NCBI GenBank assembly: GCA_019137195.1
Contig: JAGVSR010000148.1
Location: forward strand, 62,001-126,000
DNA: 64,000 nucleotides
Origin: Alphaproteobacteria bacterium
Lineage (GTDB): Bacteria; Pseudomonadota; Alphaproteobacteria; Rhizobiales; Hyphomicrobiaceae
Direction of reading: 5' to 3'
The stretch's first letter is position 1. Every line of letters begins with the position of its first letter. Both the position numbers and the translations under genes were made by a program. The notes beneath the pieces were generated by a model. It was not told where the DNA came from. It searched no databases and was given only the letters and a program-made list of their open reading frames with translations. This document shows, piece by piece, positions 1-64,000 of the stretch.

Positions 1-61
1 GCAACGCCAGGGCTGGCGTCTTTCGTCCATTGGGCGGCCTCGCTCTCGGATCGTCTTTCAC
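1..61 (-). CDS. possible 5' end of a partial gene leaving the left edge
   Basis: A leftward reading frame opens with GTG at 61 and stays open to the window edge, giving about 20 residues (begins VKDDPRARPPNGRK, then ALAL). A second frame opens with ATG at 30. By position after gspJ it could be gspK, which usually closes such operons. However, no prepilin Gly-Phe cleavage motif is visible in the few residues present, no clear ribosome site precedes it, and a 127-nt gap separates it from gspJ. The call rests mainly on position. Confidence 0.25.
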   Translation of the reverse strand, partial: MKDDPRARPPNGRKTPALAL

Positions 62-188
62 TGCTATGATGCCACGGCCGAGGATAGCAGAGAGTGCGCG
101 AGATCAGGGAGCGCGCAAACGAAGCGCTGGCCATCTGGGGCCCCGGTCATGTCTTTCGAGAGGACGGTTCAAAAGTCGCGGATGGTGC

Positions 189-812
189 TCAGGGGCGAGG
201 CGCGAGCTTGAGTGCGACGACGACCGGTGTGGAGCCGACCGAGGTCACAAGCTCCACCAGATCGGGCAGCCGATCGTCGCGTGGCCACGACGAGAGCCAT
301 TCGGGCGGATCGCCATCGCTGCTGGCCATCAGGTAGCGTATCGAGATGCCGCCCGGTACCAGCATTCTCTCCTCGGACGTCACCTCCGGTGGACGCTCAC
401 TGCGGAACGGTGTGAGACGGAGGACGGCGCGGGTGCCTCCTGTCGCTTGGTCCGGCACAGCCGCCAGCTCGTAGCGGTACAAGCCAGCGCCGAGGGGCCC
501 CGACCCGGCCGGCGCTACGAACATCAGCGAGGACGGTTCACCCGTGAATGCGATCCGCGCCCGGCCGCTCGCCTCCTTGTCGTACACGGGTGTCGCCTCG
601 GCTAGGCGCGCGGCGAGGACGGCGATCGACGTCTCGGCGGTGTCTCGGCGGGCCAGCGTCTCGGCAGTTTCCCAGCCACGCTTGCCGGTCTTGAAGGCGC
701 CGGGGAGGAGGACGAGTACGAGAGACAGGATCGAGAGCGATACCAGCGCCTCGACGAGGGTGAGACCGGTTTCGCCGCCATGTTTGGCCGGTTGTGACCG
801 CCGCCGTGTCAT
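189..812 (-). CDS. gspJ: type II secretion minor pseudopilin GspJ
   Basis: Predicted 207-aa minor pseudopilin of the type II secretion pseudopilus tip, anchored in the inner membrane before assembly. The N-terminus has a basic leader followed by a prepilin cleavage motif (GETGLTLVEALVSLSIL, about residues 13-29) running into a hydrophobic helix. The rest is a GspJ-like globular domain with a late LEVxx-type beta region. Its ATG overlaps the stop of gspI by 4 nt (ATGA), so the two are translationally coupled. The J label comes from the order E-F-H-I-J and the length of about 200 aa, since minor pseudopilins diverge strongly. Confidence 0.85.
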   Translation of the reverse strand: MTRRRSQPAKHGGETGLTLVEALVSLSILSLVLVLLPGAFKTGKRGWETAETLARRDTAETSIAVLAARLAEATPVYDKEASGRARIAFTGEPSSLMFVAPAGSGPLGAGLYRYELAAVPDQATGGTRAVLRLTPFRSERPPEVTSEERMLVPGGISIRYLMASSDGDPPEWLSSWPRDDRLPDLVELVTSVGSTPVVVALKLAPRP

Positions 813-1213
813 GGGAGTCTCGCGAGCTTGATGGTCGTGAGCTCAAGCGAGCGCATTGTGCCGCGTCGGTCGCCTGGCCAGCTCACGCGGACGACGACCC
901 ACCAGGCAGCAGGCTCGAAGGAGAGCGGGGTATCTATCGTTTCGCTCTCGTAAGGCTTGATCTCCGTGGTCCAGGAGAGGCCGTTCGTCTCGCCGCTAGA
1001 AATGCCTTCGGCGAGAGGCTCCGCGATGCCGGCGAGTGCGAGCCGATTGCGGGCGACCCCGAGCGCCTGGGTCTCTGTCTGTGCGGCCCGCACACCCCGC
1101 CAACCAAGACCGTAGATCCTGTAGAACGCGGCGAGGCTCGTGACCGCGATGGCGAGTGCCACGATGGCCTCGACAAGCGTAAACCCGGCCTCGCCTCGGC
1201 GCATTGGTCTCAT
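809..1213 (-). CDS. gspI: type II secretion minor pseudopilin GspI
   Basis: A 134-aa minor pseudopilin. I start it at the ATG at 1213, which overlaps the gspH stop as ATGA. The frame stays open further upstream, but that extension is arginine-rich and antisense-like. A second ATG lies at 1204. After a short basic leader comes the prepilin motif GEAGFTLVEAIVALAIA, with cleavage expected after Gly and Glu at +5. The size matches GspI (about 120-130 aa). In known systems GspI, J and K form the tip complex that starts pseudopilus assembly. It overlaps gspJ downstream by 4 nt. Confidence 0.87.
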   Translation of the reverse strand: MRPMRRGEAGFTLVEAIVALAIAVTSLAAFYRIYGLGWRGVRAAQTETQALGVARNRLALAGIAEPLAEGISSGETNGLSWTTEIKPYESETIDTPLSFEPAAWWVVVRVSWPGDRRGTMRSLELTTIKLARLP

Positions 1214-1680
1214 CGTGCCCACGCCAGTGTTGCCGTGCCTGTCAACCAGTCGATCGCGATCGAGGCCGAGGCGCTTCGGGACTCGAGTCCGATCCAGCCG
1301 CCGGAGGCAGTCCCGTCGGGGCGGAAGCGAATGGCGGCCTTGGGTGTCGTGACAAGGTTGCCGGCACTGTGACCCGCCGCGATGGCGATGCCGGCGGGAA
1401 TGCGGCGCACCTTCACGGCGCCATCGGCCCAATAGCGCCGTCCTTCGAGATCGATGGTAAGCACCACCTCGCGGCTTCCGGCGATCGCCTCGCTGCGGGC
1501 CGTCTGAAGAGCGGCGAGGATCGAGAGCGCGGCGGAACGAACCGTGTAGCGGTCGGGCCCGGCGCCGATGCGCGGGAGGACAAGCGCGGCTGCACCGATC
1601 GTGATGGCGAGCGCGAGCAGCAGCTCGAGCACCGTGAAGCCGGCATCGGATGCGGGGACCGTTCGCTTGCGATCCATCAT
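1210..1680 (-). CDS. gspH: type II secretion pseudopilin GspH
   Basis: A 156-aa pseudopilin with leader MMDRKRTVPASDAG and cleavage motif FTVLELLLALAI, followed by a GspH-like domain containing an 'ARSEAIAGSREVVLTID' helix-to-strand segment typical of GspH/FimT proteins. The start at 1680 overlaps the gspF stop; a second ATG follows immediately at 1677. GspG would normally lie between gspF and gspH, but there is no room here, since the two genes overlap. GspH is the closest match because of the FimT-type 'ARSEAI' segment, which GspG lacks. Confidence 0.85.
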   Translation of the reverse strand: MMDRKRTVPASDAGFTVLELLLALAITIGAAALVLPRIGAGPDRYTVRSAALSILAALQTARSEAIAGSREVVLTIDLEGRRYWADGAVKVRRIPAGIAIAAGHSAGNLVTTPKAAIRFRPDGTASGGWIGLESRSASASIAIDWLTGTATLAWAR

Positions 1681-2903
1681 TTCAACACCAGCTCGTCGAC
1701 CGACAGGATGGCGCCCATGACCGATAGCACCAGCCCGCCAACCACGAGCCCTATCAAGAGCGTAAGGACGGGGGTGATCAGAGTCGTGATGCGCTTCAGC
1801 TGGCGTGCCTGGGAGGCCTCGTAGATCTCGGCGGCGCGCAGGTGCATGACGTCGAGGTGGCCCGTCTCCTCGCCGATCACGGCCAAACGCAGGAACAGGT
1901 CGGGGTAGAGCCCCGACCGCATCAGCGGTTGCGACAGGGATGCGCCCTGCCTCATCTCGTCGGCGGCCGCCGCCAGGGATGCTCTGTAGGCCCGGTTGCG
2001 GGCAGCGCCCGCTGCGATGGTGACGGCATCGAGAGCGGGAACGCCGTTGCGTACCAGCACAGCGAACGTACGCGCGAAGCGTGCCGTCTCGCGCTCGCGG
2101 ACGAAGCGTCCAACGGCCGGAAGGTGGAGAACGGCACGGTCGATCGCTGCCCGGGTTTCGCTATTGCTGCGGGCAGCGAGAAACCCGGCGGCCAGCAGGG
2201 CGGCGAGTCCCGCAAGGACGGGCCACCAGCTGGCGAAACCGTCATGCGCGGCTGCGAGGGCGCGCAGGAACGCGGGCGGCGTAGCCCCCGCGTCCTCGAA
2301 GATCGGCATGATGGCCGGCAGGAGTAGGCCGGTGATGACACCGGCGGCGACGATCGCCGCTACGACCAACACCGCCGGATAGACGAGAGCGGTGCCGGTC
2401 TGTGCCCGAGCCTCGGCCGTGCGATCGAGGAGCTGCGCCAAGTCCTCGAGCACGGCGGCGAGTGATCCGCCTGCTTCGCCAGCCTTGACGAGGCGCCAGT
2501 AGAATTCCGGGAACGCACCCTTCTCGGCGGCGAGCGCATCGGAGAACGAGCGACCCTCGCGTACGGCGACGAGAAGCGCCTCGTCGATTCGTTTGACCCT
2601 GGCCGGGAGGGCGGGCTGGGCGGCCGCGATGCGCAATGCCTCGTCGATCGGCAGCTCGGCCTTGACGAGGCTCGCGAGCTCGCGCGTGAACATGGCAAGG
2701 TGGGGCGTGGAGAGGCGGCCGCCGCCCATGACCTCGCGCTGCCACCACTTCTCCTCTCGGCCGGGAGCTCTCTCGTCGATCTCGACCGGTACGAACCGGC
2801 GGGCTGCGAGGGCTTCGAGGGCGCCCGCGCGCGATCCGGCGCTTACCTCGCCGATCTCTAGCCTTCCGGTGGCGCCATACGCCCTATAGCTGTAGCGGGG
2901 CAT
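1677..2903 (-). CDS. gspF: type II secretion inner-membrane platform protein GspF
   Basis: A 408-aa polytopic inner-membrane protein of the T2SS assembly platform, with the usual GspF length. Two T2SSF repeats are visible. The first, around residues 70-195, includes FTRELASLVKAELPIDEAL and ends in a transmembrane stretch near 175-195. The second, around 275-400, includes FARTFAVLVRNGVPALDAV and ends in the hydrophobic tail LITPVLTLLIGLVVGGLVL. The N-terminal MPRYSYRAYGATG is typical of the family. Its start lies 20 nt inside gspE, so the two are coupled. Confidence 0.95.
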   Translation of the reverse strand: MPRYSYRAYGATGRLEIGEVSAGSRAGALEALAARRFVPVEIDERAPGREEKWWQREVMGGGRLSTPHLAMFTRELASLVKAELPIDEALRIAAAQPALPARVKRIDEALLVAVREGRSFSDALAAEKGAFPEFYWRLVKAGEAGGSLAAVLEDLAQLLDRTAEARAQTGTALVYPAVLVVAAIVAAGVITGLLLPAIMPIFEDAGATPPAFLRALAAAHDGFASWWPVLAGLAALLAAGFLAARSNSETRAAIDRAVLHLPAVGRFVRERETARFARTFAVLVRNGVPALDAVTIAAGAARNRAYRASLAAAADEMRQGASLSQPLMRSGLYPDLFLRLAVIGEETGHLDVMHLRAAEIYEASQARQLKRITTLITPVLTLLIGLVVGGLVLSVMGAILSVDELVLK

Positions 2904-4680
2904 CGCCGGCTCGCGTCACTCTCAAGACCTCCTCGAGCGTCGTCTCGCCGGCGAGCACCTTGCCGATGCCGTTGGCGATCATCGGCACCATGCCGCCGAT
3001 GCGCGCAGCTGCCTCGATCGAGTGCTCGGTGCCGCCCTCGAGCATGGCGTCGCGCACGCGCTCGTCGACGACGAGCATCTCATAGACGGTGGTGCGTCCG
3101 GAAAAGCCGGTATTCCGGCACGCCGGGCAGCCGCACGCCTCGCGGACGGTGTGGGTCGGGCCGTCCGCAGCGCGTCCGGCCAGGCCCGCCAGAGCGCGGA
3201 TGCGCTCGAGATGTGCGGGCGAGACGGTGCGCGGCTTGGCACAGGCGGGGCACAGCCGACGGACCAGCCGCTGTGCCACGACGGCCTTCAGGCTCGACGC
3301 CATCAGGTAGTCCTCGACGCCCATGTCGAGCAGGCGCATGACGGTCGCGGCCGCTCCATTGGTGTGGACCGTCGATAGCACGAGATGGCCGGTCAGGGAG
3401 GCGCGGATGGCGATCTCTGCCGTCTCGAGATCGCGGATCTCGCCGACCATGACGATGTCAGGGTCCTGGCGCAGGATCGAGCGGAGCGCGTGGGCGAAGG
3501 TGAGGCCGATCCTCGGATTGACCTGGATCTGGTTGACGCCCGCAAGGCGGTACTCGATCGGATCCTCGACCGTGAACAGCTTCAGCTCCGGGCTGTTGAG
3601 CACGGAGAGCGCCGTGTAGAGAGTCGTCGTCTTGCCGCTGCCGGTCGGGCCGGTGACGAGAATGATGCCGTCCGGATTGGCGAACAGGCCTTCGATTGCC
3701 CGTTGCGCCGTGCCGTCGAAGCCGAGCGCAGCGAAATCCAGCGCCACGCTTCCCCGGTCCAGGAGACGCATCACGATGCTCTCGCCGCCCATGGCCGGCA
3801 TGGTCGAGATACGGAGGTCGATGTCGCGTCCGCGCACGTTGGCGCGGATGCGGCCGTCCTGGGGCAGGCGGCGCTCTGCGATGTTGAGCTCTGCCATGAT
3901 CTTGATGCGCGAGGCGAGCGCAGCCTTGAGCGCGGACGGAAGGGTCTCGACCGTGTGCAACACCCCATCGATGCGGAAGCGGACCCGCACCGCGTCCTCG
4001 GCGGGCTCGATATGAATGTCGGAGGCTTCGGTTGCCTGAGCGCGCTCGATCAGGCTCTGCACCAGGCGGATGACGGGCGCCTCGCTCGCCATGTCCTCCA
4101 GGCGGCGCACGTCGTCGGCATCGGCGGCGCCGCTGTCGGTGAGGCGTGCCATCGGCTCCAGCCGCGACACTCCCGCGCGCGGACCGTAGAGACGGTCGAT
4201 ATGCTGGTCGATGTCGGCGGCTGAGGCCAGCCGCACCACGACGGGGCGCTCGACAAGAAACGACAGCGCGGACACGGTCTCGGCATTGAACGGGTCGGCC
4301 ACGGCGACGACGAGCGAGCCGTCCGGCTCGTCGCTGACGGGCAAGATATGCGACTGCTTGAGGAAGGCGTGCTTCACGGCGACGTGGTCCAGGGCAGCCG
4401 ACGGCCAGTCGCCCGGTCTAATGAGGCCGATGCCGAGCATGTCGGCCAGGATCTCGTCGAGCGCGGGCTCGGTGACGAGGCCGAGGCGGGTCAGCACGCG
4501 GTCGAAGCGCTCGCCGGACTGCTGCACGGCGCGACGCGCCCGCAGGACGCCAAGCTCGTCGAGTACGCCTGTGCCGGCAAGCCGGCCCACAAGCGCGGTC
4601 ACGAAAGCCTCGCTCCTGGGATCGGGCAGCGTGCTGGCCGCGGACTTCACCGGCGTCGGCATCGAACTCTCGCTAAGCAT
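2884..4680 (-). CDS. gspE: type II secretion ATPase GspE
   Basis: A 598-aa cytoplasmic ATPase that powers pseudopilus assembly. An MshEN-type N-terminal region (about 20-170) is followed by the AAA-type secretion ATPase core. The Walker A is GPTGSGKTT at about 344-352, the Walker B region DPDIVMVGEIRD at about 406-417, and an Asp box precedes it. A zinc-binding loop with CPAC near 477-480 and CPAC near 518-521 is characteristic of GspE/PilB. It is the first gene of the leftward operon. The ATG at 4680 was chosen; a second Met lies at residue 7. Confidence 0.95.
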   Translation of the reverse strand: MLSESSMPTPVKSAASTLPDPRSEAFVTALVGRLAGTGVLDELGVLRARRAVQQSGERFDRVLTRLGLVTEPALDEILADMLGIGLIRPGDWPSAALDHVAVKHAFLKQSHILPVSDEPDGSLVVAVADPFNAETVSALSFLVERPVVVRLASAADIDQHIDRLYGPRAGVSRLEPMARLTDSGAADADDVRRLEDMASEAPVIRLVQSLIERAQATEASDIHIEPAEDAVRVRFRIDGVLHTVETLPSALKAALASRIKIMAELNIAERRLPQDGRIRANVRGRDIDLRISTMPAMGGESIVMRLLDRGSVALDFAALGFDGTAQRAIEGLFANPDGIILVTGPTGSGKTTTLYTALSVLNSPELKLFTVEDPIEYRLAGVNQIQVNPRIGLTFAHALRSILRQDPDIVMVGEIRDLETAEIAIRASLTGHLVLSTVHTNGAAATVMRLLDMGVEDYLMASSLKAVVAQRLVRRLCPACAKPRTVSPAHLERIRALAGLAGRAADGPTHTVREACGCPACRNTGFSGRTTVYEMLVVDERVRDAMLEGGTEHSIEAAARIGGMVPMIANGIGKVLAGETTLEEVLRVTRAGDAPLQL

Positions 4681-4717
4681 CCGCTACGATCAAATGCATA
4701 CCTATGATGCCCGTAGG

Positions 4718-4727
4718 ATATTATACT
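4718..4727. promoter_or_regulatory. AT-rich -10-like element between divergent gspE and gspL
   Basis: The only AT-rich patch in the 111-nt spacer between the divergent gsp operons. On the minus strand it contains a perfect TATAAT (4725 to 4720), about 40 nt upstream of the gspE start. On the plus strand it reads TATTAT (4719-4724), about 70 nt upstream of gspL. A convincing -35 hexamer is not visible on either side, so direction and use are inferred from position. Confidence 0.35.
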
Positions 4728-4791
4728 TCTCACGGCCGATCAGCGGACCTTGGTCGGCCGGTAAACATCCGCTAGCAGATCGTCTCCGCCC

Positions 4792-5958
4792 GTGGCTCAG
4801 CTCGACCAGACCCTGTCGCAGGACCTTTCCGGTCTCGCTGGCCGCGCCTTCGCGTGGTGGACGGGCGAGCTCAAGGGCCTCGTGCCGCGGCGCGGCGCCA
4901 GGCGCCAGAGCGTGCCGGGGATCGTCATCTCGCTCGAGGACGGCCGGCTTTGGCTCGTCCGCGATCAGCGCGGCCTTCTCGGCAGCGGAGGCGAAAGCCT
5001 GTCGGAGGCCCAGCTTCTCGAGCGCCTGGCGCGTCAGGGCCGCAGTGACCGATCCATGTCTGTCCGCTTGCGCCTTCCCTGGCATACCTGCCTCGTGCGC
5101 CCGGTCTCGGTTCCCGAGCGCGCTGCCGGCGACGCGGCCCGGATCCTTGCACTCGACCTCGAACGGGGAACGCCATTCAGCGCGACGGACGTTTACCAGG
5201 CCCACGTGCGCGAGCCTGGTCCCGCCCGCAACGGTCTGGCGATCTATTCGCATCTGATCGTCAAGCGAGCCTCCGTGGACGCTGCCATTGCACGGCTCGC
5301 CGGTGCGGGTGTCCATGCCGACGCGGTCGATGTCGCGAGCGCGGACGGCAAAGGGGCATTGGCGATCGATTTTCTCGCCTCCCGGGAGGCAGGGACGCTG
5401 GCCGCGGCCCGCCGCTGGCGCGGCACGACGGCGACCTTGGCAGGCGTCGTTGCGCTGCTCGCTGCCGGTGCCGTCTGGCAGTCATTCTCGCAGCACGAGG
5501 CGGCCCTGGCGGCGATCGAGGCAGAGACCTCGGCAGCGAAGACCAGGCTCAAGCAGGCTGAGGCGGCCGAACGTGCGTCGGCAGCCGGGCAGGTGGGCGC
5601 CGCTGCCGTTCACGCCGCGAAGATGTCGCGTCCCGCGCCTGCGCACTTGATCGAGGAGCTGACGCGGCTCCTGCCTGACGATGCCCACCTCACCGACCTC
5701 AGCCTCGACGGCGGGACGCTCTCGATCACCGGGTTTGCCAAGTCGGCTTCGGCACTGGTGCCGGTGCTCGAGCGCTCGGACAGCTTCGCCGAGGCCGCAG
5801 TGCTGTCGCCGTTCACCTACGATGCCGAGCGGGGACGGGAGCGATTCAGCTATCGATTGCGCCTCAAGCACGCACCGGAGCCTGCTCCGGGCTCTTCCGC
5901 CGACGCGCCGGCTGGCGACGGGGCGGCCGACGCGCCGCCGCTCGAGGTGGTGCCATGA
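4792..5958 (+). CDS. gspL: type II secretion protein GspL (PilN-like periplasmic domain)
   Basis: A 388-aa bitopic protein starting at GTG 4792. The cytoplasmic N-terminal part (to about 200) is the actin-like GspL/PilM-type domain that contacts GspE in known systems. One transmembrane segment lies at about 210-230 (TLAGVVALLAAGAVW). It is followed by a periplasmic helix rich in Ala, Glu and Lys and a PilN/ferredoxin-like fold, LIEELTRLLPDDAHLTDL onward. A Pro/Ala tail ends the protein. It leads the rightward gsp operon and overlaps gspM by 4 nt. Sequence identity within GspL proteins is low, so recognition leans on architecture and neighbours. Confidence 0.85.
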   Translation: MAQLDQTLSQDLSGLAGRAFAWWTGELKGLVPRRGARRQSVPGIVISLEDGRLWLVRDQRGLLGSGGESLSEAQLLERLARQGRSDRSMSVRLRLPWHTCLVRPVSVPERAAGDAARILALDLERGTPFSATDVYQAHVREPGPARNGLAIYSHLIVKRASVDAAIARLAGAGVHADAVDVASADGKGALAIDFLASREAGTLAAARRWRGTTATLAGVVALLAAGAVWQSFSQHEAALAAIEAETSAAKTRLKQAEAAERASAAGQVGAAAVHAAKMSRPAPAHLIEELTRLLPDDAHLTDLSLDGGTLSITGFAKSASALVPVLERSDSFAEAAVLSPFTYDAERGRERFSYRLRLKHAPEPAPGSSADAPAGDGAADAPPLEVVP

Positions 5959-6527
5959 CGGGAGCCTTCCGCAGCGTTCTCGGCAAGATTGCCGCACTTG
6001 CGATACTCGTGTCGCTTGCCTGGTTCGTGCTCGCCGCGGTGGTGATGCCGCTTGCGGCGGCGCATCGTGAGCTCGCGGACGGGATCGCCGACGGCCGGGT
6101 CCTTCTTGGCCGGCTCGATGCGGCCGAGCGGCGCCTCGCGGCCAGGGCCGCGGAGGCCGCCGACAAGACCCAGGCGCATGCCAGGCCCGTCTGGCTAGAG
6201 GGCGAAAGTGACGGCATACGGCTCGCCGGTCTGCAGGCGCGGGTGGCAACCATCGCTGGCGCCAACGGGGCACGTTTCGACAGCACGCTCGCGGTCGAGC
6301 CGCGGGACGAAGGGTCGTTTCGTCTGGTCGGCATACAGAGTCAGCTGGCCGTCACGCTAGAGGCGCTGCAACGAATACTGATCGAGCTCGACGCGGCCGA
6401 GCCGCCGCTCATCGTCGACCAGCTTCACGTCTCCGCGCGGGCGGGCGCGAGCCCCGACGTGGCCGAGCTTCTCGACGTGCGACTCACGGTGCGCGGGGCC
6501 ACCCCGCCGGCGGGAGATGGGCCATGA
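5955..6527 (+). CDS. gspM: type II secretion protein GspM
   Basis: A 190-aa protein with one N-terminal transmembrane segment (ALAILVSLAWFVLAAVVMPLA, about 14-34), an alanine/arginine-rich helix, and a ferredoxin-like domain (about 85-180) of the GspM type. GspM partners GspL in the inner-membrane platform. The start and stop both overlap neighbours by 4 nt (ATGA), placing it in a coupled gspL-gspM-gspN/C unit. The ferredoxin-like fold is inferred from the predicted pattern of strands and the position after gspL. Confidence 0.8.
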   Translation: MTGAFRSVLGKIAALAILVSLAWFVLAAVVMPLAAAHRELADGIADGRVLLGRLDAAERRLAARAAEAADKTQAHARPVWLEGESDGIRLAGLQARVATIAGANGARFDSTLAVEPRDEGSFRLVGIQSQLAVTLEALQRILIELDAAEPPLIVDQLHVSARAGASPDVAELLDVRLTVRGATPPAGDGP

Positions 6528-7081
6528 GGAACGGCAAAGCGCGGCGCTCGCCTGGTGCAGCAGCGCTTCTCGCACTGCTGGCCGCCGGACTCGGCGCCAT
6601 CAACTGGCACCTCGCAGGGAGCACAATCGACATCTCGCCGGTGGCATCCGCGGTCGTGGCCGGCGATGCCGCGGCCGGCAATGCGCCGTTCTCCAGTGGC
6701 GGCGCGGCCGCAATCCGCCTGGGCGCCGACCTTTCCGAGACGCTGGCCCGGCCACTGTTCCGGCCGGACCGCCGGCCGCCTCCTTCTGCCGGGACGGCGC
6801 CATCCGATGTGCCGGCACCGGTCGCGGACGTCGGTGCCGCAGCCGGCGATCTCGTGCTCGCCGGCGTGATGCATCACGGCACGAAGGGGAGCCGGGCCCT
6901 GATCCGTGTGGCGGGCAAGCCGGCCGGAGTCTGGGTCGGTGCGGGTGAGACGGTCGGGGGATGGCGCGTGGCTGCGATCGAGCCGGACCGGGTCGCGGTC
7001 GAGCTCAACGGCGCCACGGCGGAGCTCCTGCTGTTCGCCAAGAGATCGAAAGTGGCTGAGCCGGACGGAGCTGCACCGTAG
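6524..7081 (+). CDS. GspN/GspC-like type II secretion protein
   Basis: A 185-aa protein with one N-terminal membrane helix (about 11-30), a low-complexity linker, the segment [16 protein letters not shown], and a small beta domain. That domain ([19 protein letters not shown], then [29 protein letters not shown]) strongly resembles the HR domain of GspC, which contacts the secretin. There is no PDZ domain after it. It could be a short GspC or the GspN-type protein found with gspL/M in alphaproteobacteria. It overlaps gspM by 4 nt and ends the operon. Confidence 0.7.
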
Positions 7082-7181
7082 TGGCGGAAAGCGTAGCTTG
7101 TCGCTATGTCCCGGTTGCAGTTCTCTCCTCGCGCGCCTAGGGTCGCCGCCAAATCACCGTGCCCCCGAACTCGAGGAGTCC

Positions 7182-7895
7182 ATGCGCCCGTCCAAACGCA
7201 AGCCCGATGAGCTGCGCCGCGTCTCTTTCGAGCGCGCCGTCTCCATGCACGCCGAGGGGTCGTGCCTGATCAAGTTCGGCAACACACATGTCTTATGCAC
7301 AGCGAGCCTCGAGGAGCGGGTACCACCCTGGCTCAAGGGCCAGGGGCGCGGCTGGGTCACGGCCGAGTACGGCATGCTGCCGCGTGCCACCACCGAGCGC
7401 ACGCGGCGCGAGGCGACCGCGGGGCATCCGTCGGGCCGCACGCAGGAGATCCAGCGTCTGATCGGTCGCGCACTGCGCGCGGTCGTCGATTTGCAGAAGC
7501 TCGGCGAGCGACAGATATCGATCGACTGCGACGTGATTCAGGCCGACGGCGGGACAAGGACCGCGGCGATCACGGGGGCCTGGGTGGCGCTCCACGACTG
7601 CATTCAGTGGATGAAGCTGCGCGACATGGTGAAGGACGGGGTGATCCGCGACCACATCGCCGCCGTCTCGTGCGGGATCTACAAGGGGACGCCGGTGCTC
7701 GATCTCGACTACGCTGAGGACAGCAACGCAGAGGCGGACAGCAATTTCGTGATGACCGGCTCGGGTGGCATCGTCGAGGTGCAGGGCACGGCGGAGACGG
7801 TGGCCTTTAGCCAGGAAAGCTTCGATACGCTGATGGCTCTCGCCAAGAAAGGCATCGGCGAGCTCGTATCGCTGCAGAAGCTGACCGTTGCGTGA
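7182..7895 (+). CDS. rph: ribonuclease PH
   Basis: A 237-aa phosphorolytic 3'-5' exoribonuclease that trims the 3' ends of tRNA precursors. The start is the ATG at 7182 ([17 protein letters not shown]); the frame is open upstream but that part overlaps the gsp gene in another frame. Visible motifs are [20 protein letters not shown] near the N-terminus, the [11 protein letters not shown] block, the [21 protein letters not shown] core, and [18 protein letters not shown], where Asp residues act in metal binding. Length is normal for the family. It starts the conserved rph/rdgB/hemW order, here broken by accessory genes. Confidence 0.97.
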
Positions 7896-7966
7896 CGCAC
7901 CTCCGGCGCTGTGGCTCCCCTTCCTGACGCCGGCCGCCAGAGTAGCGATCGAAAGAGGGCCCGACC

Positions 7967-8389
7967 GTGACCGCACCGCCACGCCCGCTGTCCGTTCTCG
8001 AGACGGTGCTCTATGCGCCCGATCTCGACGCCGCGGAGGCGTTTTATCGTGACGTGATGGGAATGTGGCCCTTCGGTAAAGTGGCTGGCCGACACCTTTT
8101 TTATCGGCTGCACCGGCAGATGCTTCTGATCTTCAATCCGGACGTGACGGAAAAGCGGGCCGCGCCGGACGCGAAGCTGCCGGTGCCGGCGCACGGTGCG
8201 CGCGGACCGGGGCACATCTGCTTTCCTGCGACAGCGGCGGAGATCGAGCACTGGAAGGCGCATCTCGAAGCGAAGGGCGTGGCGATCGAAGCTGATTTCG
8301 AGTGGCCTGCGGGCGGTCGGTCGATCTACTTCCGTGACCCGGCCGGCAACTCCATCGAGCTTGCCGAGCCGAGGATCTGGCCACTCTAG
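7967..8389 (+). CDS. VOC-family (glyoxalase/dioxygenase superfamily) protein
   Basis: A 140-aa vicinal oxygen chelate protein. [23 protein letters not shown] at the start and [31 protein letters not shown] at the end are the two beta-alpha-beta-beta-beta modules of the fold. The final Glu of SIELAEP is a typical metal ligand, and a His in GHICFPA is another. Substrate cannot be told from the sequence. It sits 71 nt after rph and 20 nt before rdgB, so it may be co-transcribed with them, which is not the usual content of this operon. Confidence 0.85.
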
Positions 8390-8409
8390 TTCGTCAATCG
8401 GAGCGTCGC

Positions 8410-9303
8410 ATGCAGCGACTGAGGAAGGGCACGCGGCTTGTGGTAGCGAGCCACAACAAAGGGAAAGTGTGGGAGATCAACCAACTCCTTGCGCCCTATG
8501 GTCTCGAGGCCGTGTCCGCGGGCGAGCTAGGTCTCGCCGAGCCCGAGGAGACGGAGACCACGTTCCGCGGCAACGCGCTCATCAAGGCACGTGCAGCGGC
8601 CGAGGGAGCGAGGCTGCCGGCACTCGCCGACGATTCCGGGCTCGAGGTCGAGGCGCTCGACGGCGCGCCCGGCGTCTACTCGGCCAACTGGGCCGAGCCT
8701 GGCCGCGATTTCGGGATGGCCATGAGCCGTGTCCACGATGCGCTCGAACGCAAGGGTGCCTGGAGCTCCGAGACGCCGCCGAAGGCCAACTTCATCTCCG
8801 TGCTGTGCCTGGCGTGGCCCGGCGGGGAGTATGCCTTCTACGAGGGGCGCGTACACGGGCATCTCGTGTGGCCGCCGCGCGGGGGCAAAGGCTTCGGCTA
8901 CGACCCGATGTTCGTGCCGGATGGCGCGGCACAAACGTTCGGGGAAATGGAGCCAGCGGGCAAGTACGCCACCTCACACCGGACGCGAGCCTTCGCCGCG
9001 TTCAAGCGCGACGCGCTGGAGGGCATCGAGCCGGCTGTCTCGGTTTCGACAGGTGCCGGCGCAGAGCGCGATCTCGCCGGCCTCACCGCGGCTGCGCACG
9101 GGCTCTCGACGAAGGACGAGCTCGTCACCTTCGTTGCCGGCCTGCGCCGCGACCTCGCCGAGCATGGCTCGCAATGGGAGAATTCCGATCTCCCGCGCTT
9201 CCTCACCGGGCTCGAGGCGTGGCTCGCCGCGACAGGGCCTACTGACGAGCCGCGCTGGCGCACGCTGGCGAAGGCGCTGCTTGGGGGTAGCACGCACAAA
9301 TAG
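8410..9303 (+). CDS. rdgB: XTP/dITP diphosphatase RdgB with C-terminal extra domain
   Basis: A non-canonical purine NTP pyrophosphatase that removes XTP and dITP from the nucleotide pool. Key motifs are present: SHNKGK (14-19), DDSGLEV (74-80), GFGYDPMF (161-168) and SHRTRAF (189-195). The RdgB part ends near residue 205, the usual length. The protein continues to 297 aa with a domain of about 60 residues (roughly 234-292, [31 protein letters not shown], then WRTLAKALL). This resembles the small DUF7660 family that normally occurs alone or on other proteins. The reading frame is continuous, with no sign of frameshift. Confidence 0.93.
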
Positions 9304-9407
9304 CAACGCGACGGGACTTGCCTCAGCAGGTGGTCACCGTCGAAATTTCGCTGCTTTCCGGAGCTTTAGGCATCGTGCGCCGCCGCCTACTCGCGACCAG
9401 AGGAATC

Positions 9408-11711
9408 ATGATCCGTTCAATCTCCTACGCCTGGCCTGCAGGCGGATGCGGCAACCCTGCCTCAGTGTCGTTTGCGCTTTGCATGCTCATGATCGCAGTT
9501 GTTCTTGCGTCGGCGCTCGGCACCTTGCCAGCGCGTGCCGACGCGGGCATGGCGGCCGAAGCTGCTCCGCCACCGTTGGGCATCACGGTGTTCACGAGCA
9601 CGCGCCACGACGTCTGCTACGACTCGGGCAACGTGGCGGCCATTCGTGCGCTCGCCAAGCGCGAGGTGGAGCGCATCAACCGGTCCGGCGGCACCAACGG
9701 GCGCCGCCTGGTGCTCACCTTCAAGGACGACGACAGCGAGGTGCATAGCACGATCGCCAATCTGCAGAACGCGCTGGCCGATCCGACGACGCTTGCCATG
9801 ATCGGACTTGGAAACTCCAACCGGGCCCAGGCGGCATTCGATGCAGCGGGCAAGGAAGTGTCCGACTCCGGCGTTCCCTTCATCTCCAACATCTCTGTGG
9901 CCGCGATCTTTGCCAAGGCGCCGAATGTTCTCTCGATGCAAGTTTCGCAGGATGAGGAACGTGTGCCGATGCTGGTGCAGTTCCTGAGGCGCTCCGGCTA
10001 CAAGCGCATCGCGTTTGCGGGCATTTCTAGCTCGGTCTTTTCGAACGCGGTCGGCGACGCCCTCAAAGAGGAGCTCGGGGCACTGCTGGTTGCCGATCAG
10101 CGGCTGGCGTCTCTGACAGACGACGACCTCGACGATGCCGCCGTTGCTGCGGCAGTCTCGAACCTGCGCGACAAGGCTCCCGATATGCTTGTGCTGGGCG
10201 TTTCGAATAAGCGGGCCGGCGAGCTATTGGCGGCGCTCGGAGCTGCCGAGGTCAAGCCTGCACTGTTCGCGCCGGGCCGCATCGACAGCCTGCCCGAGGA
10301 CATCATCAGCTCCTATCCCAATGCGATCTATCAGATTGCATGGACCGGGCTTCCCGACGCGGACAACGACCGCGTCCGGCGGCTGGTCTCCGCCGATCCA
10401 CCGGAGACGTGGGTATTCGAGGGGCGCAAGGTTTCCGAAGCGACAGGCTGGACCAACGGCGAGTGCAAGGCGCGCCCCGCGGTGGAGGTGCCGAACCCGT
10501 TCGAAGCCGCCAACCAGCGCGCTATTCAGCTCGGCGCCCAGTTCGCCGACATGATCGCTCTCGTCGCCGAGGCTGCAAATTCAGCGCCGATCGGCAGCGA
10601 TCTGGCATTCCTGCGCCAGCACGTGCGCAAGGAGCTGACGACCACGTATGCTGCAGGACGCGGCGTGTTCCGCGGCAGCTTCGAGACCTGGTCCTTCAAT
10701 CCGAAGACGAGGACTGCCGCGCGCTCGCCCTTCATTGTCGTGCAGCCGAAGGGACTCGGCCGCCCGCAGCTCGCTCCGATCCAGTTCGTGCGCACCAAGG
10801 ACGGCGGGCTGCGCGAGGTCGAGACGCTCTATCTCGATGTGGACCTCGTTCGGGCCAGCCGCATCGACGACAACGACAAGACCTTCATCGCCGAGCTCTA
10901 TCTGTCGATGCGTGCGAGCTCGAAGGCCACGATCAAGGACATCGAGTTCACCAACGCCTACCTCGATCCCGAAACCAACGGACGACAGATCACAGTCGAG
11001 GCCCTGCACGAGGGCGGCGACAGCGATGCCTATCCCTCAGCCATGAGAATCTACAAGGTGACGGGACGCTTCACCTTCGATCCCGATCTTCAACGCTTTC
11101 CGTTCGATACGCAGCGCTTTACGATCGACATGCAGCCGAAGCGCGCCGACCAGCCGTTCGTCGTACAGCCGCCGCCGCTCGATCTGCGCGACAAGAACGT
11201 GTTCACCGATGGCTGGGACGTGAGATCACAGTACGTCGGCTACGGCGACGACGTGGTGCCGCTACTCGACGCGCTCACGCACGAGCCGAGCGTGGTGCCG
11301 TTCTACAAGGCGAGCTTCGTCTGGCTGATGAAGCGGCAAACGACGGACTACTTCCTCCGCGTCGTGGTGCCGCTCGGGTTCATTCTAATCGTCGCCTACT
11401 TCTCGTATTTCATCAACATCAACCACTTCGAGGCAATCGTCACCATCCAGGTGACGGCGCTGCTATCGGCGGTCGCTCTCTACCTCTCGCTGCCGAAGCT
11501 CAATTCGGACGACGCGTCGATTTCCGACCGACTGTTCGTGTTCAACTACATGATGGTCAGCATCATGATCGGCATCTCGATCCTCAGGGTGAGCAGGCTG
11601 GTGGAGGGGCGGCCCTGGCTCAAGCAGGCGCTCGGCGTCGCCCACGTGCTCGGTGTTCCCGCCGTGGTGGCAATGATGGCACTCTACGTGCGCGGCGTGA
11701 CAATGCTCTGA
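9408..11711 (+). CDS. fusion of type I periplasmic-binding domain and pentameric ligand-gated ion channel
   Basis: A 767-aa protein starting at ATG 9408 behind AGAGGA; the frame is open to a TTG at 9318 but without a signal sequence there. Residues 1-46 form a signal peptide ending ARADA. About 55-400 is a type I periplasmic binding fold (LGITVFTSTRHDVCYDSGN, then GSGVPFIS-type and YKRIAFAG strands), as in amino-acid receptors. About 480-645 is a beta-sandwich with the Pro-loop signature FPFDTQ at 564-569. Four membrane helices follow: M1 648-670, M2 about 676-697, M3 about 709-728, M4 about 741-763, with a short M3-M4 loop. M2 aligns with GLIC as Glu675 at -2', Thr679 at 2', Thr683 at 6' and Leu686 at 9', which suggests a cation pore. 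The ligand is unknown. Confidence 0.9.
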   Translation: MIRSISYAWPAGGCGNPASVSFALCMLMIAVVLASALGTLPARADAGMAAEAAPPPLGITVFTSTRHDVCYDSGNVAAIRALAKREVERINRSGGTNGRRLVLTFKDDDSEVHSTIANLQNALADPTTLAMIGLGNSNRAQAAFDAAGKEVSDSGVPFISNISVAAIFAKAPNVLSMQVSQDEERVPMLVQFLRRSGYKRIAFAGISSSVFSNAVGDALKEELGALLVADQRLASLTDDDLDDAAVAAAVSNLRDKAPDMLVLGVSNKRAGELLAALGAAEVKPALFAPGRIDSLPEDIISSYPNAIYQIAWTGLPDADNDRVRRLVSADPPETWVFEGRKVSEATGWTNGECKARPAVEVPNPFEAANQRAIQLGAQFADMIALVAEAANSAPIGSDLAFLRQHVRKELTTTYAAGRGVFRGSFETWSFNPKTRTAARSPFIVVQPKGLGRPQLAPIQFVRTKDGGLREVETLYLDVDLVRASRIDDNDKTFIAELYLSMRASSKATIKDIEFTNAYLDPETNGRQITVEALHEGGDSDAYPSAMRIYKVTGRFTFDPDLQRFPFDTQRFTIDMQPKRADQPFVVQPPPLDLRDKNVFTDGWDVRSQYVGYGDDVVPLLDALTHEPSVVPFYKASFVWLMKRQTTDYFLRVVVPLGFILIVAYFSYFININHFEAIVTIQVTALLSAVALYLSLPKLNSDDASISDRLFVFNYMMVSIMIGISILRVSRLVEGRPWLKQALGVAHVLGVPAVVAMMALYVRGVTML

Positions 11712-11755
11712 TCTGGTCACCGAACCTGTTTCCGGCGGGGGTCCGTCAGCCGACG

Positions 11756-12655
11756 CTAACGGCGATCGCCCAGGTGCTGAGCCAGGAAGTCGATTACGGC
11801 GCGGACCTTTGCCGGTGGCGTGCGAGTGGCGGGATAGGCGGCAAAAATGCCGCCGATCGATAGCGGCTCGTGCTCGAGCTCGAGGGCGACGAGCGCGCCG
11901 GCAGCGATCTCTTTTTCGACCAGAAATAGGGGCTGGTAGACGATGCCCTGGCCTCCGACGGCGGCGACGACGAGAGCGTCGCCGTTGTTGACCTTGAGCG
12001 TGCCGGAGACGGCGACCTCGACCTTGCCGTCGCGCCCGAACGACCAGCGCGAGGCACCGCCCGTGCGCGAGAGCGTATAGCCGAGGCAATTGTGCCGGGC
12101 GAGGTCGGCGACCGCATTGGGCCTGCCGTGCTCGGCGATGTAGCTCGGGGCGGCGCAGACGACCAAAGGACAAGGCGCGAGCCGGCGCGCGACAATGGTC
12201 GAGTCGGCAAGCCTACCGATGCGCACGACGAAGTCCCAGCCCTCCTCGATGAGGTCCACGTGCCGGTCGTTGAGCCCAAGGTCGACGACGAGCGCTGGGT
12301 GCCGGCGCGCGAGCGCGGGCATGAGTGGCGCGATGGCGCGGATTCCGTACGAGACCGGAGCGCTGAACCGGAGTGTGCCCTTGACCTCGACGGCCGCGGC
12401 CGAGGCAGCGCCGTCCGCCTCCTCAAGATCTGCGAGAATGCGCTCCGCCGCCTCGAGATAGGACCGCCCGGCCTCGGTCAGGCTGACCCGCCGCGTCGTC
12501 CGGTTCAGAAGCCGGACGCCGAGTCGCTCCTCGAGCGCCGCCATATGCTTGGTGGCCATGGTCTGGGACATCCCGAGCGCGCGGGCCGCCGCCGACAGGC
12601 TGCCGAGCGCCGCGACGCGGGCGAAAACCTGCATGCCGGTGATGCGATCAAGCAT
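11756..12655 (-). CDS. LysR-family transcriptional regulator
   Basis: A 299-aa regulator from ATG 12655 ([20 protein letters not shown]); an upstream in-frame ATG at 12709 falls inside the predicted -35 element and is rejected. The N-terminal winged helix-turn-helix ([24 protein letters not shown], about 18-41) is followed by a LysR substrate-binding domain of the DsdC/CrgA-like type ([20 protein letters not shown] onward). It is divergent from a doxX-VOC pair, the classic layout for control of the neighbouring genes. A palindrome lies just downstream of its own -10, suggesting autorepression. The effector is unknown. Confidence 0.93.
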
Positions 12656-12662
12656 TTGAAAC

Positions 12663-12681
12663 CTCACACTATAGGTGTGAG
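12663..12681. promoter_or_regulatory. palindromic operator at the lysR transcription start
   Basis: Perfect inverted repeat CTCACAC - 5 nt - GTGTGAG. It begins 8 nt upstream of the LysR start codon and directly abuts the predicted lysR -10 box, so it would cover the transcription start. Size and symmetry suit a LysR-dimer half-complex (T-N11-A type sites). The binding protein is inferred from position only. Confidence 0.55.
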
Positions 12682-12709
12682 ATAATATGAACATTTCGGC
12701 GATTATCAA
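12682..12709 (-). promoter_or_regulatory. sigma70-type promoter for the lysR gene
   Basis: On the minus strand TTGATA (12709 to 12704) and TATTAT (12687 to 12682) are separated by 16 nt. Expected transcription start is near 12675, inside the palindrome that follows. This also argues for the LysR start at 12655. Confidence 0.5.
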
Positions 12710-12759
12710 ACCAGTTTAATTCCGTCACAAGGTCTCAGGTTTCATCATCGGAGGATGTC

Positions 12760-13185
12760 ATGATCGATGCTCGCACCGCCCCTTACGCCGCCCTGTTGCT
12801 TCGGCTTGGTCTCGGAACCTTGCTGCTCGCGCACGGCTTGCTGCTCAAGGTGATGACGTTCAGCGTTTCTGGCACGGTCGCCTTCTTCGAGAGCATCGGG
12901 TATCCGGGCTTCCTGGCCTACCTCGTCATCCTGGGCGAGATCGGGGGCGGTCTCGCGCTGCTCCTCGGCCTGTGGACACGGCCGATTGCGCTCCTGCTGC
13001 TGCCGATCCTGATGGGTGCCACGCTTCAGCACGCTGGCAACGGCTGGGTTTTCTCGGCCTCTAACGGAGGCTGGGAGTTTCCGGCATTCTGGACGCTGAC
13101 GCTGGTCGTTCAGGCCCTACTCGGCGATGGAGCCTACGCCTGGCGCCCGTCGCTCTCGAGCGGACGCCAGGCGGTGGCGCACTGA
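12760..13185 (+). CDS. DoxX-family membrane protein
   Basis: A 141-aa protein with four predicted membrane helices (about 9-27, 45-70 including FLAYLVILGEIGGGLALLLGL, 72-90 and 105-122). The DoxX signature is present: an N-terminal RLGLGTLLLAHG segment and the GEIGGGLALLLG motif in the second helix. DoxX proteins are linked to thiol stress or quinone-dependent oxidation in various bacteria, but the exact activity here is unknown. ATG 12760 follows GGAGG by a suitable distance. It is divergent from the LysR gene and is followed by a VOC enzyme, a frequent DoxX partner. Confidence 0.9.
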   Translation: MIDARTAPYAALLLRLGLGTLLLAHGLLLKVMTFSVSGTVAFFESIGYPGFLAYLVILGEIGGGLALLLGLWTRPIALLLLPILMGATLQHAGNGWVFSASNGGWEFPAFWTLTLVVQALLGDGAYAWRPSLSSGRQAVAH

Positions 13186-13219
13186 GCCGATCGAACAGCA
13201 AAACCGGCTGGAGGCCGTC

Positions 13220-13759
13220 ATGACCATCAGCATCGCTGCCAGCATCGAGCCGGAGCTGACCCCGGAGGCCGTGGACCCCGGGGTCCGCATAGGGCACGTG
13301 CATCTCAAGGTCGCCGATCTCGACCGCGCCCTCTCGTTCTATTGCGGCGTGCTCGGTTTTTCGCTCAAGCAGCGGTACGGCAGTCAGGCGGCCTTCGTCG
13401 CCGCTGGCGGCTACCACCATCACATCGGCCTCAATACCTGGGAGAGCAAGGGCGGCTCTCCCCCGCCGCGCGGCTCGACCGGGCTATTTCACGTGGCCAT
13501 TCTCTATCCGTCGCGATCGGCGCTGGCTGTAGCGCTGAAACGCCTTTTCGATGCCGGCTATCCGCTCGACGGCGCCAGCGACCACGGCGTCAGCGAGGCA
13601 ATTTACCTGACCGATCCCGACGGCAACGGTCTCGAGCTCTATCGCGACCGGCTCGAGGCGGAGTGGCCCCGCGACGCAGAGGGCAATCTCGCCATGGTGA
13701 CGCGCGCCCTCGACCTTCGTGCGCTATTGAAGGAGGCGAGCCGAGCCTGCGAGCCCTGA
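13220..13759 (+). CDS. VOC-family ring-cleavage-dioxygenase-like protein
   Basis: A 179-aa protein from ATG 13220 behind GGAGG; the frame is open upstream without a start of similar quality. It has paired VOC modules: IGHVHLKVADLDRALSFYCG, then HHHIGLNTWESKGGSPPP, GLFHVAILYPSR and LTDPDGNGLELYRD. His in HVHLKV, His in LFHVAI and Glu in GLELYRD fit the metal-binding triad of glyoxalase/extradiol-dioxygenase proteins. This resembles the CatE-like family seen next to doxX. It is probably co-transcribed with doxX (34-nt gap). The substrate is unknown. Confidence 0.88.
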   Translation: MTISIAASIEPELTPEAVDPGVRIGHVHLKVADLDRALSFYCGVLGFSLKQRYGSQAAFVAAGGYHHHIGLNTWESKGGSPPPRGSTGLFHVAILYPSRSALAVALKRLFDAGYPLDGASDHGVSEAIYLTDPDGNGLELYRDRLEAEWPRDAEGNLAMVTRALDLRALLKEASRACEP

Positions 13760-13790
13760 GGCGTGGCCACTCCGGCAGGCGGCCTCCGCT

Positions 13791-13806
13791 GAATCGGGAC
13801 ACTTGC
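13791..13806. repeat. copy of a dispersed 16-bp intergenic motif
   Basis: GAATCGGGACACTTGC lies between the VOC gene and hemW. It differs at one base from GAACCGGGACACTTGC at 29813-29828, which is half of a large inverted repeat. A 10-bp part also occurs in reverse complement at 26941-26950. All three sites are intergenic, which suggests a small dispersed repeat family. Confidence 0.5.
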
Positions 13807-13845
13807 ACCTGTTGCGCTGGCGGCCCATGAACGCGCCTGGCCATC

Positions 13846-15282
13846 GTGGTGGCAGAGGAAAACACGCGGCGTATGGATTTCCGTTCGATCAGCAGTGAGA
13901 GCGATGGCAACGGCCGGTTTGGCGTCTACGTCCACTGGCCGTTTTGCGCCCAGAAGTGTCCCTATTGCGACTTCAACAGCCACGTGCGCCACGGTGGCCC
14001 GGACGAGACGCGCTTTCTCGCCGCGTACCTTCGCGAGCTCGATCACGTGGCGGAGGTGCTCGCCGCGACGGACCACGCGGGACATCGGGACTGCCCCGCG
14101 CCCGTGCGGGGCCCTGAGGGATCCGAGCGTCCGAGGCCGCGCCGGGTCGTGTCGTCCATCTTCTTCGGAGGAGGGACGCCGTCGCTGATGCGGCCGGAAA
14201 CGGTCGCTGCCATTATCGGACATATCGGCCGTCTGTGGCCGATCGCGGCGGACGCCGAGGTCACGCTCGAAGCCAACCCCGGCAGCGTGGAGGCTGGACG
14301 GTTCGCCGGCTACCGCGACGCCGGCGTCAACCGCGTGTCGATGGGGTTCCAGTCGCTCGACGACGATCAGCTCCGGCGCCTGGGGCGCATCCACACCGTG
14401 GCCGAAGCCAGGGCCGCGCTCGGCATCGCGCAAAGGACGTTCGACCGGTACTCGTTCGATCTCATCTACGCGCGCCCGGGCCAGTCGCCCGAGGCGTGGC
14501 GTCACGAGCTCACGGAGGCGCTCGCGATGGCCGGGCAGCACCTTTCGCTCTATCAGCTCACCATCGAGCCCGGCACGACTTACGAGCGCTTGCACGCGGC
14601 CGGGAAGCTCGTCGTCCCGGACGGCGAGGCCGCGCAGGAGCTTTACGAGGTCACGCAGGAGCTGACGGAGCGGGCGGGCCTGCCGGCGTACGAGATCTCG
14701 AACCACGCCCGGCCCGGTGAGGAGAGCCGGCACAACCTCCTTTATTGGCAGTACGGCGAGTACGCCGGCATCGGTGCCGGTGCGCACGGCCGCCTCGTGT
14801 ACGGGGGAGCCCGTCACGCGACCCAGACGGAGCGCAACCCGGAGGCCTGGGCCGCGCTCGTGGAGCGGAAGGGCCATGGCTTCACCGAGGTCGTTCGGCT
14901 GACACCCGCGGAGGAAGCGGACGAGGCGCTGCTGATGGGTCTGCGCCTTAGGGAGGGTCTCGACTCCGGGCTGCTTGATCGTCTTGCGGGACTGCGGCCG
15001 AGCGAGGACGCAATCGAAGACCTCGTGGCGTTGGGGCTGCTCGAGACGAGCGATAATCCGAACGCCAGGGCTCGCGGGCTCGATCCGGCATCTGGGCCCG
15101 GATCCTTCGACGAGGACTTCTGCTCGATACGGTCATGCGTCGGACCGGCCGCACCACACGCCGAACGGCCGAAGGGCGAAGCGGGGCCGGTCCGGATCCG
15201 CGCCACACGCGAGGGACGGCTCGTTCTCAATCAGATCGTATTGCGCCTATCGCGCAGTCTCGTCGCGAGCGGGCAGCGGTAG
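13846..15282 (+). CDS. hemW: radical SAM heme chaperone HemW
   Basis: A radical SAM protein that in other bacteria delivers heme to proteins and was formerly annotated as a HemN-like oxidase. The cluster motif CAQKCPYCDF is present (CxxxCxxC), preceded by FGVYVHWPF. SSIFFGGGTPSLM, LEANPGSVE, RVSMGFQSLDD and YEISNHARPG are all HemW hallmarks, and a C-terminal HemN domain is present. Start is uncertain between GTG 13846 and ATG 13873. The protein is long (478 aa) owing to a proline/arginine-rich insert near residues 78-100 and another near 405-445. rdgB normally lies next to hemW; four genes separate them here. Confidence 0.93.
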   Translation: MVAEENTRRMDFRSISSESDGNGRFGVYVHWPFCAQKCPYCDFNSHVRHGGPDETRFLAAYLRELDHVAEVLAATDHAGHRDCPAPVRGPEGSERPRPRRVVSSIFFGGGTPSLMRPETVAAIIGHIGRLWPIAADAEVTLEANPGSVEAGRFAGYRDAGVNRVSMGFQSLDDDQLRRLGRIHTVAEARAALGIAQRTFDRYSFDLIYARPGQSPEAWRHELTEALAMAGQHLSLYQLTIEPGTTYERLHAAGKLVVPDGEAAQELYEVTQELTERAGLPAYEISNHARPGEESRHNLLYWQYGEYAGIGAGAHGRLVYGGARHATQTERNPEAWAALVERKGHGFTEVVRLTPAEEADEALLMGLRLREGLDSGLLDRLAGLRPSEDAIEDLVALGLLETSDNPNARARGLDPASGPGSFDEDFCSIRSCVGPAAPHAERPKGEAGPVRIRATREGRLVLNQIVLRLSRSLVASGQR

Positions 15283-15390
15283 GTTCGAGGGCGCGGACCA
15301 GTGCAATCGATTTCCCGGTCTCGTCGCTCAGGTCCATCGTTCGGTCGCCGGCACTTCGAATAGCCAGCGTCGTCTTTGTCGCCCGCCGCT

Positions 15391-16023
15391 CTAGTCGTCG
15401 TCATGCGCTTTCATGTGGCGATGCACGAAGACGTAATAGAGGCCGCCCAGCACGGCCATGGCTCCGCCGAGCCAGAGCGTGATGCGATGGTACTCGCCCT
15501 GCATCAGGCTTTCGTCCTGGCCCATGGTAACGCCGAGCCAGGCCAGGATCGCGCACCAGATGCCCGAGCCGATCACCGTGTAAATGGAGAACGTCTTGTA
15601 GTTCATGCGCACGATGCCGGCCGGAATGCCGATCAGATGCCGGACCACGGGCAACAGGCGGGAGATAAAGATACCCACGGCACCATAGTGCTCGGCCCAT
15701 CGCTCGGCGCTGACGACCTTCTCGGGCGGCACGAGGATGTACTTTCCGTAGCGCAAGACGAGCGGCCGGCCGGCAAGGCGGGCGGCCCAATACATGGCCG
15801 TCGCTCCGGCCCAGGAGCCGACAGTGCCGGCCAGCACGATGCCCCAGAGGCTCAACGGTATCTGGCCCGTATGCGCGAGGTGTGCGGCGGGCGGGATCAC
15901 GACCTCGCTCGGCAACGGAAATATCGAGCTCTCGATCGCCATCAGGAGGGCGACGAGCGGGTAGCCTCCCGTCGCGAGCGCCGACGTGTACCATTCCGTG
16001 ATCTGCTGGATGATTTCGTGCAT
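15391..16023 (-). CDS. DedA-family membrane protein
   Basis: A 210-aa polytopic inner-membrane protein of the DedA/SNARE-associated family, members of which act in lipid flipping and membrane homeostasis. Family features are the re-entrant segment ESSIFPLPSEVVIPPAAHLA (about 31-50), GSWAGATAMYWAARLAG, and the conserved FISRLLPVVRHLIGIPAGIVRM block (about 120-141). It converges on hemW with a 108-nt gap. The start at 16023 gives a normal family length. Confidence 0.93.
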   Translation of the reverse strand: MHEIIQQITEWYTSALATGGYPLVALLMAIESSIFPLPSEVVIPPAAHLAHTGQIPLSLWGIVLAGTVGSWAGATAMYWAARLAGRPLVLRYGKYILVPPEKVVSAERWAEHYGAVGIFISRLLPVVRHLIGIPAGIVRMNYKTFSIYTVIGSGIWCAILAWLGVTMGQDESLMQGEYHRITLWLGGAMAVLGGLYYVFVHRHMKAHDDD

Positions 16024-16180
16024 CGGTCCTGTTCCGTGCGGCGCCGGCAGCGACTTTAGGGCCGCCTATGCTGGATCGCCATTGATTCTGGCCCGCCGGG
16101 AAGGCACATAGCGCAGGTTCGGGCAGAGCGCCCCATCGAAACAGCGCCGCACCCGCATTCCGGACGTATCAGGAACTGCC

Positions 16181-16708
16181 ATGAACGACGCCATCAGAGG
16201 ATCCCAGTCGTCACGCGCTTACAGCCTCGGGGGGCTTGCGCTCATGATCTCGCTCGCCAGCATCCTCACGGCGCTCGGGTTCCAGTACATCGGGGGCTAC
16301 CTGCCGTGCCCGCTGTGCCTGATGCAGCGCTGGGCCTATTACGCGGCCATTCCGATCCTGTTCGTTGCCATGGCTCTCGCCGTCGAGCGGCCTCGGGTGG
16401 CGGCGGTTTTGTTCGGCCTTGCAGCTCTGGCTTTTCTCGGCAATGCCGGTTTGGGGGCCTATCACGCGGGCGTCGAATGGAAATTCTGGCCAGGCCCTGA
16501 TACGTGCGCGGCCGTCAATGCGATGCCGGCGAGCGCCGGCGACCTTCTAGCCGACATCGAGCACCCGGTCGTTCGCTGCGACGAGCCCGCGTGGCGGCTG
16601 TTCGGACTGTCGTTCGCCGGCTGGAACGTGGTTATCTGTTTGCTGCTCGCCTTCCTGGCCTTCACGGCCGCGCAAGCCGCAAGAGAAAGTCGTAGCAATT
16701 TCAATTGA
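16181..16708 (+). CDS. DsbB-family disulfide bond formation protein
   Basis: A 175-aa inner-membrane oxidoreductase that would reoxidise a periplasmic thiol oxidase using quinone. Four membrane helices are predicted. The first periplasmic loop holds PCPLCLMQRWAYYAA, with the redox pair CPLC. The second periplasmic loop has Cys in PDTCAAVN and in VVRCDEP, completing the four-cysteine DsbB pattern. Length is typical. No DsbA gene lies beside it in the window, so the electron donor is elsewhere. Confidence 0.92.
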   Translation: MNDAIRGSQSSRAYSLGGLALMISLASILTALGFQYIGGYLPCPLCLMQRWAYYAAIPILFVAMALAVERPRVAAVLFGLAALAFLGNAGLGAYHAGVEWKFWPGPDTCAAVNAMPASAGDLLADIEHPVVRCDEPAWRLFGLSFAGWNVVICLLLAFLAFTAAQAARESRSNFN

Positions 16709-17704
16709 TTACTTCTTTTTGCACAGGGTGTCGGATGCGCATCGGCTGGCAACGTCCTTGAAATCGGCTGCACCTGTGGCTTTCTGAACAAACGTAAAGC
16801 CAAATACCCTCAATCAATCGTCGGCTCGCCATTTTTGTGCCCGAGTGTGGCAGTTAATTCACACTCATTCGAGGAACACATAGGGAACCTCAAGGGCAGA
16901 GCTGACACCGAGCCGTAAGATCAGGGTCGTAATTCCCCCGTACAACCCCATCCCACGGACCGGCAGCGGCGAAGCCCGTCAGCTCCCGAGTTGTCCTCCC
17001 CGGACCGGCTCTCTGCGTAGGCACCGGGTGCGAGTTCAGTAATGCGTACGCGTGAGTAGCGTGAGTATCGAGTTTGCGTAGGTGCTGGCCGGCGGAGCGT
17101 GCTCCCCGTGGGTTCCGTCCGGCCGTCAGCGGGCTGCTCCAAGGATTTCGTCCTCGTGTACCGGCGAGCGGCCCGCCACCCTTCACTGCCATTAGCGATT
17201 TGAGTTGCGTATCGTTGCGTACCCTAAGCGTCTGTCGCGTTCGTTGCGTCTGGTTGCGTCGAGTCTGTCCCGTAAGCGTCTGGTATTGCGTGCAAGTCGA
17301 GGCGTTCAAAATGAATGAAGAAGCGAGTGAGTGGCGTCCGCTTTCAGATGTCGTCGGCTGCGTTCTTTCCGAGACCCTGGAAGCGAGCAGGTTGCGTATC
17401 GGGTGCGTTCCCGCCGGCCCTCTGGCGGAGTGAGAATCGAGATTGGAGGGTGCCCCCACCTTCCCAACAGGATGGCAAGCATGTTCGGCGCGTGACGGCA
17501 AATTCGAAGGCCTCGGGTGACCGGTTCTGCGTTCCGAAGCCAAGTGCCGGATGTGCTTGCCGCCCGCTTCTGACGAGTTGCCGCCCTTGCCTCGGAAAGA
17601 TCCCGAGGTTGCCACGACCCGATCTCGAAAGCGCCCGCGTTCAAGTGTGTCAGTGAGCTTAACGAAGTCACGACGAGTCGATCGCTCGAGGAGGCGATAC
17701 CCCC
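16709..17704. other. 1-kb region without a convincing gene
   Basis: Open frames exist on both strands (the longest at 16890-17615, minus), but all have skewed, low-complexity translations (Arg/Thr/Ser-rich) and no recognisable domain. The first 150 nt are more AT-rich than the surroundings. The middle contains many GCGT tetramers, culminating in a phased array at 17205-17291. The region ends with a good ribosome site (GAGGAGG) for the small gene at 17705. No tRNA or known RNA fold was recognised. Confidence 0.6.
17205..17291. repeat. phased array of eight NNGCGT hexamers
   Basis: TTGCGT occurs at 17205, 17215, 17244, 17254 and 17286. AAGCGT occurs at 17226 and 17274, and TCGCGT at 17235. Start-to-start distances are 10, 11, 9, 9, 10, 20 and 12 nt, that is close to one helical turn with one position skipped. 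All copies face the same way. This looks like a multi-site protein-binding array rather than coding sequence. Confidence 0.6.
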
Positions 17705-17920
17705 ATGACCCCCGCCCACATCAATCCCTTGCAGTGGCATCAGGCCCAGGGCATCGCGCGCCAGTCTTGCGCCCGCTTCTTCCGCGACGGCGGCAAGCCA
17801 TCGGACGCGCTGTTGGCATTCGGCCTTCCCGCCGACGCCGTTCCCGCTGCCGACTGGAGCAAGGCCGTGGAGGCGATTGCCGCGGTGCTGTGCGCGACTC
17901 CCGTGCGCAAGGCCGCGTGA
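17705..17920 (+). CDS. small conserved-looking hypothetical protein
   Basis: A 71-aa protein with a strong ribosome site (GAGGAGG, 10 nt before ATG) and a rho-independent terminator 80 nt after the stop, so it appears to be a stand-alone transcription unit. It is mostly helical with an amphipathic pattern (INPLQWHQAQGIARQSCARF, then AADWSKAVEAIAAVLC). It has no signal peptide or membrane segment and carries two cysteines. I do not recognise a family. Codon use is GC3-rich like neighbouring genes, which supports it being real. Confidence 0.65.
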   Translation: MTPAHINPLQWHQAQGIARQSCARFFRDGGKPSDALLAFGLPADAVPAADWSKAVEAIAAVLCATPVRKAA

Positions 17921-17999
17921 GCGGCACTACGGAATTTGCGTTCGAGTGGCGTTGTCTCCCACCCGTTCGCGCGCGTACCCTCAAAGTCCTTCCATCACT

Positions 18000-18030
18000 G
18001 AGGCCCCATTGCTGGGGCCTCTTCTTTTTT
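18000..18030 (+). terminator. rho-independent terminator of the small gene
   Basis: GAGGCCCC - ATTGCT loop - GGGGCCTC, an 8-bp perfect GC-rich stem, is followed by TTCTTTTTT. It ends the transcript of the 71-aa gene upstream. Confidence 0.85.
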
Positions 18031-18035
18031 CGAGC

Positions 18036-18061
18036 GTGTCTGCCAGTCGTGTCTGCCAGTC
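18036..18061. repeat. 13-bp tandem duplication
   Basis: GTGTCTGCCAGTC is repeated exactly twice head to tail just after the terminator. No function is evident; slippage is likely. Confidence 0.8.
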
Positions 18062-18289
18062 CGGCGCTGCATCGATAGGCTGGGGCGACGGGCCATGGGT
18101 CGACCGAGACATCGCGTCCGCATTTCAGCGTGACGACGAGAAGCGGTCGGCGCGTCGGACAGGAGCGGTGCAAATCGGCCGAGAGCAACACCAGACCTTG
18201 CACTTTTCGCCGAAGCGCGCCGTCGCTCTAGCATTCCGGCTACGCGCGCCCCGCGCCGGATGATCGGGTTCTGCTTGTCCGGATGCGCG

Positions 18290-18850
18290 CTAGGGCTCGA
18301 GCTCGGTATCCCAATACAGATAGTCGAGCCAGCTGTCGTGCAGGTAGTTGGGCGGGAACAGGCGCCCGTTTCTGTGCAACTCGAACACCGTCGGTCGATA
18401 GGGGAACTGCGCCGGCTTCATGCCGACGGCGTCCGGCATATGCCCGCCCTTCTTCAGGTTGCACGGCGAGCAGGCTGCGACCACGTTCTCCCATCGCGTC
18501 TCGCCACCGCGCGAGCGCGGAATGAGGTGGTCGAACGTCAGATCCTCCTTCGCCCCGCAGTACTGGCAGGTGAAGCGGTCGCGCAGGAAGACGTTGAAGC
18601 GCGTGAACGCCGGATAGAGCGCGGGCTTGACGTAGGTCTTGAGCGAGACGACCGACGGCAGGCGCATCTCCACGTTGGGGCTGCGGACAAAGCGATCGTA
18701 CTCGGAGACGATGTTGACCCGGTCCAAAAAGACGGCCTTCACCGACTCCTGCCAGCTCCAGAGCGACAACGGGTAGTAGCTCAGGGGCCGGAAGTCGGCG
18801 TTCAAGACCAGTGCCGGAAAGGATTCCGGCGAGGCAGCATGAGCGTTCAC
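18290..18850 (-). CDS. HNH endonuclease family protein
   Basis: A 186-aa protein starting at GTG 18850 behind AGGAAG. The HNH domain occupies about residues 92-135: FTCQYCGAKEDLTFDHLIPRSRG followed by WENVVAACSPCNLKKGG. Two CxxC pairs bind a structural zinc, and His in FDHLIP is the expected catalytic residue. The N-terminal part (ALVLNADFRPLSYYPLSLWSWQE) matches the widespread chromosomal HNH group of alphaproteobacteria, whose role is not settled. No restriction or phage genes accompany it. Confidence 0.92.
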   Translation of the reverse strand: MNAHAASPESFPALVLNADFRPLSYYPLSLWSWQESVKAVFLDRVNIVSEYDRFVRSPNVEMRLPSVVSLKTYVKPALYPAFTRFNVFLRDRFTCQYCGAKEDLTFDHLIPRSRGGETRWENVVAACSPCNLKKGGHMPDAVGMKPAQFPYRPTVFELHRNGRLFPPNYLHDSWLDYLYWDTELEP

Positions 18851-19001
18851 AAGCTTGCTTCCTTCGGGTCCTTCGACCGAATCGAGCCTGGGGCCCGATC
18901 TGGCGGGGGGATACTAGCGGCGCATAACAGGTCTGTGAAGCGCCGATTCGGCCGCGGTCTGCGGCTACAGACTCCGTACGCCGACGACAGCACTTTCCAT
19001 T

Positions 19002-19742
19002 CTATTTGCTTGCCTTTTTACGTTGCGGATGGCGCAGCGGATCTGGTGCTGCCGAGGCAGTTGCGGCGCGCGACGCCGGGTGCGCATACCAGGCCCAGAG
19101 GATGTGCGCAGCGGCGCCGCGCCAAGGCCGCCAGCGCTCGGCGATCTCGTCGAGAACGGCCGCCGCGGGCCTCTCGTCGAGGCCGAGTGCCGAGCGCACC
19201 GCATGGCTCAGCGCTAGGTCGCCCGAAGCCCAGCCGTCGCCGCGCCGCAGCGAGAACAGGAGATAGAGATTCGCGGTCCATGGCCCGATGCCGGAGACGC
19301 GCGTCAGGGTGGCAATCACCTCGTCGTCGGGGCGGTGTTCCAGCGCGTCGAGGTCGAGATCGCCGGTAGCGATTGCGACCGACAGACGGCGAAGCGTGCG
19401 CACCTTGCCGGAGGAGAGACCGGCGGCGCGGAGCTCCGCGTCGGTAGCGGCCAGGAAACGGCCGGTGTCGAAGGGCTCGATCGTGCCGCGCGTGCGGCTC
19501 CAGATCGCCGCAGCGCTCTGCGCCGAGACCTGCTGCCCGACGACGATGCGTGCGAGGCCTTCGAAACCCGGCTCGTAGTCACGCAGCGCCGGCACGCCCG
19601 TCACGGCAACCACTCTCTTCAAGTGTGGACATCGCCGGATGAGCGCCTGTGTTGCGCGCCGCATGTCGGCCTCGGTGGCCAGCACGCCTTGCCCCTGTTT
19701 TCGCGCGTCTCGCGCCTTCGAAATTGACTTCAACACTGTCAC
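19002..19742 (-). CDS. AlkA-like DNA-3-methyladenine glycosylase
   Basis: A 246-aa base-excision repair glycosylase of the HhH-GPD superfamily. The start is GTG 19742 (MTVLKSISKARD); an ATG at residue 27 is an alternative. The domain includes GLARIVVGQQVSAQSAAAIW, a helix-hairpin-helix LTRVSGIGPWTANLYLLF (about 148-165) and GDLALSHAVRSALG, where the Asp aligns with the catalytic Asp of AlkA. There is no iron-sulfur cysteine cluster, which separates it from Nth/MutY. It lacks the N-terminal AlkA domain, like shorter MAG-type enzymes. Confidence 0.9.
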   Translation of the reverse strand: MTVLKSISKARDARKQGQGVLATEADMRRATQALIRRCPHLKRVVAVTGVPALRDYEPGFEGLARIVVGQQVSAQSAAAIWSRTRGTIEPFDTGRFLAATDAELRAAGLSSGKVRTLRRLSVAIATGDLDLDALEHRPDDEVIATLTRVSGIGPWTANLYLLFSLRRGDGWASGDLALSHAVRSALGLDERPAAAVLDEIAERWRPWRGAAAHILWAWYAHPASRAATASAAPDPLRHPQRKKASK

Positions 19743-19804
19743 GGCGGCTCCGGGTGGAGTACAGTGATTGCGTTCCTTGGATGTGGCTTAGGAAGGAACG
19801 CGTC

Positions 19805-20353
19805 ATGCAAACTAGCACAAGGCGTGTTACGGCGCTTGTTGCGGCGACCAGCATTGCCATCGCCATTGCCTCCTTCCCGCCGGTGAGCGCGATGGCAGGC
19901 GCATCGGGCTTCACCGACTGGGTCAGCCTCAGCAATGCCCGCTACGGATTCGAGATCGCCTACCCGGGCAGCGTATTCGCCGAGAGCGGAGAGCGGCTCG
20001 AGGAGGAGGGGCTCGTGCTGGTATCCCGCGACGGGAAGGTGAAGCTCGTCGCCGCAACGTTCGCCAACGAGACCGGCGTCACGCTCGATGAATATCGCAG
20101 GCAGCTCCTCGATGAGAATTACAGGGGCGCTGAGGTCGACTTCGCGCCTGAGAAGAGCCGTTGGTTCATCCTGTCGGGCACGCAGGGTGATATGCACTTC
20201 TACGAGCGCGTGACGTTCACCTGCGGAGGCAAGTGGATCAACAGCTGGGCCCTCCTGTACCCGGTAGCCGAGAAGCGGTATTGGGACCGTCTGGTCGAGG
20301 CCATCGCGCCGACCTACAGCCCCGGCTCCGGTCGCACCGGCGCCTGTGACTAG
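19805..20353 (+). CDS. secreted hypothetical protein
   Basis: A 182-aa protein with a clear signal peptide (basic start, hydrophobic TALVAATSIAIAIASF, cleavage likely after SAMA). The mature part begins with WVSLSNARYGFEIAYPGSVFAE, a pattern common in periplasmic PsbP-like or DUF-type proteins that bind unknown ligands. It then alternates strands and helices to LVEAIAPTYSPGSGRTG. Two cysteines remain in the mature chain (TCGGK and GACD). It is not assigned to a named family. ATG 19805 lies 9 nt after a GGAAGG ribosome site. Confidence 0.8.
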   Translation: MQTSTRRVTALVAATSIAIAIASFPPVSAMAGASGFTDWVSLSNARYGFEIAYPGSVFAESGERLEEEGLVLVSRDGKVKLVAATFANETGVTLDEYRRQLLDENYRGAEVDFAPEKSRWFILSGTQGDMHFYERVTFTCGGKWINSWALLYPVAEKRYWDRLVEAIAPTYSPGSGRTGACD

Positions 20354-20385
20354 GAACGTTTGACTAGGCACGTTTGACTAGGCAG
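20347..20385. repeat. 14-bp tandem repeat overlapping a stop codon
   Basis: TGACTAGGAACGTT, then TGACTAGGCACGTT, then a partial third copy TGACTAGGCAG. The first copy contains the TAG stop of the secreted protein gene. It is likely a slippage product; each unit carries in-frame stops. Confidence 0.75.
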
Positions 20386-20539
20386 GCGAAGGCACGATTT
20401 CCCTCGCCTCGACGGGGCGAGACCAACGGCGCGGTAGACTTTTCGGTCGGGGCTTTTCCCTCCTGACCGCTCTCCGGCGGGTGGAGCGAGACGCCGTGTC
20501 GCTCGAGCGGCCCGGTCGGGGCGGAGCAAGCAGGACGTC

Positions 20540-21415
20540 ATGACGCCAGCTCTTCGTTTTGCGCCGAGTCCGAACGGAGAGCTGCATCTCGGTCACGCGC
20601 TGTCGGCGCTGGTCGGCTACCAGATGGCACGGCGCCTCGACGGGCGGTTTCTGGTTCGCATCGAGGACATCGACACGACCCGGAGCCGCGAGGCGTTCGT
20701 CGCCGGCATTTTCGAGGATCTCGCCTGGCTCGGGATAGCCTGGGAGGAGCCCGTTCTTCGCCAGAGCGAGCACTTCGCCGACTATGCCGCTGCCGCTCAG
20801 CGGCTTTTCGACATGGGGCTTCTCTATCCGTGCTTTGCCACCCGCACCGAGATCGCCGCCAAAGTCTCGGAACGGCCCGATGCCGTCGATCCCGATGGCG
20901 CTCCGCTCTATCCCGGACTGCACAAGTGCCTGACGCCCGACGAGGTCGCCGCCCGCAAGCGTCAAGGCGAGCCGTTCGCACTTCGTCTCGACATGGACAA
21001 GGCGCTCGCCGCTTGCCGCTCGAGGCTCGATGGAACGCCACTCACGTTCGCCGAAATCGACGGCAGCGGCGGGACGACGGTCGTGGTCGCGCAGCCGGAG
21101 CGCTGGGGCGATGCCGTGATCGTGCGGAAGGACACCCCGGCGAGCTACCATCTCGCGGTCGTGGTGGACGACGCGCGGCAAGGCATTACCCATGTCACTC
21201 GTGGGCGCGATCTTTATGCCTCGACCGACCTGCACCGCCTTCTTCAGGTGCTGCTCGGGCTCTCCGAGCCGCTCTATCACCACCACCGCCTGCTCGTCGA
21301 TCGGGAAGGTCGCAAGCTGGCGAAGAGTGCGCGCGACACCTCCCTCGCGAGCTTGAGGCGTGACGGTGCGACGCCGGCCGACATCCGGCGCCTGATTGGA
21401 CTGGGATGCGACTGA
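20540..21415 (+). CDS. gluQ: glutamyl-queuosine tRNA(Asp) synthetase
   Basis: A 291-aa truncated glutamyl-tRNA synthetase paralogue that charges the queuosine base of tRNA(Asp) with glutamate. It keeps the catalytic half: RFAPSPNGELHLGHALSAL (HLGH signature, about 6-24), FLVRIEDIDTTRSRE, HVTRGRDLYASTDLHRLLQ and the KMSKS-like loop GRKLAKSARD (about 258-267). The anticodon-binding domain is missing, as expected for GluQ-RS. ATG 20540 follows GGAGC at a normal distance. A stand-alone gene. Confidence 0.95.
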   Translation: MTPALRFAPSPNGELHLGHALSALVGYQMARRLDGRFLVRIEDIDTTRSREAFVAGIFEDLAWLGIAWEEPVLRQSEHFADYAAAAQRLFDMGLLYPCFATRTEIAAKVSERPDAVDPDGAPLYPGLHKCLTPDEVAARKRQGEPFALRLDMDKALAACRSRLDGTPLTFAEIDGSGGTTVVVAQPERWGDAVIVRKDTPASYHLAVVVDDARQGITHVTRGRDLYASTDLHRLLQVLLGLSEPLYHHHRLLVDREGRKLAKSARDTSLASLRRDGATPADIRRLIGLGCD

Positions 21416-21513
21416 CCACCGGGTCCAACGATGCCCGGGGGTAACGACACGTGCGACGGCGGTTGGGGGAACGCGCGGCGGAACTGCAATCGGCCTTCTC
21501 TTGAGGACGGCTC

Positions 21514-23088
21514 TCAGATCAGGAAGAAATCCATGCGGTCGAGCGAGCCGGCGAAACCGACGATGTTGGCGATCTCCCGGATCGCCTGAACTCCCGTGCC
21601 GTCAGGGTCGAACCACAGCTTCGATGTGTCGGTCTCGTAGACGAGCTGCGGTCCGGCGAGGGTTGCCGCCGGCGTCGTGCTGTTGATGATCTGGTCCTGG
21701 GAGAGCAGCGCCGGTGCTGGATTGTCGAACGAAACGCTCAAGTAGGCATTGAAGTCAAAGTCGCTTAACTTGATCCAGAACAGGTCCTCGCCTGCGTCGA
21801 AACCATTGACGTAGTCCACTCCCGGCAGCGTCAGATCGAGCCAGAAGATGTCGCGCAGGCCGTCCTCGGTGCCGAAAAAGTTGTCGTAGAGGTGGTCGTC
21901 GCCCAACCCGCCGTGCAGAACCTCGGTGCCCGAGGCGTCGAAGATGTTGTCGTCGCCGCCCGAGCCTTCGGCGATGCCATTGACCGCCGGGCGCAGGCTG
22001 TCGTTCTTCTGCGATCCGATGACGTTCTCGATGCCGGCGTAGGTGTCGCCAGTCGCCTTGCCGCCCGCGGTTCCGTTGGTGAGGTACACGGTGACGCCGG
22101 AGCTCGTGACATCGGCGTAGCTCACGGTGTCGTCGCCAGCCCCGCCGACCAGCGTATCTGCATCGTCGTCGTCGCCCGGCATCAAGATATCGTTGCCGGT
22201 TCCGCCGTTCAGCGAGTCGGCGCCGCTGCCGCCGGAGAGGATGTCGTTGCCGCCGTTGCCGGCCAGCTCGTCGCTACCGCCCGAGGCCTTGAAGTAATTG
22301 TCCGCCGCATCGCCTAGGATCATATCGCTGCCGGAGTCGGACCCGTAGACGATCTCGACATTGGCGATCGTATCTCCCTGCGCGTCACCATTGGCGCCGG
22401 TGCCAGCGGAGAGGTCGATGCTGACGCCAAACAGCGAGTTGGCGTACGAGACCGTGTCGCGATCACCGCCGCCGCCGTCGATCGAGTCTGCGCCTGCGCC
22501 GCCTTCGAAATAGTCGGAATCCGCGCCGCCGATCAGGGTGTCGTTGCCGCCGCCGCCGATCAGGTAGTCGTTGGCGCCGCCGCCGATCAGCATGTTGTCG
22601 GCATCGTCGCCGACGAGATGGTTGGTTGTGGCGCTGCCAACGACGTTCTCGATGCCGGAGTATTTATCGCCGAGCGAGCCCTCGGCACCGAGGCCGGTCG
22701 AAAGGTCGATGACGAAGGAGTTGATGCCGGCGACGGGAGCGGCCGCATAGCTCAGCGTGTCGATGCCAGAGCTGCCGATGAATACGTCGGCACCCGTTCC
22801 GGCGAGCAGCACGTCATTGCCTGCCCCACCATTCAAGGTATCGCTGCCCGACCCGCCGTCCAGGGTGTCGTTGCCCTTGTCGCCATTGAGCTTGTCGCTG
22901 CCCTTCTGGCCGTAGAGCCTGTCGTTGCCGTTGCCGCCGTAGAGCTTGTCGCTGCCGTCGCCACCATAGAGCCTGTCGTTGCCGCTCTGCCCTTTGAGAT
23001 CGTCGTTCCCGGCGTAGCCGTAGAGGTAGTCGTTGCCAGAAAATCCGTTCAGGATGTCTCGCTTCTTTGTGCCCTTGATGGTCGCCAT
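21514..23088 (-). CDS. RTX-type calcium-binding repeat protein
   Basis: A 524-aa protein from ATG 23088 (MATIKGTKKRDILNGFSGND); the frame continues six codons upstream. The N-terminal 85 residues are uninterrupted nonapeptide repeats of GGxGxDxLx type, and further RTX blocks are spread up to about residue 400. These form calcium-bound beta-rolls outside the cell. There is no Sec signal; RTX proteins usually leave by type I secretion through a C-terminal signal, and the last 60 residues fit such a tail. No type I transporter genes lie nearby, and no catalytic domain was recognised. Confidence 0.9.
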   Translation of the reverse strand: MATIKGTKKRDILNGFSGNDYLYGYAGNDDLKGQSGNDRLYGGDGSDKLYGGNGNDRLYGQKGSDKLNGDKGNDTLDGGSGSDTLNGGAGNDVLLAGTGADVFIGSSGIDTLSYAAAPVAGINSFVIDLSTGLGAEGSLGDKYSGIENVVGSATTNHLVGDDADNMLIGGGANDYLIGGGGNDTLIGGADSDYFEGGAGADSIDGGGGDRDTVSYANSLFGVSIDLSAGTGANGDAQGDTIANVEIVYGSDSGSDMILGDAADNYFKASGGSDELAGNGGNDILSGGSGADSLNGGTGNDILMPGDDDDADTLVGGAGDDTVSYADVTSSGVTVYLTNGTAGGKATGDTYAGIENVIGSQKNDSLRPAVNGIAEGSGGDDNIFDASGTEVLHGGLGDDHLYDNFFGTEDGLRDIFWLDLTLPGVDYVNGFDAGEDLFWIKLSDFDFNAYLSVSFDNPAPALLSQDQIINSTTPAATLAGPQLVYETDTSKLWFDPDGTGVQAIREIANIVGFAGSLDRMDFFLI

Positions 23089-23294
23089 CGCAATGCCTCG
23101 CCGCAATTCAGATCAAATCCGTTGCGGTCAGAATGCGTGCGGGAGGCGCAACGGGGTAAGCTGGCGAAAGTCACAAGTCGCGATGTTGGCAAAGTTCTCG
23201 TGAAGCCTGGGACCTGGCGAGCCCATGCGACCTCCAGTCGGGTCGATCCGCGACCTTCCGGCAACACGGCTGGCCGTTTCGATCCGCGACCGTC

Positions 23295-23312
23295 GGTTAG
23301 GTTTTGCTAACC
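23295..23312. promoter_or_regulatory. small inverted repeat in the divergent promoter region
   Basis: GGTTAG - GTTTTG - CTAACC, perfect 6-bp arms, ending 11 nt upstream of the predicted -35 of the DUF1287 gene and inside the 307-nt divergent spacer to the RTX gene. A regulator site is possible but unproven. Nothing else notable was seen in this spacer. Confidence 0.35.
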
Positions 23313-23323
23313 AAGATTTTCTA

Positions 23324-23353
23324 TTGGTGGATGAACGCGTTGCAAACTATACT
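23324..23353 (+). promoter_or_regulatory. sigma70-type promoter for the DUF1287 gene
   Basis: TTGGTG (23324-23329), an 18-nt spacer and TATACT (23348-23353). The expected start is near 23360, about 36 nt before the GTG at 23396, which supports that start codon. Confidence 0.45.
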
Positions 23354-23395
23354 TCATGTTCGGCCGGGCGATCTGCCGGATGGGATCAGACGGGC

Positions 23396-25099
23396 GTGAA
23401 AAAGCCTCGCAAATCCAGACCAAGGGCACGGCACGTCCGGACGACGTCCGGGGCGCAGGCCCGGCGCGCTTCATCGAGGGTTCCATCTCGGCCTGGCCAT
23501 GGCTCGGCGACGGCCGTGTCGGGGGCGGGAGGGTCCGCCCTGGCCATCATGCGCCGCTCTGCAGGCCGAATCGGCGAGCTGGCAGGGTCAGCCGTCTCGG
23601 GCGTGGCCGGTCTTGCCGGGGATGCGCGGGCCCTGCTCGTTCCGCCGCCTGCGCTCCGACGGGTGCCTGTGACGGCGCGGGCGATCGCCGCAACCTACTC
23701 GCCCGACGACCGGCAAGCGTTTCTGCTCATCGCGCTCCCTCTGTTCCTCATGGCCTTTGCCATTGCCGCAAGTCAGTCCGGCCGCCGCTTGGCGCCCTAC
23801 GAGGAGGTGGCATCGCATCCGCTTCCGGTTGCCGTTACACCGCCCGCGCCAGTGATCGCCGTACCTGCTCGCAGCGAGAGCGCACCGGTCGCGGCCGGCA
23901 GGATCGAGCGTGCCGAGCCCGCCGCGACCGTGGCCGGAGACGTCGTGACACCGCCGTCACCGGTGGTGCCGGACGTTGCCGACACATCTGCCGAGCGCCT
24001 GGCCGTCGCCGCTCCCGCCTCGGACGAGCGGCTTGCCGTCGGATCAAGTCTCGCTTCTCCGGCCCAACCTGTTGTCGACGACAATCTACCCGAGGCCGCC
24101 GAGCTGGTCTCACCGGCGGAGCCCGCCGCATCCTCGCCGACCTTTGCGAGCGTGCCGGGTGCCGAGGCTCAACCGGGTCCGGCGGGAGCATTTGCAGTGG
24201 CTCCGGGTCCGGCCCTGCGGCCTGACATGGCAACCTCTCCGGCGGACGGCCAAGCAGCGGTGGAGGCAGCGCCAGCAGACGAGCGCGTCGAGGTTGCTGC
24301 ACTAGCGCCAGGGCCGGCCGAGACCCCTCAGGCGCCGGTCACAGCGGTGGCGCCACCGGCCGAGATCAAGACCGAAACGCCGGTTTGCGTTGCAGATGCG
24401 AGCTCCGACATGAAGCGCCGCCCGGTTCTCGGGGCTCGGGTCGTCACGAGCGATCCCGAGGCTTTCGGTCTCGCGCTCGCGGCTGCGGCTCGGGAGCAAG
24501 TCGACGATTTCATCGTCTACACGGACAAGTACTACAACATCTCCTATCCTATGGGCGATATTCCGGCCCTCTACGGCGTATGCACCGACGTCATCATTCG
24601 CGCCTATCGAGCGGTGGGTGTGGATCTGCAGAAGCTCATCCACGAGGCCCGTGCCGGCTCCGGCGATACGAACATCGAGCACCGCCGCGTCGACACACAG
24701 CGCAAGTTCTTCGAGAAAATGGGAGCATCGCTGCCGATCACCGAATTCGCGGAGGATTACCGGCCGGGTGATGTGGTCAGCTATTATCGTCCGCAAAATC
24801 GCCATTCGCGGACGCATATCGCGATCGTTTCCGACGTGATCGGTCCCTCGGGACGGCCCATGATCATCCACAACCGTGGCTGGGGACCGCAGCTCGAGGA
24901 TGCGCTGTTCGTCGACCAGATTACAGGTCACTACCGCTATGCTGGTCCAAAAACGGATCCCGGCAGCGGTGCTGTGCTCGCCGGCGAGCCCATCATCCCC
25001 GGTTCGCAATTCTCGGCTGGCGGGAAGAAGGTGCCGGTGCTCAGGACCAACGTGGCTGCGCCGCGCGCCCAGTCCCGGGCGAGGACCCAGGTGCGCTGA
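23396..25099 (+). CDS. membrane-anchored DUF1287 protein with long Pro/Ala linker
   Basis: About 567 aa from GTG 23396; ATG 23549 is an alternative start. A basic cytoplasmic stretch precedes one membrane helix (AFLLIALPLFLMAFAIAA, about residue 115). A disordered periplasmic linker of over 200 residues, rich in Pro, Ala and Val, follows. The C-terminal DUF1287 domain covers about 355-530, with VYTDKYYNISYPMGDIPALY, the Cys of GVCTDVIIRAYR (Cys396), IEHRRV, GDVVSYY, the His of RTHIAIVSD (His474) and IIHNRGWGPQLEDALF. The Cys/His pair recalls NlpC/P60-like hydrolases, so a cell-envelope hydrolase is possible. Function is not established. Confidence 0.85.
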   Translation: MKKPRKSRPRARHVRTTSGAQARRASSRVPSRPGHGSATAVSGAGGSALAIMRRSAGRIGELAGSAVSGVAGLAGDARALLVPPPALRRVPVTARAIAATYSPDDRQAFLLIALPLFLMAFAIAASQSGRRLAPYEEVASHPLPVAVTPPAPVIAVPARSESAPVAAGRIERAEPAATVAGDVVTPPSPVVPDVADTSAERLAVAAPASDERLAVGSSLASPAQPVVDDNLPEAAELVSPAEPAASSPTFASVPGAEAQPGPAGAFAVAPGPALRPDMATSPADGQAAVEAAPADERVEVAALAPGPAETPQAPVTAVAPPAEIKTETPVCVADASSDMKRRPVLGARVVTSDPEAFGLALAAAAREQVDDFIVYTDKYYNISYPMGDIPALYGVCTDVIIRAYRAVGVDLQKLIHEARAGSGDTNIEHRRVDTQRKFFEKMGASLPITEFAEDYRPGDVVSYYRPQNRHSRTHIAIVSDVIGPSGRPMIIHNRGWGPQLEDALFVDQITGHYRYAGPKTDPGSGAVLAGEPIIPGSQFSAGGKKVPVLRTNVAAPRAQSRARTQVR

Positions 25100-25337
25100 G
25101 CCGAGGGGAGCAGCGCGCGCGCTCCCGGCCTGGGTTCGACTAAGGCGCATTTGCTGCAATTGAGCCGGCGCCCAACTCGCCATATCGCTCAGCCGAATTT
25201 TTCTCCGTCGTTCGGAGGAAAAATAGAAAGTCGACATTTTTCATTTCTCTTGTGAATGAACGCGAATAAGCGCAGATGTTTAATTGTGGACGTTCGCGTA
25301 TTCCGAACCATCAATTCCGCTACGCTATCCGGCCGAC

Positions 25338-25739
25338 ATGAAACTTCCAGCGATATGGCGCCGCCTGTGGGTGACGCGCAACGTAGGCGTCGAGCCCGCG
25401 ATGGTGCCGCCCGCTGGCGCGCGGACGGCCCAGATTGCGGCTGTGGAGCGGACCAGGACCCAGGTGCGCGTGCCGGACCAGCCGATGCGGCCGCACGAGC
25501 ATTGGACCAAGGCCGCGCGGGCCATCGAGAGCACGATCGGCCGGACCCGACAGCTTACGGTGCTGCAGCAGCAGGCTGCCCTGCAGCTCGATTCGGCAAG
25601 CTATGCCTTTGCCGAGCTGCTGACCGATCTCGCGACGGCGATGCCGCTGCCGCGGCTCGCGGCGGCGCCGGTGGTGGCGAGCGTCGGCCCGCGGCCCGAG
25701 CACAGGGCCGTCATCAAGGGCCTTGCGCAAGCGGCGTGA
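25338..25739 (+). CDS. hypothetical protein
   Basis: A 133-aa soluble protein from ATG 25338, in the promoter-like AT-rich region after the DUF1287 gene. The central part (HEHWTKAARAIESTIGRTRQLTVLQQQAALQLDSASYAFAELLTDLA, about 52-100) should form a long helix or helical hairpin. N- and C-terminal parts are Pro/Ala-rich. I do not recognise a family. It could be a small regulator or structural protein. Confidence 0.6.
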   Translation: MKLPAIWRRLWVTRNVGVEPAMVPPAGARTAQIAAVERTRTQVRVPDQPMRPHEHWTKAARAIESTIGRTRQLTVLQQQAALQLDSASYAFAELLTDLATAMPLPRLAAAPVVASVGPRPEHRAVIKGLAQAA

Positions 25740-25828
25740 CGTCTGGCCGGCTCTCGGAGCGAGAAATCACGGGTCAATTCCTTTGCAGACGGCTATGACA
25801 GCCGGGCTTGACGCTCCGACCGGTGGCC

Positions 25829-26776
25829 ATGACTCCCGCGAAAGATGACGACCAGGACCAGACGAGCGATATGTCCGGCACGCGGGCTGCCTCCAGTGTG
25901 GCCGAGCGGTCGGCGAGCATGGTCGGCCGGCTCACGGGCGAGCCGTTGGCGCCGGGGCTCTATCTGGTGGCGACGCCGATCGGCAACCTCGCGGACATCA
26001 CGCTGAGGGCGCTCTCCGTGCTGGCCCGGGCCGATGTCGTCTATTGCGAGGACACGCGCCACAGCCGGACGCTTCTGTCCCATTTCGCCATCAAGAGCCG
26101 GCTCGAGCCCTACCACGAGCACAACGCCTCGGAGCAGCGCCCGCGCATCCTCGCGGCGCTGGAGCGCGGCAGCCGGATCGCTCTCGTCTCGGATGCCGGC
26201 ACACCGATCGTCTCCGACCCCGGTTTCAAGCTCGCGCGCGACGCCGCGACCGCCGGCCATGCCGTAATCTCGCTCCCGGGGCCGTCGGCGGTGCTCACCG
26301 CGCTGACCTCCTCGGGGCTCCCGGCCGACACCTTTCTGTTCGCGGGCTTTCTGCCGGCGAAGTCCGGGGCACGGCAGACGCGCATCCGCGAGCTGGCAAG
26401 CGTGCCCGCAACCCTCATCTTCTACGAGGCGCCGCAGCGTCTTTCCGATTGCCTCGCAGATCTCGTTGCCGTGTTGGGGCCGCGTCCGGCGGCCGTCGCG
26501 CGCGAGTTGACCAAGCTCCACGAGGAGGTATTGAGGGGCACTCTTGCCGACCTCGCGGCGCGGTTCGAGGCTGGCGAGGTCAAGGGCGAGATTGTCCTAC
26601 TTGTCGGACCGCCGGTCGCCGTCGAGGTCTCCGACAACGAGATCCGCGCCCGGCTAGAGGTGGCGCTCGCCACCATGTCGTTGCGTGATGCGGCAAGGGC
26701 GGTCGCGGATGCGCTGGGAGTGGCGAAATCGAGGGTGTACGATTTGGGGCTCGCGATGGGGCGGGAGAGACGGTGA
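25829..26776 (+). CDS. rsmI: 16S rRNA 2'-O-methyltransferase RsmI
   Basis: A SAM-dependent enzyme that methylates the ribose of C1402 in 16S rRNA. The tetrapyrrole-methylase fold is clear: GLYLVATPIGNLADITLRAL, VVYCEDTRHSRTLLSHF, ALVSDAGTPIVSDPGF and TFLFAGFLPAKSG. The C-terminus has the RsmI HTH-like segment (MSLRDAARAVADALGVAKSRVYDLGLAM). I start at ATG 25829; TTG 25808 and ATG 25871 are alternatives, and the first 40 residues are not conserved. The usual yraN and gshB partners do not follow. Confidence 0.94.
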   Translation: MTPAKDDDQDQTSDMSGTRAASSVAERSASMVGRLTGEPLAPGLYLVATPIGNLADITLRALSVLARADVVYCEDTRHSRTLLSHFAIKSRLEPYHEHNASEQRPRILAALERGSRIALVSDAGTPIVSDPGFKLARDAATAGHAVISLPGPSAVLTALTSSGLPADTFLFAGFLPAKSGARQTRIRELASVPATLIFYEAPQRLSDCLADLVAVLGPRPAAVARELTKLHEEVLRGTLADLAARFEAGEVKGEIVLLVGPPVAVEVSDNEIRARLEVALATMSLRDAARAVADALGVAKSRVYDLGLAMGRERR

Positions 26777-27101
26777 TCGGTACGGCTTGCGAACACGGCA
26801 CAATTCCATGCAGGCTGGCCACTTTCGGACCAGAATCCGCTCCGCGCGACGTGGCCGAGCGTCAGGGTTCGAAGCGCCGGTCCGATAGGTGAGCCCGGGG
26901 CGGGTGTCGCTCCGCTGTCGCACGCCCTCTGGACAGCCTCGCAAGTGTCCAGACGTACGGGTAAGCTGGCCCACGGCGTTGTAGACTGCGGGTTCGTCAT
27001 GGAACGGGCGCGACATGCCTCGATCGTCCCGGCGGACCTTCTAGAGCTAACGCCCGGTGTCCGCAGGCGGCTCAATCGCCCCCGGAAACCCTGGATTTTC
27101 C

Positions 27102-27130
27102 TTGCACCGGAGCCCAACTTCGGCTAATAG
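27102..27130 (+). promoter_or_regulatory. sigma70-type promoter upstream of the rimP-nusA-infB operon
   Basis: TTGCAC (27102-27107), exactly 17 nt, TAATAG (27125-27130). The predicted start near 27137 places a terminator-like hairpin within the first 55 nt of the transcript. Confidence 0.55.
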
Positions 27131-27148
27131 GTCGGTGCTCATGATCAT

Positions 27149-27195
27149 CTCAACTTGTTGAGAGTGGGCCCTGCGGGGTCCGCTCTTTTTGTTTT
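27149..27195 (+). terminator. terminator-like leader hairpin, possible attenuator or short RNA end
   Basis: An 11-bp stem (27161-27171 with 27176-27186, TGCG loop, two G-U pairs) is followed by TTTTTGTTTT. A smaller hairpin CTCAA - CTTG - TTGAG (27149-27162 region) shares its 3' arm with the first bases of the terminator stem, so the two compete. It is oriented with the rimP-nusA-infB operon and about 130 nt before rimP. Either a very short RNA ends here or readthrough is regulated, for example by NusA itself. Confidence 0.7.
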
Positions 27196-27317
27196 GGGAC
27201 GGCCCGCGGCCGAGATCGTGAGCAGGCTCCCGTGACGGCACCGTCATGGCTGCCGCCTACGTCTTTTCGGGCGGCCCGCGGCCGCAACGGCACTAGAGCA
27301 TCGGGCGAAGCGTCAAC

Positions 27318-27995
27318 TTGAGCGATACGGTCGGCGATACGAGCGAAACGGCAACGGACGGGACCTGCCCGGCCGCGGAAGTCGCCGTCCCGGTCGAGGG
27401 CGCGCCCGATTCCCGCTTCATTCACGAGACAGGGCTTGCCGCGGCGCTCGCAGATCTCGTCGAGCCGGTGCTCGACGACATGGGCTTCCGCCTCGTGCGC
27501 GTCACGGTTTCGGGGCGCGACGGTAAGACGGTGCAGATCATGGTCGAGCGGCCCGACGGCACCATCAGCATCGACGACTGCGAGGCGATCTCCAAGCAGC
27601 TGTCGCCGCTGCTCGACGTGCATGACCTCGTCTCCGACGCTTACCGGCTCGAGATTTCCTCGCCCGGCATCGACCGCCCGCTGGTCCGCCTCTCGGACTT
27701 CGAGACCTGGGCCGGGCACGAGGCCAAGGTCGAGCTCAAGGAGCCGGTCGATGGCCGCCGCCGTTTCCGCGGGCGCCTCGACGGCATCGAGGACGGGGAA
27801 GTGAGGATGGAGGTCGAGATCGAGGGATCCGGCCCCGTGGTTCTTGGTTTTCCGGCCGCGCTCGTATCGGATGCGCGGCTGGTGCTCACTGACGATCTCA
27901 TTCGCGAGGCTCTGCGCCGGGCGAAGAACAAGGGACAGTCGGGCATCGGAGACGGCTCCGAGCCCGACGACGACATGGAAATCGAGGGAGAGTAG
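27318..27995 (+). CDS. rimP: ribosome maturation factor RimP
   Basis: Cytoplasmic factor for 30S subunit maturation. The conserved N-terminal domain runs from [20 protein letters not shown] through [21 protein letters not shown] to [16 protein letters not shown]. The C-terminal SH3-like domain follows ([18 protein letters not shown]). It is 225 aa, longer than most RimP because of an N-terminal tail of about 35 residues and an acidic C-terminus. The start is TTG 27318. It leads the operon and ends 3 nt before nusA. Confidence 0.95.
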
Positions 27996-27998
27996 ACG

Positions 27999-29654
27999 AT
28001 GGGCGTCGCCGGCATCAGTGCCAACAAGCTCGAGCTTCTGCAGATTGCGGACGCGGTGGCACGCGAAAAGTCGATCGACAGAAAGATCGTCATCGAGGCC
28101 ATGGAGGACGCGATCCAGAAGGCCGCGAAGTCGCGCTACGGGACCGAGAACGACATCCGCTGCGAGATCGACCCGCGCACCGGCGAGGCGCGGCTCTCGC
28201 GCGTCATGGCAGTCGTCGACGTGATCGAGAACGACGCGACACAGGTCCTCTTGGCCGACGCTCAGAAGCGCAACCCCGAGGCCAAGGTCGGCGACCTCAT
28301 CGCGGAAGCGCTGCCGCCGATGGATTTCGGCCGCGTCGCCGCGCAGAACGCCAAGCAGGTTATCGTGCAGAAAGTGCGCGAAGCGGAGCGCGATCGCCAG
28401 TTCGGCGAGTACAAGGACCGTGTCGGCGAGATCGTCAACGGCACTGTGAAGCGCGCCGAGTACGGCAACGTCATCGTCGACCTCGGGCGCGGCGAAGGCA
28501 TCATCCGCCGCGACGAGATGATTCCGCGCGAGAACGTGCGCCTCGGCGACCGCATCCGCGCCTACATCTACGACGTGCGCCGCGAGCAGCGCGGACCCCA
28601 GATCTTCCTGTCTCGCGCCCGGCCCGAGTTCATGGCGAAGCTGTTCGCGCAGGAGGTGCCAGAGATCTACGACGGCGTCGTCGAGATCAAGTCGGTTGCT
28701 CGCGATCCCGGCTCTCGAGCCAAGATCGCCGTCATCTCGAAGGACACGTCCATCGACCCCGTCGGCGCCTGCGTCGGCATGAGGGGTGCCCGCGTGCAGG
28801 CCGTCGTCAACGAGCTGCAGGGCGAGAAGGTCGACATCATCCAGTGGAACCCCGACGCCGCCAGCTTCATCGTGAACGCACTCGCGCCGGCTGAGGTGTC
28901 CAAGGTCGTGCTCGACGACGACAGCAACCGCATCGAGGTCGTGGTGCCCGAGAGCCAGCTTTCGCTGGCCATCGGACGGCGCGGTCAGAACGTCCGGCTT
29001 GCCTCGCAGCTGACCGGCTGGGACATCGACATCCTGACCGAGCAGGAGGAGAGCGAGCGACGCGAGAAGGAGCGTGTGGAGCGCTCGGCCGCCTTTATGG
29101 CCGCGCTCGACGTCGACGAGTTCATCGCCTCGCTGCTCGTGGCCGAGGGCTTCGCGACGGTCGAGGAGGTGGCCCTCGTCGACATCTCCGAGATCGCCCA
29201 CATCGAGGGCTTCAACGAGGACACGGCAGTCGAGATCCAGTCGCGCGCCCGGGAGTTCCTCGAGAAGCAGGAAGCCGAGCGCGATGCGCGACGCCGTGAC
29301 CTCGGCGTCGCCGACGAGCTCGCAGAGGTCGAAGGCGTCACGACGGCCATGCTGGTCGCGTTCGGCGAGAAGGGAATCAAGACGCTCGAGGATCTCGCCG
29401 ACTGTGCCACCGACGATCTCGTCGGCTGGACGGAGCGGCCGAAGGAGAAGGGCGCCGAGCCGACGCGGCACAAGGGTGTGCTCGACGGCTTCGAGGTGAC
29501 GCGTAAGGATGCCGAGGACATGATCATGTCTGCGCGCGTTCTGGCGGGCTGGATCTCGGCGGAAGATCTTGTGCAGCCGGAAGCCCAGGAGGGCGAGGCG
29601 GTCGAGGGTGACGGCGACGGCGAGACGGGCGGCGACGCCGCTCAGGACGCCTGA
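27999..29654 (+). CDS. nusA: transcription termination/antitermination factor NusA
   Basis: A 551-aa RNA polymerase-associated factor for pausing, termination and antitermination. Domains in order: N-terminal polymerase-binding domain (1-130), S1 domain (about 132-200, VGEIVNGTVKRAEYGNVIVDLGRGEG), two KH domains (about 205-345, with GACVGMRGARVQAVVNELQGE and AIGRRGQNVRLASQLTG), then two helix-hairpin-helix repeats in the C-terminal part (FATVEEVA, ALVDISEIAHIEGF and GIKTLEDLADC). The acidic tail is typical of alphaproteobacteria. It sits directly behind rimP. Confidence 0.97.
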   Translation: MGVAGISANKLELLQIADAVAREKSIDRKIVIEAMEDAIQKAAKSRYGTENDIRCEIDPRTGEARLSRVMAVVDVIENDATQVLLADAQKRNPEAKVGDLIAEALPPMDFGRVAAQNAKQVIVQKVREAERDRQFGEYKDRVGEIVNGTVKRAEYGNVIVDLGRGEGIIRRDEMIPRENVRLGDRIRAYIYDVRREQRGPQIFLSRARPEFMAKLFAQEVPEIYDGVVEIKSVARDPGSRAKIAVISKDTSIDPVGACVGMRGARVQAVVNELQGEKVDIIQWNPDAASFIVNALAPAEVSKVVLDDDSNRIEVVVPESQLSLAIGRRGQNVRLASQLTGWDIDILTEQEESERREKERVERSAAFMAALDVDEFIASLLVAEGFATVEEVALVDISEIAHIEGFNEDTAVEIQSRAREFLEKQEAERDARRRDLGVADELAEVEGVTTAMLVAFGEKGIKTLEDLADCATDDLVGWTERPKEKGAEPTRHKGVLDGFEVTRKDAEDMIMSARVLAGWISAEDLVQPEAQEGEAVEGDGDGETGGDAAQDA

Positions 29655-29751
29655 GGATGCTCGTGTGGCACCTCGCAATTGCCGACCAGTCTCACGGGCT
29701 GGCTGGCCGTCGGCAACTGCGGGTCACGCGCCACACTAAGTCATTGACTTT

Positions 29752-29828
29752 GCAAGTGTCCCTTTTGGTTCGCAAATGCCACAGTGCCAGCCGCAAGTCG
29801 TCCGGCATTTGCGAACCGGGACACTTGC
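29752..29828. repeat. 77-nt near-perfect inverted repeat between nusA and ylxR
   Basis: The outer arms are GCAAGTGTCCC (29752-29762) and GGGACACTTGC (29818-29828). The inner arms are GGTTCGCAAATGCC (29767-29780) and GGCATTTGCGAACC (29804-29817). The only asymmetry is a TTTT bulge in the left arm, with a 23-nt loop. All 25 arm base pairs are Watson-Crick. It ends 18 nt before the ylxR start and is followed by no T-run. Part of the arm recurs at 13791-13806 and 26941-26950, so it looks like a palindromic mobile-type repeat inside an operon. Confidence 0.85.
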
Positions 29829-29846
29829 CGGAAGGAACGAGGTTCG

Positions 29847-30536
29847 GTGGGTCCGAGAAGCCAGCGGTTTCTGGATGCTGAGACACCCGAGGGGCACGAC
29901 GGGCCCCTCCGGCTGTGTGCGGCGACCCGCACCTCGCATTCCATTGACGAGCTGATCCGCTTCGTCGCCGGCCCTGACGGGGAGATCGTTCCCGATCTGG
30001 CACGGCGGCTACCCGGCCGCGGCGTCTGGGTGCTCGGCACCCGTGCCGCGCTGGAGCGTGCCGTGGCCGGCCGCGTGTTTGCCAAGAGCTTGAAAAGAAG
30101 CGTAAAAGTTCCGGACGACCTCGCGAACCGGGTCGAGGCCCAGTTGGTGGCCAGGGCTCAATCTGCGCTTTCAATTGCCAACAAGGCCGGGCTCGTCGTG
30201 ACCGGGGCCGCCAAGATCGACGCCACGCTCGACAAAGGCGTGGTGGCGGTTCTCGTCCACGGCTCCGACGCGGCGCCCGGCGGTTGCGAGAAACTCGATC
30301 GCAAGTACGCCGCCATCGCAAAGGCGGCCGGCCGCGAACCCATCGTCGTGACAGATTTGACGATCGAGCAAATGAGCTTGGCCATGGGTGGGGCAAATGT
30401 GGTACATGCTGCGCTCGAACCGGGTGGAGCGACCGACAAGCTCGTGAGCGAGGCTGGGCGTCTTAGGCGCTTCCGGCCTCAAGGTTCTGTATCGGCAGCC
30501 AATTTCGGCTGCCCAACACAGGTTGAAACGGATTAG
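29847..30536 (+). CDS. ylxR: YlxR-family RNA-binding protein with L7Ae-like C-terminal domain
   Basis: A 229-aa protein from GTG 29847; upstream frame extension is arginine-rich and crosses the inverted repeat, so it is rejected. The N-terminal YlxR/DUF448 domain (about 20-100) has [19 protein letters not shown] and [19 protein letters not shown]. The usual RxCxxC-type opening is reduced to a single Cys. About 110-200 resembles ribosomal L7Ae/L30e ([19 protein letters not shown], then [16 protein letters not shown]). The two-domain form is common in alphaproteobacteria. It lies between nusA and infB, the standard place; 2 nt separate it from infB. Confidence 0.92.
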
Positions 30537-30538
30537 GT

Positions 30539-33376
<2,838 letters not shown>

Positions 33377-33525
33377 TCTCGACGCTGGCACGGGCCAAGG
33401 GCGACCGCAGCCGGGAGGCGCTGTCGCCTTCAGGTCTCAGTCGCACGCCGGATCGACGTGCTTCGGCAGAACGATGACGCCTGAGGAGACCTCGCGCGGT
33501 CCGATCCCGCCGTGGTAGCGAGAAG

Positions 33526-34068
33526 ATGACATTTTCAGCAGCCTACGATTTCACCCTGGACCGCTATCGTGCGCTGATCCGGGCCCGCCGCCAGCGCAAG
33601 GGTGAGAGCGCCTGGCGCCACTACGCAGCCGTCTCGGCTCTCTATGTCCTATCCCTAGTGGCCGTGATGGCCTGGCATGGGACGCTCCCCGATGCCGCAA
33701 TTTGGAGCGGTGGCGCGTGGTGGCCTGCGCTGGGAGGCCTGCTGCTTCTCTATATCCTCGTGGCCGCGATCGACGGCGTGTTCAATCTCGCGGTTTATCC
33801 GCTCGTGTTTCGCCGCTACTCGCAGGCTAACCAGCACATCGACGTCACCATCGGGGACGACGGACTGCGCTGGAAGAGCAACACGGTGGAGGGTGCGCTC
33901 AAGTGGGCGGCTATCCAGGACGTCACGCGGCTCGACGACGCTTCCGGCGCCGTGCTCTGGATCGGCAAGATCGAGGGCTTCCTGCTTCCGGCCGACTCGT
34001 TCGAGTCGAGGCAGATCTTCAACGACGCACTCCAATTCATCGAGAGAAAGATCAGTGTCGCGCAATAA
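33526..34068 (+). CDS. YcxB-like membrane protein inserted between infB and rbfA
   Basis: A 180-aa protein with two predicted membrane helices (about 44-60, [17 protein letters not shown], and 67-95, [28 protein letters not shown]). A soluble beta-rich C-terminal part follows: [53 protein letters not shown]. That last part is the pattern of YcxB-like C-terminal domains, in which a strand-rich pleckstrin-like fold follows two helices. Role unknown. Its stop overlaps the rbfA start by 14 nt, so it is translationally tied to a ribosome assembly gene. Confidence 0.8.
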
Positions 34069-34453
34069 GCCCAGTCATTCTTCCGGTCCGTCGCAGCGCA
34101 TGCTGCGGGTCGCCGAGCTGATCCGTCACAAGCTCGCCGAGATGCTGACGCGCGGCGAGATCCACGACGACGTGCTGGCAGCGCACGTGGTTACGGTGCC
34201 CGAGGTGCGCATGAGCCCTGATTTGAAGCTCGCGACCGTTTACGTGATGCCGCTCGGCGGCAAGGACCGCGACGACGTGCTCAAGGCGCTCGACCGCAAC
34301 AAGCGCTACATCCGCGCCGAGATTGCGCACACCTTGAACCTCAAGTTCGCTCCTGACGTGCGCTTCCGTTTCGACGAGACGTTCGACGAGGTAAACCGCA
34401 TCGACGCGCTGCTCCACAGCGACAAGGTGCGCCGCGACGTGGAGAATAAGTAG
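34055..34453 (+). CDS. rbfA: 30S ribosome-binding factor RbfA
   Basis: A 132-aa cold-shock ribosome assembly factor. The start is GTG 34055, inside the end of the preceding gene. The KH-like fold is recognised by [42 protein letters not shown], and the helix-strand [26 protein letters not shown]. Size is normal. It lies between infB and truB as expected, apart from the inserted membrane gene. Confidence 0.95.
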
Positions 34454-34529
34454 GTTGCGGCGCCTGACCCCAAGGGTCCGACGCCGCCGTTGATTGCATC
34501 CGAACGCCCTTCGTCAGGTCATCGAGCAA

Positions 34530-34558
34530 CGGTGTCTGACCCACAGGCTCAGACACCG
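34530..34558. other. 10-bp perfect hairpin in the rbfA-truB spacer
   Basis: CGGTGTCTGA - 9 nt - TCAGACACCG. A second, weaker stem lies at about 34459-34486. Neither is followed by a T-run, so an mRNA processing or stability structure is more likely than a terminator; truB starts 25 nt downstream. Confidence 0.5.
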
Positions 34559-34583
34559 ACACGTACACCACCACAGGCATTCC

Positions 34584-35504
34584 ATGTCCCGACGCAAGAA
34601 AGGCGTTCCCGTCAACGGGTGGCTTGTTCTCGACAAGCCGCAAGGCCGTACGTCGACCCAGGCGCTCGCCGCCGTGAAGCGCATCTACGACGCGCAAAAG
34701 GCAGGCCACGCCGGCACGCTCGATCCGCTTGCGACCGGCATTCTGCCGATCGCGTTCGGCGAGGCGACGAAAACCGTCTCGTTCGCCATGGACGGTGCCA
34801 AGAGCTACCGCTTCACTGTGCGGTGGGGCGAGGAGCGCACAACCGACGACGCCGAGGGCGAGGTCGTGAAGAGAAGCGACGACCGGCCTGCGCTGCCTGC
34901 GATCGAGGCGCTGCTGCCGCGCTTCGTCGGCGAGATCATGCAGGTACCGCCCCAATTCTCGGCCATCAAGGTCGGCGGCAACCGCGCCTACGACCTCGCA
35001 CGCGACGGCGAGGAGGTCGTGCTCGAGGCAAGACCGATCCAGATCGACGATCTCAGGATCGTCGCGACACTCGACGCTTCGACGACCGTACTCGAGGCCG
35101 ACTGCGGCAAGGGCACCTACGTGCGTGCCATTGCCCGCGACCTCGGCCGGATGCTGGGTTGCTACGGTCACGTCATCGAGCTTCGGCGTACCCGCGTCGG
35201 GCCGTTCTCTGAGGACGATGCCGTGACATTGGACGAACTCGAGGACGCCGCTCGCGGCGAGGGCGAGGCGAGCCTCGAGTCCTACCTGCTGCCGGTCGAG
35301 ACGGCGCTGTCCGGCATCATGGGCATCCAGGTGAGTCCGTCCGACGCCGCGAGCCTTGCTCGTGGCCAATCGATCCTGATACGCGGCCGCGATGCGCCGA
35401 TCCTGTCGGGACCGGCTTATGCCGAGTGCAAGGGCCGGCTCATCGCGCTGGGCGAGATCGAGAAGGGCGCACTCTATCCGATCCGGGTGTTCAATCTCGG
35501 CTGA
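34584..35504 (+). CDS. truB: tRNA pseudouridine(55) synthase TruB
   Basis: A 306-aa enzyme that makes pseudouridine 55 in the T-loop of tRNAs. The start is ATG 34584; the upstream in-frame extension is His/Arg-rich and crosses the hairpin. Motifs are NGWLVLDKPQGRTSTQ, the catalytic segment AGHAGTLDPLATGILPIAFGEATK (Asp is the nucleophile), YRFTVRWGEERTTDD and CGKGTYVRAIARDLGRMLG. A short PUA-like end follows. It ends the operon begun at rimP. Confidence 0.96.
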   Translation: MSRRKKGVPVNGWLVLDKPQGRTSTQALAAVKRIYDAQKAGHAGTLDPLATGILPIAFGEATKTVSFAMDGAKSYRFTVRWGEERTTDDAEGEVVKRSDDRPALPAIEALLPRFVGEIMQVPPQFSAIKVGGNRAYDLARDGEEVVLEARPIQIDDLRIVATLDASTTVLEADCGKGTYVRAIARDLGRMLGCYGHVIELRRTRVGPFSEDDAVTLDELEDAARGEGEASLESYLLPVETALSGIMGIQVSPSDAASLARGQSILIRGRDAPILSGPAYAECKGRLIALGEIEKGALYPIRVFNLG

Positions 35505-35745
35505 CGCTCTGGGGCCGATCGCCCCGCGCACGCCGCAGCACCACTAAGTGCCGCAATGCCGACACGGGCTCTCCTGCAGGTCGCGAGATCCCGTGTCCGC
35601 GGCGGACCGCCAGAGCGTAGCGGCTCTCTAGAGAAGCGCGTCGTCGCTCTGGCTCTTTGGTTCGGTCCTGCGTACCTCTTATCGCCAAAGCAGTACCGAC
35701 TTCGAGCGACGCACGCTTGCGGTGCGCCGGGTGCCGGACGACGGC

Positions 35746-36249
35746 TCAGTCCGGGAACGCCTCGACGATTGCACGAGTCGCCATCATGGCGGGTTTGCCG
35801 GAGGCGGACGCAATGTCGACCACGCGCTGGTCGGCCGAGCGCACCTCGAAGCCTTGGGCCTTCAAGGCCGCAGCCATCGTGTCGCTCGAGGCTCCCACGA
35901 GCTGGGCGATGTCGGCGACCCGTGCGTTCTCGATGGCCTGGAACAGGCGCGGGACCGGCTCGCGATGCTGACCCGTGAAGACGGCAGGAACGATGAAGAG
36001 CGCTGCGGCGATTGCCGTCACCGCAGCCGGCAGTGCGATGGTGCCGCGGCGGAAATATCCTGTGAAGGCCGTCCAGTTGCGCCAGACGTGGAGGCCGGCC
36101 ACGGCAACGAACAGCATCGCCAGCCATTCATGCATCTCGGAGACGAGTCCCTTGCCGACGTGGAAGAACATGAGAATGCCGGAAATGGACACGACTGCGA
36201 ACAAGGCAGTCGCTGCCGCCGTCGCATATTTTCTGATGATCTCGGTCAT
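35746..36249 (-). CDS. DUF4405-type membrane protein
   Basis: A 167-aa protein from ATG 36249 behind AGGAGAGG; the longer open frame upstream lacks sense. Three membrane helices are predicted (about 10-27, 35-52 and 68-88). Between them lies SEMHEWLAMLFVAVAGLHVWRNW, whose paired His residues resemble the heme-binding helices of DUF4405/cytochrome b561-like proteins. The soluble C-terminal tail (about 95-167) has FEVRSADQRVVDIASASGKPAMMA, which looks like a small regulatory or SPOR-unlike beta domain. Function unknown. Confidence 0.8.
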   Translation of the reverse strand: MTEIIRKYATAAATALFAVVSISGILMFFHVGKGLVSEMHEWLAMLFVAVAGLHVWRNWTAFTGYFRRGTIALPAAVTAIAAALFIVPAVFTGQHREPVPRLFQAIENARVADIAQLVGASSDTMAAALKAQGFEVRSADQRVVDIASASGKPAMMATRAIVEAFPD

Positions 36250-36454
36250 GATTGCACCCTCTCCTTGTTGATCGTGTCGCGAGGTATCCCATCGCCTCTC
36301 TGACAAGGAGCCTGAGTGCGGGGTGTTGCGAGACTGCGAAGCGGATGTTTCTGAATATTGCTGAGCCTGCGGCCGGAGCGCGCATGAGAGCCGGTCCCAC
36401 TTTTGAGATCGCTGCCGCGCCTTGCCGGAGCCGATGAGGGGCACAGTCCAGGGG

Positions 36455-37231
36455 TCAGTGCCGTGCCGCCATCTGCTCGAGGGCGTGGCGGAATGGCTCG
36501 GGCGAGATCGAGCCGTCACCCTGGAACGGAGCGTCGAAGATCACCGCCAGCGCCATCAGGTGGCCAATGGCGCTGGCGATGATGGCGGTGATCCAGGTCC
36601 GGTGACGCGTCGGCTCGATCATGGCCGCGATCAAGACCATCAACAGCAGCATGGTCAGCGTCGTGTACCAGTAGATGGGCGGGAGCGTGACCTTGGCGGC
36701 GTCGACGCGCTCGTCCCGCAAGTCCGAGAGGTCGTCGATCTGCCGCAAGGCCTCGGTGAACATGATCTGCTGGCGGTGGCTCGTCGGCTCCACCGCCCGT
36801 AGTGTTTTGGAGACCTCGGTGTAGGCCTCGTCGGCGGCGGCACTGCGTCCACCGTGGTGCATGAGGGCCCACTCCTCGCCGGCGATGCTTTCGCCGTAGG
36901 TCACGAGATGCGGCCGTAGAACCGCTATGCCGGGATCGCCGTAGCGGGTGATCGTGCGGTCGAGGTCGTTGAGGGTGGCGGCCTCCTTGCCGACCTGCTC
37001 CTCGACGTGATGGTAGACTCGCTCTGCCTCGACGAGCGAGAGAGTGAGCAGGATGGCGACAGCCGAGGCGAGGGCGAAGAAGCCGTCCATCATCTCCGAG
37101 CCTTGGCTGCCGAGGGCCGTTCGCGGCCAGAGGCGGCGCCGGATGTAGGGCGCTGCGGCAACGGCTCCGGCGAGCGGCGCCGCGACGACCGGAAAAACGA
37201 CGTAGTCCGGCAGAAGGTGCAGCCACGCCAT
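36455..37231 (-). CDS. DUF4239/bestrophin-like membrane protein
   Basis: A 258-aa protein from ATG 37231 (MAWLHLLPDYVVFPVVAAPLAG). Helices are predicted at about 8-28, 47-66, 182-205 and 212-232. Between them is a cytoplasmic helical region with VYHHVEEQVGKEAATLNDLDRTI and LRQIDDLSDLRDERVDAAKVTLPPIYW. This layout and the DLRDERL-type motif are typical of the DUF4239 group, distantly compared with bestrophin channels. Function unknown. It is transcribed away from rpsO. Confidence 0.8.
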   Translation of the reverse strand: MAWLHLLPDYVVFPVVAAPLAGAVAAAPYIRRRLWPRTALGSQGSEMMDGFFALASAVAILLTLSLVEAERVYHHVEEQVGKEAATLNDLDRTITRYGDPGIAVLRPHLVTYGESIAGEEWALMHHGGRSAAADEAYTEVSKTLRAVEPTSHRQQIMFTEALRQIDDLSDLRDERVDAAKVTLPPIYWYTTLTMLLLMVLIAAMIEPTRHRTWITAIIASAIGHLMALAVIFDAPFQGDGSISPEPFRHALEQMAARH

Positions 37232-37882
37232 CGATGTCGTCCCCGGAAGCGGATCTGGTCCGTGCAGGAGCCTGCCGAGCCATCGCGCATCATAAGTCGG
37301 ACTGCGGCTCTTCCGCCATCCGCGTAGTGAGGGCAAGCCGCGGTTTGCCCCGATCGAGGCCCGCTTCGGCGTGCAGCGCCTACCTCGCGGCAGAGCACCG
37401 GCAGGTGCGGACTGGGTCGGCAGCCGGGAGAGAGAGGCGGCAAGGATCGCCAACACGAGCTCGGCTTCGGGACGTTCGCTTGGGTGAACAAAACGGCCCC
37501 GAAGATCGCCGAGGTGGGCACGCGGTGGGGCTCCGTTTGGTTGGATCCGGGGCCCGGGAGCCGGCCGCGAGGCGTCACACCGCAGTAACTATCTGTTATT
37601 TCTAGTTGTTTTCGTCCATCCTGGGTCGGCGGGTGTGCGCGCTTTGCGACCCGCCGCACGTGCTTGCAACGGCTCGCCGCCGGGCGGGCCCTGGTCCGGT
37701 CGAGCCCAGAAATTGCGCTCGCCTTTCGTCGTCGGCTCGTGTATCAGCAGCGATCTCGTGCGGGCCTTCGGGTCCGCGCGCGTGTTTTTGCGACCCGGCT
37801 GGACGACATCCCGGCCGCGGCCGTTTCTCGGGGCCGAGCAACCACAATGCGAGGCCTCCCTTCAAACTGAAAGGAGCACCCG
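37232..37882. other. 650-nt intergenic region before rpsO
   Basis: Divergent spacer between the DUF4239 gene and rpsO. Short open frames on both strands are Arg/Pro-rich and without homology. A small inverted repeat GTTCGCTTGGGTGAAC lies near 37480. An AT-richer patch at about 37585-37615 is the best candidate for promoter elements, but no clear -35/-10 pair was found. The last 15 nt carry the rpsO ribosome site AAAGGAG. Confidence 0.5.
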
Positions 37883-38164
37883 ATGTCGCTCGTGAACCCC
37901 GCCCGCAAGGCGGCGAAATCTGCTGTCATCAAAGCCAACGCCACCAAGACCAACGACACCGGCTCGCCCGAGGTCCAGATCGCGATCCTCACGGAGCGCA
38001 TCAATCACCTTACCGAGCATTTCAAGACCCACAAGAAAGACAACCACTCGCGCCGCGGCCTGCTCAAGATGGTCGGTCTGCGCCGCCAGCTTCTCGACTA
38101 TGTCAAGGGCAAGGACGTCGCCCGCTACCAGAAGATCATCGAGAAGCACGGCATCCGGCGCTAA
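37883..38164 (+). CDS. rpsO: 30S ribosomal protein S15
   Basis: A 93-aa primary 16S rRNA-binding protein. The S15 signature is complete: [57 protein letters not shown] 37883 is preceded by a consensus AAAGGAG. It is followed by pnp, as in most proteobacteria. Confidence 0.98.
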
Positions 38165-38174
38165 GCCGATCCCG

Positions 38175-38209
38175 GCACGCCGGCAGCACATTCGATGCAG
38201 CCGGCGTGC
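38175..38209 (+). other. rpsO-pnp intergenic hairpin
   Basis: GCACGCCGGC (38175-38184) pairs perfectly with GCCGGCGTGC (38200-38209), with an extra inner GCA/TGC pair. It starts 10 nt after the rpsO stop and lacks a T-run. In enterobacteria the equivalent region holds the rpsO terminator and RNase III processing site that control pnp, so a similar role is plausible. The rest of the 318-nt spacer to pnp shows a GCTGCA/TGCAGC stem near 38308 and nothing else recognised. Confidence 0.6.
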
Positions 38210-38482
38210 TCGCCCGGGGCGGGCAGGCCGTCCGACCGCCGGTCTCCGCCGACGAGATCCGGGCCGGCCACAGATCTAACGGAAACGCAAATCGTAAAGC
38301 CCAGGCTGCAGCGCTATTTGCAGCATACGGAGGCCAGGCTGGCGGTCTCAAGAAAATCGTCGCGGAGGAAACGCCCGCGCCGGCCCGATTAGAAGCTGGT
38401 GCCGCGCGCGTTTGTGCTAAGAAGCACCCGCAAACAAGACACCGAAGTGAAAAATCGAAGACAGAACGAAAGAACCGACAAC

Positions 38483-40705
38483 ATGTTCGACATCCATCGT
38501 GTTGAGATCGAGTGGGGCGGCCGCAAGCTCATGCTCGAGACCGGCCAGGTCGCCCGTCAGGCCGATGCGGCCGTCCTCGCTCAGTACGGCGAGACCAGCG
38601 TTCTCGCGACCGTCGTCGGCGCCAAGAGCGCCAAGCCCGGAATCGATTTCTTCCCGCTGACCGTGAACTATCAGGAGAAGACCTTCGCGGCGGGCAAGAT
38701 CCCGGGCGGCTATTTCAAGCGTGAGGGCCGGCCGACCGAGAAGGAGACGCTGACGTCGCGCCTCATCGATCGCCCGATCCGTCCGCTTTTCGTCGAGGGG
38801 TTCAAGAACGAGGTCCAGGTCGTCGTGACCGTGCTTTCGCACGACATGGAGAACGACCCCGACATCGTGTCGATGGTGGCCGCCTCGGCCGCTCTCACGC
38901 TCTCCGGCTTGCCGTTTCTCGGCCCCATCGGCGCCGCCCGCGTCGGAGTCATCGGTGGCGAGTTCGTCCTCAACCCGATGATCGACGAAATGCCCGAATC
39001 GGCGCTCGACCTCGTCGTGGCCGGCACGCAGGATGCCGTCATGATGGTCGAATCGGAAGCCAAGGAGCTTCCCGAGCGGCAGATGCTCGAGGCCGTCATG
39101 TTCGGCCACAAGCACTTCCAGCCCGTCATCCAGGCCATCATCAAGCTCGCCGAGACGGCCGCCAAGGACGCTTGGGACATCAAGCTTCCCGACAAGGACA
39201 AGTACAAGGACCAGGTCAAGAAGCTGGTCGAAGCGGACCTCAAGGCAGCGTTCGCGACTGCCGAGAAGGCCAAGCGCAACGACATGTGCGACGCTGCCAA
39301 GGCGAAGGTGCTCGCCGAGATCAAACTCGAAAGCGACGATCCATCCGAGAAGGTGCTGCTTGCCGATACCTTCAAGGCGCTCGAGATGGACATCATGCGT
39401 GGCGACGTCGTGAAGACGGGCCGTCGCATCGACGGGCGGGACCTGAAGACGGTGCGTCCGATCGTGTCCCAGGTTCACGTCCTGCCTCGCACGCACGGCT
39501 CGGCGCTCTTCACCCGCGGCGAGACGCAGGCGCTCGTGGTCGCGACGCTCGGCACCGGCGAGGACGAGCAGTTCGTCGACGCGCTGGAAGGGACGCGCAA
39601 GGAGCACTTCCTCCTGCACTACAATTTCCCGCCCTACTCGGTCGGCGAGACCGGCCGCATGGGCTCGCCGGGCCGGCGCGAGATCGGACACGGCAAGCTC
39701 GCGTGGCGTGCCGTGCATCCGCTGCTTCCGGCCAAGGAGGAGTTCCCCTACACCATCCGCGTCGTGTCGGAGATCACCGAATCGAACGGCTCGTCGTCGA
39801 TGGCAACCGTTTGCGGCACCTCGCTCGCGCTGATGGACGCCGGCGTGCCGCTCAAGGCGCCCGTGGCCGGCATCGCGATGGGCCTTATCAAGGAGGGCAA
39901 CGACTTCGCGGTGCTGTCCGACATTCTCGGCGACGAGGACCACCTCGGCGACATGGACTTCAAGGTCGCGGGCACCGCGAACGGCGTCACCTCGCTGCAG
40001 ATGGACATCAAGATCACCGGCATCACCGAGGAGATCATGCGCGTCGCGCTCGAGCAGGCGAACGCCGGTCGACTGCATATTCTCGGCGAGATGGCTAAGG
40101 CCTTGACGGGCGCCCGCACCGAGCTCGGCGAGCACGCGCCCCGGATCGAGACCATCAAGATTCCAACCGACAAGATCCGTGAGGTCATCGGCTCGGGCGG
40201 CTCGGTCATCCGCGAGATCGTCGCCGAGTCGGGTGCGAAGATCGACATCTCGGACGACGGCACGGTCAAGATCGCGTCGGCCAACCGCGAGAGCATCGAG
40301 AAGGCTCTGGCCCGCATCCGCGGTATCACCTCCGAACCCGAGGTCGGCCAGGTCTACAAGGGCAAGGTCGTCAAGATCATGGAGTTCGGCGCGTTCGTGA
40401 ACTTCTTCGGTGCCAAGGACGGCCTCGTTCACATCTCGCAGCTGACGCAGGGCCGCCCTGCCACTGTCGGCGAGGTCGTGAAGGAGGGCCAGGAGGTCTA
40501 CGTGAAGCTCTTGGGCTTCGACGACCGCGGCAAGGTGCGTCTCTCCATGAAGATCGTCGACCAGACGACGGGCCAGGAGATCCCGCGCGCCGAGGGCGAG
40601 CCCGAGGAGCAGTTCTCGGCCGAGCGTCCCCCACGCCGCGACCGCGAGGGCGGTCACCGTGGCGATCGCGGTCGCGACCGTGGCCCCCGCCGGGATCGCG
40701 GCTGA
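38483..40705 (+). CDS. pnp: polynucleotide phosphorylase
   Basis: A 740-aa phosphorolytic 3'-5' exoribonuclease and degradosome enzyme. The start is ATG 38483 ([21 protein letters not shown]); an earlier in-frame start lies in non-conserved sequence. Two RNase PH-like domains (about 1-230 and 310-545) carry [25 protein letters not shown] and [20 protein letters not shown], with the catalytic [19 protein letters not shown]. The KH domain (about 552-610, [15 protein letters not shown]) and S1 domain (about 620-690, [17 protein letters not shown]) follow. The Arg/Asp-rich tail is common. Confidence 0.98.
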
Positions 40706-40738
40706 GCCGGTCCATCAATGAGATTGCGAAATACGAAG

Positions 40739-40764
40739 CGGCGGGAGCGATCCCGCCGTTTTCG
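40739..40764 (+). terminator. rho-independent terminator after pnp
   Basis: CGGCGGGA - GCGA - TCCCGCCG, an 8-bp stem closed by a GNRA-type tetraloop, followed by TTTTCGTT. A second hairpin (AAGCAAAG - AGG - CTTTGCTT, about 40773-40792) lies beyond it and may end the converging acyl-CoA synthetase/GNAT gene. Confidence 0.85.
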
Positions 40765-40831
40765 TTCATGCCAAGCAAAGAGGCTTTGCTTGCCGCTGCG
40801 GCGCCAATGGCAGATGGGGCCCTTGTTTCGC

Positions 40832-43504
40832 TCAGATCGCGAGCCGCACGAGACGAACGGTGCTGTCCCCGGGGTCGTCGGTGATGGAGAAGCCGAGCTC
40901 CTTGCACATGGCGAGCATGGTCGTGTTCTCGGCCAAGACATTACCGAACAGCTCCTCGAGTCCCTCGGCCCGGGCGTAGGCGATCAGGTGCTGCATCAAC
41001 CGCCAGCCGAGCCCCTGGCCCTTGAGCGCCGATTGCACGAGAACCGCGAACTCGCCCCGCTTGTAGTCGGGGTCGGCCGAGAAGCGTACGACGCCGAGTA
41101 GGTCGCCGTCGGACATGTCGATAGCGACGAACGCCATCTCGCGTGCGTAGTCGATCTGCGTCAGCCGCGCGACAAACGCGTGCGAGAGGTGCTTCATGGG
41201 CACGAAGAAGCGCATGCGGATGTCACGGCGGTCGAGCCCGGCGAAGAACTTGTCGTAGCGGCTTTCGTCGTCGGGCCGGATCGGCCGGATCAAGGCCTTG
41301 CCGCCGCTCGTCAGGTCGTATGACGCCTCCCAGTGCGAGGGATAGGGCCGGATGGCCATGGGCTTTCTCGGCTCGCGCGTCTGATCGACCGCGCGCACGC
41401 GGGCATCGAGCGCGATGACGCCCGTCTCGTCGGCGATGAGCGGATTGATGTCGAGCTCGCGAATCTCCGGGTGCTCTGACACGAGGTAGCTCAGGCGCAC
41501 GAGCGTCAGGGCGATGGCGTCGAGATCGGCGGCGGGGCGGTCTCGGTAGCCTGCGAGCAGGCGCGCGATGCGTGTCTGGCGGATCAGGTCGTGCGCGAGC
41601 CCGAGGTCGAGCGGCGGGAGCGCCTGGGCCGTGTCGCGCTTGACCTCTACGGCGGTGCCGCCGGCGCCGAACGTCAACAGCGGTCCGAAGGTCTCGTCGA
41701 CACTCATGCCGAGAAGGAGCTCGTGCGCGCGCGGGCGCTTGACCATGCCTTGGACCGAGAAGCCGTCGATGCGCGCGTCCGGCCTTCGGGACCGCACTGT
41801 CTCGAGCATCTGGCGGGCGGCGTCGTGAACCTCGGCGGCGGTTCTCAAATCGAGGCGCACGCCACCGACGTCCGACTTGTGGCTTATGTCTTTGGACTGG
41901 ATCTTCAGGACGGCGGCGCCGAAGCGCGCGAGGGGCTCCTCAGCCAGGCGCACAGCCTCGTCGGGCGAGGCGGCGAATAGCGTGCGGACGGTCGGGATGC
42001 CGTAGGCGGCGAGCAGATCCTTGGCCTCTGCCTCCGATAGCATGTCGCGGCCATCGGCAATGGCCCCGCGAAGAATGCGTGCCGCGCCGTCGGTGTCGAA
42101 GCTGAGATCGTCGGGCAGTGAGGGCGGCGTGCGCATGAGCTCGGTCTGGGCGCGCATGTAGCCGACGAGCTGCATAAATCCGGTGATGGCGTCGTCGGGT
42201 GTCTCGAACGATGGAATGCCGTGGCCCCGGAACGCGGCGCGCCCGGGCTCTGCGGCGCCGTCGCCGAGCCAGTTGGTGAAGATCGGCTTGGGCTTGTACG
42301 TCTTGCGGTGGCGCTCGATGGCCGCGAGGCATGCCGCGGCCGCCTCGCTACTGTCGGCCAGGGCAGTCGGGCAGTTCATGACGAGGACGGCATCGGCAGC
42401 AGCGTCTGAAAGGAGCGCGTCGAGCGTCGCGGCGTAGCGCTCTGGTTTGGCGTCGCCGATGATGTCGACGGGATTGGCTCCCGACCATGTTGCGGGCAGC
42501 ACCGCGTCGAGCGTGGCGCGCGTGGCGTCCGAGAGCGGTGCCAGCGTGCCGTTCCAGTCGGCGAGGCGGTCGGCAGCGAGCACGCCGGCGCCGCCACCAT
42601 TGGTGACGATCATGAGACGTTCGCCGGCGAGCGGAGGCACGCGGGAGAGAATCTCGGCGGCGTCGAACAGGTCCTCAAGCTCGGTGACGCGAAGAAGCCC
42701 GGCGCGGCGGAACGCAGCCTCGTATGCCGCGTCGGAGCCCGCGAGCGCGCCGGTATGGGACCGTGCGGCCTTGGCGCCGGCGGCGTGGCGTCCCGACTTG
42801 ATGACGACGACGGGCTTGGCTCTCGCAGCACGGCGGGCGGCCGACATGAACTTCGGCGCGCTGGTCACGCTTTCCATGTACAGCAGAATGGCGCGGCTCT
42901 TGCGGTCTGCGGCGAGGTAGTCGAGGAGGTCGCCGAAGTCGACGTCGGCCATGTCGCCGAGCGAAACGACGTGGCTGAAACCGATCGAGCGGGCGTTGGC
43001 CCAGTCGACGATGCTGGTGATGAGGGCGCCGGACTGAGAGAGGAACGCGAGGTCTCCTGCGACCGGCGAGCGATGGCAGAAGCTGGCATCGAGGTTGAGC
43101 GGCGGCAGCATGAGGCCGAGGCAGTTGGGACCTTGCACCCTGAGGCAGTGCGGTCGGGCAGCGTCGAGCATGGCTTGCTTCTGGGCGGCGTCGAGACCGG
43201 CCGTGATGACGACGGCCGCGCGCGTGCCTTTGTCTCCCAGCTCCTTGACGATGCCCGGCACGGTTGCCGGCGGGGTCGCAATGACCGCGAGGTCTGGGAC
43301 CTCGGGGAGCGCGGCAATCGTCCGATAGCAGGGCGTGCCGCCGATCGTTTCGTGGCGGGGGTTCATGAAACGGACGGGACCCTCGAAGCCGCCGCTCTGC
43401 AACTTGGCAGCGAGAATGCTGCCGATGGTGGCGGGCTCGGGGCTCGCGCCGACAAGGGCTACGGAGCGAGGAGCGAGGAGTGCGTCGAGGTTGCGAATGG
43501 TCAT
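40832..43504 (-). CDS. acetate-CoA ligase-like / GNAT acetyltransferase fusion (Pat-type)
   Basis: An 890-aa multidomain protein. Residues 1-455 form an NDP-forming acyl-CoA synthetase alpha part: a CoA-binding Rossmann domain (LLAPRSVALVGASPEPATIGS) and a succinyl-CoA-ligase-like flavodoxin domain (VVVIKSGRHAAGAKAARSHTGALAGS). About 470-700 is an ATP-grasp beta part (YGIPTVRTLFAASPDEAVRLAEE, then GGVRLDLRTA). The C-terminal GNAT domain (about 725-885) has GLGWRLMQHLIAYARAEGLEELFGNVLAENTTML. Homologues called Pat/PatZ acetylate lysines of central metabolic enzymes. It begins 9 nt after the upstream APH/kinase gene, so they form one leftward unit. Confidence 0.93.
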   Translation of the reverse strand: MTIRNLDALLAPRSVALVGASPEPATIGSILAAKLQSGGFEGPVRFMNPRHETIGGTPCYRTIAALPEVPDLAVIATPPATVPGIVKELGDKGTRAAVVITAGLDAAQKQAMLDAARPHCLRVQGPNCLGLMLPPLNLDASFCHRSPVAGDLAFLSQSGALITSIVDWANARSIGFSHVVSLGDMADVDFGDLLDYLAADRKSRAILLYMESVTSAPKFMSAARRAARAKPVVVIKSGRHAAGAKAARSHTGALAGSDAAYEAAFRRAGLLRVTELEDLFDAAEILSRVPPLAGERLMIVTNGGGAGVLAADRLADWNGTLAPLSDATRATLDAVLPATWSGANPVDIIGDAKPERYAATLDALLSDAAADAVLVMNCPTALADSSEAAAACLAAIERHRKTYKPKPIFTNWLGDGAAEPGRAAFRGHGIPSFETPDDAITGFMQLVGYMRAQTELMRTPPSLPDDLSFDTDGAARILRGAIADGRDMLSEAEAKDLLAAYGIPTVRTLFAASPDEAVRLAEEPLARFGAAVLKIQSKDISHKSDVGGVRLDLRTAAEVHDAARQMLETVRSRRPDARIDGFSVQGMVKRPRAHELLLGMSVDETFGPLLTFGAGGTAVEVKRDTAQALPPLDLGLAHDLIRQTRIARLLAGYRDRPAADLDAIALTLVRLSYLVSEHPEIRELDINPLIADETGVIALDARVRAVDQTREPRKPMAIRPYPSHWEASYDLTSGGKALIRPIRPDDESRYDKFFAGLDRRDIRMRFFVPMKHLSHAFVARLTQIDYAREMAFVAIDMSDGDLLGVVRFSADPDYKRGEFAVLVQSALKGQGLGWRLMQHLIAYARAEGLEELFGNVLAENTTMLAMCKELGFSITDDPGDSTVRLVRLAI

Positions 43505-43513
43505 AAAGCTGCC

Positions 43514-45085
43514 TCAAGAGGGGGGCGACAGGGCGGCGCGGGTCTTGTCCAGTGTAGCGCCGGGTCCAAGACTGGCGTCGATCACGGACCAGCCGATACG
43601 GCCGGTATCATAGGAGAGTTGCCTAGCTATGACGTCGGCCGTGGCGTCGGAGGCGTCGCCGTGCCGCTGATCGACGCGGGCAGTCAGAACCTCGGGCGGA
43701 GCCGTGAGCCAGATGCCTTGGAACGGAACGGAGCAATGGTCGGCCAGGGATTCGAGCTCGTCCCGTTCCGGAGCGGCCGCAAATACGGCGTCGACGATGA
43801 CGCTGTGTCCCGCGCGAAGCACGAGCTCGGCCTTTTCCATGAGACGGCGATAGACGGCTGCCGACGCCTCGGCGGTGTAGCTCTTGGCCGGCAAGCGATG
43901 AGTCTCGGCAACGCCGGCCATCGCCTTGCGTTCGAGATCGCTGCGCAAATGGATGGCGCCGGGGGCCCGGCCCGTGTCCGGAGCGAGACGGGCCGCCAGA
44001 GTGGTCTTTCCGGTGCCGGAAAGGCCGCCAACGGCGATCAACTGCGCCGGCGGCGGCTCGAGATGAGCGAGGGCCGCCTCGGTGTAGCGGCGGCATTGCA
44101 GGAGCAACGGAACGGCCTCGGCGGGGACAAGCTGGCGGGCGCGGTCGGCAGCGACCATGGCCCGAATGCCGGCTCTCAACGCCAGCATCAGCGGCAGTGC
44201 GACGAGGCCTTCGAGATCGAGCATCTCCTGCGTCAGCCAGAGGTAGCGGTTCAAGACGACGTTGGCTGCAGGGCGCTCATCCTCGATGCAAAGGTCCATG
44301 AGCAGGAAGGCGAGGTCGTAGAGCGTATCGACGACGGCGAGGCTCTCGTCGAACTCGATGGCATCGAAAAGGACGGGAGCCCCTTGCCATAGCACGATGT
44401 TGCCGAGGTGGAGGTCGCCGTGGCAACGGCGGACGAAGCCTGCGGCACTGCGCTTTTCGAGCACGACCCGTGCGCGCTCGAGCTGCCGTTCTGCCAGAAG
44501 GGAGAACCGCTCGGCAGCGTCCTGGGCCTCACCCGTTGGCGCACGGGCGAGCGACTGAGCAACGCGGTGCGCCACGGTGCCAAGATGGTCGGCGGAACGG
44601 ATGCCTGCGCCGACCGCGGCCGTGGCGTGGAAGCGGTGTACTGCGACGGCAAGCTCGCGGGCCAGCTTGCCGTCGATCGATACTGTCTTCACGACCTCCG
44701 AGAGCAGCGCGCTGTCGTCGAAGCGGCGCATGACGAGCACCCATTCGATGGGCTCGCCCGGGCCGTCGAAGGCGAGCCGGCCGCCGGGCTCGCGGGTGAG
44801 GGCGGACAGCCCAAGGTAGATTTCGGGAGCGTGCGGGCGGTTCACGGCGAGCTCGCGATCGAGCACGGTGCGGCGCCTGTCCAGGGTCGAGAAGTCGAGG
44901 TAAGGGAGCCGCACAGCCCGCTTCATCTTCAGCGCACGGTCGCCGGCCAGGAAGACCATGGCGCCATGCGTGTCGCGGCGCTCGACGGTTGCGGGGCGCT
45001 GAGGATACGACGCCGGATCTGCCAGGAAGGCGATGGCTTCCCTCTGGGCGTCGGGCCCGGCGCGGTGGTCGGCGGACGAGTTCAA
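43514..45085 (-). CDS. aminoglycoside-phosphotransferase-like / P-loop kinase fusion
   Basis: A 523-aa protein. I start at TTG 45085, 8 nt after GGAGAAAA; the frame is open to 45229. The N-terminal APH-like kinase domain has VFLAGDRALKMKRAVRLPYLDFSTL and the catalytic loop VRRCHGDLHLGNIVLW with the FDAIEFDESLAVVDTLYDLAFL metal-binding segment. The C-terminal P-loop domain has Walker A GGLSGTGKTTLAARLAP (about 352-368) and IHLRSDLERK. This two-domain family is common in bacterial stress and anaerobic clusters beside usp and hsp20 genes. Its substrate is unknown and it is unlikely to give antibiotic resistance. Confidence 0.9.
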   Translation of the reverse strand: MNSSADHRAGPDAQREAIAFLADPASYPQRPATVERRDTHGAMVFLAGDRALKMKRAVRLPYLDFSTLDRRRTVLDRELAVNRPHAPEIYLGLSALTREPGGRLAFDGPGEPIEWVLVMRRFDDSALLSEVVKTVSIDGKLARELAVAVHRFHATAAVGAGIRSADHLGTVAHRVAQSLARAPTGEAQDAAERFSLLAERQLERARVVLEKRSAAGFVRRCHGDLHLGNIVLWQGAPVLFDAIEFDESLAVVDTLYDLAFLLMDLCIEDERPAANVVLNRYLWLTQEMLDLEGLVALPLMLALRAGIRAMVAADRARQLVPAEAVPLLLQCRRYTEAALAHLEPPPAQLIAVGGLSGTGKTTLAARLAPDTGRAPGAIHLRSDLERKAMAGVAETHRLPAKSYTAEASAAVYRRLMEKAELVLRAGHSVIVDAVFAAAPERDELESLADHCSVPFQGIWLTAPPEVLTARVDQRHGDASDATADVIARQLSYDTGRIGWSVIDASLGPGATLDKTRAALSPPS

Positions 45086-45271
45086 ATCGGTTTTCTCCGG
45101 ACGCGCAATGGCGCGCGCATTCTGGTCATGCGCATGCCGGACCGCGGCCCGCTCGCATCCGGGTGACGGTCTAGAGCATCTTCCGGCGACGCCTCGACCG
45201 GCTCGCCGAGGAGCCTGCGACCGGAACAAGGACCTGACCAGGGTTGCTAGTCCCCAGAAACGGCACCTGCG

Positions 45272-45589
45272 CTAGCACACGACCGGATCGCAGAGGCGCA
45301 GCTCGAACTTGACGTGCTCGTGGCGGCGGTTGAAGTCGAACTGGCGGCCGTCGATACAGGAGGCGCGGCCCTCGAGCATGGTCTCGTCGCCGATCTTGAA
45401 CTCGTTGACGGTCAGGATCTCGTTGACGACGCAACCCTTCTCACTCTGCAACTGCTGGCGCAGCAAGAGGCTCCAGGGTTGAACGTTTTGCGGCTGCTCC
45501 TCGTTCTGAGCCCAAGTGGCGAGCGGAGAGACCGAGACCGCGACCAGTAGCGGGACGATCAGCTTCAGCGGCGGGCGTCGCAGCGACAT
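45272..45589 (-). CDS. small secreted protein with four cysteines
   Basis: A 105-aa protein from ATG 45589 behind GGAGAGAG. A signal peptide (PPLKLIVPLLVAVSVSPLATWA) is followed by a mature domain of about 78 residues, including LLLRQQLQSEKGCVVNEILTVNEFKIGDETMLEGRASC. Cys53, Cys78, Cys100 and Cys105 could form two disulfides. I do not recognise the family. It lies between the kinase fusion and a divergent cytosolic hypothetical gene. Confidence 0.75.
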   Translation of the reverse strand: MSLRRPPLKLIVPLLVAVSVSPLATWAQNEEQPQNVQPWSLLLRQQLQSEKGCVVNEILTVNEFKIGDETMLEGRASCIDGRQFDFNRRHEHVKFELRLCDPVVC

Positions 45590-45745
45590 GGCTCTCTCCG
45601 GTAATTGCCGTCGTTTCGGTAACCAGGGTATCCGATAGAAACGAGGCCGAGAAGCGGCATTGACGGGCATCAACGCCGGCTTTTCGGCAGACTGGCACTC
45701 AAGTCGTGGACGAAATTGCGCTTCGACAGAGGTTGCGAGGACACG

Positions 45746-46141
45746 ATGCATAAGGAGAACGCCGAGAAGCTCCTGCGCCGGATCCGCCTGGAGCTCGCCC
45801 GGGACCACGAGTTTCCCGACGGCAGCCGGGATCGAGGCTATGACCTCATCGTGCCGCTCGACGGCAAGGGGCACATCGACGTTGCAGCGTGGAAAGTGTT
45901 GCGCGAGCGTTGCCGCGTGCGCCGCTTCTGGGCCGACGACGGGGACGAGGTCGGCCACGTGATTCACAAGCCGGGTGGGGCCTGGGCATTCCATTACGAC
46001 ATGCGTGGCGACCCGAGCCGCGACGACACCGGCTTCCATTTCGAGGCGCACACGTTTGCGCCGGGCGAGTACGTGTCGCTCAAGGAGCAGGACGGAACCC
46101 TGCGCACCTTCCGCGTCACGCGGGTGGCCGAGGTGGATTGA
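45746..46141 (+). CDS. conserved-looking hypothetical protein
   Basis: A 131-aa soluble protein from ATG 45746, 8 nt after GAGG; an earlier in-frame ATG at 45716 lacks a ribosome site. It reads as a compact alpha/beta domain: AEKLLRRIRLELARDHEFPDG, GYDLIVPLDGKGHIDVAAWK, FWADDGDEVGHVIHKPGGAWAFHYD, and FHFEAHTFAPGEYVSLKEQDGTLRTFRVTRV. The several conserved-looking His and Asp residues suggest ligand or metal binding, but no function is assigned. It is divergent from the small secreted protein. Confidence 0.75.
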   Translation: MHKENAEKLLRRIRLELARDHEFPDGSRDRGYDLIVPLDGKGHIDVAAWKVLRERCRVRRFWADDGDEVGHVIHKPGGAWAFHYDMRGDPSRDDTGFHFEAHTFAPGEYVSLKEQDGTLRTFRVTRVAEVD

Positions 46142-46151
46142 CGAGCACGTC

Positions 46152-47120
46152 TTACGCGAACTCCGCTACCAGAGGGGCGTGGTAGGACGCGACGGCGTGA
46201 CGGAGCTTGCCGAAGCCGACGGCCTCGTCGATCAGAGTCTCGTTGTGTGCCTCGATCAATCGGAAACGGCCGAGAAGCGCGCGGCTGGCGAGCATATGGT
46301 CGAGCATCGCTGGCCGGCCGTGATGCAGAACGCTGAACCGGCGGTCTGCGGGAAGCGAGCGGTCGAGAACCACGAGCGAGCGCTCGGCGAGACGGCCGTT
46401 TCCGGTGTCGTCCTCGGCGCCGACGAGAATTCGCAAGGGCGTCTCGTGATCCTCGGCGTTGAAGTCGCCGGCGGCAACGACGAGGCGGGCAGGGTCCTCG
46501 TCCAGGAGCGCGTCGACCAGCATGCGGACCTCGAGCGCCTGGGCCGTTCTCTTGAGCGCCGAGAGGTAGAAGCCTTCGGCCCAGCCGCTGACCGATCGCC
46601 AGACGAACGGCGCCTCCTTCTGGCCTGGGATGGGTGAGGCGATAGGGGCCCGGAGGTGAACATTGAGCACGGACAGCGGCCGGCCGTCGTCAAGCCTGAT
46701 CGTTGCGGCCAGGACAGGGCGGTCGAAAGCGACGTCGATCGGCGCCGTAGGTGGCGGGCAGGCGTTGAGCGGCGTGTATCTCAGGGCCGGCACATGCGTG
46801 TGCCGGATGTCGCGATGGTCGAGTATGGGCCAACGCGACAGCGTCACGAGGTTGTGGACGTCTGCAGGGCCGGCGCCGGAGAGGCCGGCGCTCACAGCGC
46901 GGTGGAAGCTCTGATAGCGCGTGCCCGCAAGCAGGGCATCGAGCGCGTCGAGGGCCCGAGCGGACTCGCCGCGGTGATGCTGAGCGTTGACCTCCTGCAA
47001 GCAGAGGATGTCGGCCTCGAGCCGCTCGAGCTGGGGGCGGAGCACAGAGGTGCGCTCGGCGACGCGCACGCCGTCCGGCGCATCGTCGAGGTTCTCGAGA
47101 TTGAAGGTCGCAATCCGCAT
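46152..47120 (-). CDS. endonuclease/exonuclease/phosphatase family protein
   Basis: A 322-aa EEP-fold hydrolase from ATG 47120 (MRIATFNLENLDD). Hallmark motifs are FNLENL (first metal-ligand region), ILCLQEVNAQ with the catalytic Glu, LNVHLRAPI, VAAGDFNAED and a late region HAVASYHAPLVAEF, with a His near the end as expected. There is no signal peptide, so it is cytoplasmic. Members hydrolyse DNA, RNA, nucleotides or phosphoesters; the substrate here is unknown. It ends 10 nt from the converging hypothetical gene. Confidence 0.9.
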   Translation of the reverse strand: MRIATFNLENLDDAPDGVRVAERTSVLRPQLERLEADILCLQEVNAQHHRGESARALDALDALLAGTRYQSFHRAVSAGLSGAGPADVHNLVTLSRWPILDHRDIRHTHVPALRYTPLNACPPPTAPIDVAFDRPVLAATIRLDDGRPLSVLNVHLRAPIASPIPGQKEAPFVWRSVSGWAEGFYLSALKRTAQALEVRMLVDALLDEDPARLVVAAGDFNAEDHETPLRILVGAEDDTGNGRLAERSLVVLDRSLPADRRFSVLHHGRPAMLDHMLASRALLGRFRLIEAHNETLIDEAVGFGKLRHAVASYHAPLVAEFA

Positions 47121-47181
47121 CGGGCATGCCTCTCGCCTGGGCGCAGCCAATCCGCAAAGTCCCGCGTGCGAGCCGGCCCGT

Positions 47182-48021
47182 TCAGTGAGACATCAGCACC
47201 GGCACACTCATGTCCTTCAACACGCGCCGCGTCGCGCCGCCGAGAATGAACTCCTTCAGGCGCGAATGGCCGTAGCAGCCCATGACGATGAGGTCTGCGC
47301 CGGTCTCGCGGGCACGCGACAGAAGGATCTCACCGGCATCCCGGCCAGGCTCGTCGACGGTGGCGGCATCACACCTGACGCCGTGCCGTGCCAGGGTGGT
47401 GCAGAGGTCGGCACCCGGAACGTCTCCGGCGGCCAGGTCCGCCTCGGGGTTGATCCATAGCACGGTAACCTTGGCGGCCATCTCGAGGATCGGAAGGGCG
47501 TCGTGGGCCGCGCGAGCGGCCTCGCGCTTGCCGTTCCAGGCGACGATCACCCGCGAGCCGAGACCGGCGTGACTGCCGGTGGCAGGGATCAAGAGCACGG
47601 GCCGGCCCGAGTGCAGGATAAGCTCGGCCGGGGCCTCCATCATGTGCGAGTACGTCCACGAGGGATCGGCCTCCGAGGCAACGATGAGGTCGGCGGCAGC
47701 TCCGCGCTTGGCGACCTCCTTCCACACGCTCGTCTCGTCGCAGTCGATGGGCAGCCACTCGGCGCTGACGCCCGCCGCGCGAACAGTGCTCTCGAAGGTC
47801 TCGCGCATGCGTGTGCGCTCCTTCTCATAAGCTTTGCGGTGGCTGTCGATGATGGTGACCACACCTCCCGGGACGAAGGCCGGCTCGACGATCACCGGAG
47901 GAAGCACGGTCAGTGCGACCAAGTGGGCATCCGACCTCCGGGCGAGTACGATGGCCGGCTCGAGGAGGCGGCCAAGGCGCCGCTCGTCGGTGAGATGCAA
48001 GAGGATCGTTTTGTACGACAT
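47182..48021 (-). CDS. tandem-domain universal stress protein
   Basis: A 279-aa cytoplasmic protein from ATG 48021 with two UspA domains. Domain 1 (1-145) starts MSYKTILLHLTDERRLGRLLEPA. Domain 2 (about 155-279) starts SRVIVAWNGKREAARAAHDALP and ends with the ATP-binding loop DLIVMGCYGHSRLKEFILGGATRRVL, that is the G-2x-G-9x-G(S/T) motif. Domain 1 lacks that full loop. Usp proteins bind ATP and help in hypoxia and stasis. An FNR/FixK box lies 56 nt upstream. Confidence 0.93.
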   Translation of the reverse strand: MSYKTILLHLTDERRLGRLLEPAIVLARRSDAHLVALTVLPPVIVEPAFVPGGVVTIIDSHRKAYEKERTRMRETFESTVRAAGVSAEWLPIDCDETSVWKEVAKRGAAADLIVASEADPSWTYSHMMEAPAELILHSGRPVLLIPATGSHAGLGSRVIVAWNGKREAARAAHDALPILEMAAKVTVLWINPEADLAAGDVPGADLCTTLARHGVRCDAATVDEPGRDAGEILLSRARETGADLIVMGCYGHSRLKEFILGGATRRVLKDMSVPVLMSH

Positions 48022-48076
48022 GGGGTAGCCTCCGGCCACGATGCAGGCACGATGGGGCAATGGAACGGGGGCGTTT

Positions 48077-48090
48077 TTGATGCGTGTCAA
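48077..48090. promoter_or_regulatory. FNR/FixK box between divergent usp and hsp20
   Basis: TTGATGCGTGTCAA. The TTGA and TCAA half sites form a perfect palindrome, matching TTGAT-N4-(A/G)TCAA. It lies 56 nt before the usp start (minus) and 97 nt before the hsp20 start (plus), so it could drive both. A Crp/FNR-family gene with a matching recognition helix lies 1.9 kb away. Confidence 0.7.
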
Positions 48091-48186
48091 TTGACCGGCA
48101 CCGATTGCCGCTCCTGCCTATTGAAACGGTTAGCCGCCAACATAACTAGTCGCTCATCAGGCATTTCGAGAAGAGGAGGTTTGGTC

Positions 48187-48678
48187 ATGAAGTCCCAGTC
48201 ATGGCTTCCTGCGTTGTGGGGCGAGCGGGCGCTCGAGGCGGATCCTTTCCGGTCGCTCAGGAAGGAAATGGACCAGCTGTTCAGCGACTGGACAGGCGGT
48301 CTGGAGCGGGCCGGCTTGCCGGCGGGCATACTGTCGCCCAGGATCGACGTCAGCGAGACACCGGCCGCGTTCACGGTCAAGGCCGATCTGCCGGGCGTCG
48401 AGGAGAAGGACATCGATGTCACCGTCGCGAAGGAGCAGCTAACCATCAAGGCCGAGAAGAAGTCGGAGGCTGAGGAGAAAAAGGACGACAAGGACCGTGT
48501 GTTCCACCGGGTCGAGCGCTCCTACGGCAGCATGCAGCGGACGATGTCGCTGCCCTTCGACATCGATCCGTCCAAGGTCGAGGCGAGCTTCAAGGACGGT
48601 GTTCTGACGCTCGTACTGCCGAAGCCCACCGAGGTTCAGAATCAGGCGAAGAAGATAGAGATCCGACGACCGGCGTGA
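48187..48678 (+). CDS. Hsp20/alpha-crystallin small heat-shock protein
   Basis: A 163-aa ATP-independent chaperone. The N-terminal arm (DPFRSLRKEMDQLFSDWTGGL) precedes the alpha-crystallin domain (about 50-150): PRIDVSETPAAFTVKADLPGVEEKDIDVTVAKEQLTIKAEK, then ERSYGSMQRTMSLPFDIDPSKVEASFKDGVLTLVLPK. The C-terminal KKIEIRR contains the IxI-like anchor. A strong AGAGGAGG ribosome site precedes ATG 48187. It is under the divergent FNR/FixK box and is followed by a second usp gene. Confidence 0.95.
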   Translation: MKSQSWLPALWGERALEADPFRSLRKEMDQLFSDWTGGLERAGLPAGILSPRIDVSETPAAFTVKADLPGVEEKDIDVTVAKEQLTIKAEKKSEAEEKKDDKDRVFHRVERSYGSMQRTMSLPFDIDPSKVEASFKDGVLTLVLPKPTEVQNQAKKIEIRRPA

Positions 48679-48746
48679 TAGGTTTCAACCGATCGGTGAT
48701 CGGGTTCAGGTGACAAGACGGCAGCGGCCAGCGAGGGGGTTCCGAA

Positions 48747-49187
48747 ATGTACAAGCATCTGCTTATCGCATTCGATGGCTCCGAGCTGGCCGAAAAAGCG
48801 TTGAAGCACGCAATCGATCTCGCCAAAGCTTCGGGCGGCAAGATTACGGCGCTCAACGTTACGCTGCCCTGGTCGAGCGTGGCTGCGGGCGAGGTGGCGC
48901 TGATGTTCCCGCCCGAAGACTATGAGAAGAGCACGGCGGCCGAGGCGGGAAAGCGGCTTGCGAAGGCGGCGGCGGAGGCCGGCGCACAGGGCGTGTCGTG
49001 CGAGATCGTCCACGCGAGTGACGCGCAGCCGCACAAGGCCATCGTCGAGGCGGCGCAGGCCCGGGGTTGCGATCTCATCGTCATGGGCTCACACGGCCGG
49101 CGCGGGATAGCCGGGCTTCTGCTCGGCAGCGTGGCCATGAAGACGCTGACGCATGCCCACATACCGGTGCTCGTGTACCGGGAATAA
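48747..49187 (+). CDS. universal stress protein UspA family
   Basis: A 146-aa single-domain protein: MYKHLLIAFDGSELAEKALKHAIDLAKASGGKITALNV at the start and the ATP-binding loop GCDLIVMGSHGRRGIAGLLLGSVAMKTLTHAHIPVLVYRE at the end, with the full G-2x-G-9x-G-S motif. It is probably co-transcribed with hsp20 (68-nt gap). A GC-rich hairpin with GCGA loop (49223-49240) follows without a T-run. Confidence 0.94.
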   Translation: MYKHLLIAFDGSELAEKALKHAIDLAKASGGKITALNVTLPWSSVAAGEVALMFPPEDYEKSTAAEAGKRLAKAAAEAGAQGVSCEIVHASDAQPHKAIVEAAQARGCDLIVMGSHGRRGIAGLLLGSVAMKTLTHAHIPVLVYRE

Positions 49188-49252
49188 GGCTCGGTAGGGG
49201 AACGGAAGCCGGGATGTGATGGCGCGCCCGCGAGGGCGCGATAGCGTCGACC

Positions 49253-49930
49253 TCACCCGGAGAGCGACACGGCCTCGGTGCCGAAATCTCCGCCGATCGG
49301 CCGCACTGTGAAATCGTGGGTTTGGACGCCGTGCTGCGAGTAACGCAGTAAGATGCGGGTGCTGGCGTCCTGCTGAGTCGGCGAGCTCGAGCTGACGATC
49401 AGCACAATGCCGCCGCGCACGAGGTGGCTCGAAATACGTTCGCACTGGCTGTCGGCCAGCCACTGGGGGTAGCCTCCACGCTTGCCGTCCGCGGGCGAAA
49501 CTTCGACCGCGCACAGCGAACAGCAAATGTCGTCGAGCAGCAGGCCGTTGCCAGCGGCGTAGGCGTTCGCGCTGGAGAATATGCTGTCGAACTCGCGCAC
49601 ATGATCGAATAGCCCGGCATAGGCAGTGGGCAACCCTGCGGCAAGCTGCTGGTGGGCGTCGTCACTACCGTCGACCGACTTTGCCAAGCGCTCGCCGATC
49701 AGACACAGGCTTTCGGCGGGCAGATCCTCTGCCGACAGACCCGCCAGCGCGCGACATAGATTGCTCCACGTGCCGAACAGGCCAATGGCCAGCCGGTACG
49801 TATGGGCGTCGGTGACATGCCGCGAGACTCCCGCGGTCCCGGACGTCGCATCCGGGCTCCGGAAACCGTCGCTCGGATCACGCCTTGCCGTTTCGCGCCT
49901 CGCTTGCGAATAGGAGGTCATTGCCAACAT
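49253..49930 (-). CDS. hypothetical protein downstream of the Crp/FNR gene
   Basis: A 225-aa soluble protein; starts are possible at 49930 or 49921. The helical central part includes YRLAIGLFGTWSNLCRALAGLSAEDLPAESLCLIGERLAK. A Cys-rich stretch, GLLLDDICCSLCAVEVSPADGKRGG, follows, then a beta segment HLVRGGIVLIVSSSSPTQQ. The clustered cysteines could be redox-sensitive, but no known motif fits. It lies 21 nt after the crp/fnr stop on the same strand, so it likely shares its transcript. Family not recognised. Confidence 0.7.
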   Translation of the reverse strand: MLAMTSYSQARRETARRDPSDGFRSPDATSGTAGVSRHVTDAHTYRLAIGLFGTWSNLCRALAGLSAEDLPAESLCLIGERLAKSVDGSDDAHQQLAAGLPTAYAGLFDHVREFDSIFSSANAYAAGNGLLLDDICCSLCAVEVSPADGKRGGYPQWLADSQCERISSHLVRGGIVLIVSSSSPTQQDASTRILLRYSQHGVQTHDFTVRPIGGDFGTEAVSLSG

Positions 49931-49951
49931 CGAGCCGGCTTTCCGGCCCCC

Positions 49952-50680
49952 TCAAATCGAGGCTTCGCCTGCAGCCAAGCGCTCGAGCAACGCAGTATTG
50001 ATGATACGAACGAGGGTACATTGCTCGAGGTCAATAACTTTCGCGGAACGCAGTTTGGTCAAAGTCCGGCTGATTGTCTCGATGGTCAGGCCGAGGAAGT
50101 CCGCAATGTCTGAGCGGGTCATCGGCAGCACGATGAGGGCTGGGTTGCGGCCCTGGCGCGCGTTGCGCCGGGACAGGGCGAGGAGAAAGCAGGCCAAGCG
50201 CTCGGCGGCGCTTCTCTGGCCGATGGTGAACAGATGATCCTGAGCGGCGGCGAGCTCGCGCGACATCGCTTCGTAGAGCTTCAAGCCGAGGGAGGGATCT
50301 CGGCTCGCCATGCGCGACAGGGTACCGGCCGGGATGCACTTCAGGCGGACCGGCTCGAGGGCCTGTGCGTTCAGCGTATACTCTTGCTCGCAGCCAAGGC
50401 CGATGAAGTCGCCCGGGAAGGCAAAGTCGATGACCTGACGGCGGCCGTCCGGCATGATCTTGTAGAGGCAGACGGCGCCGCTCTCGACGCGATGCACATG
50501 GGTGCGGGCGTCACCAGCCGTGAAAATATGCTCGCGGGCCTTGACCACACGGACCGCGCCGCTCGAGAGGTGCTGGTCGAGGCTGCTCGGCGAGCTGCTG
50601 GCAGGCACCCCATGCTCGGCCCAGGCCGGGAGCGCGGAATGAGCGAGTGAGCTGTCGCTCATGGCTTCCAGGTAGGTCAT
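49952..50680 (-). CDS. Crp/FNR-family regulator, FixK-like
   Basis: A 242-aa regulator from ATG 50680; M7 (50662) is an alternative. A cyclic-nucleotide-type beta barrel (about 35-145: FTAGDARTHVHRVESGAVCLYKIMPDGRRQVIDFAFPGDFIGLG) is followed by a C-terminal helix-turn-helix (about 187-215, MTRSDIADFLGLTIETISRTLTKL). The recognition helix ETISR is identical to that of FNR and predicts binding to TTGAT-N4-ATCAA. There is no N-terminal cysteine cluster, so it is not an FNR iron-sulfur sensor itself and resembles FixK. Boxes of the right type lie at 48077 and 53850. Confidence 0.92.
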   Translation of the reverse strand: MTYLEAMSDSSLAHSALPAWAEHGVPASSSPSSLDQHLSSGAVRVVKAREHIFTAGDARTHVHRVESGAVCLYKIMPDGRRQVIDFAFPGDFIGLGCEQEYTLNAQALEPVRLKCIPAGTLSRMASRDPSLGLKLYEAMSRELAAAQDHLFTIGQRSAAERLACFLLALSRRNARQGRNPALIVLPMTRSDIADFLGLTIETISRTLTKLRSAKVIDLEQCTLVRIINTALLERLAAGEASI

Positions 50681-50760
50681 TGCGGTCTCCCAAGTCAGGT
50701 ATCTCGGCTGGGAGCCATGTGACAGTCTCAGCAGCATTTTTGTTTGCCGCGGGGTAGCAG

Positions 50761-50780
50761 GATTGTAACAGATTGTAACA
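50761..50780. promoter_or_regulatory. tandem 10-bp direct repeat upstream of the response regulator
   Basis: Two exact head-to-tail copies of GATTGTAACA, 10 nt apart, that is one helical turn. They lie 38 nt before the response-regulator start, in the divergent spacer with the Crp/FNR gene. OmpR/PhoB-type regulators bind exactly this type of direct repeat, so an autoregulatory site is likely. Confidence 0.6.
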
Positions 50781-50818
50781 GACGACCGCAGCGAATCGGC
50801 GTCCAGAAAGGATCGGCA

Positions 50819-51565
50819 ATGCCGGACGGGTCTCGACGGCACATTCTGGTGGTGGACGACGAGGAGCAGGTCGCGACGCTGTTGCGCAACCTCTTCGAAC
50901 GCGAAGGATTTTTGGTTTCGACGGCGGGCAGCGGGGCGGCACTTCGGGCCGAGCTCGCAAAGGCAGCGGTCAGTCTGGTCACGCTCGATCTCAACCTCGG
51001 TGGCGAGGATGGCCTGGCGCTGGCACGCGAGATCAGGTCGCGGCACGACGTGCCGATCATCATGATCACGGCAAAGGACAACGAGGTCGACCGGGTGGTG
51101 GGGCTCGAGCTCGGGGCCGACGACTATATCGTCAAGCCATTCAATTTGCGGGAGGTTTTGGCGCGCGTGCGGGCCGTTCTGCGGCGGTACGAGGCGCCGA
51201 TTGCGGCTAAGCCCGCCGGGGCCGCGTGCCAGCAGCACGAGCGGTTCTCATTCGACGGCTGGAAGCTCGACGTGACGGCGCGCGAGCTCCTGCACAAGGC
51301 GGACGGGTCGCCGGTTCAGCTGACGACCGCCGAGTTCAACCTGCTCGAGATCTTCGTGCGCCGGCCGGCCCGGGTCTTGTCGCGCGACATGATCATGGAC
51401 CTCCTCAAGGGGCACGACTGGTCGCCCCTCGATCGGTCCATCGACACGCTCGTTGGCCGCCTCAGAAAGAAGATCGAGCCCGACTTCGAGATGCCGACGC
51501 TCATCAAGACGGTGCGTGGTGTCGGCTACGTCTTCAGCGCGGACGTGGCGCAGGAGGCCACGTAG
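50819..51565 (+). CDS. OmpR/PhoB-family response regulator
   Basis: A 248-aa regulator from ATG 50819. The receiver domain (about 8-120) has acidic pair VVDDEE, phospho-Asp in VTLDLNLGGEDGL, ITAKDN and the Lys of DDYIVKPFN. The DNA-binding winged helix (about 145-240) has LTTAEFNLLEIFVRRPARVLSRDMIMDLL and DRSIDTLVGRLRKKIE, ending IKTVRGVGYVF. It is divergent from the Crp/FNR gene and converges on a hybrid histidine kinase (13-nt gap), which may be its partner or a neighbour only. Confidence 0.94.
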   Translation: MPDGSRRHILVVDDEEQVATLLRNLFEREGFLVSTAGSGAALRAELAKAAVSLVTLDLNLGGEDGLALAREIRSRHDVPIIMITAKDNEVDRVVGLELGADDYIVKPFNLREVLARVRAVLRRYEAPIAAKPAGAACQQHERFSFDGWKLDVTARELLHKADGSPVQLTTAEFNLLEIFVRRPARVLSRDMIMDLLKGHDWSPLDRSIDTLVGRLRKKIEPDFEMPTLIKTVRGVGYVFSADVAQEAT

Positions 51566-51578
51566 GATCGGCCGCAGG

Positions 51579-53618
51579 TCAGGTGCCGGCCGCCAGGGCC
51601 GTCGACACGGCCACTGCCAGCGCCTCGTTGCTGTAGGGCTTGGCCAGGATGTCGGCCCGCGCGGCATAGGCGTCGGTGCCTGACGCCTCGTCCGGGGCAT
51701 AGCCGGACGTGAGGACCACCTTCAACGATGGCCACTTGATCGCGACCATGCGGGCGAGATCGAAACCGGAGATATTGCCGGGCATGACGACGTCGGTGAA
51801 GACAAGGTCAACGGGCGTGCCTCGCTCAAGCACCTCAAGGGCTTCCTGGCCGCTGCCTGCCTCGACGGTCGCATATCCGAGCGACCGCAGGCGCTCGACC
51901 GTGACACGGCGGACCGACAGGTTGTCCTCGACGACAAGAATGCGCTCGCCCTGGGCAGGGCGTCTTGCGGCACGGGAATCGACGGTACCGGCGCCACCGT
52001 CCTGGCTTTCGAGGCGCGGCATGTAGATCGTGACGGTGGTGCCGTGGCCCACCTCGCTGTCGAGGGTGACGTAGCCTCCCGACTGGGTCACGAAGCCGTA
52101 GATGGTCGCCAGTCCGAGGCCGGTGCCGCGGCCTGGACCCTTGGTGGTGAAGAATGGCTCGAAAGCGTGCGCCTTGACGTCCGCCGCCATGCCGGCGCCG
52201 GTATCGGAGACGGCGAGCTCAACGTAGCTGCCGGGTGGAACCGTTCCGGCGCGTGGACCATCTCCCGTGACGATGGAGTTCCTGGTGGCTACCGTCACCG
52301 TGCCGCCGTCCGGCATCGCGTCGCGGGCGTTGATGGCGAGGTTGACGAGGGCGTTCTCGATTTCGGACGGGTCGGCCTTCACCGGCCAAAGATCCTCGGC
52401 GAGCTCCGTCGAGAGCAGGATGTTCTCGCCAATGGAGCGGCGCAGGAGCTCGCGCACGCCGATCACCTCATCGTTGAGGTTGACGGTGACGGGGGCCAGG
52501 CGGCGCTGGCGGGCAAACGTCATCAAGCGATGGTTGAGGCGCGCGCCCATCTCGGCTGCGCGCTCTGCCTCCTCAAGGTACTTGAGGAGGCGCGGCTCGC
52601 TGAGGTCGAGGGCGATGAGCTGCAGATTGCCGGAGATGACGGTCAGGAGGTTGTTGAAGTCATGGGCAACGCCACCCGTCAACTGACCCAAGGCCTCCAT
52701 GCGTCTCAGCCGGTCGAGCGCCGCCTGACTTTCCTGGTGGCGCTGCATCTCGGCGCGCAGCTCCTTCACGTGCTCCGCGAGGCGCGTCTCGAGCACGGCG
52801 TTCGAATTGGCGAGCGCCCGCTCGGCCTCGACCCGCTCGGACACGTCGATACCGAGGCCGCCGACGAACAGGCGATTCTGAGCGTTGCGAAACGGGAATT
52901 TGTGGACCAGCCAATAGGATAGGCTTCCGTCGCGATTGGGCATCCTCTCGATGGTCTCGGTCTCGAGCTCCTCGCTCAGCACGCGGCGGTCGCCGGCGAC
53001 CGCCGTCTCGGCGATCTCGCGCGGCCATAGGTCGAAATCGTTCTTGCCGAAGCAGTGGTCGAAGCGCTCGCCGAAACGGCGGTTGAAGCTACCGCTCACG
53101 AACACGTAGCGGCCCTCGTCGTCCTTCATCCAGCCGACGACCGAGCTGTTGTCGAGGAAGGCCCACAGGCGGCGCTCGCTCTCGCGCAGGGCGGCCTCGG
53201 ACTCCTTCCTTTCGGTAATGTCGCGCAGGACGACGGTGAACGTGCGCTCGCCGTCGACGTCGAGCTTGGAGATCGAGGCCTCGGCCGGGAACTCGGTCCC
53301 ATCCTTTCTGAGGCCATAGATCTCGCGCCGCTCGCCCATCCTGCGGGCCTGCTGGGGCGCGGCAGCGAAGGCGTCGATCAGGCCGGCGTGGGCGGCCCGG
53401 TATCGCTCGGGCAGCAAGACGGAGAGCGGCTGACCAAGGACCTCGTCCCGGCTCCAGCCGAAGGTGCGCTCGGCACCCTCGTTGAACAGGTTGATGCGCT
53501 GAGCGTCGTCGATCGAGATGATTGCGTCGGCTGCGATGGCGAGTATGCCGGCGAAGCGCGCCTCTGAGCGGCGCAACGCGTCTTCTGTTGGCCGGTTCTC
53601 AGACTTGAAGCTCGCCAT
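51579..53618 (-). CDS. soluble PAS hybrid histidine kinase
   Basis: A 679-aa cytoplasmic sensor without membrane helices. PAS1 (about 17-138) is followed by PAS2 (about 145-270, WAFLDNSSVVGWMKDDEGRYVFVSGSFNRRF). A coiled linker, the H-box GQLTGGVAHDFNNLLTVISG (His is the phospho-acceptor) and an HATPase domain (NALVNLAINARDAMP, then SDTGAGM and GRGTGLGLATIYG) come next. The C-terminal receiver has phospho-Asp in VDLVFTDVVMPG and Lys in ILAKPYS. PAS1 resembles FixL: His77 and Arg98 align with the heme-ligand His and the oxygen-contact Arg of rhizobial FixL, though many non-heme PAS domains share the His. Confidence 0.92.
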   Translation of the reverse strand: MASFKSENRPTEDALRRSEARFAGILAIAADAIISIDDAQRINLFNEGAERTFGWSRDEVLGQPLSVLLPERYRAAHAGLIDAFAAAPQQARRMGERREIYGLRKDGTEFPAEASISKLDVDGERTFTVVLRDITERKESEAALRESERRLWAFLDNSSVVGWMKDDEGRYVFVSGSFNRRFGERFDHCFGKNDFDLWPREIAETAVAGDRRVLSEELETETIERMPNRDGSLSYWLVHKFPFRNAQNRLFVGGLGIDVSERVEAERALANSNAVLETRLAEHVKELRAEMQRHQESQAALDRLRRMEALGQLTGGVAHDFNNLLTVISGNLQLIALDLSEPRLLKYLEEAERAAEMGARLNHRLMTFARQRRLAPVTVNLNDEVIGVRELLRRSIGENILLSTELAEDLWPVKADPSEIENALVNLAINARDAMPDGGTVTVATRNSIVTGDGPRAGTVPPGSYVELAVSDTGAGMAADVKAHAFEPFFTTKGPGRGTGLGLATIYGFVTQSGGYVTLDSEVGHGTTVTIYMPRLESQDGGAGTVDSRAARRPAQGERILVVEDNLSVRRVTVERLRSLGYATVEAGSGQEALEVLERGTPVDLVFTDVVMPGNISGFDLARMVAIKWPSLKVVLTSGYAPDEASGTDAYAARADILAKPYSNEALAVAVSTALAAGT

Positions 53619-53950
53619 TCATCCTCTGCCCAATTATGCCTGCCCACCTATAGCGTTCGGGACACACTGCGTCGATATGGCCAACATGCGTGTGAGCCGA
53701 CGATTTGCTGTCTTCCGCCGCTTGCCTCCTACTTTGGTGCAAGGACTCGCTGCGTGCCGCCCGCCAGTATGCGGGAAGAGCCTCCTAGAGAGACTGGTCG
53801 ACGCTCAATTGCTGCTTCTATAAGCACTCTTAGCTGCGATGTCGCAGTTCTGATCTCGATCAAGGCGAGTATGGCCAGCAGTGCGAAGGATCGATCAGCG
53901 GTTCGTGGTGGCCGGATTCCGGCCATATCTATGAAGAGGGGAGTGAGCAA
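53619..53950. other. ccoN upstream regulatory region
   Basis: A 332-nt divergent spacer between the histidine kinase and ccoN with no gene. Near the ccoN end it has a 14-bp palindrome CTGCGA-TG-TCGCAG (53834-53847) followed at once by the FNR/FixK box at 53850-53863. The part close to the kinase gene shows nothing specific. Confidence 0.6.
53850..53863. promoter_or_regulatory. FNR/FixK box upstream of ccoN
   Basis: CTGATCTCGATCAA matches TTGAT-N4-ATCAA in 9 of 10 defined positions (first T is C). Its centre is 94 nt before the ccoN ATG, so a start about 41 nt downstream would leave a leader of about 50 nt. Control of fixNOQP by FNR or FixK through such boxes is the known rule in alphaproteobacteria. 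Confidence 0.7.
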
Positions 53951-55597
53951 ATGGCTGAACGAAGAACGTTCACGGATGTCCTGACGGTCCTTGTGGCCGT
54001 GGCATTCGCCGCCGTCGGGCTCATGTACTTGGTTCTGTCGCCAGACCCGGTCATGAAGTTCCACGGCACAGTCCTAGCCTTGTCCGCGATCATCGCGGCA
54101 CTATTCGTCTTACCCAACAAGCTCGTGCAGCCTTTCTCGACGCCGGGATCCGATGTCGACTACTGCGATGGACCGATCAAGTTCGCGACCATCGCCGCCG
54201 TTTTCTGGGGTATCGCGGGCTTCATCGTCGGCGACCTCATTGCTTGGCAGCTGGCGTTCCCTGCCTTGAACCTGGATCTACCCTGGACCAGCTTCGGGCG
54301 CCTGCGTCCGCTGCACACGTCGGCGGTCATCTTTGCTTTCGGCGGCAACGTGCTGCTTGCGACCTCGTTCTACGTCGTGCAGCGCACCAGCCATGCCCGT
54401 CTCGCCGGGCGCTGGGCGCCGTGGTTCGTGGTGTGGGGCTACAATACCTTCATCGTGATCGCGGGCACGGGCTACCTGCTCGGCGTCACGGAGGGCAAGG
54501 AGTACGCTGAGCCCGAGTGGTACGCCGACCTGTTCCTGACCATCGTGTGGGTCGTGTATCTGCTGGTGTTCCTTGGTACGCTGATGAGGCGCCGCGAGCC
54601 GCACATCTACGTGGCGAACTGGTTCTACATCGCGTTCATCGTGACGGTGGCCATGCTCCACCTCGTCAACAACGTCACGCTGCCGGTGTCGCTCCTCGAG
54701 TCGAAGAGCTACATCGCCTACTCCGGCGTTCAGGACGCCATGACCCAGTGGTGGTACGGCCATAACGCGGTCGGCTTCTTCCTCACGGCGGCGTTTCTCG
54801 GCATCATGTATTACTTCGTGCCGAAGCGCGCCGAGCGGCCGGTCTACTCGTACAAGCTGTCGATCGTTCACTTCTGGACGCTGATCTTCCTCTACATCTG
54901 GGCAGGCCCGCACCATCTGCACTACACGGCTCTGCCGGATTGGACGCAGACGCTCGGCATGACCTTCTCGGTGATGCTGTGGATGCCGTCCTGGGGCGGC
55001 ATGATCAACGGCCTGATGACGCTCTCGGGCGCATGGGACAAGCTCCGAACGGACCCGGTCATCCGACTGATGGTGGTGTCGGTCGCCTTCTACGGCATGT
55101 CGACCTTCGAAGGCCCGCTTATGTCGGTGAAGGCGGTCAACTCGCTGTCGCACTACACGGACTGGACCATCGGTCACGTCCACTCGGGTGCGCTCGGCTG
55201 GGTCGCCATGATCTCGTTCGGTGCCATCTACTGCCTCGTTCCGTGGCTGTGGAACCGTAAGGCGCTCTACTCGATCAAGCTGGTCGAGTGGCACTTCTGG
55301 ACCTCGACGATCGGCATCGTGCTCTACATCACGTCCATGTGGGTGTCGGGCATCATGCAGGGTCTCATGTGGCGTGCCTACGACAAGCTCGGCTTCCTCT
55401 CCTACTCGTTCGTGGAGACGGTCGAGGCGATGCACCCCTACTACATCATCCGTGCCACCGGCGGCGCTCTGTTCGTCGTGGGCGGCTTCATCATGGCCTA
55501 CAATGTCTGGCGCACGATCCGCGGCGACGAGCCGGTGGATGCCCATGAGCAGCCGCGAGTCGCGGCGGCTCCGGCACTGCGCGCTCAGATGATCTGA
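53951..55597 (+). CDS. ccoN: cbb3-type cytochrome c oxidase subunit I
   Basis: A 548-aa catalytic subunit with about 14 membrane helices. It carries the low-spin heme and the heme b3-CuB oxygen-reduction centre. Visible ligand-bearing motifs are [40 protein letters not shown] (CuB His plus the Tyr-containing helix), [13 protein letters not shown] and [13 protein letters not shown]-like [17 protein letters not shown] (heme ligands). The enzyme has high oxygen affinity. It is the first gene of ccoNOQP, downstream of an FNR/FixK box. Length is typical. Confidence 0.98.
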
Positions 55598-55611
55598 CAA
55601 GGGGGGCGACC

Positions 55612-56334
55612 GTGAATCACGGAACAATCGAAAGAAACTCCATTCTGCTGCTCGTGCTCTGCCTCGTGGTGGTGTCGATCGGCGGCTTGGTGCAGATCGC
55701 GCCGCTCTACTGGATCGACAGCACGATCGAGAAGGTGCAGGGCATGCGTCCCTACACTCCCCTCGAGCAGGCTGGGCGCGACGTCTATATCCGCGAGGGC
55801 TGCTACCTCTGTCATAGCCAGATGGTTCGCACCCTCCGGGACGAGGTGGAGCGCTACGGCCACTATAGCCTGGCGGCCGAGAGCATGTACGACCATCCGT
55901 TCCAGTGGGGTTCGAAGCGCACGGGACCGGATCTCGCGCGTGTGGGCGGCAAGTACTCCGACAAGTGGCACGTGGAGCACTTGAACAACCCGCGTGCGGT
56001 CGTGCCGGAAAGCATCATGCCGTCGTACTCCTGGCTGGGCCAGACGCCGCTCGATCTTTCCATGATGGAGCCGCGCATGAAGACTCTGGCGACCGTCGGG
56101 GTTCCCTATACGGACGACATGATCGCGAATGCCGCTGCCGACATGAAGGCGCAGGTGAGTCCGGACAGCAAGGAGGCCAAGGCTCTCCTTGCCCGGTATC
56201 CCAAGGCCAAGGTAGCCAACTTCGACGGCAGCGACGAGGTTACCGAGCTCGACGCCGTCGTCGCCTACCTGCAGATGCTTGGCACACTGGTCGACTTCGC
56301 CAAGTTCGACGCCTCCGGCCCAAATCTGAGATAG
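55612..56334 (+). CDS. ccoO: cbb3-type oxidase subunit II, membrane c-type cytochrome
   Basis: A 240-aa protein from GTG 55612 behind AGGGGGG. One N-terminal membrane helix ([21 protein letters not shown], about 10-30) anchors a periplasmic monoheme cytochrome. The heme-c site is CYLCH (about residue 64-68) and the axial Met is in the later MPSYSWL segment. It passes electrons from CcoP to CcoN. The fold and length match CcoO. Confidence 0.97.
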
Positions 56335-56347
56335 GCAGGAGCGACAC

Positions 56348-56533
56348 ATGGAAAGTTGGACCTATGAAGCGGTAGCCCGGCTCGGCGTGACGTCGTCCCT
56401 GCTCATCTGCATGGCGATGTTCCTCGCGGTGCTCGTCTACACGTTTGGAATCGCAAGCCGCGACAAGCTAGACGCGGCTCAGCGCAGTGCCCTCGATCTT
56501 GGATCCGAGAATAGACAGGGAGGCCGGTCATGA
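56348..56533 (+). CDS. ccoQ: cbb3-type oxidase small subunit CcoQ
   Basis: A 61-aa single-helix membrane protein (VTSSLLICMAMFLAVLVYTFG, about 14-34) with a charged C-terminal tail. Helps stabilise the oxidase complex. It overlaps ccoP by 4 nt (ATGA), as usual for this operon. Recognition rests on size, position and the VYTFGIASRDKLDAAQRSAL pattern. Confidence 0.9.
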   Translation: MESWTYEAVARLGVTSSLLICMAMFLAVLVYTFGIASRDKLDAAQRSALDLGSENRQGGRS

Positions 56534-57405
56534 GCGGTCATCATAAGGAGGTTGACGCGGTCACCGGTGTCGAGACAACGGGCCACGTCTGGGACGGAGA
56601 CTTGAAGGAGCTCAACAAGCCGCTGCCGCGGTGGTGGCTGTGGACGTTCTATGCGTGCATCGTCTGGGCGATCGGCTACTGGGTGGTCTATCCCGCGTGG
56701 CCGACGATGAACGGTTACACGGAGGGCATGTGGAACTGGAGCGCCCGTGCGGCGGCCATGGACGAGGTCAAGGCCGGTCACGACGCGCAGGCCCAGTTCC
56801 GCGACGAGCTGGCGAAGGCCACCCTCGGCGATGTCAAGACCAAGCCGGAGCTGCTGCGTTTCGCGACGGCCTACGGTCAGTCGGTGTTCGGCACCAACTG
56901 CTCGCCCTGCCATGGTCGTGGCGCGCAGGGCTCTCCGGGGTACCCGAACCTCAACGACGACGACTGGCTCTGGGGCGGCAAGCCCGAGGACATCGTGCAG
57001 ACGATCGCCTTCGGCATCCGCTCCGACCACAAGGACACGCGTATTTCCGCCATGCCGCGGTTCGGCATGGATAGTGTCCTGAAGCCTGAGCAGATCTCCG
57101 ATGCAGCCGAGTACGTGCTTTCGCTTTCGAGCAAGAGCACCGACAAGGCTGCGGCAGAGCGTGGCGCGGCGGTGTTCGCCGAGAACTGCGCAGCCTGCCA
57201 CGGCGAAAAGGGCACGGGCACCCAGGAGATGGGCGCACCGAACCTTACCGACGCGATCTGGCTCTATGGCGGTGACAAGGCCATGGTGGTCGAGTCCATC
57301 CAAACCGGACGCGGCGGCATCATGCCGGCGTGGAAGGGCCGTCTCGACGACACCGCGATCAAGGCCGTCGCAACCTACGTGCAGAGCCTCGGCGGCTCGA
57401 AGTAA
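56530..57405 (+). CDS. ccoP: cbb3-type oxidase subunit III, diheme cytochrome c
   Basis: A 291-aa protein with a cytoplasmic N-terminus of the FixP type (ETTGHVWDGDLKELNKPLPRWWLWTFYACIVWAIGYWVVYPAWP), one membrane helix (about 37-57) and a periplasmic tail with two cytochrome c domains. Heme sites are CSPCH (near 118-122) and CAACH (near 220-224). It accepts electrons from the bc1 complex via soluble cytochrome c and delivers them to CcoO. The operon ends with the strong terminator just downstream. Confidence 0.98.
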   Translation: MSGHHKEVDAVTGVETTGHVWDGDLKELNKPLPRWWLWTFYACIVWAIGYWVVYPAWPTMNGYTEGMWNWSARAAAMDEVKAGHDAQAQFRDELAKATLGDVKTKPELLRFATAYGQSVFGTNCSPCHGRGAQGSPGYPNLNDDDWLWGGKPEDIVQTIAFGIRSDHKDTRISAMPRFGMDSVLKPEQISDAAEYVLSLSSKSTDKAAAERGAAVFAENCAACHGEKGTGTQEMGAPNLTDAIWLYGGDKAMVVESIQTGRGGIMPAWKGRLDDTAIKAVATYVQSLGGSK

Positions 57406-57431
57406 GGGCTAGCCGGCCTGCAGTGATGTCC

Positions 57432-57476
57432 AATGGGGTGCCGGACGGCTTCGTCCGGCACCCCATTCTCTTTTTT
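57432..57476 (+). terminator. rho-independent terminator of ccoNOQP
   Basis: A 16-bp perfect stem, AATGGGGTGCCGGACG pairing with CGTCCGGCACCCCATT, with a GCTT loop, followed by CTCTTTTTT. This is the strongest terminator in the window; it separates ccoNOQP from the fixGHIS genes. Confidence 0.95.
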
Positions 57477-57843
57477 CGCCAGCGGCCACTAAACTCGAGG
57501 TCGGCGACCGCGGCAACGACGGCACCCCATCGCCTCGACCTGCTGCGACATTTCGAAATCCCCCGGGTTGACGCGCCGCAATGCGATCGGGGTCAGACGA
57601 CGGGCAAATGACGCCTGAAATCCCGTGTTTCCGGGGGCGTCGCCATCTCCTCGCCTCGTGTGCGAAAGTCACTGAGAGCACAAGGGATCGCAGCCTAGGC
57701 TAGCCTCACGTCCATGCCGCATTCGGCGGCGCACCGAACCCGGGTTATGGAGGAGGTGCGGCGACGCGAAACGACCGGTGGCATCGACAGCACACTATCG
57801 ATCAGGGGCCGTGGATCACGGCACTAAGCAAGGTTTGCCAAAC
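57477..57843. other. spacer between ccoNOQP and ccoG
   Basis: About 370 nt with no gene seen. A short copy of terminator-like sequence (GGCACCCCAT, near 57520) recalls the upstream terminator arm. No FNR/FixK box and no clear -35/-10 pair was found, so the promoter of the fixGHIS operon could not be located. Confidence 0.5.
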
Positions 57844-59334
57844 ATGAGCCAGGACCAGGCGACGCTCGAGCAGGCAGAGAAGCACGTCGAACGGCACGAC
57901 GTTAAGGCGGTCAACCGCAAGGCAGACCGAAGCCTTTATGCCAAGCGTCAGAGCATCTATCCCAAGGCCGCCACGGGCACCTTCCGCCGCATCAAGTGGA
58001 CGCTGATGATCGTCTGTCTCGGCATCTACTACATCGTGCCCTGGATCCGCTGGGACCGCGGTCCGGACCTGCCGAACCAGGCGGTATTGCTCGACATGCA
58101 GCACGAGCGCTTCTTCGCCTTCGGTCTCGAGATCTGGCCGCAGGAGTTCTACTTCGTTACCGGCCTTCTCGTTCTAGCCGCGTTCATCCTGTTCCTCGTC
58201 ACCTCGCTCGCCGGGCGGGTCTGGTGCGGCTACTTTTGCTGGCAGACGGTGTGGACCGACCTCATGATGTCGGTCGAGCGGTTCTGGCAGGGTGATCGCA
58301 ACGCGCACATCCGGCTCGACAACGAGCCGTGGAGCGCGCGCAAAGTCTTCCTCAAGACCATGACACACATTTCGTGGCTCTTGATCGCAGTCGCGACCGG
58401 CGGCGCATTCGTGTTCTACTTCGCAGATGCGCCGACCCTCTTCGGGCAGCTCGTGACCGGCACGGCTCCGACGACGGCCTATATGTTCGTCGGCATCCTC
58501 ACCTTCACGACCTATCTCTTGGGCGGCATAGCGCGCGAGCAGGTCTGCATCTACATGTGCCCGTGGCCGCGCATCCAGGGCGCGCTCGTGGACCACGAGT
58601 CGCTGTGGGTGTCGTACAAGGACTACCGCGGCGAGCCGCGCGGGCCGTTGCGCAAGAAGCAGGGCTGGGAAGGTCGCGGCGACTGCATCGACTGCAACGC
58701 CTGTGTCGCCGTGTGCCCGATGGGCATCGACATCCGCGACGGTGGCCAGCTCGAGTGCATCCAGTGCGCTCTCTGCATCGACGCTTGTAACGAGGTTATG
58801 GACAAGGTCGATCGGCCGCGCGGGCTCGTCGGCTACGACACGATCGCGCGCAAGGAGGCGGCGCTGGCGGGACAGCCAGAGCCCCGTCTGAAGCTGATCC
58901 GAGCCCGGACCGTCATCTACGCGTCGTTGATTGCATTCGTCGGCCTGCTCATGCTTTATGTGCTGTCGCAGCGAACCTTGCTCGAGGTCAATGTTCTGGC
59001 CGACCGAAACCCATTCTATGTCCGTCTGGCAAACGGCGACATCCGCAACGGATACACGATCAAGATCCTGAACAAGCTCCACGAGCCGCGCAACTACGAG
59101 CTGCTGGTGGACGGCATCAAAGACGCTAAGGTGACGGTCGTAGGCCACGAGGGTGAGGCACCGCCGAAGATCGATGTGCCGACCGACGTGCTGCGGGAGA
59201 TCAAGATGTTCGTGGCGGTCCCCGATGCGGTCGCCTCGTCGCTGGAGGCAGGCGGACATCCGATCACGATTCTGGTCAAAGACGTCGAGTCGGGCCGGAT
59301 CGCAAAGAGGACAACGACGTTCAGGAGGCCTTGA
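57844..59334 (+). CDS. ccoG: cbb3 oxidase assembly protein CcoG/FixG (RdxA)
   Basis: A 496-aa membrane iron-sulfur protein that handles copper for cbb3 assembly (reducing Cu2+ in characterised homologues). ATG 57844 is chosen; the frame is open to 57778. Membrane helices lie near 55, 105-125, 180-200 and 215-235 and in the last third. Cluster motifs are CGYFCW, CIYMCPWPRIQ and the 2[4Fe-4S]-type ferredoxin cysteines CIDCNACVAVCPMGID and CIQCALCIDACNEVMD. A periplasmic Ig-like FixG C-terminal domain follows (GYTIKILNKLHEPRNYEL). The stop overlaps the fixH start. Confidence 0.96.
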   Translation: MSQDQATLEQAEKHVERHDVKAVNRKADRSLYAKRQSIYPKAATGTFRRIKWTLMIVCLGIYYIVPWIRWDRGPDLPNQAVLLDMQHERFFAFGLEIWPQEFYFVTGLLVLAAFILFLVTSLAGRVWCGYFCWQTVWTDLMMSVERFWQGDRNAHIRLDNEPWSARKVFLKTMTHISWLLIAVATGGAFVFYFADAPTLFGQLVTGTAPTTAYMFVGILTFTTYLLGGIAREQVCIYMCPWPRIQGALVDHESLWVSYKDYRGEPRGPLRKKQGWEGRGDCIDCNACVAVCPMGIDIRDGGQLECIQCALCIDACNEVMDKVDRPRGLVGYDTIARKEAALAGQPEPRLKLIRARTVIYASLIAFVGLLMLYVLSQRTLLEVNVLADRNPFYVRLANGDIRNGYTIKILNKLHEPRNYELLVDGIKDAKVTVVGHEGEAPPKIDVPTDVLREIKMFVAVPDAVASSLEAGGHPITILVKDVESGRIAKRTTTFRRP

Positions 59335-59840
59335 TGGCTGAGCCATCCACCCCTACGTGGACGTTTACAGGGCGACACATGCTGATCGCCCTGTTGACGT
59401 TTTTCGGGATCGTGATCGCGGCAAACGTGGTCATGATCAACATCGCGTTGTCGACTCATACCGGCGTGGTGGCGAACGAGCCCTATCGAAAAGGATTGAA
59501 GTACAACGAGAGAATCGAGGCTGCGGAGCGGCAGGACGCGCTCGGGTGGAGCGACGACATCCGGCTCGAGGACGGCGGTGGCCGGCTCGTGGTCGTGCTG
59601 GCCGACAGCAGCAAGGGACCGGTCAGGGGTCTCAAGATCTCGGCTCTTCTCGGGCGGCCGGCGACCATCGCCGAGGACGAGACGCTCGCTCTCGAGGAAA
59701 AAGAGCCGGGGCGGTACGAGGCCAAGACCGTCGTCACGGAGCCCGGCAACTACATTGCAACGATCGAAGCCACCGATCCCGCGAAAGCCAGCGACGGCGT
59801 CGTCTACCGGGCGAGGAAGCGGCTATGGTTGAAGCCCTGA
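59334..59840 (+). CDS. fixH: FixH family protein, cbb3 oxidase assembly
   Basis: A 168-aa protein from ATG 59334, overlapping the fixG stop as ATGA. One N-terminal membrane helix (LIALLTFFGIVIAANVVMINIAL, about 17-39) is followed by a periplasmic beta domain with the conserved SxTGVVANEPYRKGLKYNERI start, here with STHTGVVANEPYRKG. The C-terminal part is GLKISALLGRPATIAEDETLALE and YRARKRLWLK. FixH is needed for mature cbb3 oxidase; its exact action is unsettled. Confidence 0.95.
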   Translation: MAEPSTPTWTFTGRHMLIALLTFFGIVIAANVVMINIALSTHTGVVANEPYRKGLKYNERIEAAERQDALGWSDDIRLEDGGGRLVVVLADSSKGPVRGLKISALLGRPATIAEDETLALEEKEPGRYEAKTVVTEPGNYIATIEATDPAKASDGVVYRARKRLWLKP

Positions 59841-62032
59841 GGCTCTCCTCCACGCCCAGCAAGGGTGCGGGGTCTGCCGTAGCCTGCCCCCATCTGCAGA
59901 CGACCGTGTTCGCGGTCGAGAACATGCATTGCGGCGGCTGCATTGCTCCCGTCGAGGACGCACTTCTGGCGCTTCCAGGCGTTGCCGCGGCGCGTGCCAA
60001 CCTGACTGCGCGGCGCGTGGTGGCGGAATACGATGCCAGCCGCGTCACTCCTGACAAAGTCATCGAAGCACTGGAAGGCGTCGGCTACCGGGCGGCGGAG
60101 CTCGCCGATCCGGGCGTTGGCGACGCCGGCGCACGCGATGCCGATCTGACGCGACGGCTCGGAGTAGCCGGCTTCGCGGCCATGAACATCATGCTGCTCT
60201 CGGTCTCCGTGTGGTCGGGGGCCGGCGGGGACATGGAGCAGTCGATCCAGACGCTCTTCCATTGGCTGTCGGCTCTGATCGCGCTGCCGGCGGTCGCCTA
60301 TGCGGGACTGCCGTTCTTCCGCTCCGCGGCGGGGGCTTTGCGGGTGGGCCGGCTCAACATGGACGTGCCGATCTCGCTCGGCGTCATTCTGGCTACCGGC
60401 ATGAGCCTGTTCCAGACCATGCGCGGCAGCGAGCAGGTTTACTTCGACGCGGCAGTGACGCTGCTCGCATTCCTGCTCATCGGCCGCCTGCTCGACCAGC
60501 AGATGCGGACCAGGGCGTCCGGTGCGGCGGCGAACCTGCTCGGCCTGAGGCTAACCTCGGCCGGCGTGCTCAGGGACGACGGCTCGATCGAGCGTGTGTC
60601 GGTCAAGCTTCTCGAGCCCGGCATGAAGCTCGTCGCTGCGGCCGGCGAGCGCATCGCAGCCGACGGTATCGTTCGCGCCGGTGCGAGCGAGATCGACGAG
60701 GCGCTCATCACGGGCGAGAGCGCTCCACGGCGGATCGCGCCGGGCGAGCCGGTATTCGCTGGCACCACCAATCTCGCGCAGCCGATCACCATCGAGGTTA
60801 CGGCCCGGGACAGCAACTCGCTGCTGGCGGAGATCGCGCGCCTGATGGCAGCAGCGGAGCAGAACCGCGGGCTCTACGTGCGTCTCGCCGACCGCGCGGC
60901 GCGGCTCTATGCGCCGGCGGTACACGTGCTCGGCCTTACGACGTTCATCGGCTGGATGGCACTTGGGCACGCCTGGGACGAGGCGCTGACGGCGGCCATT
61001 GCCGTACTGATCATCACCTGTCCGTGCGCGCTGGCCCTGGCGGTACCGGTGGTGCAGATCGCGGCCGCGAGCCGGTTGTTCGGCAAGGGGCTCATTCTCA
61101 AGAGCGCCGACGGGCTCGAGCGCATGGCCGAGGTCGATACTGTCGTATTCGACAAGACCGGGACGCTGACAGAGGGCGAGCCGAAACTCGTCAACGGTGC
61201 CGACATTGCGGCCAATGATCTGGCGGCAGCGGCGAGTCTCGCCTCCGCCAGCCGGCATCCCTACGCGCGGGCAGTGGTGGCGGCCGCACGGCGGGCCGGA
61301 ATCCTGTTCGCAGTCGCGGGGGAGGTCGTGGAATCGGCCGGCGCAGGCCTCTCGCGTTCGACGGCCGAGGGCGAGGAGCGGCTCGGCTCGGCCGAGTGGT
61401 GCGGCGTTCCGCCGGTCGCGGGGGTCGAGGCGCAGCTCTGGTACCGCCCGGCCAAGGGTCCGGCGATCGTATTTCGGTTCGCCGACCGGCTGCGCGAGGA
61501 CGCGGCTGCCGTGGTCGGCAGGCTCAAGGCTGCGGGCTACCGGGTGGAGCTTCTGTCGGGCGACCGCGCCGCGGCTGTGGCTCCGATTGCGGCCGATGCC
61601 GGGATCTCGGACTGGAAGGCCGAGCAGCGGCCGGGCGACAAGATCGCCCGTCTCGAGGTTCTCAAGGCGGAAGGCCGTAAGACGCTGATGGTTGGCGACG
61701 GCCTCAACGACGCACCGGCTCTCGCCGCCGCGCATGCCTCGCTCTCTCCCGCGACGGCGGCCGACGTCAGCCAGACGGCGGCGGATGCCATCTTCCAGGG
61801 CAGCCATCTCGACCCGGTGGTCGAGGCGCTCGCCGTGGCAAAGGCGTCTGAGCGGCTCTCGCTGCAGAACTTTGCTTTGGCGATCGGATACAATATCGTG
61901 TTCGTACCGCTGGCCATGGCCGGCCTCGTGACACCCCTCATCGCCGCCGTGGCCATGTCGGGGTCGTCGATCACGGTGACTGCCAACGCCATCCGGCTCG
62001 GATCCAAGAACCTGGAGCTCGCCCGCCGATGA
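59825..62032 (+). CDS. fixI: copper-translocating P-type ATPase FixI/CcoI
   Basis: A 735-aa P1B-type ATPase exporting copper for the cbb3 CuB centre. The start is ATG 59825, inside the end of fixH. An HMA domain with MHCGGC (about 34-39) is followed by eight helices. The ion-binding CPC motif is in TCPCALALAVP, and ITGESAP (actuator), DKTGTLTEG (phosphorylated Asp) and VGDGLNDAPAL (hinge) are all intact. The C-terminal SGSSITVTANAIRL is typical. fixS overlaps it by 4 nt. Confidence 0.97.
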   Translation: MVEALRLSSTPSKGAGSAVACPHLQTTVFAVENMHCGGCIAPVEDALLALPGVAAARANLTARRVVAEYDASRVTPDKVIEALEGVGYRAAELADPGVGDAGARDADLTRRLGVAGFAAMNIMLLSVSVWSGAGGDMEQSIQTLFHWLSALIALPAVAYAGLPFFRSAAGALRVGRLNMDVPISLGVILATGMSLFQTMRGSEQVYFDAAVTLLAFLLIGRLLDQQMRTRASGAAANLLGLRLTSAGVLRDDGSIERVSVKLLEPGMKLVAAAGERIAADGIVRAGASEIDEALITGESAPRRIAPGEPVFAGTTNLAQPITIEVTARDSNSLLAEIARLMAAAEQNRGLYVRLADRAARLYAPAVHVLGLTTFIGWMALGHAWDEALTAAIAVLIITCPCALALAVPVVQIAAASRLFGKGLILKSADGLERMAEVDTVVFDKTGTLTEGEPKLVNGADIAANDLAAAASLASASRHPYARAVVAAARRAGILFAVAGEVVESAGAGLSRSTAEGEERLGSAEWCGVPPVAGVEAQLWYRPAKGPAIVFRFADRLREDAAAVVGRLKAAGYRVELLSGDRAAAVAPIAADAGISDWKAEQRPGDKIARLEVLKAEGRKTLMVGDGLNDAPALAAAHASLSPATAADVSQTAADAIFQGSHLDPVVEALAVAKASERLSLQNFALAIGYNIVFVPLAMAGLVTPLIAAVAMSGSSITVTANAIRLGSKNLELARR

Positions 62033-62250
62033 CCTCGCTCGCCTGGCTCATTCCCGTTGCGCTGGTCATGGGAGGGTTCGGCCTCGCCGCGTTTCTTTGG
62101 TCGCTGAAGAGCGGGCAGTACGACGATCTCGAGGGCTCAGCATGGCGGGCTGTGCTCGACGACGAGCCGCGGCGGGGGAGGCCGCCCGCGGCGTCCGGCA
62201 CGACGACCTCTACGGCGACAAACGGCGAGACCGGCACGACGGGCTCCTGA
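62029..62250 (+). CDS. fixS: cbb3 oxidase maturation protein CcoS/FixS
   Basis: A 73-aa membrane protein with one helix (WLIPVALVMGGFGLAAFLWSLKSGQYDDLEG). The FLWSLKSGQYDDLEG segment is diagnostic of CcoS/FixS, which is required to insert cofactors into cbb3 oxidase. The last 25 residues are a Thr/Ser/Gly-rich tail longer than usual. It overlaps fixI by 4 nt and closes the fixGHIS set. Confidence 0.95.
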   Translation: MTSLAWLIPVALVMGGFGLAAFLWSLKSGQYDDLEGSAWRAVLDDEPRRGRPPAASGTTTSTATNGETGTTGS

Positions 62251-62264
62251 GACCCGGGAAGGCC

Positions 62265-62966
62265 ATGGAAACCACGCTCGGAATTCTGGCTGGCGGTTTT
62301 TTGCTCGGGCTCGCGGGCTCGCTGCACTGTGCCTGCATGTGCGGCGGCATCGCGTCCGGGGCCCTGTTCCTGATCGACCCCAACGACCGGCGTGAGCGGC
62401 TCGTCACGCTCCTGGTGCTGCAGGCCGGCCGCATCACGACCTACGCGGCGGCAGGCGCGGTCGTCGCTGGCGTCATCGCAGTCGTCGTCGATCCCGCGAC
62501 GACGGCCTGGACATTTCGAATCCTGCAATGGCTCGGCGCGTTTACCTTGATGTGGATGGGGCTCGCCACCGCTGGCATGCTGCCGCGGCTCGCGGTGCCG
62601 GGTGGCGGCACCCTCTCGACGACGGCGCTGCTCGGGCCCCTGGTGTCGAGGCTGAGGGCCTATCCGCGGGTCTCGGCCTACGTCATGGGCCTGACGTGGG
62701 GCCTCACGCCCTGTCCAATGGTTTATGCCGCGCTGATGTCCGCGACGCTGGCCGGGTCGGCATACATGGGCGCCGTCTGGATGGCCGGCTTCGGGGCCGG
62801 CACGCTGCCCGGCGTGCTTGGCGCGGCGCTTGGCGTGTCGGCACTGTCGAGAGTGCGGAAAGGCCCTGCGGCAGAGATGACGGCTGGACTCCTGGTCGCG
62901 GCGTTCGGGTTTGTCACGCTCTACTTCGGCTGGACGCCGGCCCACCTCTTCTGCCGGCCGCAGTAG
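62265..62966 (+). CDS. TauE/SafE-type (DsbD-like) membrane protein next to fixS
   Basis: A 233-aa protein with about six membrane helices and ATG 62265. HCACMCGGI near residue 21 and PCPMVYAALMSATLAGS near 145 carry the paired Cys/Pro patterns of the 'sulfite exporter TauE/SafE' group that often follows ccoS. These cysteines resemble the thiol-transfer helices of DsbD/CcdA-like proteins, so a role in copper or thiol handling for oxidase assembly is plausible. It is 14 nt after fixS, so most likely the last gene of that operon. Confidence 0.88.
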   Translation: METTLGILAGGFLLGLAGSLHCACMCGGIASGALFLIDPNDRRERLVTLLVLQAGRITTYAAAGAVVAGVIAVVVDPATTAWTFRILQWLGAFTLMWMGLATAGMLPRLAVPGGGTLSTTALLGPLVSRLRAYPRVSAYVMGLTWGLTPCPMVYAALMSATLAGSAYMGAVWMAGFGAGTLPGVLGAALGVSALSRVRKGPAAEMTAGLLVAAFGFVTLYFGWTPAHLFCRPQ

Positions 62967-63175
62967 GATCCTAAGCCCCTGCGTCAGGGGCAGGGAGCCG
63001 ATGGCCCGTCTCGCGCGCCGGCCCCGCGTGTAACCTTCCCTTGAGAATCCGTTGGCGAACGTTGGCTGCGTTTGACTAAACTCAATTTGAGCCGAGGGCC
63101 GTCCTTTTAGGGTTGTGCTCCAAGTTGCGAGTAGCCGCCAAAGGCCGGACAGGCGATGGCGGATCGGGGGAATTC

Positions 63176-64000
63176 TTGAGGACAGTCACGGCAAACGCGT
63201 TCGAGGCCGATGCGCACCCGGAAGGGGGCCATGTCGTTGTCCTGCTGCACGACGTCAGCTCTGCTCCCGAGGCGTGTGAATTCCGCATCAAGCCGTCGGA
63301 CCAGGACGGAACGCTCGAGGGGTGGCCGAAAGGCGTTCTGAAGCCTCTCGACGCCAAGGCGACGCCTGCTGGTCTCGAGCTTCTGATCGGTCCCGACGTG
63401 ACGAACAGCCCGGTCCTCGCGCCGGGTACCGGTGTCGAGATCGAGCTGCCTTCGGCCGCTCTGCGGGCAGAGTTCGTTTGGCCGCTCGTGACAACGACAC
63501 GGCGTCAGAAGAAACGCAATCTCGTCGCTCATTCGCGCAACGGCAAGAACGGCCGCGGCGGCAGCGCCGACCATCTCGCGCTCGTCGTGCCGACGCCCGC
63601 GACCGGAGCTGGCGAGGTTGTGAGGCTTGCGACGGCGAACGGCGCACAATCCCCCTCCATATCCTCCGGCGCGGCTCGCGAACCCGCCGCCTCAGCCGAT
63701 TTCGAGAGTACAGACACGGGAACCAGCGCCATGTCCTCCTCCCTCTTCAGCAAGCTCGATGCGCTCGATGCCATCGCCGGTCTCGGCGAAGTCGCACTCG
63801 GTGGAAAGGATACCAAGCCACCCGAGGCCACCGTGGCCGAGCCCGCCGCGAAAGCGGCACCGCCGGTGACGGTACGACCGTCACCTTCTCCGGCGGCTGA
63901 CGACGTGCTCAGCGTTCTCCAAGAGCTGAAGCGGGATATCGTCGCTCTGAAACAGGAGCAGGCGCAGCAGCACCTGGCGCCGGGGGAGCAGCAGCTTCGC
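63176..64000 (+). CDS. partial gene running off the right edge, unrecognised
   Basis: A frame opens at TTG 63176 behind GGGGGA and stays open for 275 codons to the window end; it is GC3-rich like real genes here. The first 105 residues look like a beta-rich domain (VTANAFEADAHPEGGHVVVL, GWPKGVLKPL, GVEIELPSAALRAEFVWPLV). The middle is low-complexity and Ala/Ser/Pro-rich. The end (ADDVLSVLQELKRDIVALKQ) starts a coiled coil. No signal peptide or catalytic motif was recognised. Earlier TTG codons at 63113 and 63125 are alternative starts. Confidence 0.65.
   Translation, partial: MRTVTANAFEADAHPEGGHVVVLLHDVSSAPEACEFRIKPSDQDGTLEGWPKGVLKPLDAKATPAGLELLIGPDVTNSPVLAPGTGVEIELPSAALRAEFVWPLVTTTRRQKKRNLVAHSRNGKNGRGGSADHLALVVPTPATGAGEVVRLATANGAQSPSISSGAAREPAASADFESTDTGTSAMSSSLFSKLDALDAIAGLGEVALGGKDTKPPEATVAEPAAKAAPPVTVRPSPSPAADDVLSVLQELKRDIVALKQEQAQQHLAPGEQQLR

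Follow-up and report, generated by a model that had tools for sequence, protein, structure and literature searches.

Can a bacterial gene seat a Venus-flytrap sensor on a Cys-loop-type channel within a single chain, and what would such a receptor respond to? The question is raised by a gene of 767 codons plus stop at 9408..11711 (+) of the window, by which we mean the whole stretch of 64,000 nucleotides that was analysed. Its frame is uninterrupted from the ATG at 9408 to the stop codon that ends at 11711. A ribosome-binding-like sequence, GAGGAA, recognised by its consensus only, was read a short way 5′ of the ATG (9400..9405, +). The gene sits after rdgB and faces a LysR-type gene, and both of its ends are internal to one contig of an assembly of 4.04 Mb in 175 contigs. 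Further upstream, at 2884-7081, type II secretion-like genes precede rph and rdgB; these were named by eye from the translations as gspE (-), gspL and gspM-like (both +).

Fusions of this kind are already known. Type I periplasmic-binding-protein (PBP-I) domains fused to pentameric ligand-gated ion channels (pLGICs) were reported in Bradyrhizobium japonicum and Magnetospirillum magnetotacticum by Tasneem et al. 2004, who noted a parallel to the glutamate receptors of animals and suggested that the additional domain aids in concentrating or sensing ligands for chemotaxis (PMC549065). The window protein shares with these proteins, which are also alphaproteobacterial, the order of signal peptide, PBP-I, pLGIC extracellular domain and four helices, a likeness in the order of domains. 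With its PBP-I between signal peptide and pLGIC core, it belongs to the fusion class described by Tasneem et al. The first-pass annotation, which saw in the gene a mix of two animal receptor classes, overrated the novelty of this arrangement, as alphaproteobacterial fusions and the parallel had both been published in 2004 (PMC549065). Jaiteh et al. 2016 removed such extra domains by trimming and asked for experiments (PMC4795631). Our literature search found no experiment on any PBP-fused pLGIC, and according to the DeCLIC papers no pLGIC other than DeCLIC has had its N-terminal domain characterised (PMC9897478, PMC12664993). In the published work found, characterisation is limited to the jelly-roll domain of DeCLIC and extends to no bacterial pLGIC with a ligand-binding flytrap. 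It is well supported that the window protein adds a new member to a known kind of fusion, from a clade that escapes the Pfam channel models.

Folds of the two halves

The chain starts with a predicted signal peptide (residues 1-44; 9408..9539, +). Hydropathy gave a single N-terminal hydrophobic segment at residues 14-44, in agreement with the earlier prediction of a secreted protein, and the putative cleavage site was placed after the Ala-Arg-Ala motif region (residues 42-44). The PBP-I domain follows at residues 55-459 (9570..10784, +) and was recognised by Pfam, by profile search and in an AlphaFold model. Peripla_BP_6 was matched at residues 83-328 with 42.8 bits versus a cut-off of 31.7, and was likewise matched in all 29 clade members. 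When the single sequence was searched against the PDB with phmmer, residues 82-284 matched a LivJ-type binding protein (E 2e-5), and a profile of 19 front halves found LivJ-type binding proteins in the PDB, the best being 4q6w (E 1e-9). Modelled residues 55-458 aligned to LIVBP (2liv) over 323 of 344 residues with a Z of 16.7 (Foldseek, VIA-align). The two-lobed type I fold spans the whole domain, which places it in Peripla_BP_6 and among the LivJ/HAAT-like type, and the type I binding-protein fold that had been read from the letters alone was thus recovered. A flytrap sensor is also common to ionotropic and metabotropic glutamate receptors and taste receptors, and the T1r and mGlu domains align with a Z of about 16. 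However, the transmembrane parts of these eukaryotic receptors differ, so that the likeness is limited to one domain.

The sole cysteines of the mature window protein are Cys70 (9615..9617, +) and Cys353 (10464..10466, +). Both are present in 23 of the 29 members and both are absent in the other six. Because they are present or absent together, the pattern suggests that a disulfide joins them across the PBP domain. Six fused paralogues of the same family (L057-L062) are without both cysteines and without most of the 335-360 stretch; four of these six have Asn at the -2′ position of the pore.

The rest of the chain matches a full pLGIC. An extracellular beta-sandwich that runs to the pre-M1 Arg643 (residues 470-643; 10815..11336, +) was identified by profile matches to GLIC and to standalone pLGICs and in the model. 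It contains the FPFD Pro-loop signature noticed in the first-pass annotation (residues 564-567; 11097..11108, +), of which P565 and D567 are invariant in 29/29 members. The four membrane helices are M1 (residues 646-668; 11343..11411, with the invariant Pro655), M2, the pore helix (residues 671-693; 11418..11486), M3 (residues 705-726; 11520..11585) and M4 (residues 736-766; 11613..11705), all on the + strand. M2 was placed by the GLIC alignment, whereas M1, M3 and M4 were placed by predicted secondary structure and hydropathy, in the case of M1 together with conservation. The hydrophobic peaks lie at 645-672, 673-696, 708-732 and 740-767.

Single-sequence phmmer against the PDB matched ELIC with residues 542-765 (E 5e-6) and GLIC with residues 548-698 (E about 1e-5). 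A profile of 23 channel halves aligned both the extracellular and the membrane domain of GLIC (profile positions 18-304, best E 8e-7) and also matched DeCLIC (E 1.3e-7) and an ELIC/GLIC chimera (E 5.7e-8). Compared to seven standalone pLGICs with hhalign, the channel profile gave 98.9% and an E of 2.4e-17 over 263 columns; one of these standalone proteins, when scanned, had sub-threshold Neur_chan matches. The AlphaFold models were template-free and reached a mean pLDDT of 60 for the full chain and 66 for the channel alone, a modest confidence because only six sequences entered. Modelled residues 470-767 nevertheless matched pLGICs with a Z of about 16 (Foldseek, VIA-align), and GLIC was the first Foldseek match of the channel-alone model (E 1.8e-15). 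Prediction of the single chain, which had been proposed as a check, recovered both folds, and the full pLGIC with four membrane helices stands. As judged from sequence and model both domains are complete, since the sequence, profile and model matches span PBP residues 55-459 and pLGIC residues 470-767.

GLIC and ELIC share the channel core and the pore register with the window protein and are without an N-terminal domain. DeCLIC (PDB 6v4a) resembles the window protein in being a prokaryotic pLGIC and in carrying a large N-terminal domain in the periplasm, and its profile match covers the C-terminal part. However, its N-terminal domain consists of two jelly rolls and has no flytrap (PMC12664993).

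The proposed HMM checks were positive for Peripla_BP, as given above, but negative for the channel, since the Pfam models Neur_chan_LBD and Neur_chan_memb matched 0 of the 29 clade members. The window protein itself had no match above cut-off to the Pfam and NCBIfam channel models, and TIGR00860 LIC was matched by 16 of the 29 members at E up to 0.01. A search of the own genome with Neur_chan_LBD gave no match; the positive controls were likewise unmatched. Because the profile-profile and fold tests were positive, we read the Neur_chan miss as the limited reach of the models. By sequence the clade is divergent, and its proteins are likely annotated as binding protein only.

Gating and ligand

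We propose that the gene product is an inner-membrane receptor-channel in which five identical subunits would form one pore, each with a periplasmic type I Venus flytrap (LivJ/Peripla_BP_6 fold) atop a complete pLGIC. A small solute would occupy the flytrap cleft, and closure of the flytrap would act through a conserved linker on the beta-sandwich and on the pre-M1/M2-M3 interface, whereby the pore would be opened or tuned. Because Glu occupies the -2′ position, the pore would be expected to favour cations. The structural part of this proposal is well supported by sequence and model; it covers the two folds and their order in one chain, the register of the pore, and the fact that the fusion is conserved. 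We consider it rather probable that the pore is homopentameric, probably selective for cations, and opened or tuned when the clamp closes on its ligand.

The main rival holds that gating takes place at the canonical site in the channel's extracellular domain, or is brought about by protons or divalent ions as in GLIC and DeCLIC. The flytrap would then be a mere modulator or scaffold, like the N-terminal domain of DeCLIC, the sole accessory domain characterised, which modulates a channel activated by calcium depletion (PMC9897478, PMC12664993). In favour of this rival, the extracellular domain of the window protein is complete. However, the clade lacks the universal Trp of the beta-2 strand, a part of the canonical binding box, and each of the 29 members compared retains the entire flytrap domain. 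By analogy to DeCLIC such gating is possible, but we find it doubtful here. As the beta-2 Trp is missing, the extracellular domain may also couple differently.

For a comparison of the clefts, PBP domains from the clade, from sister fusions and from 23 standalone binding proteins were aligned; the mapping of the cleft rests on alignments at about 15% identity. The SPSAT motif and the following Glu mark the positions that we take to hold the alpha-carboxylate and the alpha-ammonium of the ligand in LIVBP structures. Most sister fusions outside the class retain both. The window's clade has S-[DEN]-x-S-V in place of SPSAT, a GR/GN/GS turn occupies the Glu position, and Val or Leu replaces the Thr of SPxxT in 27/29 members. 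Ser137 is kept in 26/29, as is the Arg two residues on (R139, 26/29). Among the LivJ-type contacts to an alpha-amino acid (Ser, Thr of SPxxT, Glu), the clade thus keeps Ser alone. The lost contacts argue against an amino-acid ligand and leave the fold assignment intact, so that the description 'amino-acid-receptor-type' in the first-pass annotation fits the LivJ-like fold but is not supported as a hint to the ligand. The clade probably binds a ligand other than the ordinary alpha-amino acids. A small anionic molecule appears more likely, because the acidic partner expected for the ammonium group is lost while R139 is kept beside Ser137 of the cleft; at this low identity it is a lead.

The flytrap might still sense alpha-amino acids, as the sister fusions outside the class may do: profile and model both give it the LivJ fold, those fusions hold SPSAT and Glu at the LivJ ligand positions, and Ser137 is retained in the window protein. 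We regard this as unlikely given the replaced Thr and Glu positions of the clade and the best PDB profile match of the flytrap half, a binding protein from Bordetella whose structure was solved with 3-hydroxybenzoate and not with an amino acid. Taken further, flytrap gating leads to the tentative picture of a widespread clade of flytrap-gated pentameric channels, in which the clamp would have switched from amino acids to a probably anionic molecule and would be locked by a disulfide. If this picture is true, the clade would represent bacterial ionotropic receptors that take their agonist at the added clamp instead of at the classical site of the extracellular domain.

The pore and its conservation

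The GLIC alignment places FEAIVTIQVTALLSAVALY of the window protein on YEANVTLVVSTLIAHIAF of GLIC. This sets E675 at -2′, T679 at 2′, T683 at 6′ and L686 at 9′, the register that the first-pass annotation had assigned to M2 from the letters. The 6′ Thr, the 9′ Leu, the 13′ Ala, the Pro and Asp of the Pro-loop, the pre-M1 Arg and the M1 Pro are all invariant in 29/29 members. Mean conservation among these members fell from 0.85 in M2 and 0.79 in M1 to 0.61 in the extracellular domain and 0.54 in the PBP domain. As conservation is highest in M2 and the key pore residues are invariant, the simplest reading is that selection maintains a working pore. The -2′ residue is Glu in 22, Asp in three and Asn in four members; selectivity may vary between paralogues, since seven of the 29 carry Asp or Asn here.

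It could be argued that the protein does not conduct and that its four helices merely anchor a periplasmic sensor which signals via partner proteins, as the published work found contains no physiological current for any such bacterial fusion. This is very unlikely, given that the pore helix is the most conserved segment, with 6′, 9′ and 13′ invariant, and that no partner gene is conserved. The rdgB, LysR, DoxX and hemW genes of the window do not adjoin the homologues, and among the neighbour genes of the fused channels none is conserved that hints at a ligand or partner. In six of 20 genomes (L098, L103, L106, L109, L112 and L113), genes resembling RND efflux pumps are found no more than 10 kb from the fused channel, close downstream of it in L106, L112 and L113. 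We do not take this as a link between RND efflux and the fused channel, as distances and gene orders vary.

Spread and evolution of the fusion

Matches were found in 72 of the 103 genomes of the family, and at least 52 of the 103 carry the full-length fusion in one frame, counted from the match table as frames aligned over both halves. The full-length homologues are 45-59% identical and in one frame, and most of the named relatives are genomes of Rhizobiales/Hyphomicrobiaceae. Across 397 genomes of the order, a search with the channel profile revealed similar frames in five other families (f175, f191, f198, f203 and f205), of which the frame in f205 is partial (572 aa). In a phylum-wide sample 25 genomes matched, most of them with frames of 650-800 aa. 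The out-of-class proteins that were scanned all matched Peripla_BP_6 (6/6), and one had a sub-threshold match to Neur_chan_memb. The survey of homologues that had been proposed at the outset thus traced the fusion through the family and five others to distant relatives outside the class. When 385 genomes of the class were searched with the full-length protein, the own genome gave the only full-length match, so that the close form of the fusion is, by sequence, concentrated in one family. No relatives were found in viral contigs or in plasmids. A conserved single-gene receptor in about half of the family's genomes offers many natural variants for testing. With these one can ask in what way a pore of the Cys-loop type is controlled by a second, independent ligand domain, and which role such channels have in bacteria.

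The channel tree gathers the window's fused clade into one group (100/99), with a single change of the fused/standalone label. The clade is also one group in the PBP tree (100/100), where the label needs two changes; the best PBP tree does not separate the fused PBPs as a whole from standalone binding proteins, but a single clade of them is not rejected (AU p 0.56). An assembly error that joined the gene of a substrate-binding protein to that of a channel, foreseen in the first-pass annotation as a possible refutation, had no evidence in its favour. It is ruled out by more than 50 genomes and five deposited records with full-length homologues in a single frame and by the nesting of the window protein in one clade in both trees, which confirms that the one continuous frame is one gene. 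The homologues exclude chance as well.

The sister fusions, found outside the class and in families f209 and f212 (L086-L093, L114-L118, L120-L122 and L124), also combine PBP-I and pLGIC. They differ from the window's clade in that they form separate clades of the channel tree and in that most of those outside the class keep the SPSAT and Glu that it has lost. The own genome also encodes a standalone pLGIC of 388 aa that has no N-terminal domain (contig 99, L045:2187-3350, -). Its Neur_chan_memb match of 24.6 bits falls just under the cut-off, and relatives of it are present in further genomes of the family and the order. Within the same order, L120-L122 (families f209 and f212) represent a second, clearly distinct type of PBP-I/pLGIC fusion, the PBP of which is nearer to the fusions outside the class.

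Follow-up and report, generated by a model that had tools for sequence, protein, structure and literature searches.

A conserved GCGT-rich leader with a five-nucleotide step, apparently an RNA, upstream of small ORFs in Hyphomicrobiaceae

Introduction

A five-nucleotide register in an RNA-binding protein is mainly familiar from TRAP. The protein binds 11 (G/U)AG repeats, and GAGUU repeated 11 times is the test RNA in one report (PMC4027176). The locus described here resembles the Bacillus trp leader bound by TRAP (MtrB) in that short G-containing words are arrayed in a leader; when the leaders are pooled, a period of 5 nt is seen for GAG as well. It differs in that GCGU is its commonest word (1231 GCGT against 389 GAGT), its array is several times longer, and no trp gene is seen beside it. 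TRAP itself (PF02081) was considered as the binder and rejected, with matches in 0 of 20 genomes, that of the window included, while the Bacillus subtilis control was positive.

OLE, GOLLD, ROOL and HEARO are large, ornate bacterial RNAs that are long, structured and clade-limited. The RNA proposed here would share these three traits; unlike them, it has a 5-nt array as its hallmark and ORFs inside, and there is no Rfam match at gathering thresholds. Caulobacter sidA is an SOS-controlled gene for a tiny protein. As in SOS small-protein genes of this type, a LexA-type operator of the form GTTC-N7-GTTC (operator as given in PMC12700426) is found at the gene for a tiny protein, but the present locus adds a long array leader and an RNA domain, and its ORF1 and ORF2 match no family. 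The RNAs CsrB and CsrC bind several CsrA dimers and sequester them, as stated in one account (PMC5027483). The likeness to CsrB, CsrC and RsmY lies in one short motif present in many copies on one RNA; the differences are that the motif is GCGU/GAGU and not GGA, and that ORFs and a LexA-type box are present. In the pooled 800-nt leaders GGA is rarer than its complement TCC, with 477 occurrences against 840.

The long conserved RNA leader is apparently uncatalogued. A published account of this RNA was not found in the literature covered, which takes in few subscription journals, and absence from print is not claimed.

Organization of the locus

The window is a 64,000-nt (64-kb) stretch of DNA from an alphaproteobacterium of the Hyphomicrobiaceae. 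Along its plus strand lie, in this order, a promoter-like core, the array, ORF1, an RNA domain and ORF2 (Table 1). With confidence somewhat above even, the locus is read as giving one transcript, often under LexA control, whose leader array would be a landing strip for a putative oligomeric RNA-binding protein. The parts of this reading differ in strength. The RNA, the array and the ORFs are well supported by sequence comparison, which also supports the strand assigned to the domain, the domain itself, the selection on GCGT, the promoter-like core and the LexA-type box. A promoter and its control by LexA are likely, while the binding protein and the purpose of binding are what we infer from the pattern.

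Table 1. Coordinates of the features of the locus within the window.
Feature	Position	Strand	Description
-10-like hexamer TTAATT	16854..16859	+	Part of the conserved promoter-like core
LexA-operator-like box	16874..16888	+	GAAC-ACATAGG-GAAC; 20 nt after the -10-like hexamer
First GCGT/GAGT cluster	16988..17100	+	11 G[CA]GT starts, 16988 to 17097
Main GU array	17202..17305	+	Step of about 5 nt; 19 GT starts; includes the eight GCGT sites first annotated
ORF1	17311..17433	+	40 aa, MNEEASEWRPLSDVVGCVLSETL...; conserved peptide xWRxLxDVVGxVL
Structured RNA domain	17474..17561	+	Covariation; model R1 62.3 bits on +, 21.4 bits on -
ORF2	17705..17920	+	71 aa, MTPAHINPLQWHQAQGIARQSCARFFRDGG...; predicted helical
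Intrinsic-terminator-like hairpin and T tract	18000..18031	+	Sole such site in 16500-18300; possible transcript end

Clustering and strand of the GCGT sites

A first-pass annotation of this DNA had described eight hexamers ending in GCGT at 17205-17291, spaced by about 10 nt on one face of the helix in a gene-free kilobase. The eight sites are where it placed them, all on the plus strand (GCGT starts at 17207, 17217, 17228, 17237, 17246, 17256, 17276 and 17288), and ACGC, the opposite-strand word, is absent among them. Their clustering exceeds chance. In 16709-17704, GCGT occurs 22 times and ACGC once; the expectation for GCGT is 9.1±2.6, and none of 1000 dinucleotide shuffles reaches 22. The densest 87 nt of the same stretch hold eight GCGT, against a shuffle mean of 2.8, and 0 of 1000 shuffles reach eight. 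The array region also has the highest GCGT density per 300 nt in the whole window (15, with 11 for the runner-up).

The annotation held that coding sequence does not explain the array, and named translation into a conserved protein as a test that could overturn it. Such coding is found in the neighbouring stretches, ORF1 and ORF2, and not in the array, which is not itself a conserved ORF. The claim about the array therefore stands, whereas the kilobase cannot be called gene-free, given the two conserved ORFs of Table 1.

A step of five nucleotides

The repeating unit is about 5 nt long. In the main array, GT starts at 17204, 17209, 17214, 17219, 17230, 17234, 17239, 17243, 17248, 17253, 17258, 17263, 17267, 17272, 17278, 17283, 17290, 17296 and 17304, with successive gaps of 5, 5, 5, 11, 4, 5, 4, 5, 5, 5, 5, 4, 5, 6, 5, 7, 6 and 8 nt, mostly 4-6 nt. 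Per 102 nt, GT reaches its highest density in the window here, both strands considered (19; the mean is 5.3), and the longest GT chain with gaps of 4-6 nt in the window, at 12 units, ends in the main array (minus strand, 5 units).

The same step emerges from the related leaders, with the near duplicates L032, L049, L050 and L059 left out of the period, folding/accessibility and GT-chain statistics. Autocorrelation of GT, GTT, GTTG, GAG and G[CA]GT in the pooled leaders peaks at 5, 10, 15, 20 and beyond. Cosine sums of G[CA]GT over the 48 non-redundant leaders give z=33.5 at period 5.0, 22.0 at 5.25 and 6.3 at period 3, against -8.2 at 10 and -12.6 at 10.5. For GT, 40 of 48 leaders lie above their own shuffle mean at period 5, and GT chains with gaps of 4-6 nt have a mean length of 9.8 units, compared with 4.3 for resampled sequence, and are longer in 45 of the 48. 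In the window alone, the period-5 level of G[CA]GT is reached by 1 of 300 shuffles and that of GT, for which the signal is modest, by 20 of 300. The step is not universal, since in two loci from other families (L094, f18; L095, f16) a GT spacing of 7 is at least as common as one of 5.

These values bear on the supposed helical phasing. Spacings between the eight GCGT starts are 10, 11, 9, 9, 10, 20 and 12 nt, and the impression of 10 nt arises because GCGT is read in about every second 5-nt unit. Periods of 10 and 10.5 fall below shuffles in the pooled leaders, and a helically phased DNA array with a period of about 10.5 bp was rejected. A comparison with shuffled local sequence, which the annotation had proposed, thus upholds the number and clustering of GCGT and replaces the spacing of about 10 nt by a step of 5. 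The original observation is right in substance, and wrong in its geometry and in its gene-free setting.

Predicted folding was compared along the leaders. For the densest 120 nt of the array, folding is on a par with shuffles (mean z 0.01); for the sparsest 120 nt of the leaders it is better (mean z -1.03). Raised openness of GCGT was not found in the predicted folds of whole leaders, in which its mean unpaired value is 0.24, compared with 0.36 for all positions and 0.20 for ACGC.

Conservation of the leader and selection on GCGT

Fifty-two loci were fetched, mostly from Hyphomicrobium, Filomicrobium and other Hyphomicrobiaceae, and the named set includes L076 (family f25) and L073 (family f16). 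Hyphomicrobium sulfonivorans and H. zavarzinii are among the species that carry the locus. Leader counts refer to those 52 loci, namely the window and 51 of the fetched ones, that have 800 nt of upstream sequence; L083, with its 213 nt upstream, was dropped. A one-strand GCGT-rich leader lies upstream of ORF2 in all 52, with 8-35 GCGT and 0-5 ACGC per 800 nt; pooled over 53 loci, ACGC reaches a total of 93 against the GCGT total given above. From -900 to -300, GCGT averages 2.4-4.2 per 100 nt; beyond -1200 the average is about 0.6 on either strand. Conservation in relatives, another check named in the first-pass annotation, is accordingly seen in the composition of the leader but not in its alignment: blastn of the window leader against 30 genomes, its own included, returns the self-match only, with 0 of 29 relatives. 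The sites are kept although the window leader is unalignable by blastn with relatives.

Retention of short words was measured in 11 close leader pairs, with each locus used once, each pair counted both ways, and tetramers with 25 or more cases considered. With 446 of 543 cases retained (82%), GCGT ranks first among 218 tetramers. Mean tetramer retention is 60%; GAGT stands at 67% (rank 39) and ACGC at 51% (22 of 43; rank 167). The top rank of GCGT indicates that the motif, GCGT above all, is under selection, as far as sequence comparison can tell.

Within the array of one leader (L052), GAGTT is repeated five times in tandem, at about -615 to -590 relative to ORF2, which hints that slippage feeds the array. 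This resemblance to recent slippage is what speaks for a degenerate pentanucleotide satellite without function, or for a mere bias in base composition. Such an origin would have to accommodate the standing of GCGT as the best-kept tetramer when ACGC is not, together with an array on one strand in 52 of 52 loci, and is very improbable.

Upstream of ORF2, the leader is found in loci of families f9, f16, f18, f25, f39 and f46, and is doubtful in f2. In f33 the array lies farther upstream in two loci (L099, L100) and is weak in the remaining loci. That of L100 runs from about -1300 to -1030, about 1 kb before ORF2 with other sequence between; the parts can therefore drift apart. The array is not seen upstream of ORF2 homologues in f8 and f11 (1500 nt viewed) or f48 (467 nt). 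As for neighbouring genes, dsbB lies upstream in 40 of 53 loci and an HNH gene downstream in 30 of 53.

The structured RNA domain

The domain behind the array has a long closing helix of the GGCAAGC/GCUUGCC type and an inner hairpin with invariant GGU...GCGU. Alignment A2, which took 42 of 45 domains (L032, L050 and L059 left out), contains 21 pairs, 17 of them with double-sided changes, and 95.7% of its cells are paired, against 26-52% when partners are slid. Among the one-sided changes, many give G-U wobbles when read on the plus strand; these, and the difference in model score between the strands (Table 1), show that the domain RNA is made from the plus strand.

Of 53 loci, a regular expression detects the domain in 45 and the model in seven of the other eight, all except the truncated L083. 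Outside the family it occurs in L087, L088, L093, L094, L095, L096 and L108 (E below 1e-5), and the model search gives nothing convincing in the other 13 loci from other families. Across the order, 19 of 297 genomes carry the domain, in one place per genome; across the class, under strict filters, the only one of 337 genomes found to carry it is the window's own.

Rfam 15 at gathering thresholds gives 0 matches in the window, and in 11 relatives it gives two tRNAs, both in L095. Below threshold, 16700-18100 contains an sR32 match (minus strand, 16919-16986, E 0.03) and a suhB/mmgR match (17970-18035, 15 bits, E 4.9), which look like chance.

The two small ORFs and a possible terminator

ORF1 lies between the array and the RNA domain. 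Its xWRxLxDVVGxVL peptide is found in 33 of 51 loci (L062 and L083 not counted) by a pattern search which, like that for the promoter core, requires some of the motif to be present and so builds in some of the conservation. Mean entropy at codon positions 1, 2 and 3 is 1.20, 0.76 and 1.46, the third position varying most, and codon pairs with a single change comprise 1153 synonymous against 902 non-synonymous cases (28 non-duplicate rows; near duplicates L032, L049, L065, L070 and L077 left out of the codon table). The window peptide has no PHROGs or Pfam match.

Among the genomes sampled, 87 of 99 in the family and 30 of 249 in the order have an ORF2 homologue. An AlphaFold2 model has three helices and a mean pLDDT of 86. 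The protein has no match in Pfam, PHROGs or, above cut-off, NCBIfam, and none in plasmid or phage records. Nor did fold searches give a clear structural match, with a best Foldseek E of 2.1 and, for VIA-align, a best Z of 2.9 (rmsd 4.6 over 44 residues); the best E of the sequence against solved structures is 0.77. Several ORF2 homologues have neither array nor RNA domain upstream (L104-L107 and L109 in f11, L110 in f8, and L103 in f48, with 467 nt), so the protein is wider in distribution than the RNA.

The terminator-like site downstream of ORF2 overlaps the sub-threshold suhB/mmgR match. The scan by itself is no evidence for a terminator, because shuffles give 2.0±1.6 sites.

Promoter-like core, LexA-type box and DnaA boxes

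The promoter-like core has the commonest form GTnACGG-TYWATT-N8/9-RTTCGCGGAAC. A regular expression in which some of the core is obligatory matches GTnACGG-TYWATT-N8/9-RTTCGCGGAACAC or a near variant in 30 of 53 main-set loci and in none of the 20 loci from other families; it also gives two coding hits, in L067 and L068. A stricter expression matches 29 of 53 loci, a count that includes the coding hit in L067. Transcription would start at about 16866-16870. Two other promoter types were tried and rejected: the EcfG promoter GGAAC-N16/17-CGTT occurs in 4 of 56 loci against 1 in the control (relaxed, 9 against 3), and two sigma-70 patterns in 0 of 56.

Exact GAAC-N7-GAAC is present at -1500..-500 in 27 of 53 loci, compared with 0 of 53 and 2 of 53 in control stretches, and other GAAC spacers there number 0-2; the spacer control GAAC-N5-GAAC is found in 11 of 53 loci within the downstream control stretch and in 1 of 53 upstream. 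The box follows the -10-like hexamer by 19-20 nt in 20 of the 29 stricter-regex loci. A LexA weight matrix (above 12 bits) picks out 27 of 63 loci on the forward strand and, over the same part, 10 of 63 on the reverse strand; far upstream it gives 0. The same box form lies upstream of lexA in eight of nine genomes (the window's own and seven relatives), the ninth being cut at a contig end. Upstream of recA, GAAC-N7-GTAC was seen by eye in six stretches, and exact GAAC-N7-GAAC in one of eight recA loci. The Caulobacter LexA box, reported as GTTCN7GTTC (PMC12700426), is the same site on the opposite strand. Because GAAC-N7-GAAC stands at the promoter core, has the same form at lexA and matches the published Caulobacter box, LexA control of the window's locus is likely, though not general among relatives. 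Several Hyphomicrobium loci keep GTTCGCGGAAC without the second GAAC.

Of 53 loci, 14 carry an exact DnaA box, TTATCCACA, upstream of the leader; in each of the two control stretches the number is 0 of 53. It lies 109-164 nt upstream of the -10-like hexamer in L032, L033, L037, L038, L039, L055 and L058, and seven further loci carry the box. In ten of the 14 the LexA box is missing, a hint that DnaA takes the place of LexA as regulator in these loci.

DnaA boxes, along with the dense same-facing sites, are also what a double-stranded DNA array would have in its favour, whether it serves a cooperative regulator or a partition, replication or nucleoid protein, as the first-pass annotation had proposed. 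Such an array sits poorly with a period of 5.0 that beats 5.25 while 10 and 10.5 fall under shuffles, and with a position downstream of the promoter-like core and before a wobble-stranded RNA domain. The GC skew does not change sign in the window, against both an origin and a terminus; as a candidate oriC or ter the locus was rejected, with 4-kb skew positive in 16 of 16 bins. A DNA array is improbable. RNA is preferred on account of the 5-nt period, the single strand, the position downstream of the promoter-like core and the wobble-covarying domain behind. An array of repeated binding sites is therefore still the best reading, with the evidence favouring RNA and not DNA bound on one face of the helix.

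Possible roles of the array

The preferred reading, an RNA landing strip, would take the following form. The locus would be one transcription unit of the Hyphomicrobiaceae and some neighbouring families, with its own promoter, a leader, the ORFs, the domain and probably a terminator, all parts presumably on one transcript, and with a LexA-type operator overlapping the promoter in about half of the species. The leader would extend about 0.6-1.4 kb to ORF2 (about 0.84 kb in the window), with G-C/A-G-U as the core of the array. The array would be bound as single-stranded RNA by a putative oligomeric protein taking about one pentamer per protomer, so that many protomers gather on each transcript. 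Binding may act on ORF1 and ORF2 in cis, may remove the protein from other RNAs, or both, probably after DNA damage. The freedom between A and C at position 2 ill suits a single partner RNA, which argues for a protein ligand; both bases carry an exocyclic amino group, which suits protein recognition. That the ligand would be oligomeric is suggested by the 5-nt register over many units. A 5-nt-phased array of this length would imply an RNA-binding protein with a 5-nt register in genomes in which TRAP was not found, and the LexA-type box at the promoter suggests when the RNA is made.

Two narrower versions of this reading divide on where the protein acts. A cis role is favoured by the arrangement, in which the array comes first, then the RNA domain, then ORF2. 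On a purely cis account, array binding and folding of the 3′ domain would set transcription elongation or translation of ORF1 and ORF2. Most of the array is 5′ of the domain, whose end lies 33-40 nt upstream of the ORF2 match in five loci (L035, L036, L042, L045 and L051), as this account would expect; on the other hand, the array is far longer than the 11-site TRAP leader, and ORF2 homologues occur without an array in the three families named above (f8, f11 and f48, over the lengths viewed). This version is a serious possibility that nevertheless falls short of even chances.

Titration, too, would fit so large a number of sites. The second version is accordingly a trans sponge of the CsrB kind, sequestering an RNA-binding protein with the ORFs secondary; 8-35 GCGT per 800-nt leader, maintained without blastn alignment of the window leader to 29 relatives, and the LexA-type control would both fit. 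The conservation of the ORF2 protein and of ORF1 beside the array, at the frequencies given above, suits cis action better. Moreover, viewing 20 of 27 pattern matches in 24 genomes revealed no extended second array (the densest were L143, with 7 GCGT per 200 nt, and L137/L147), so no trans targets were seen among these matches. The sponge version is rather doubtful.

A further possibility, which we hold to be unlikely, is that the leader of a DNA-damage-induced mRNA serves as a scaffold on which a protein, possibly one of the two small ones encoded there, lines up in 5-nt steps. The line-up would yield a ring, a filament or a condensate, and the 3′ hairpin domain would be its nucleation or control element. 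If true, this would be a new class of RNA-protein assembly.

Elsewhere in the window, 21514-23106 on the minus strand encodes a protein rich in GGxGxD-like repeats, of the RTX/calcium-binding type as judged by eye; the tandem repeats of the window are strongest in the stretch that contains it.
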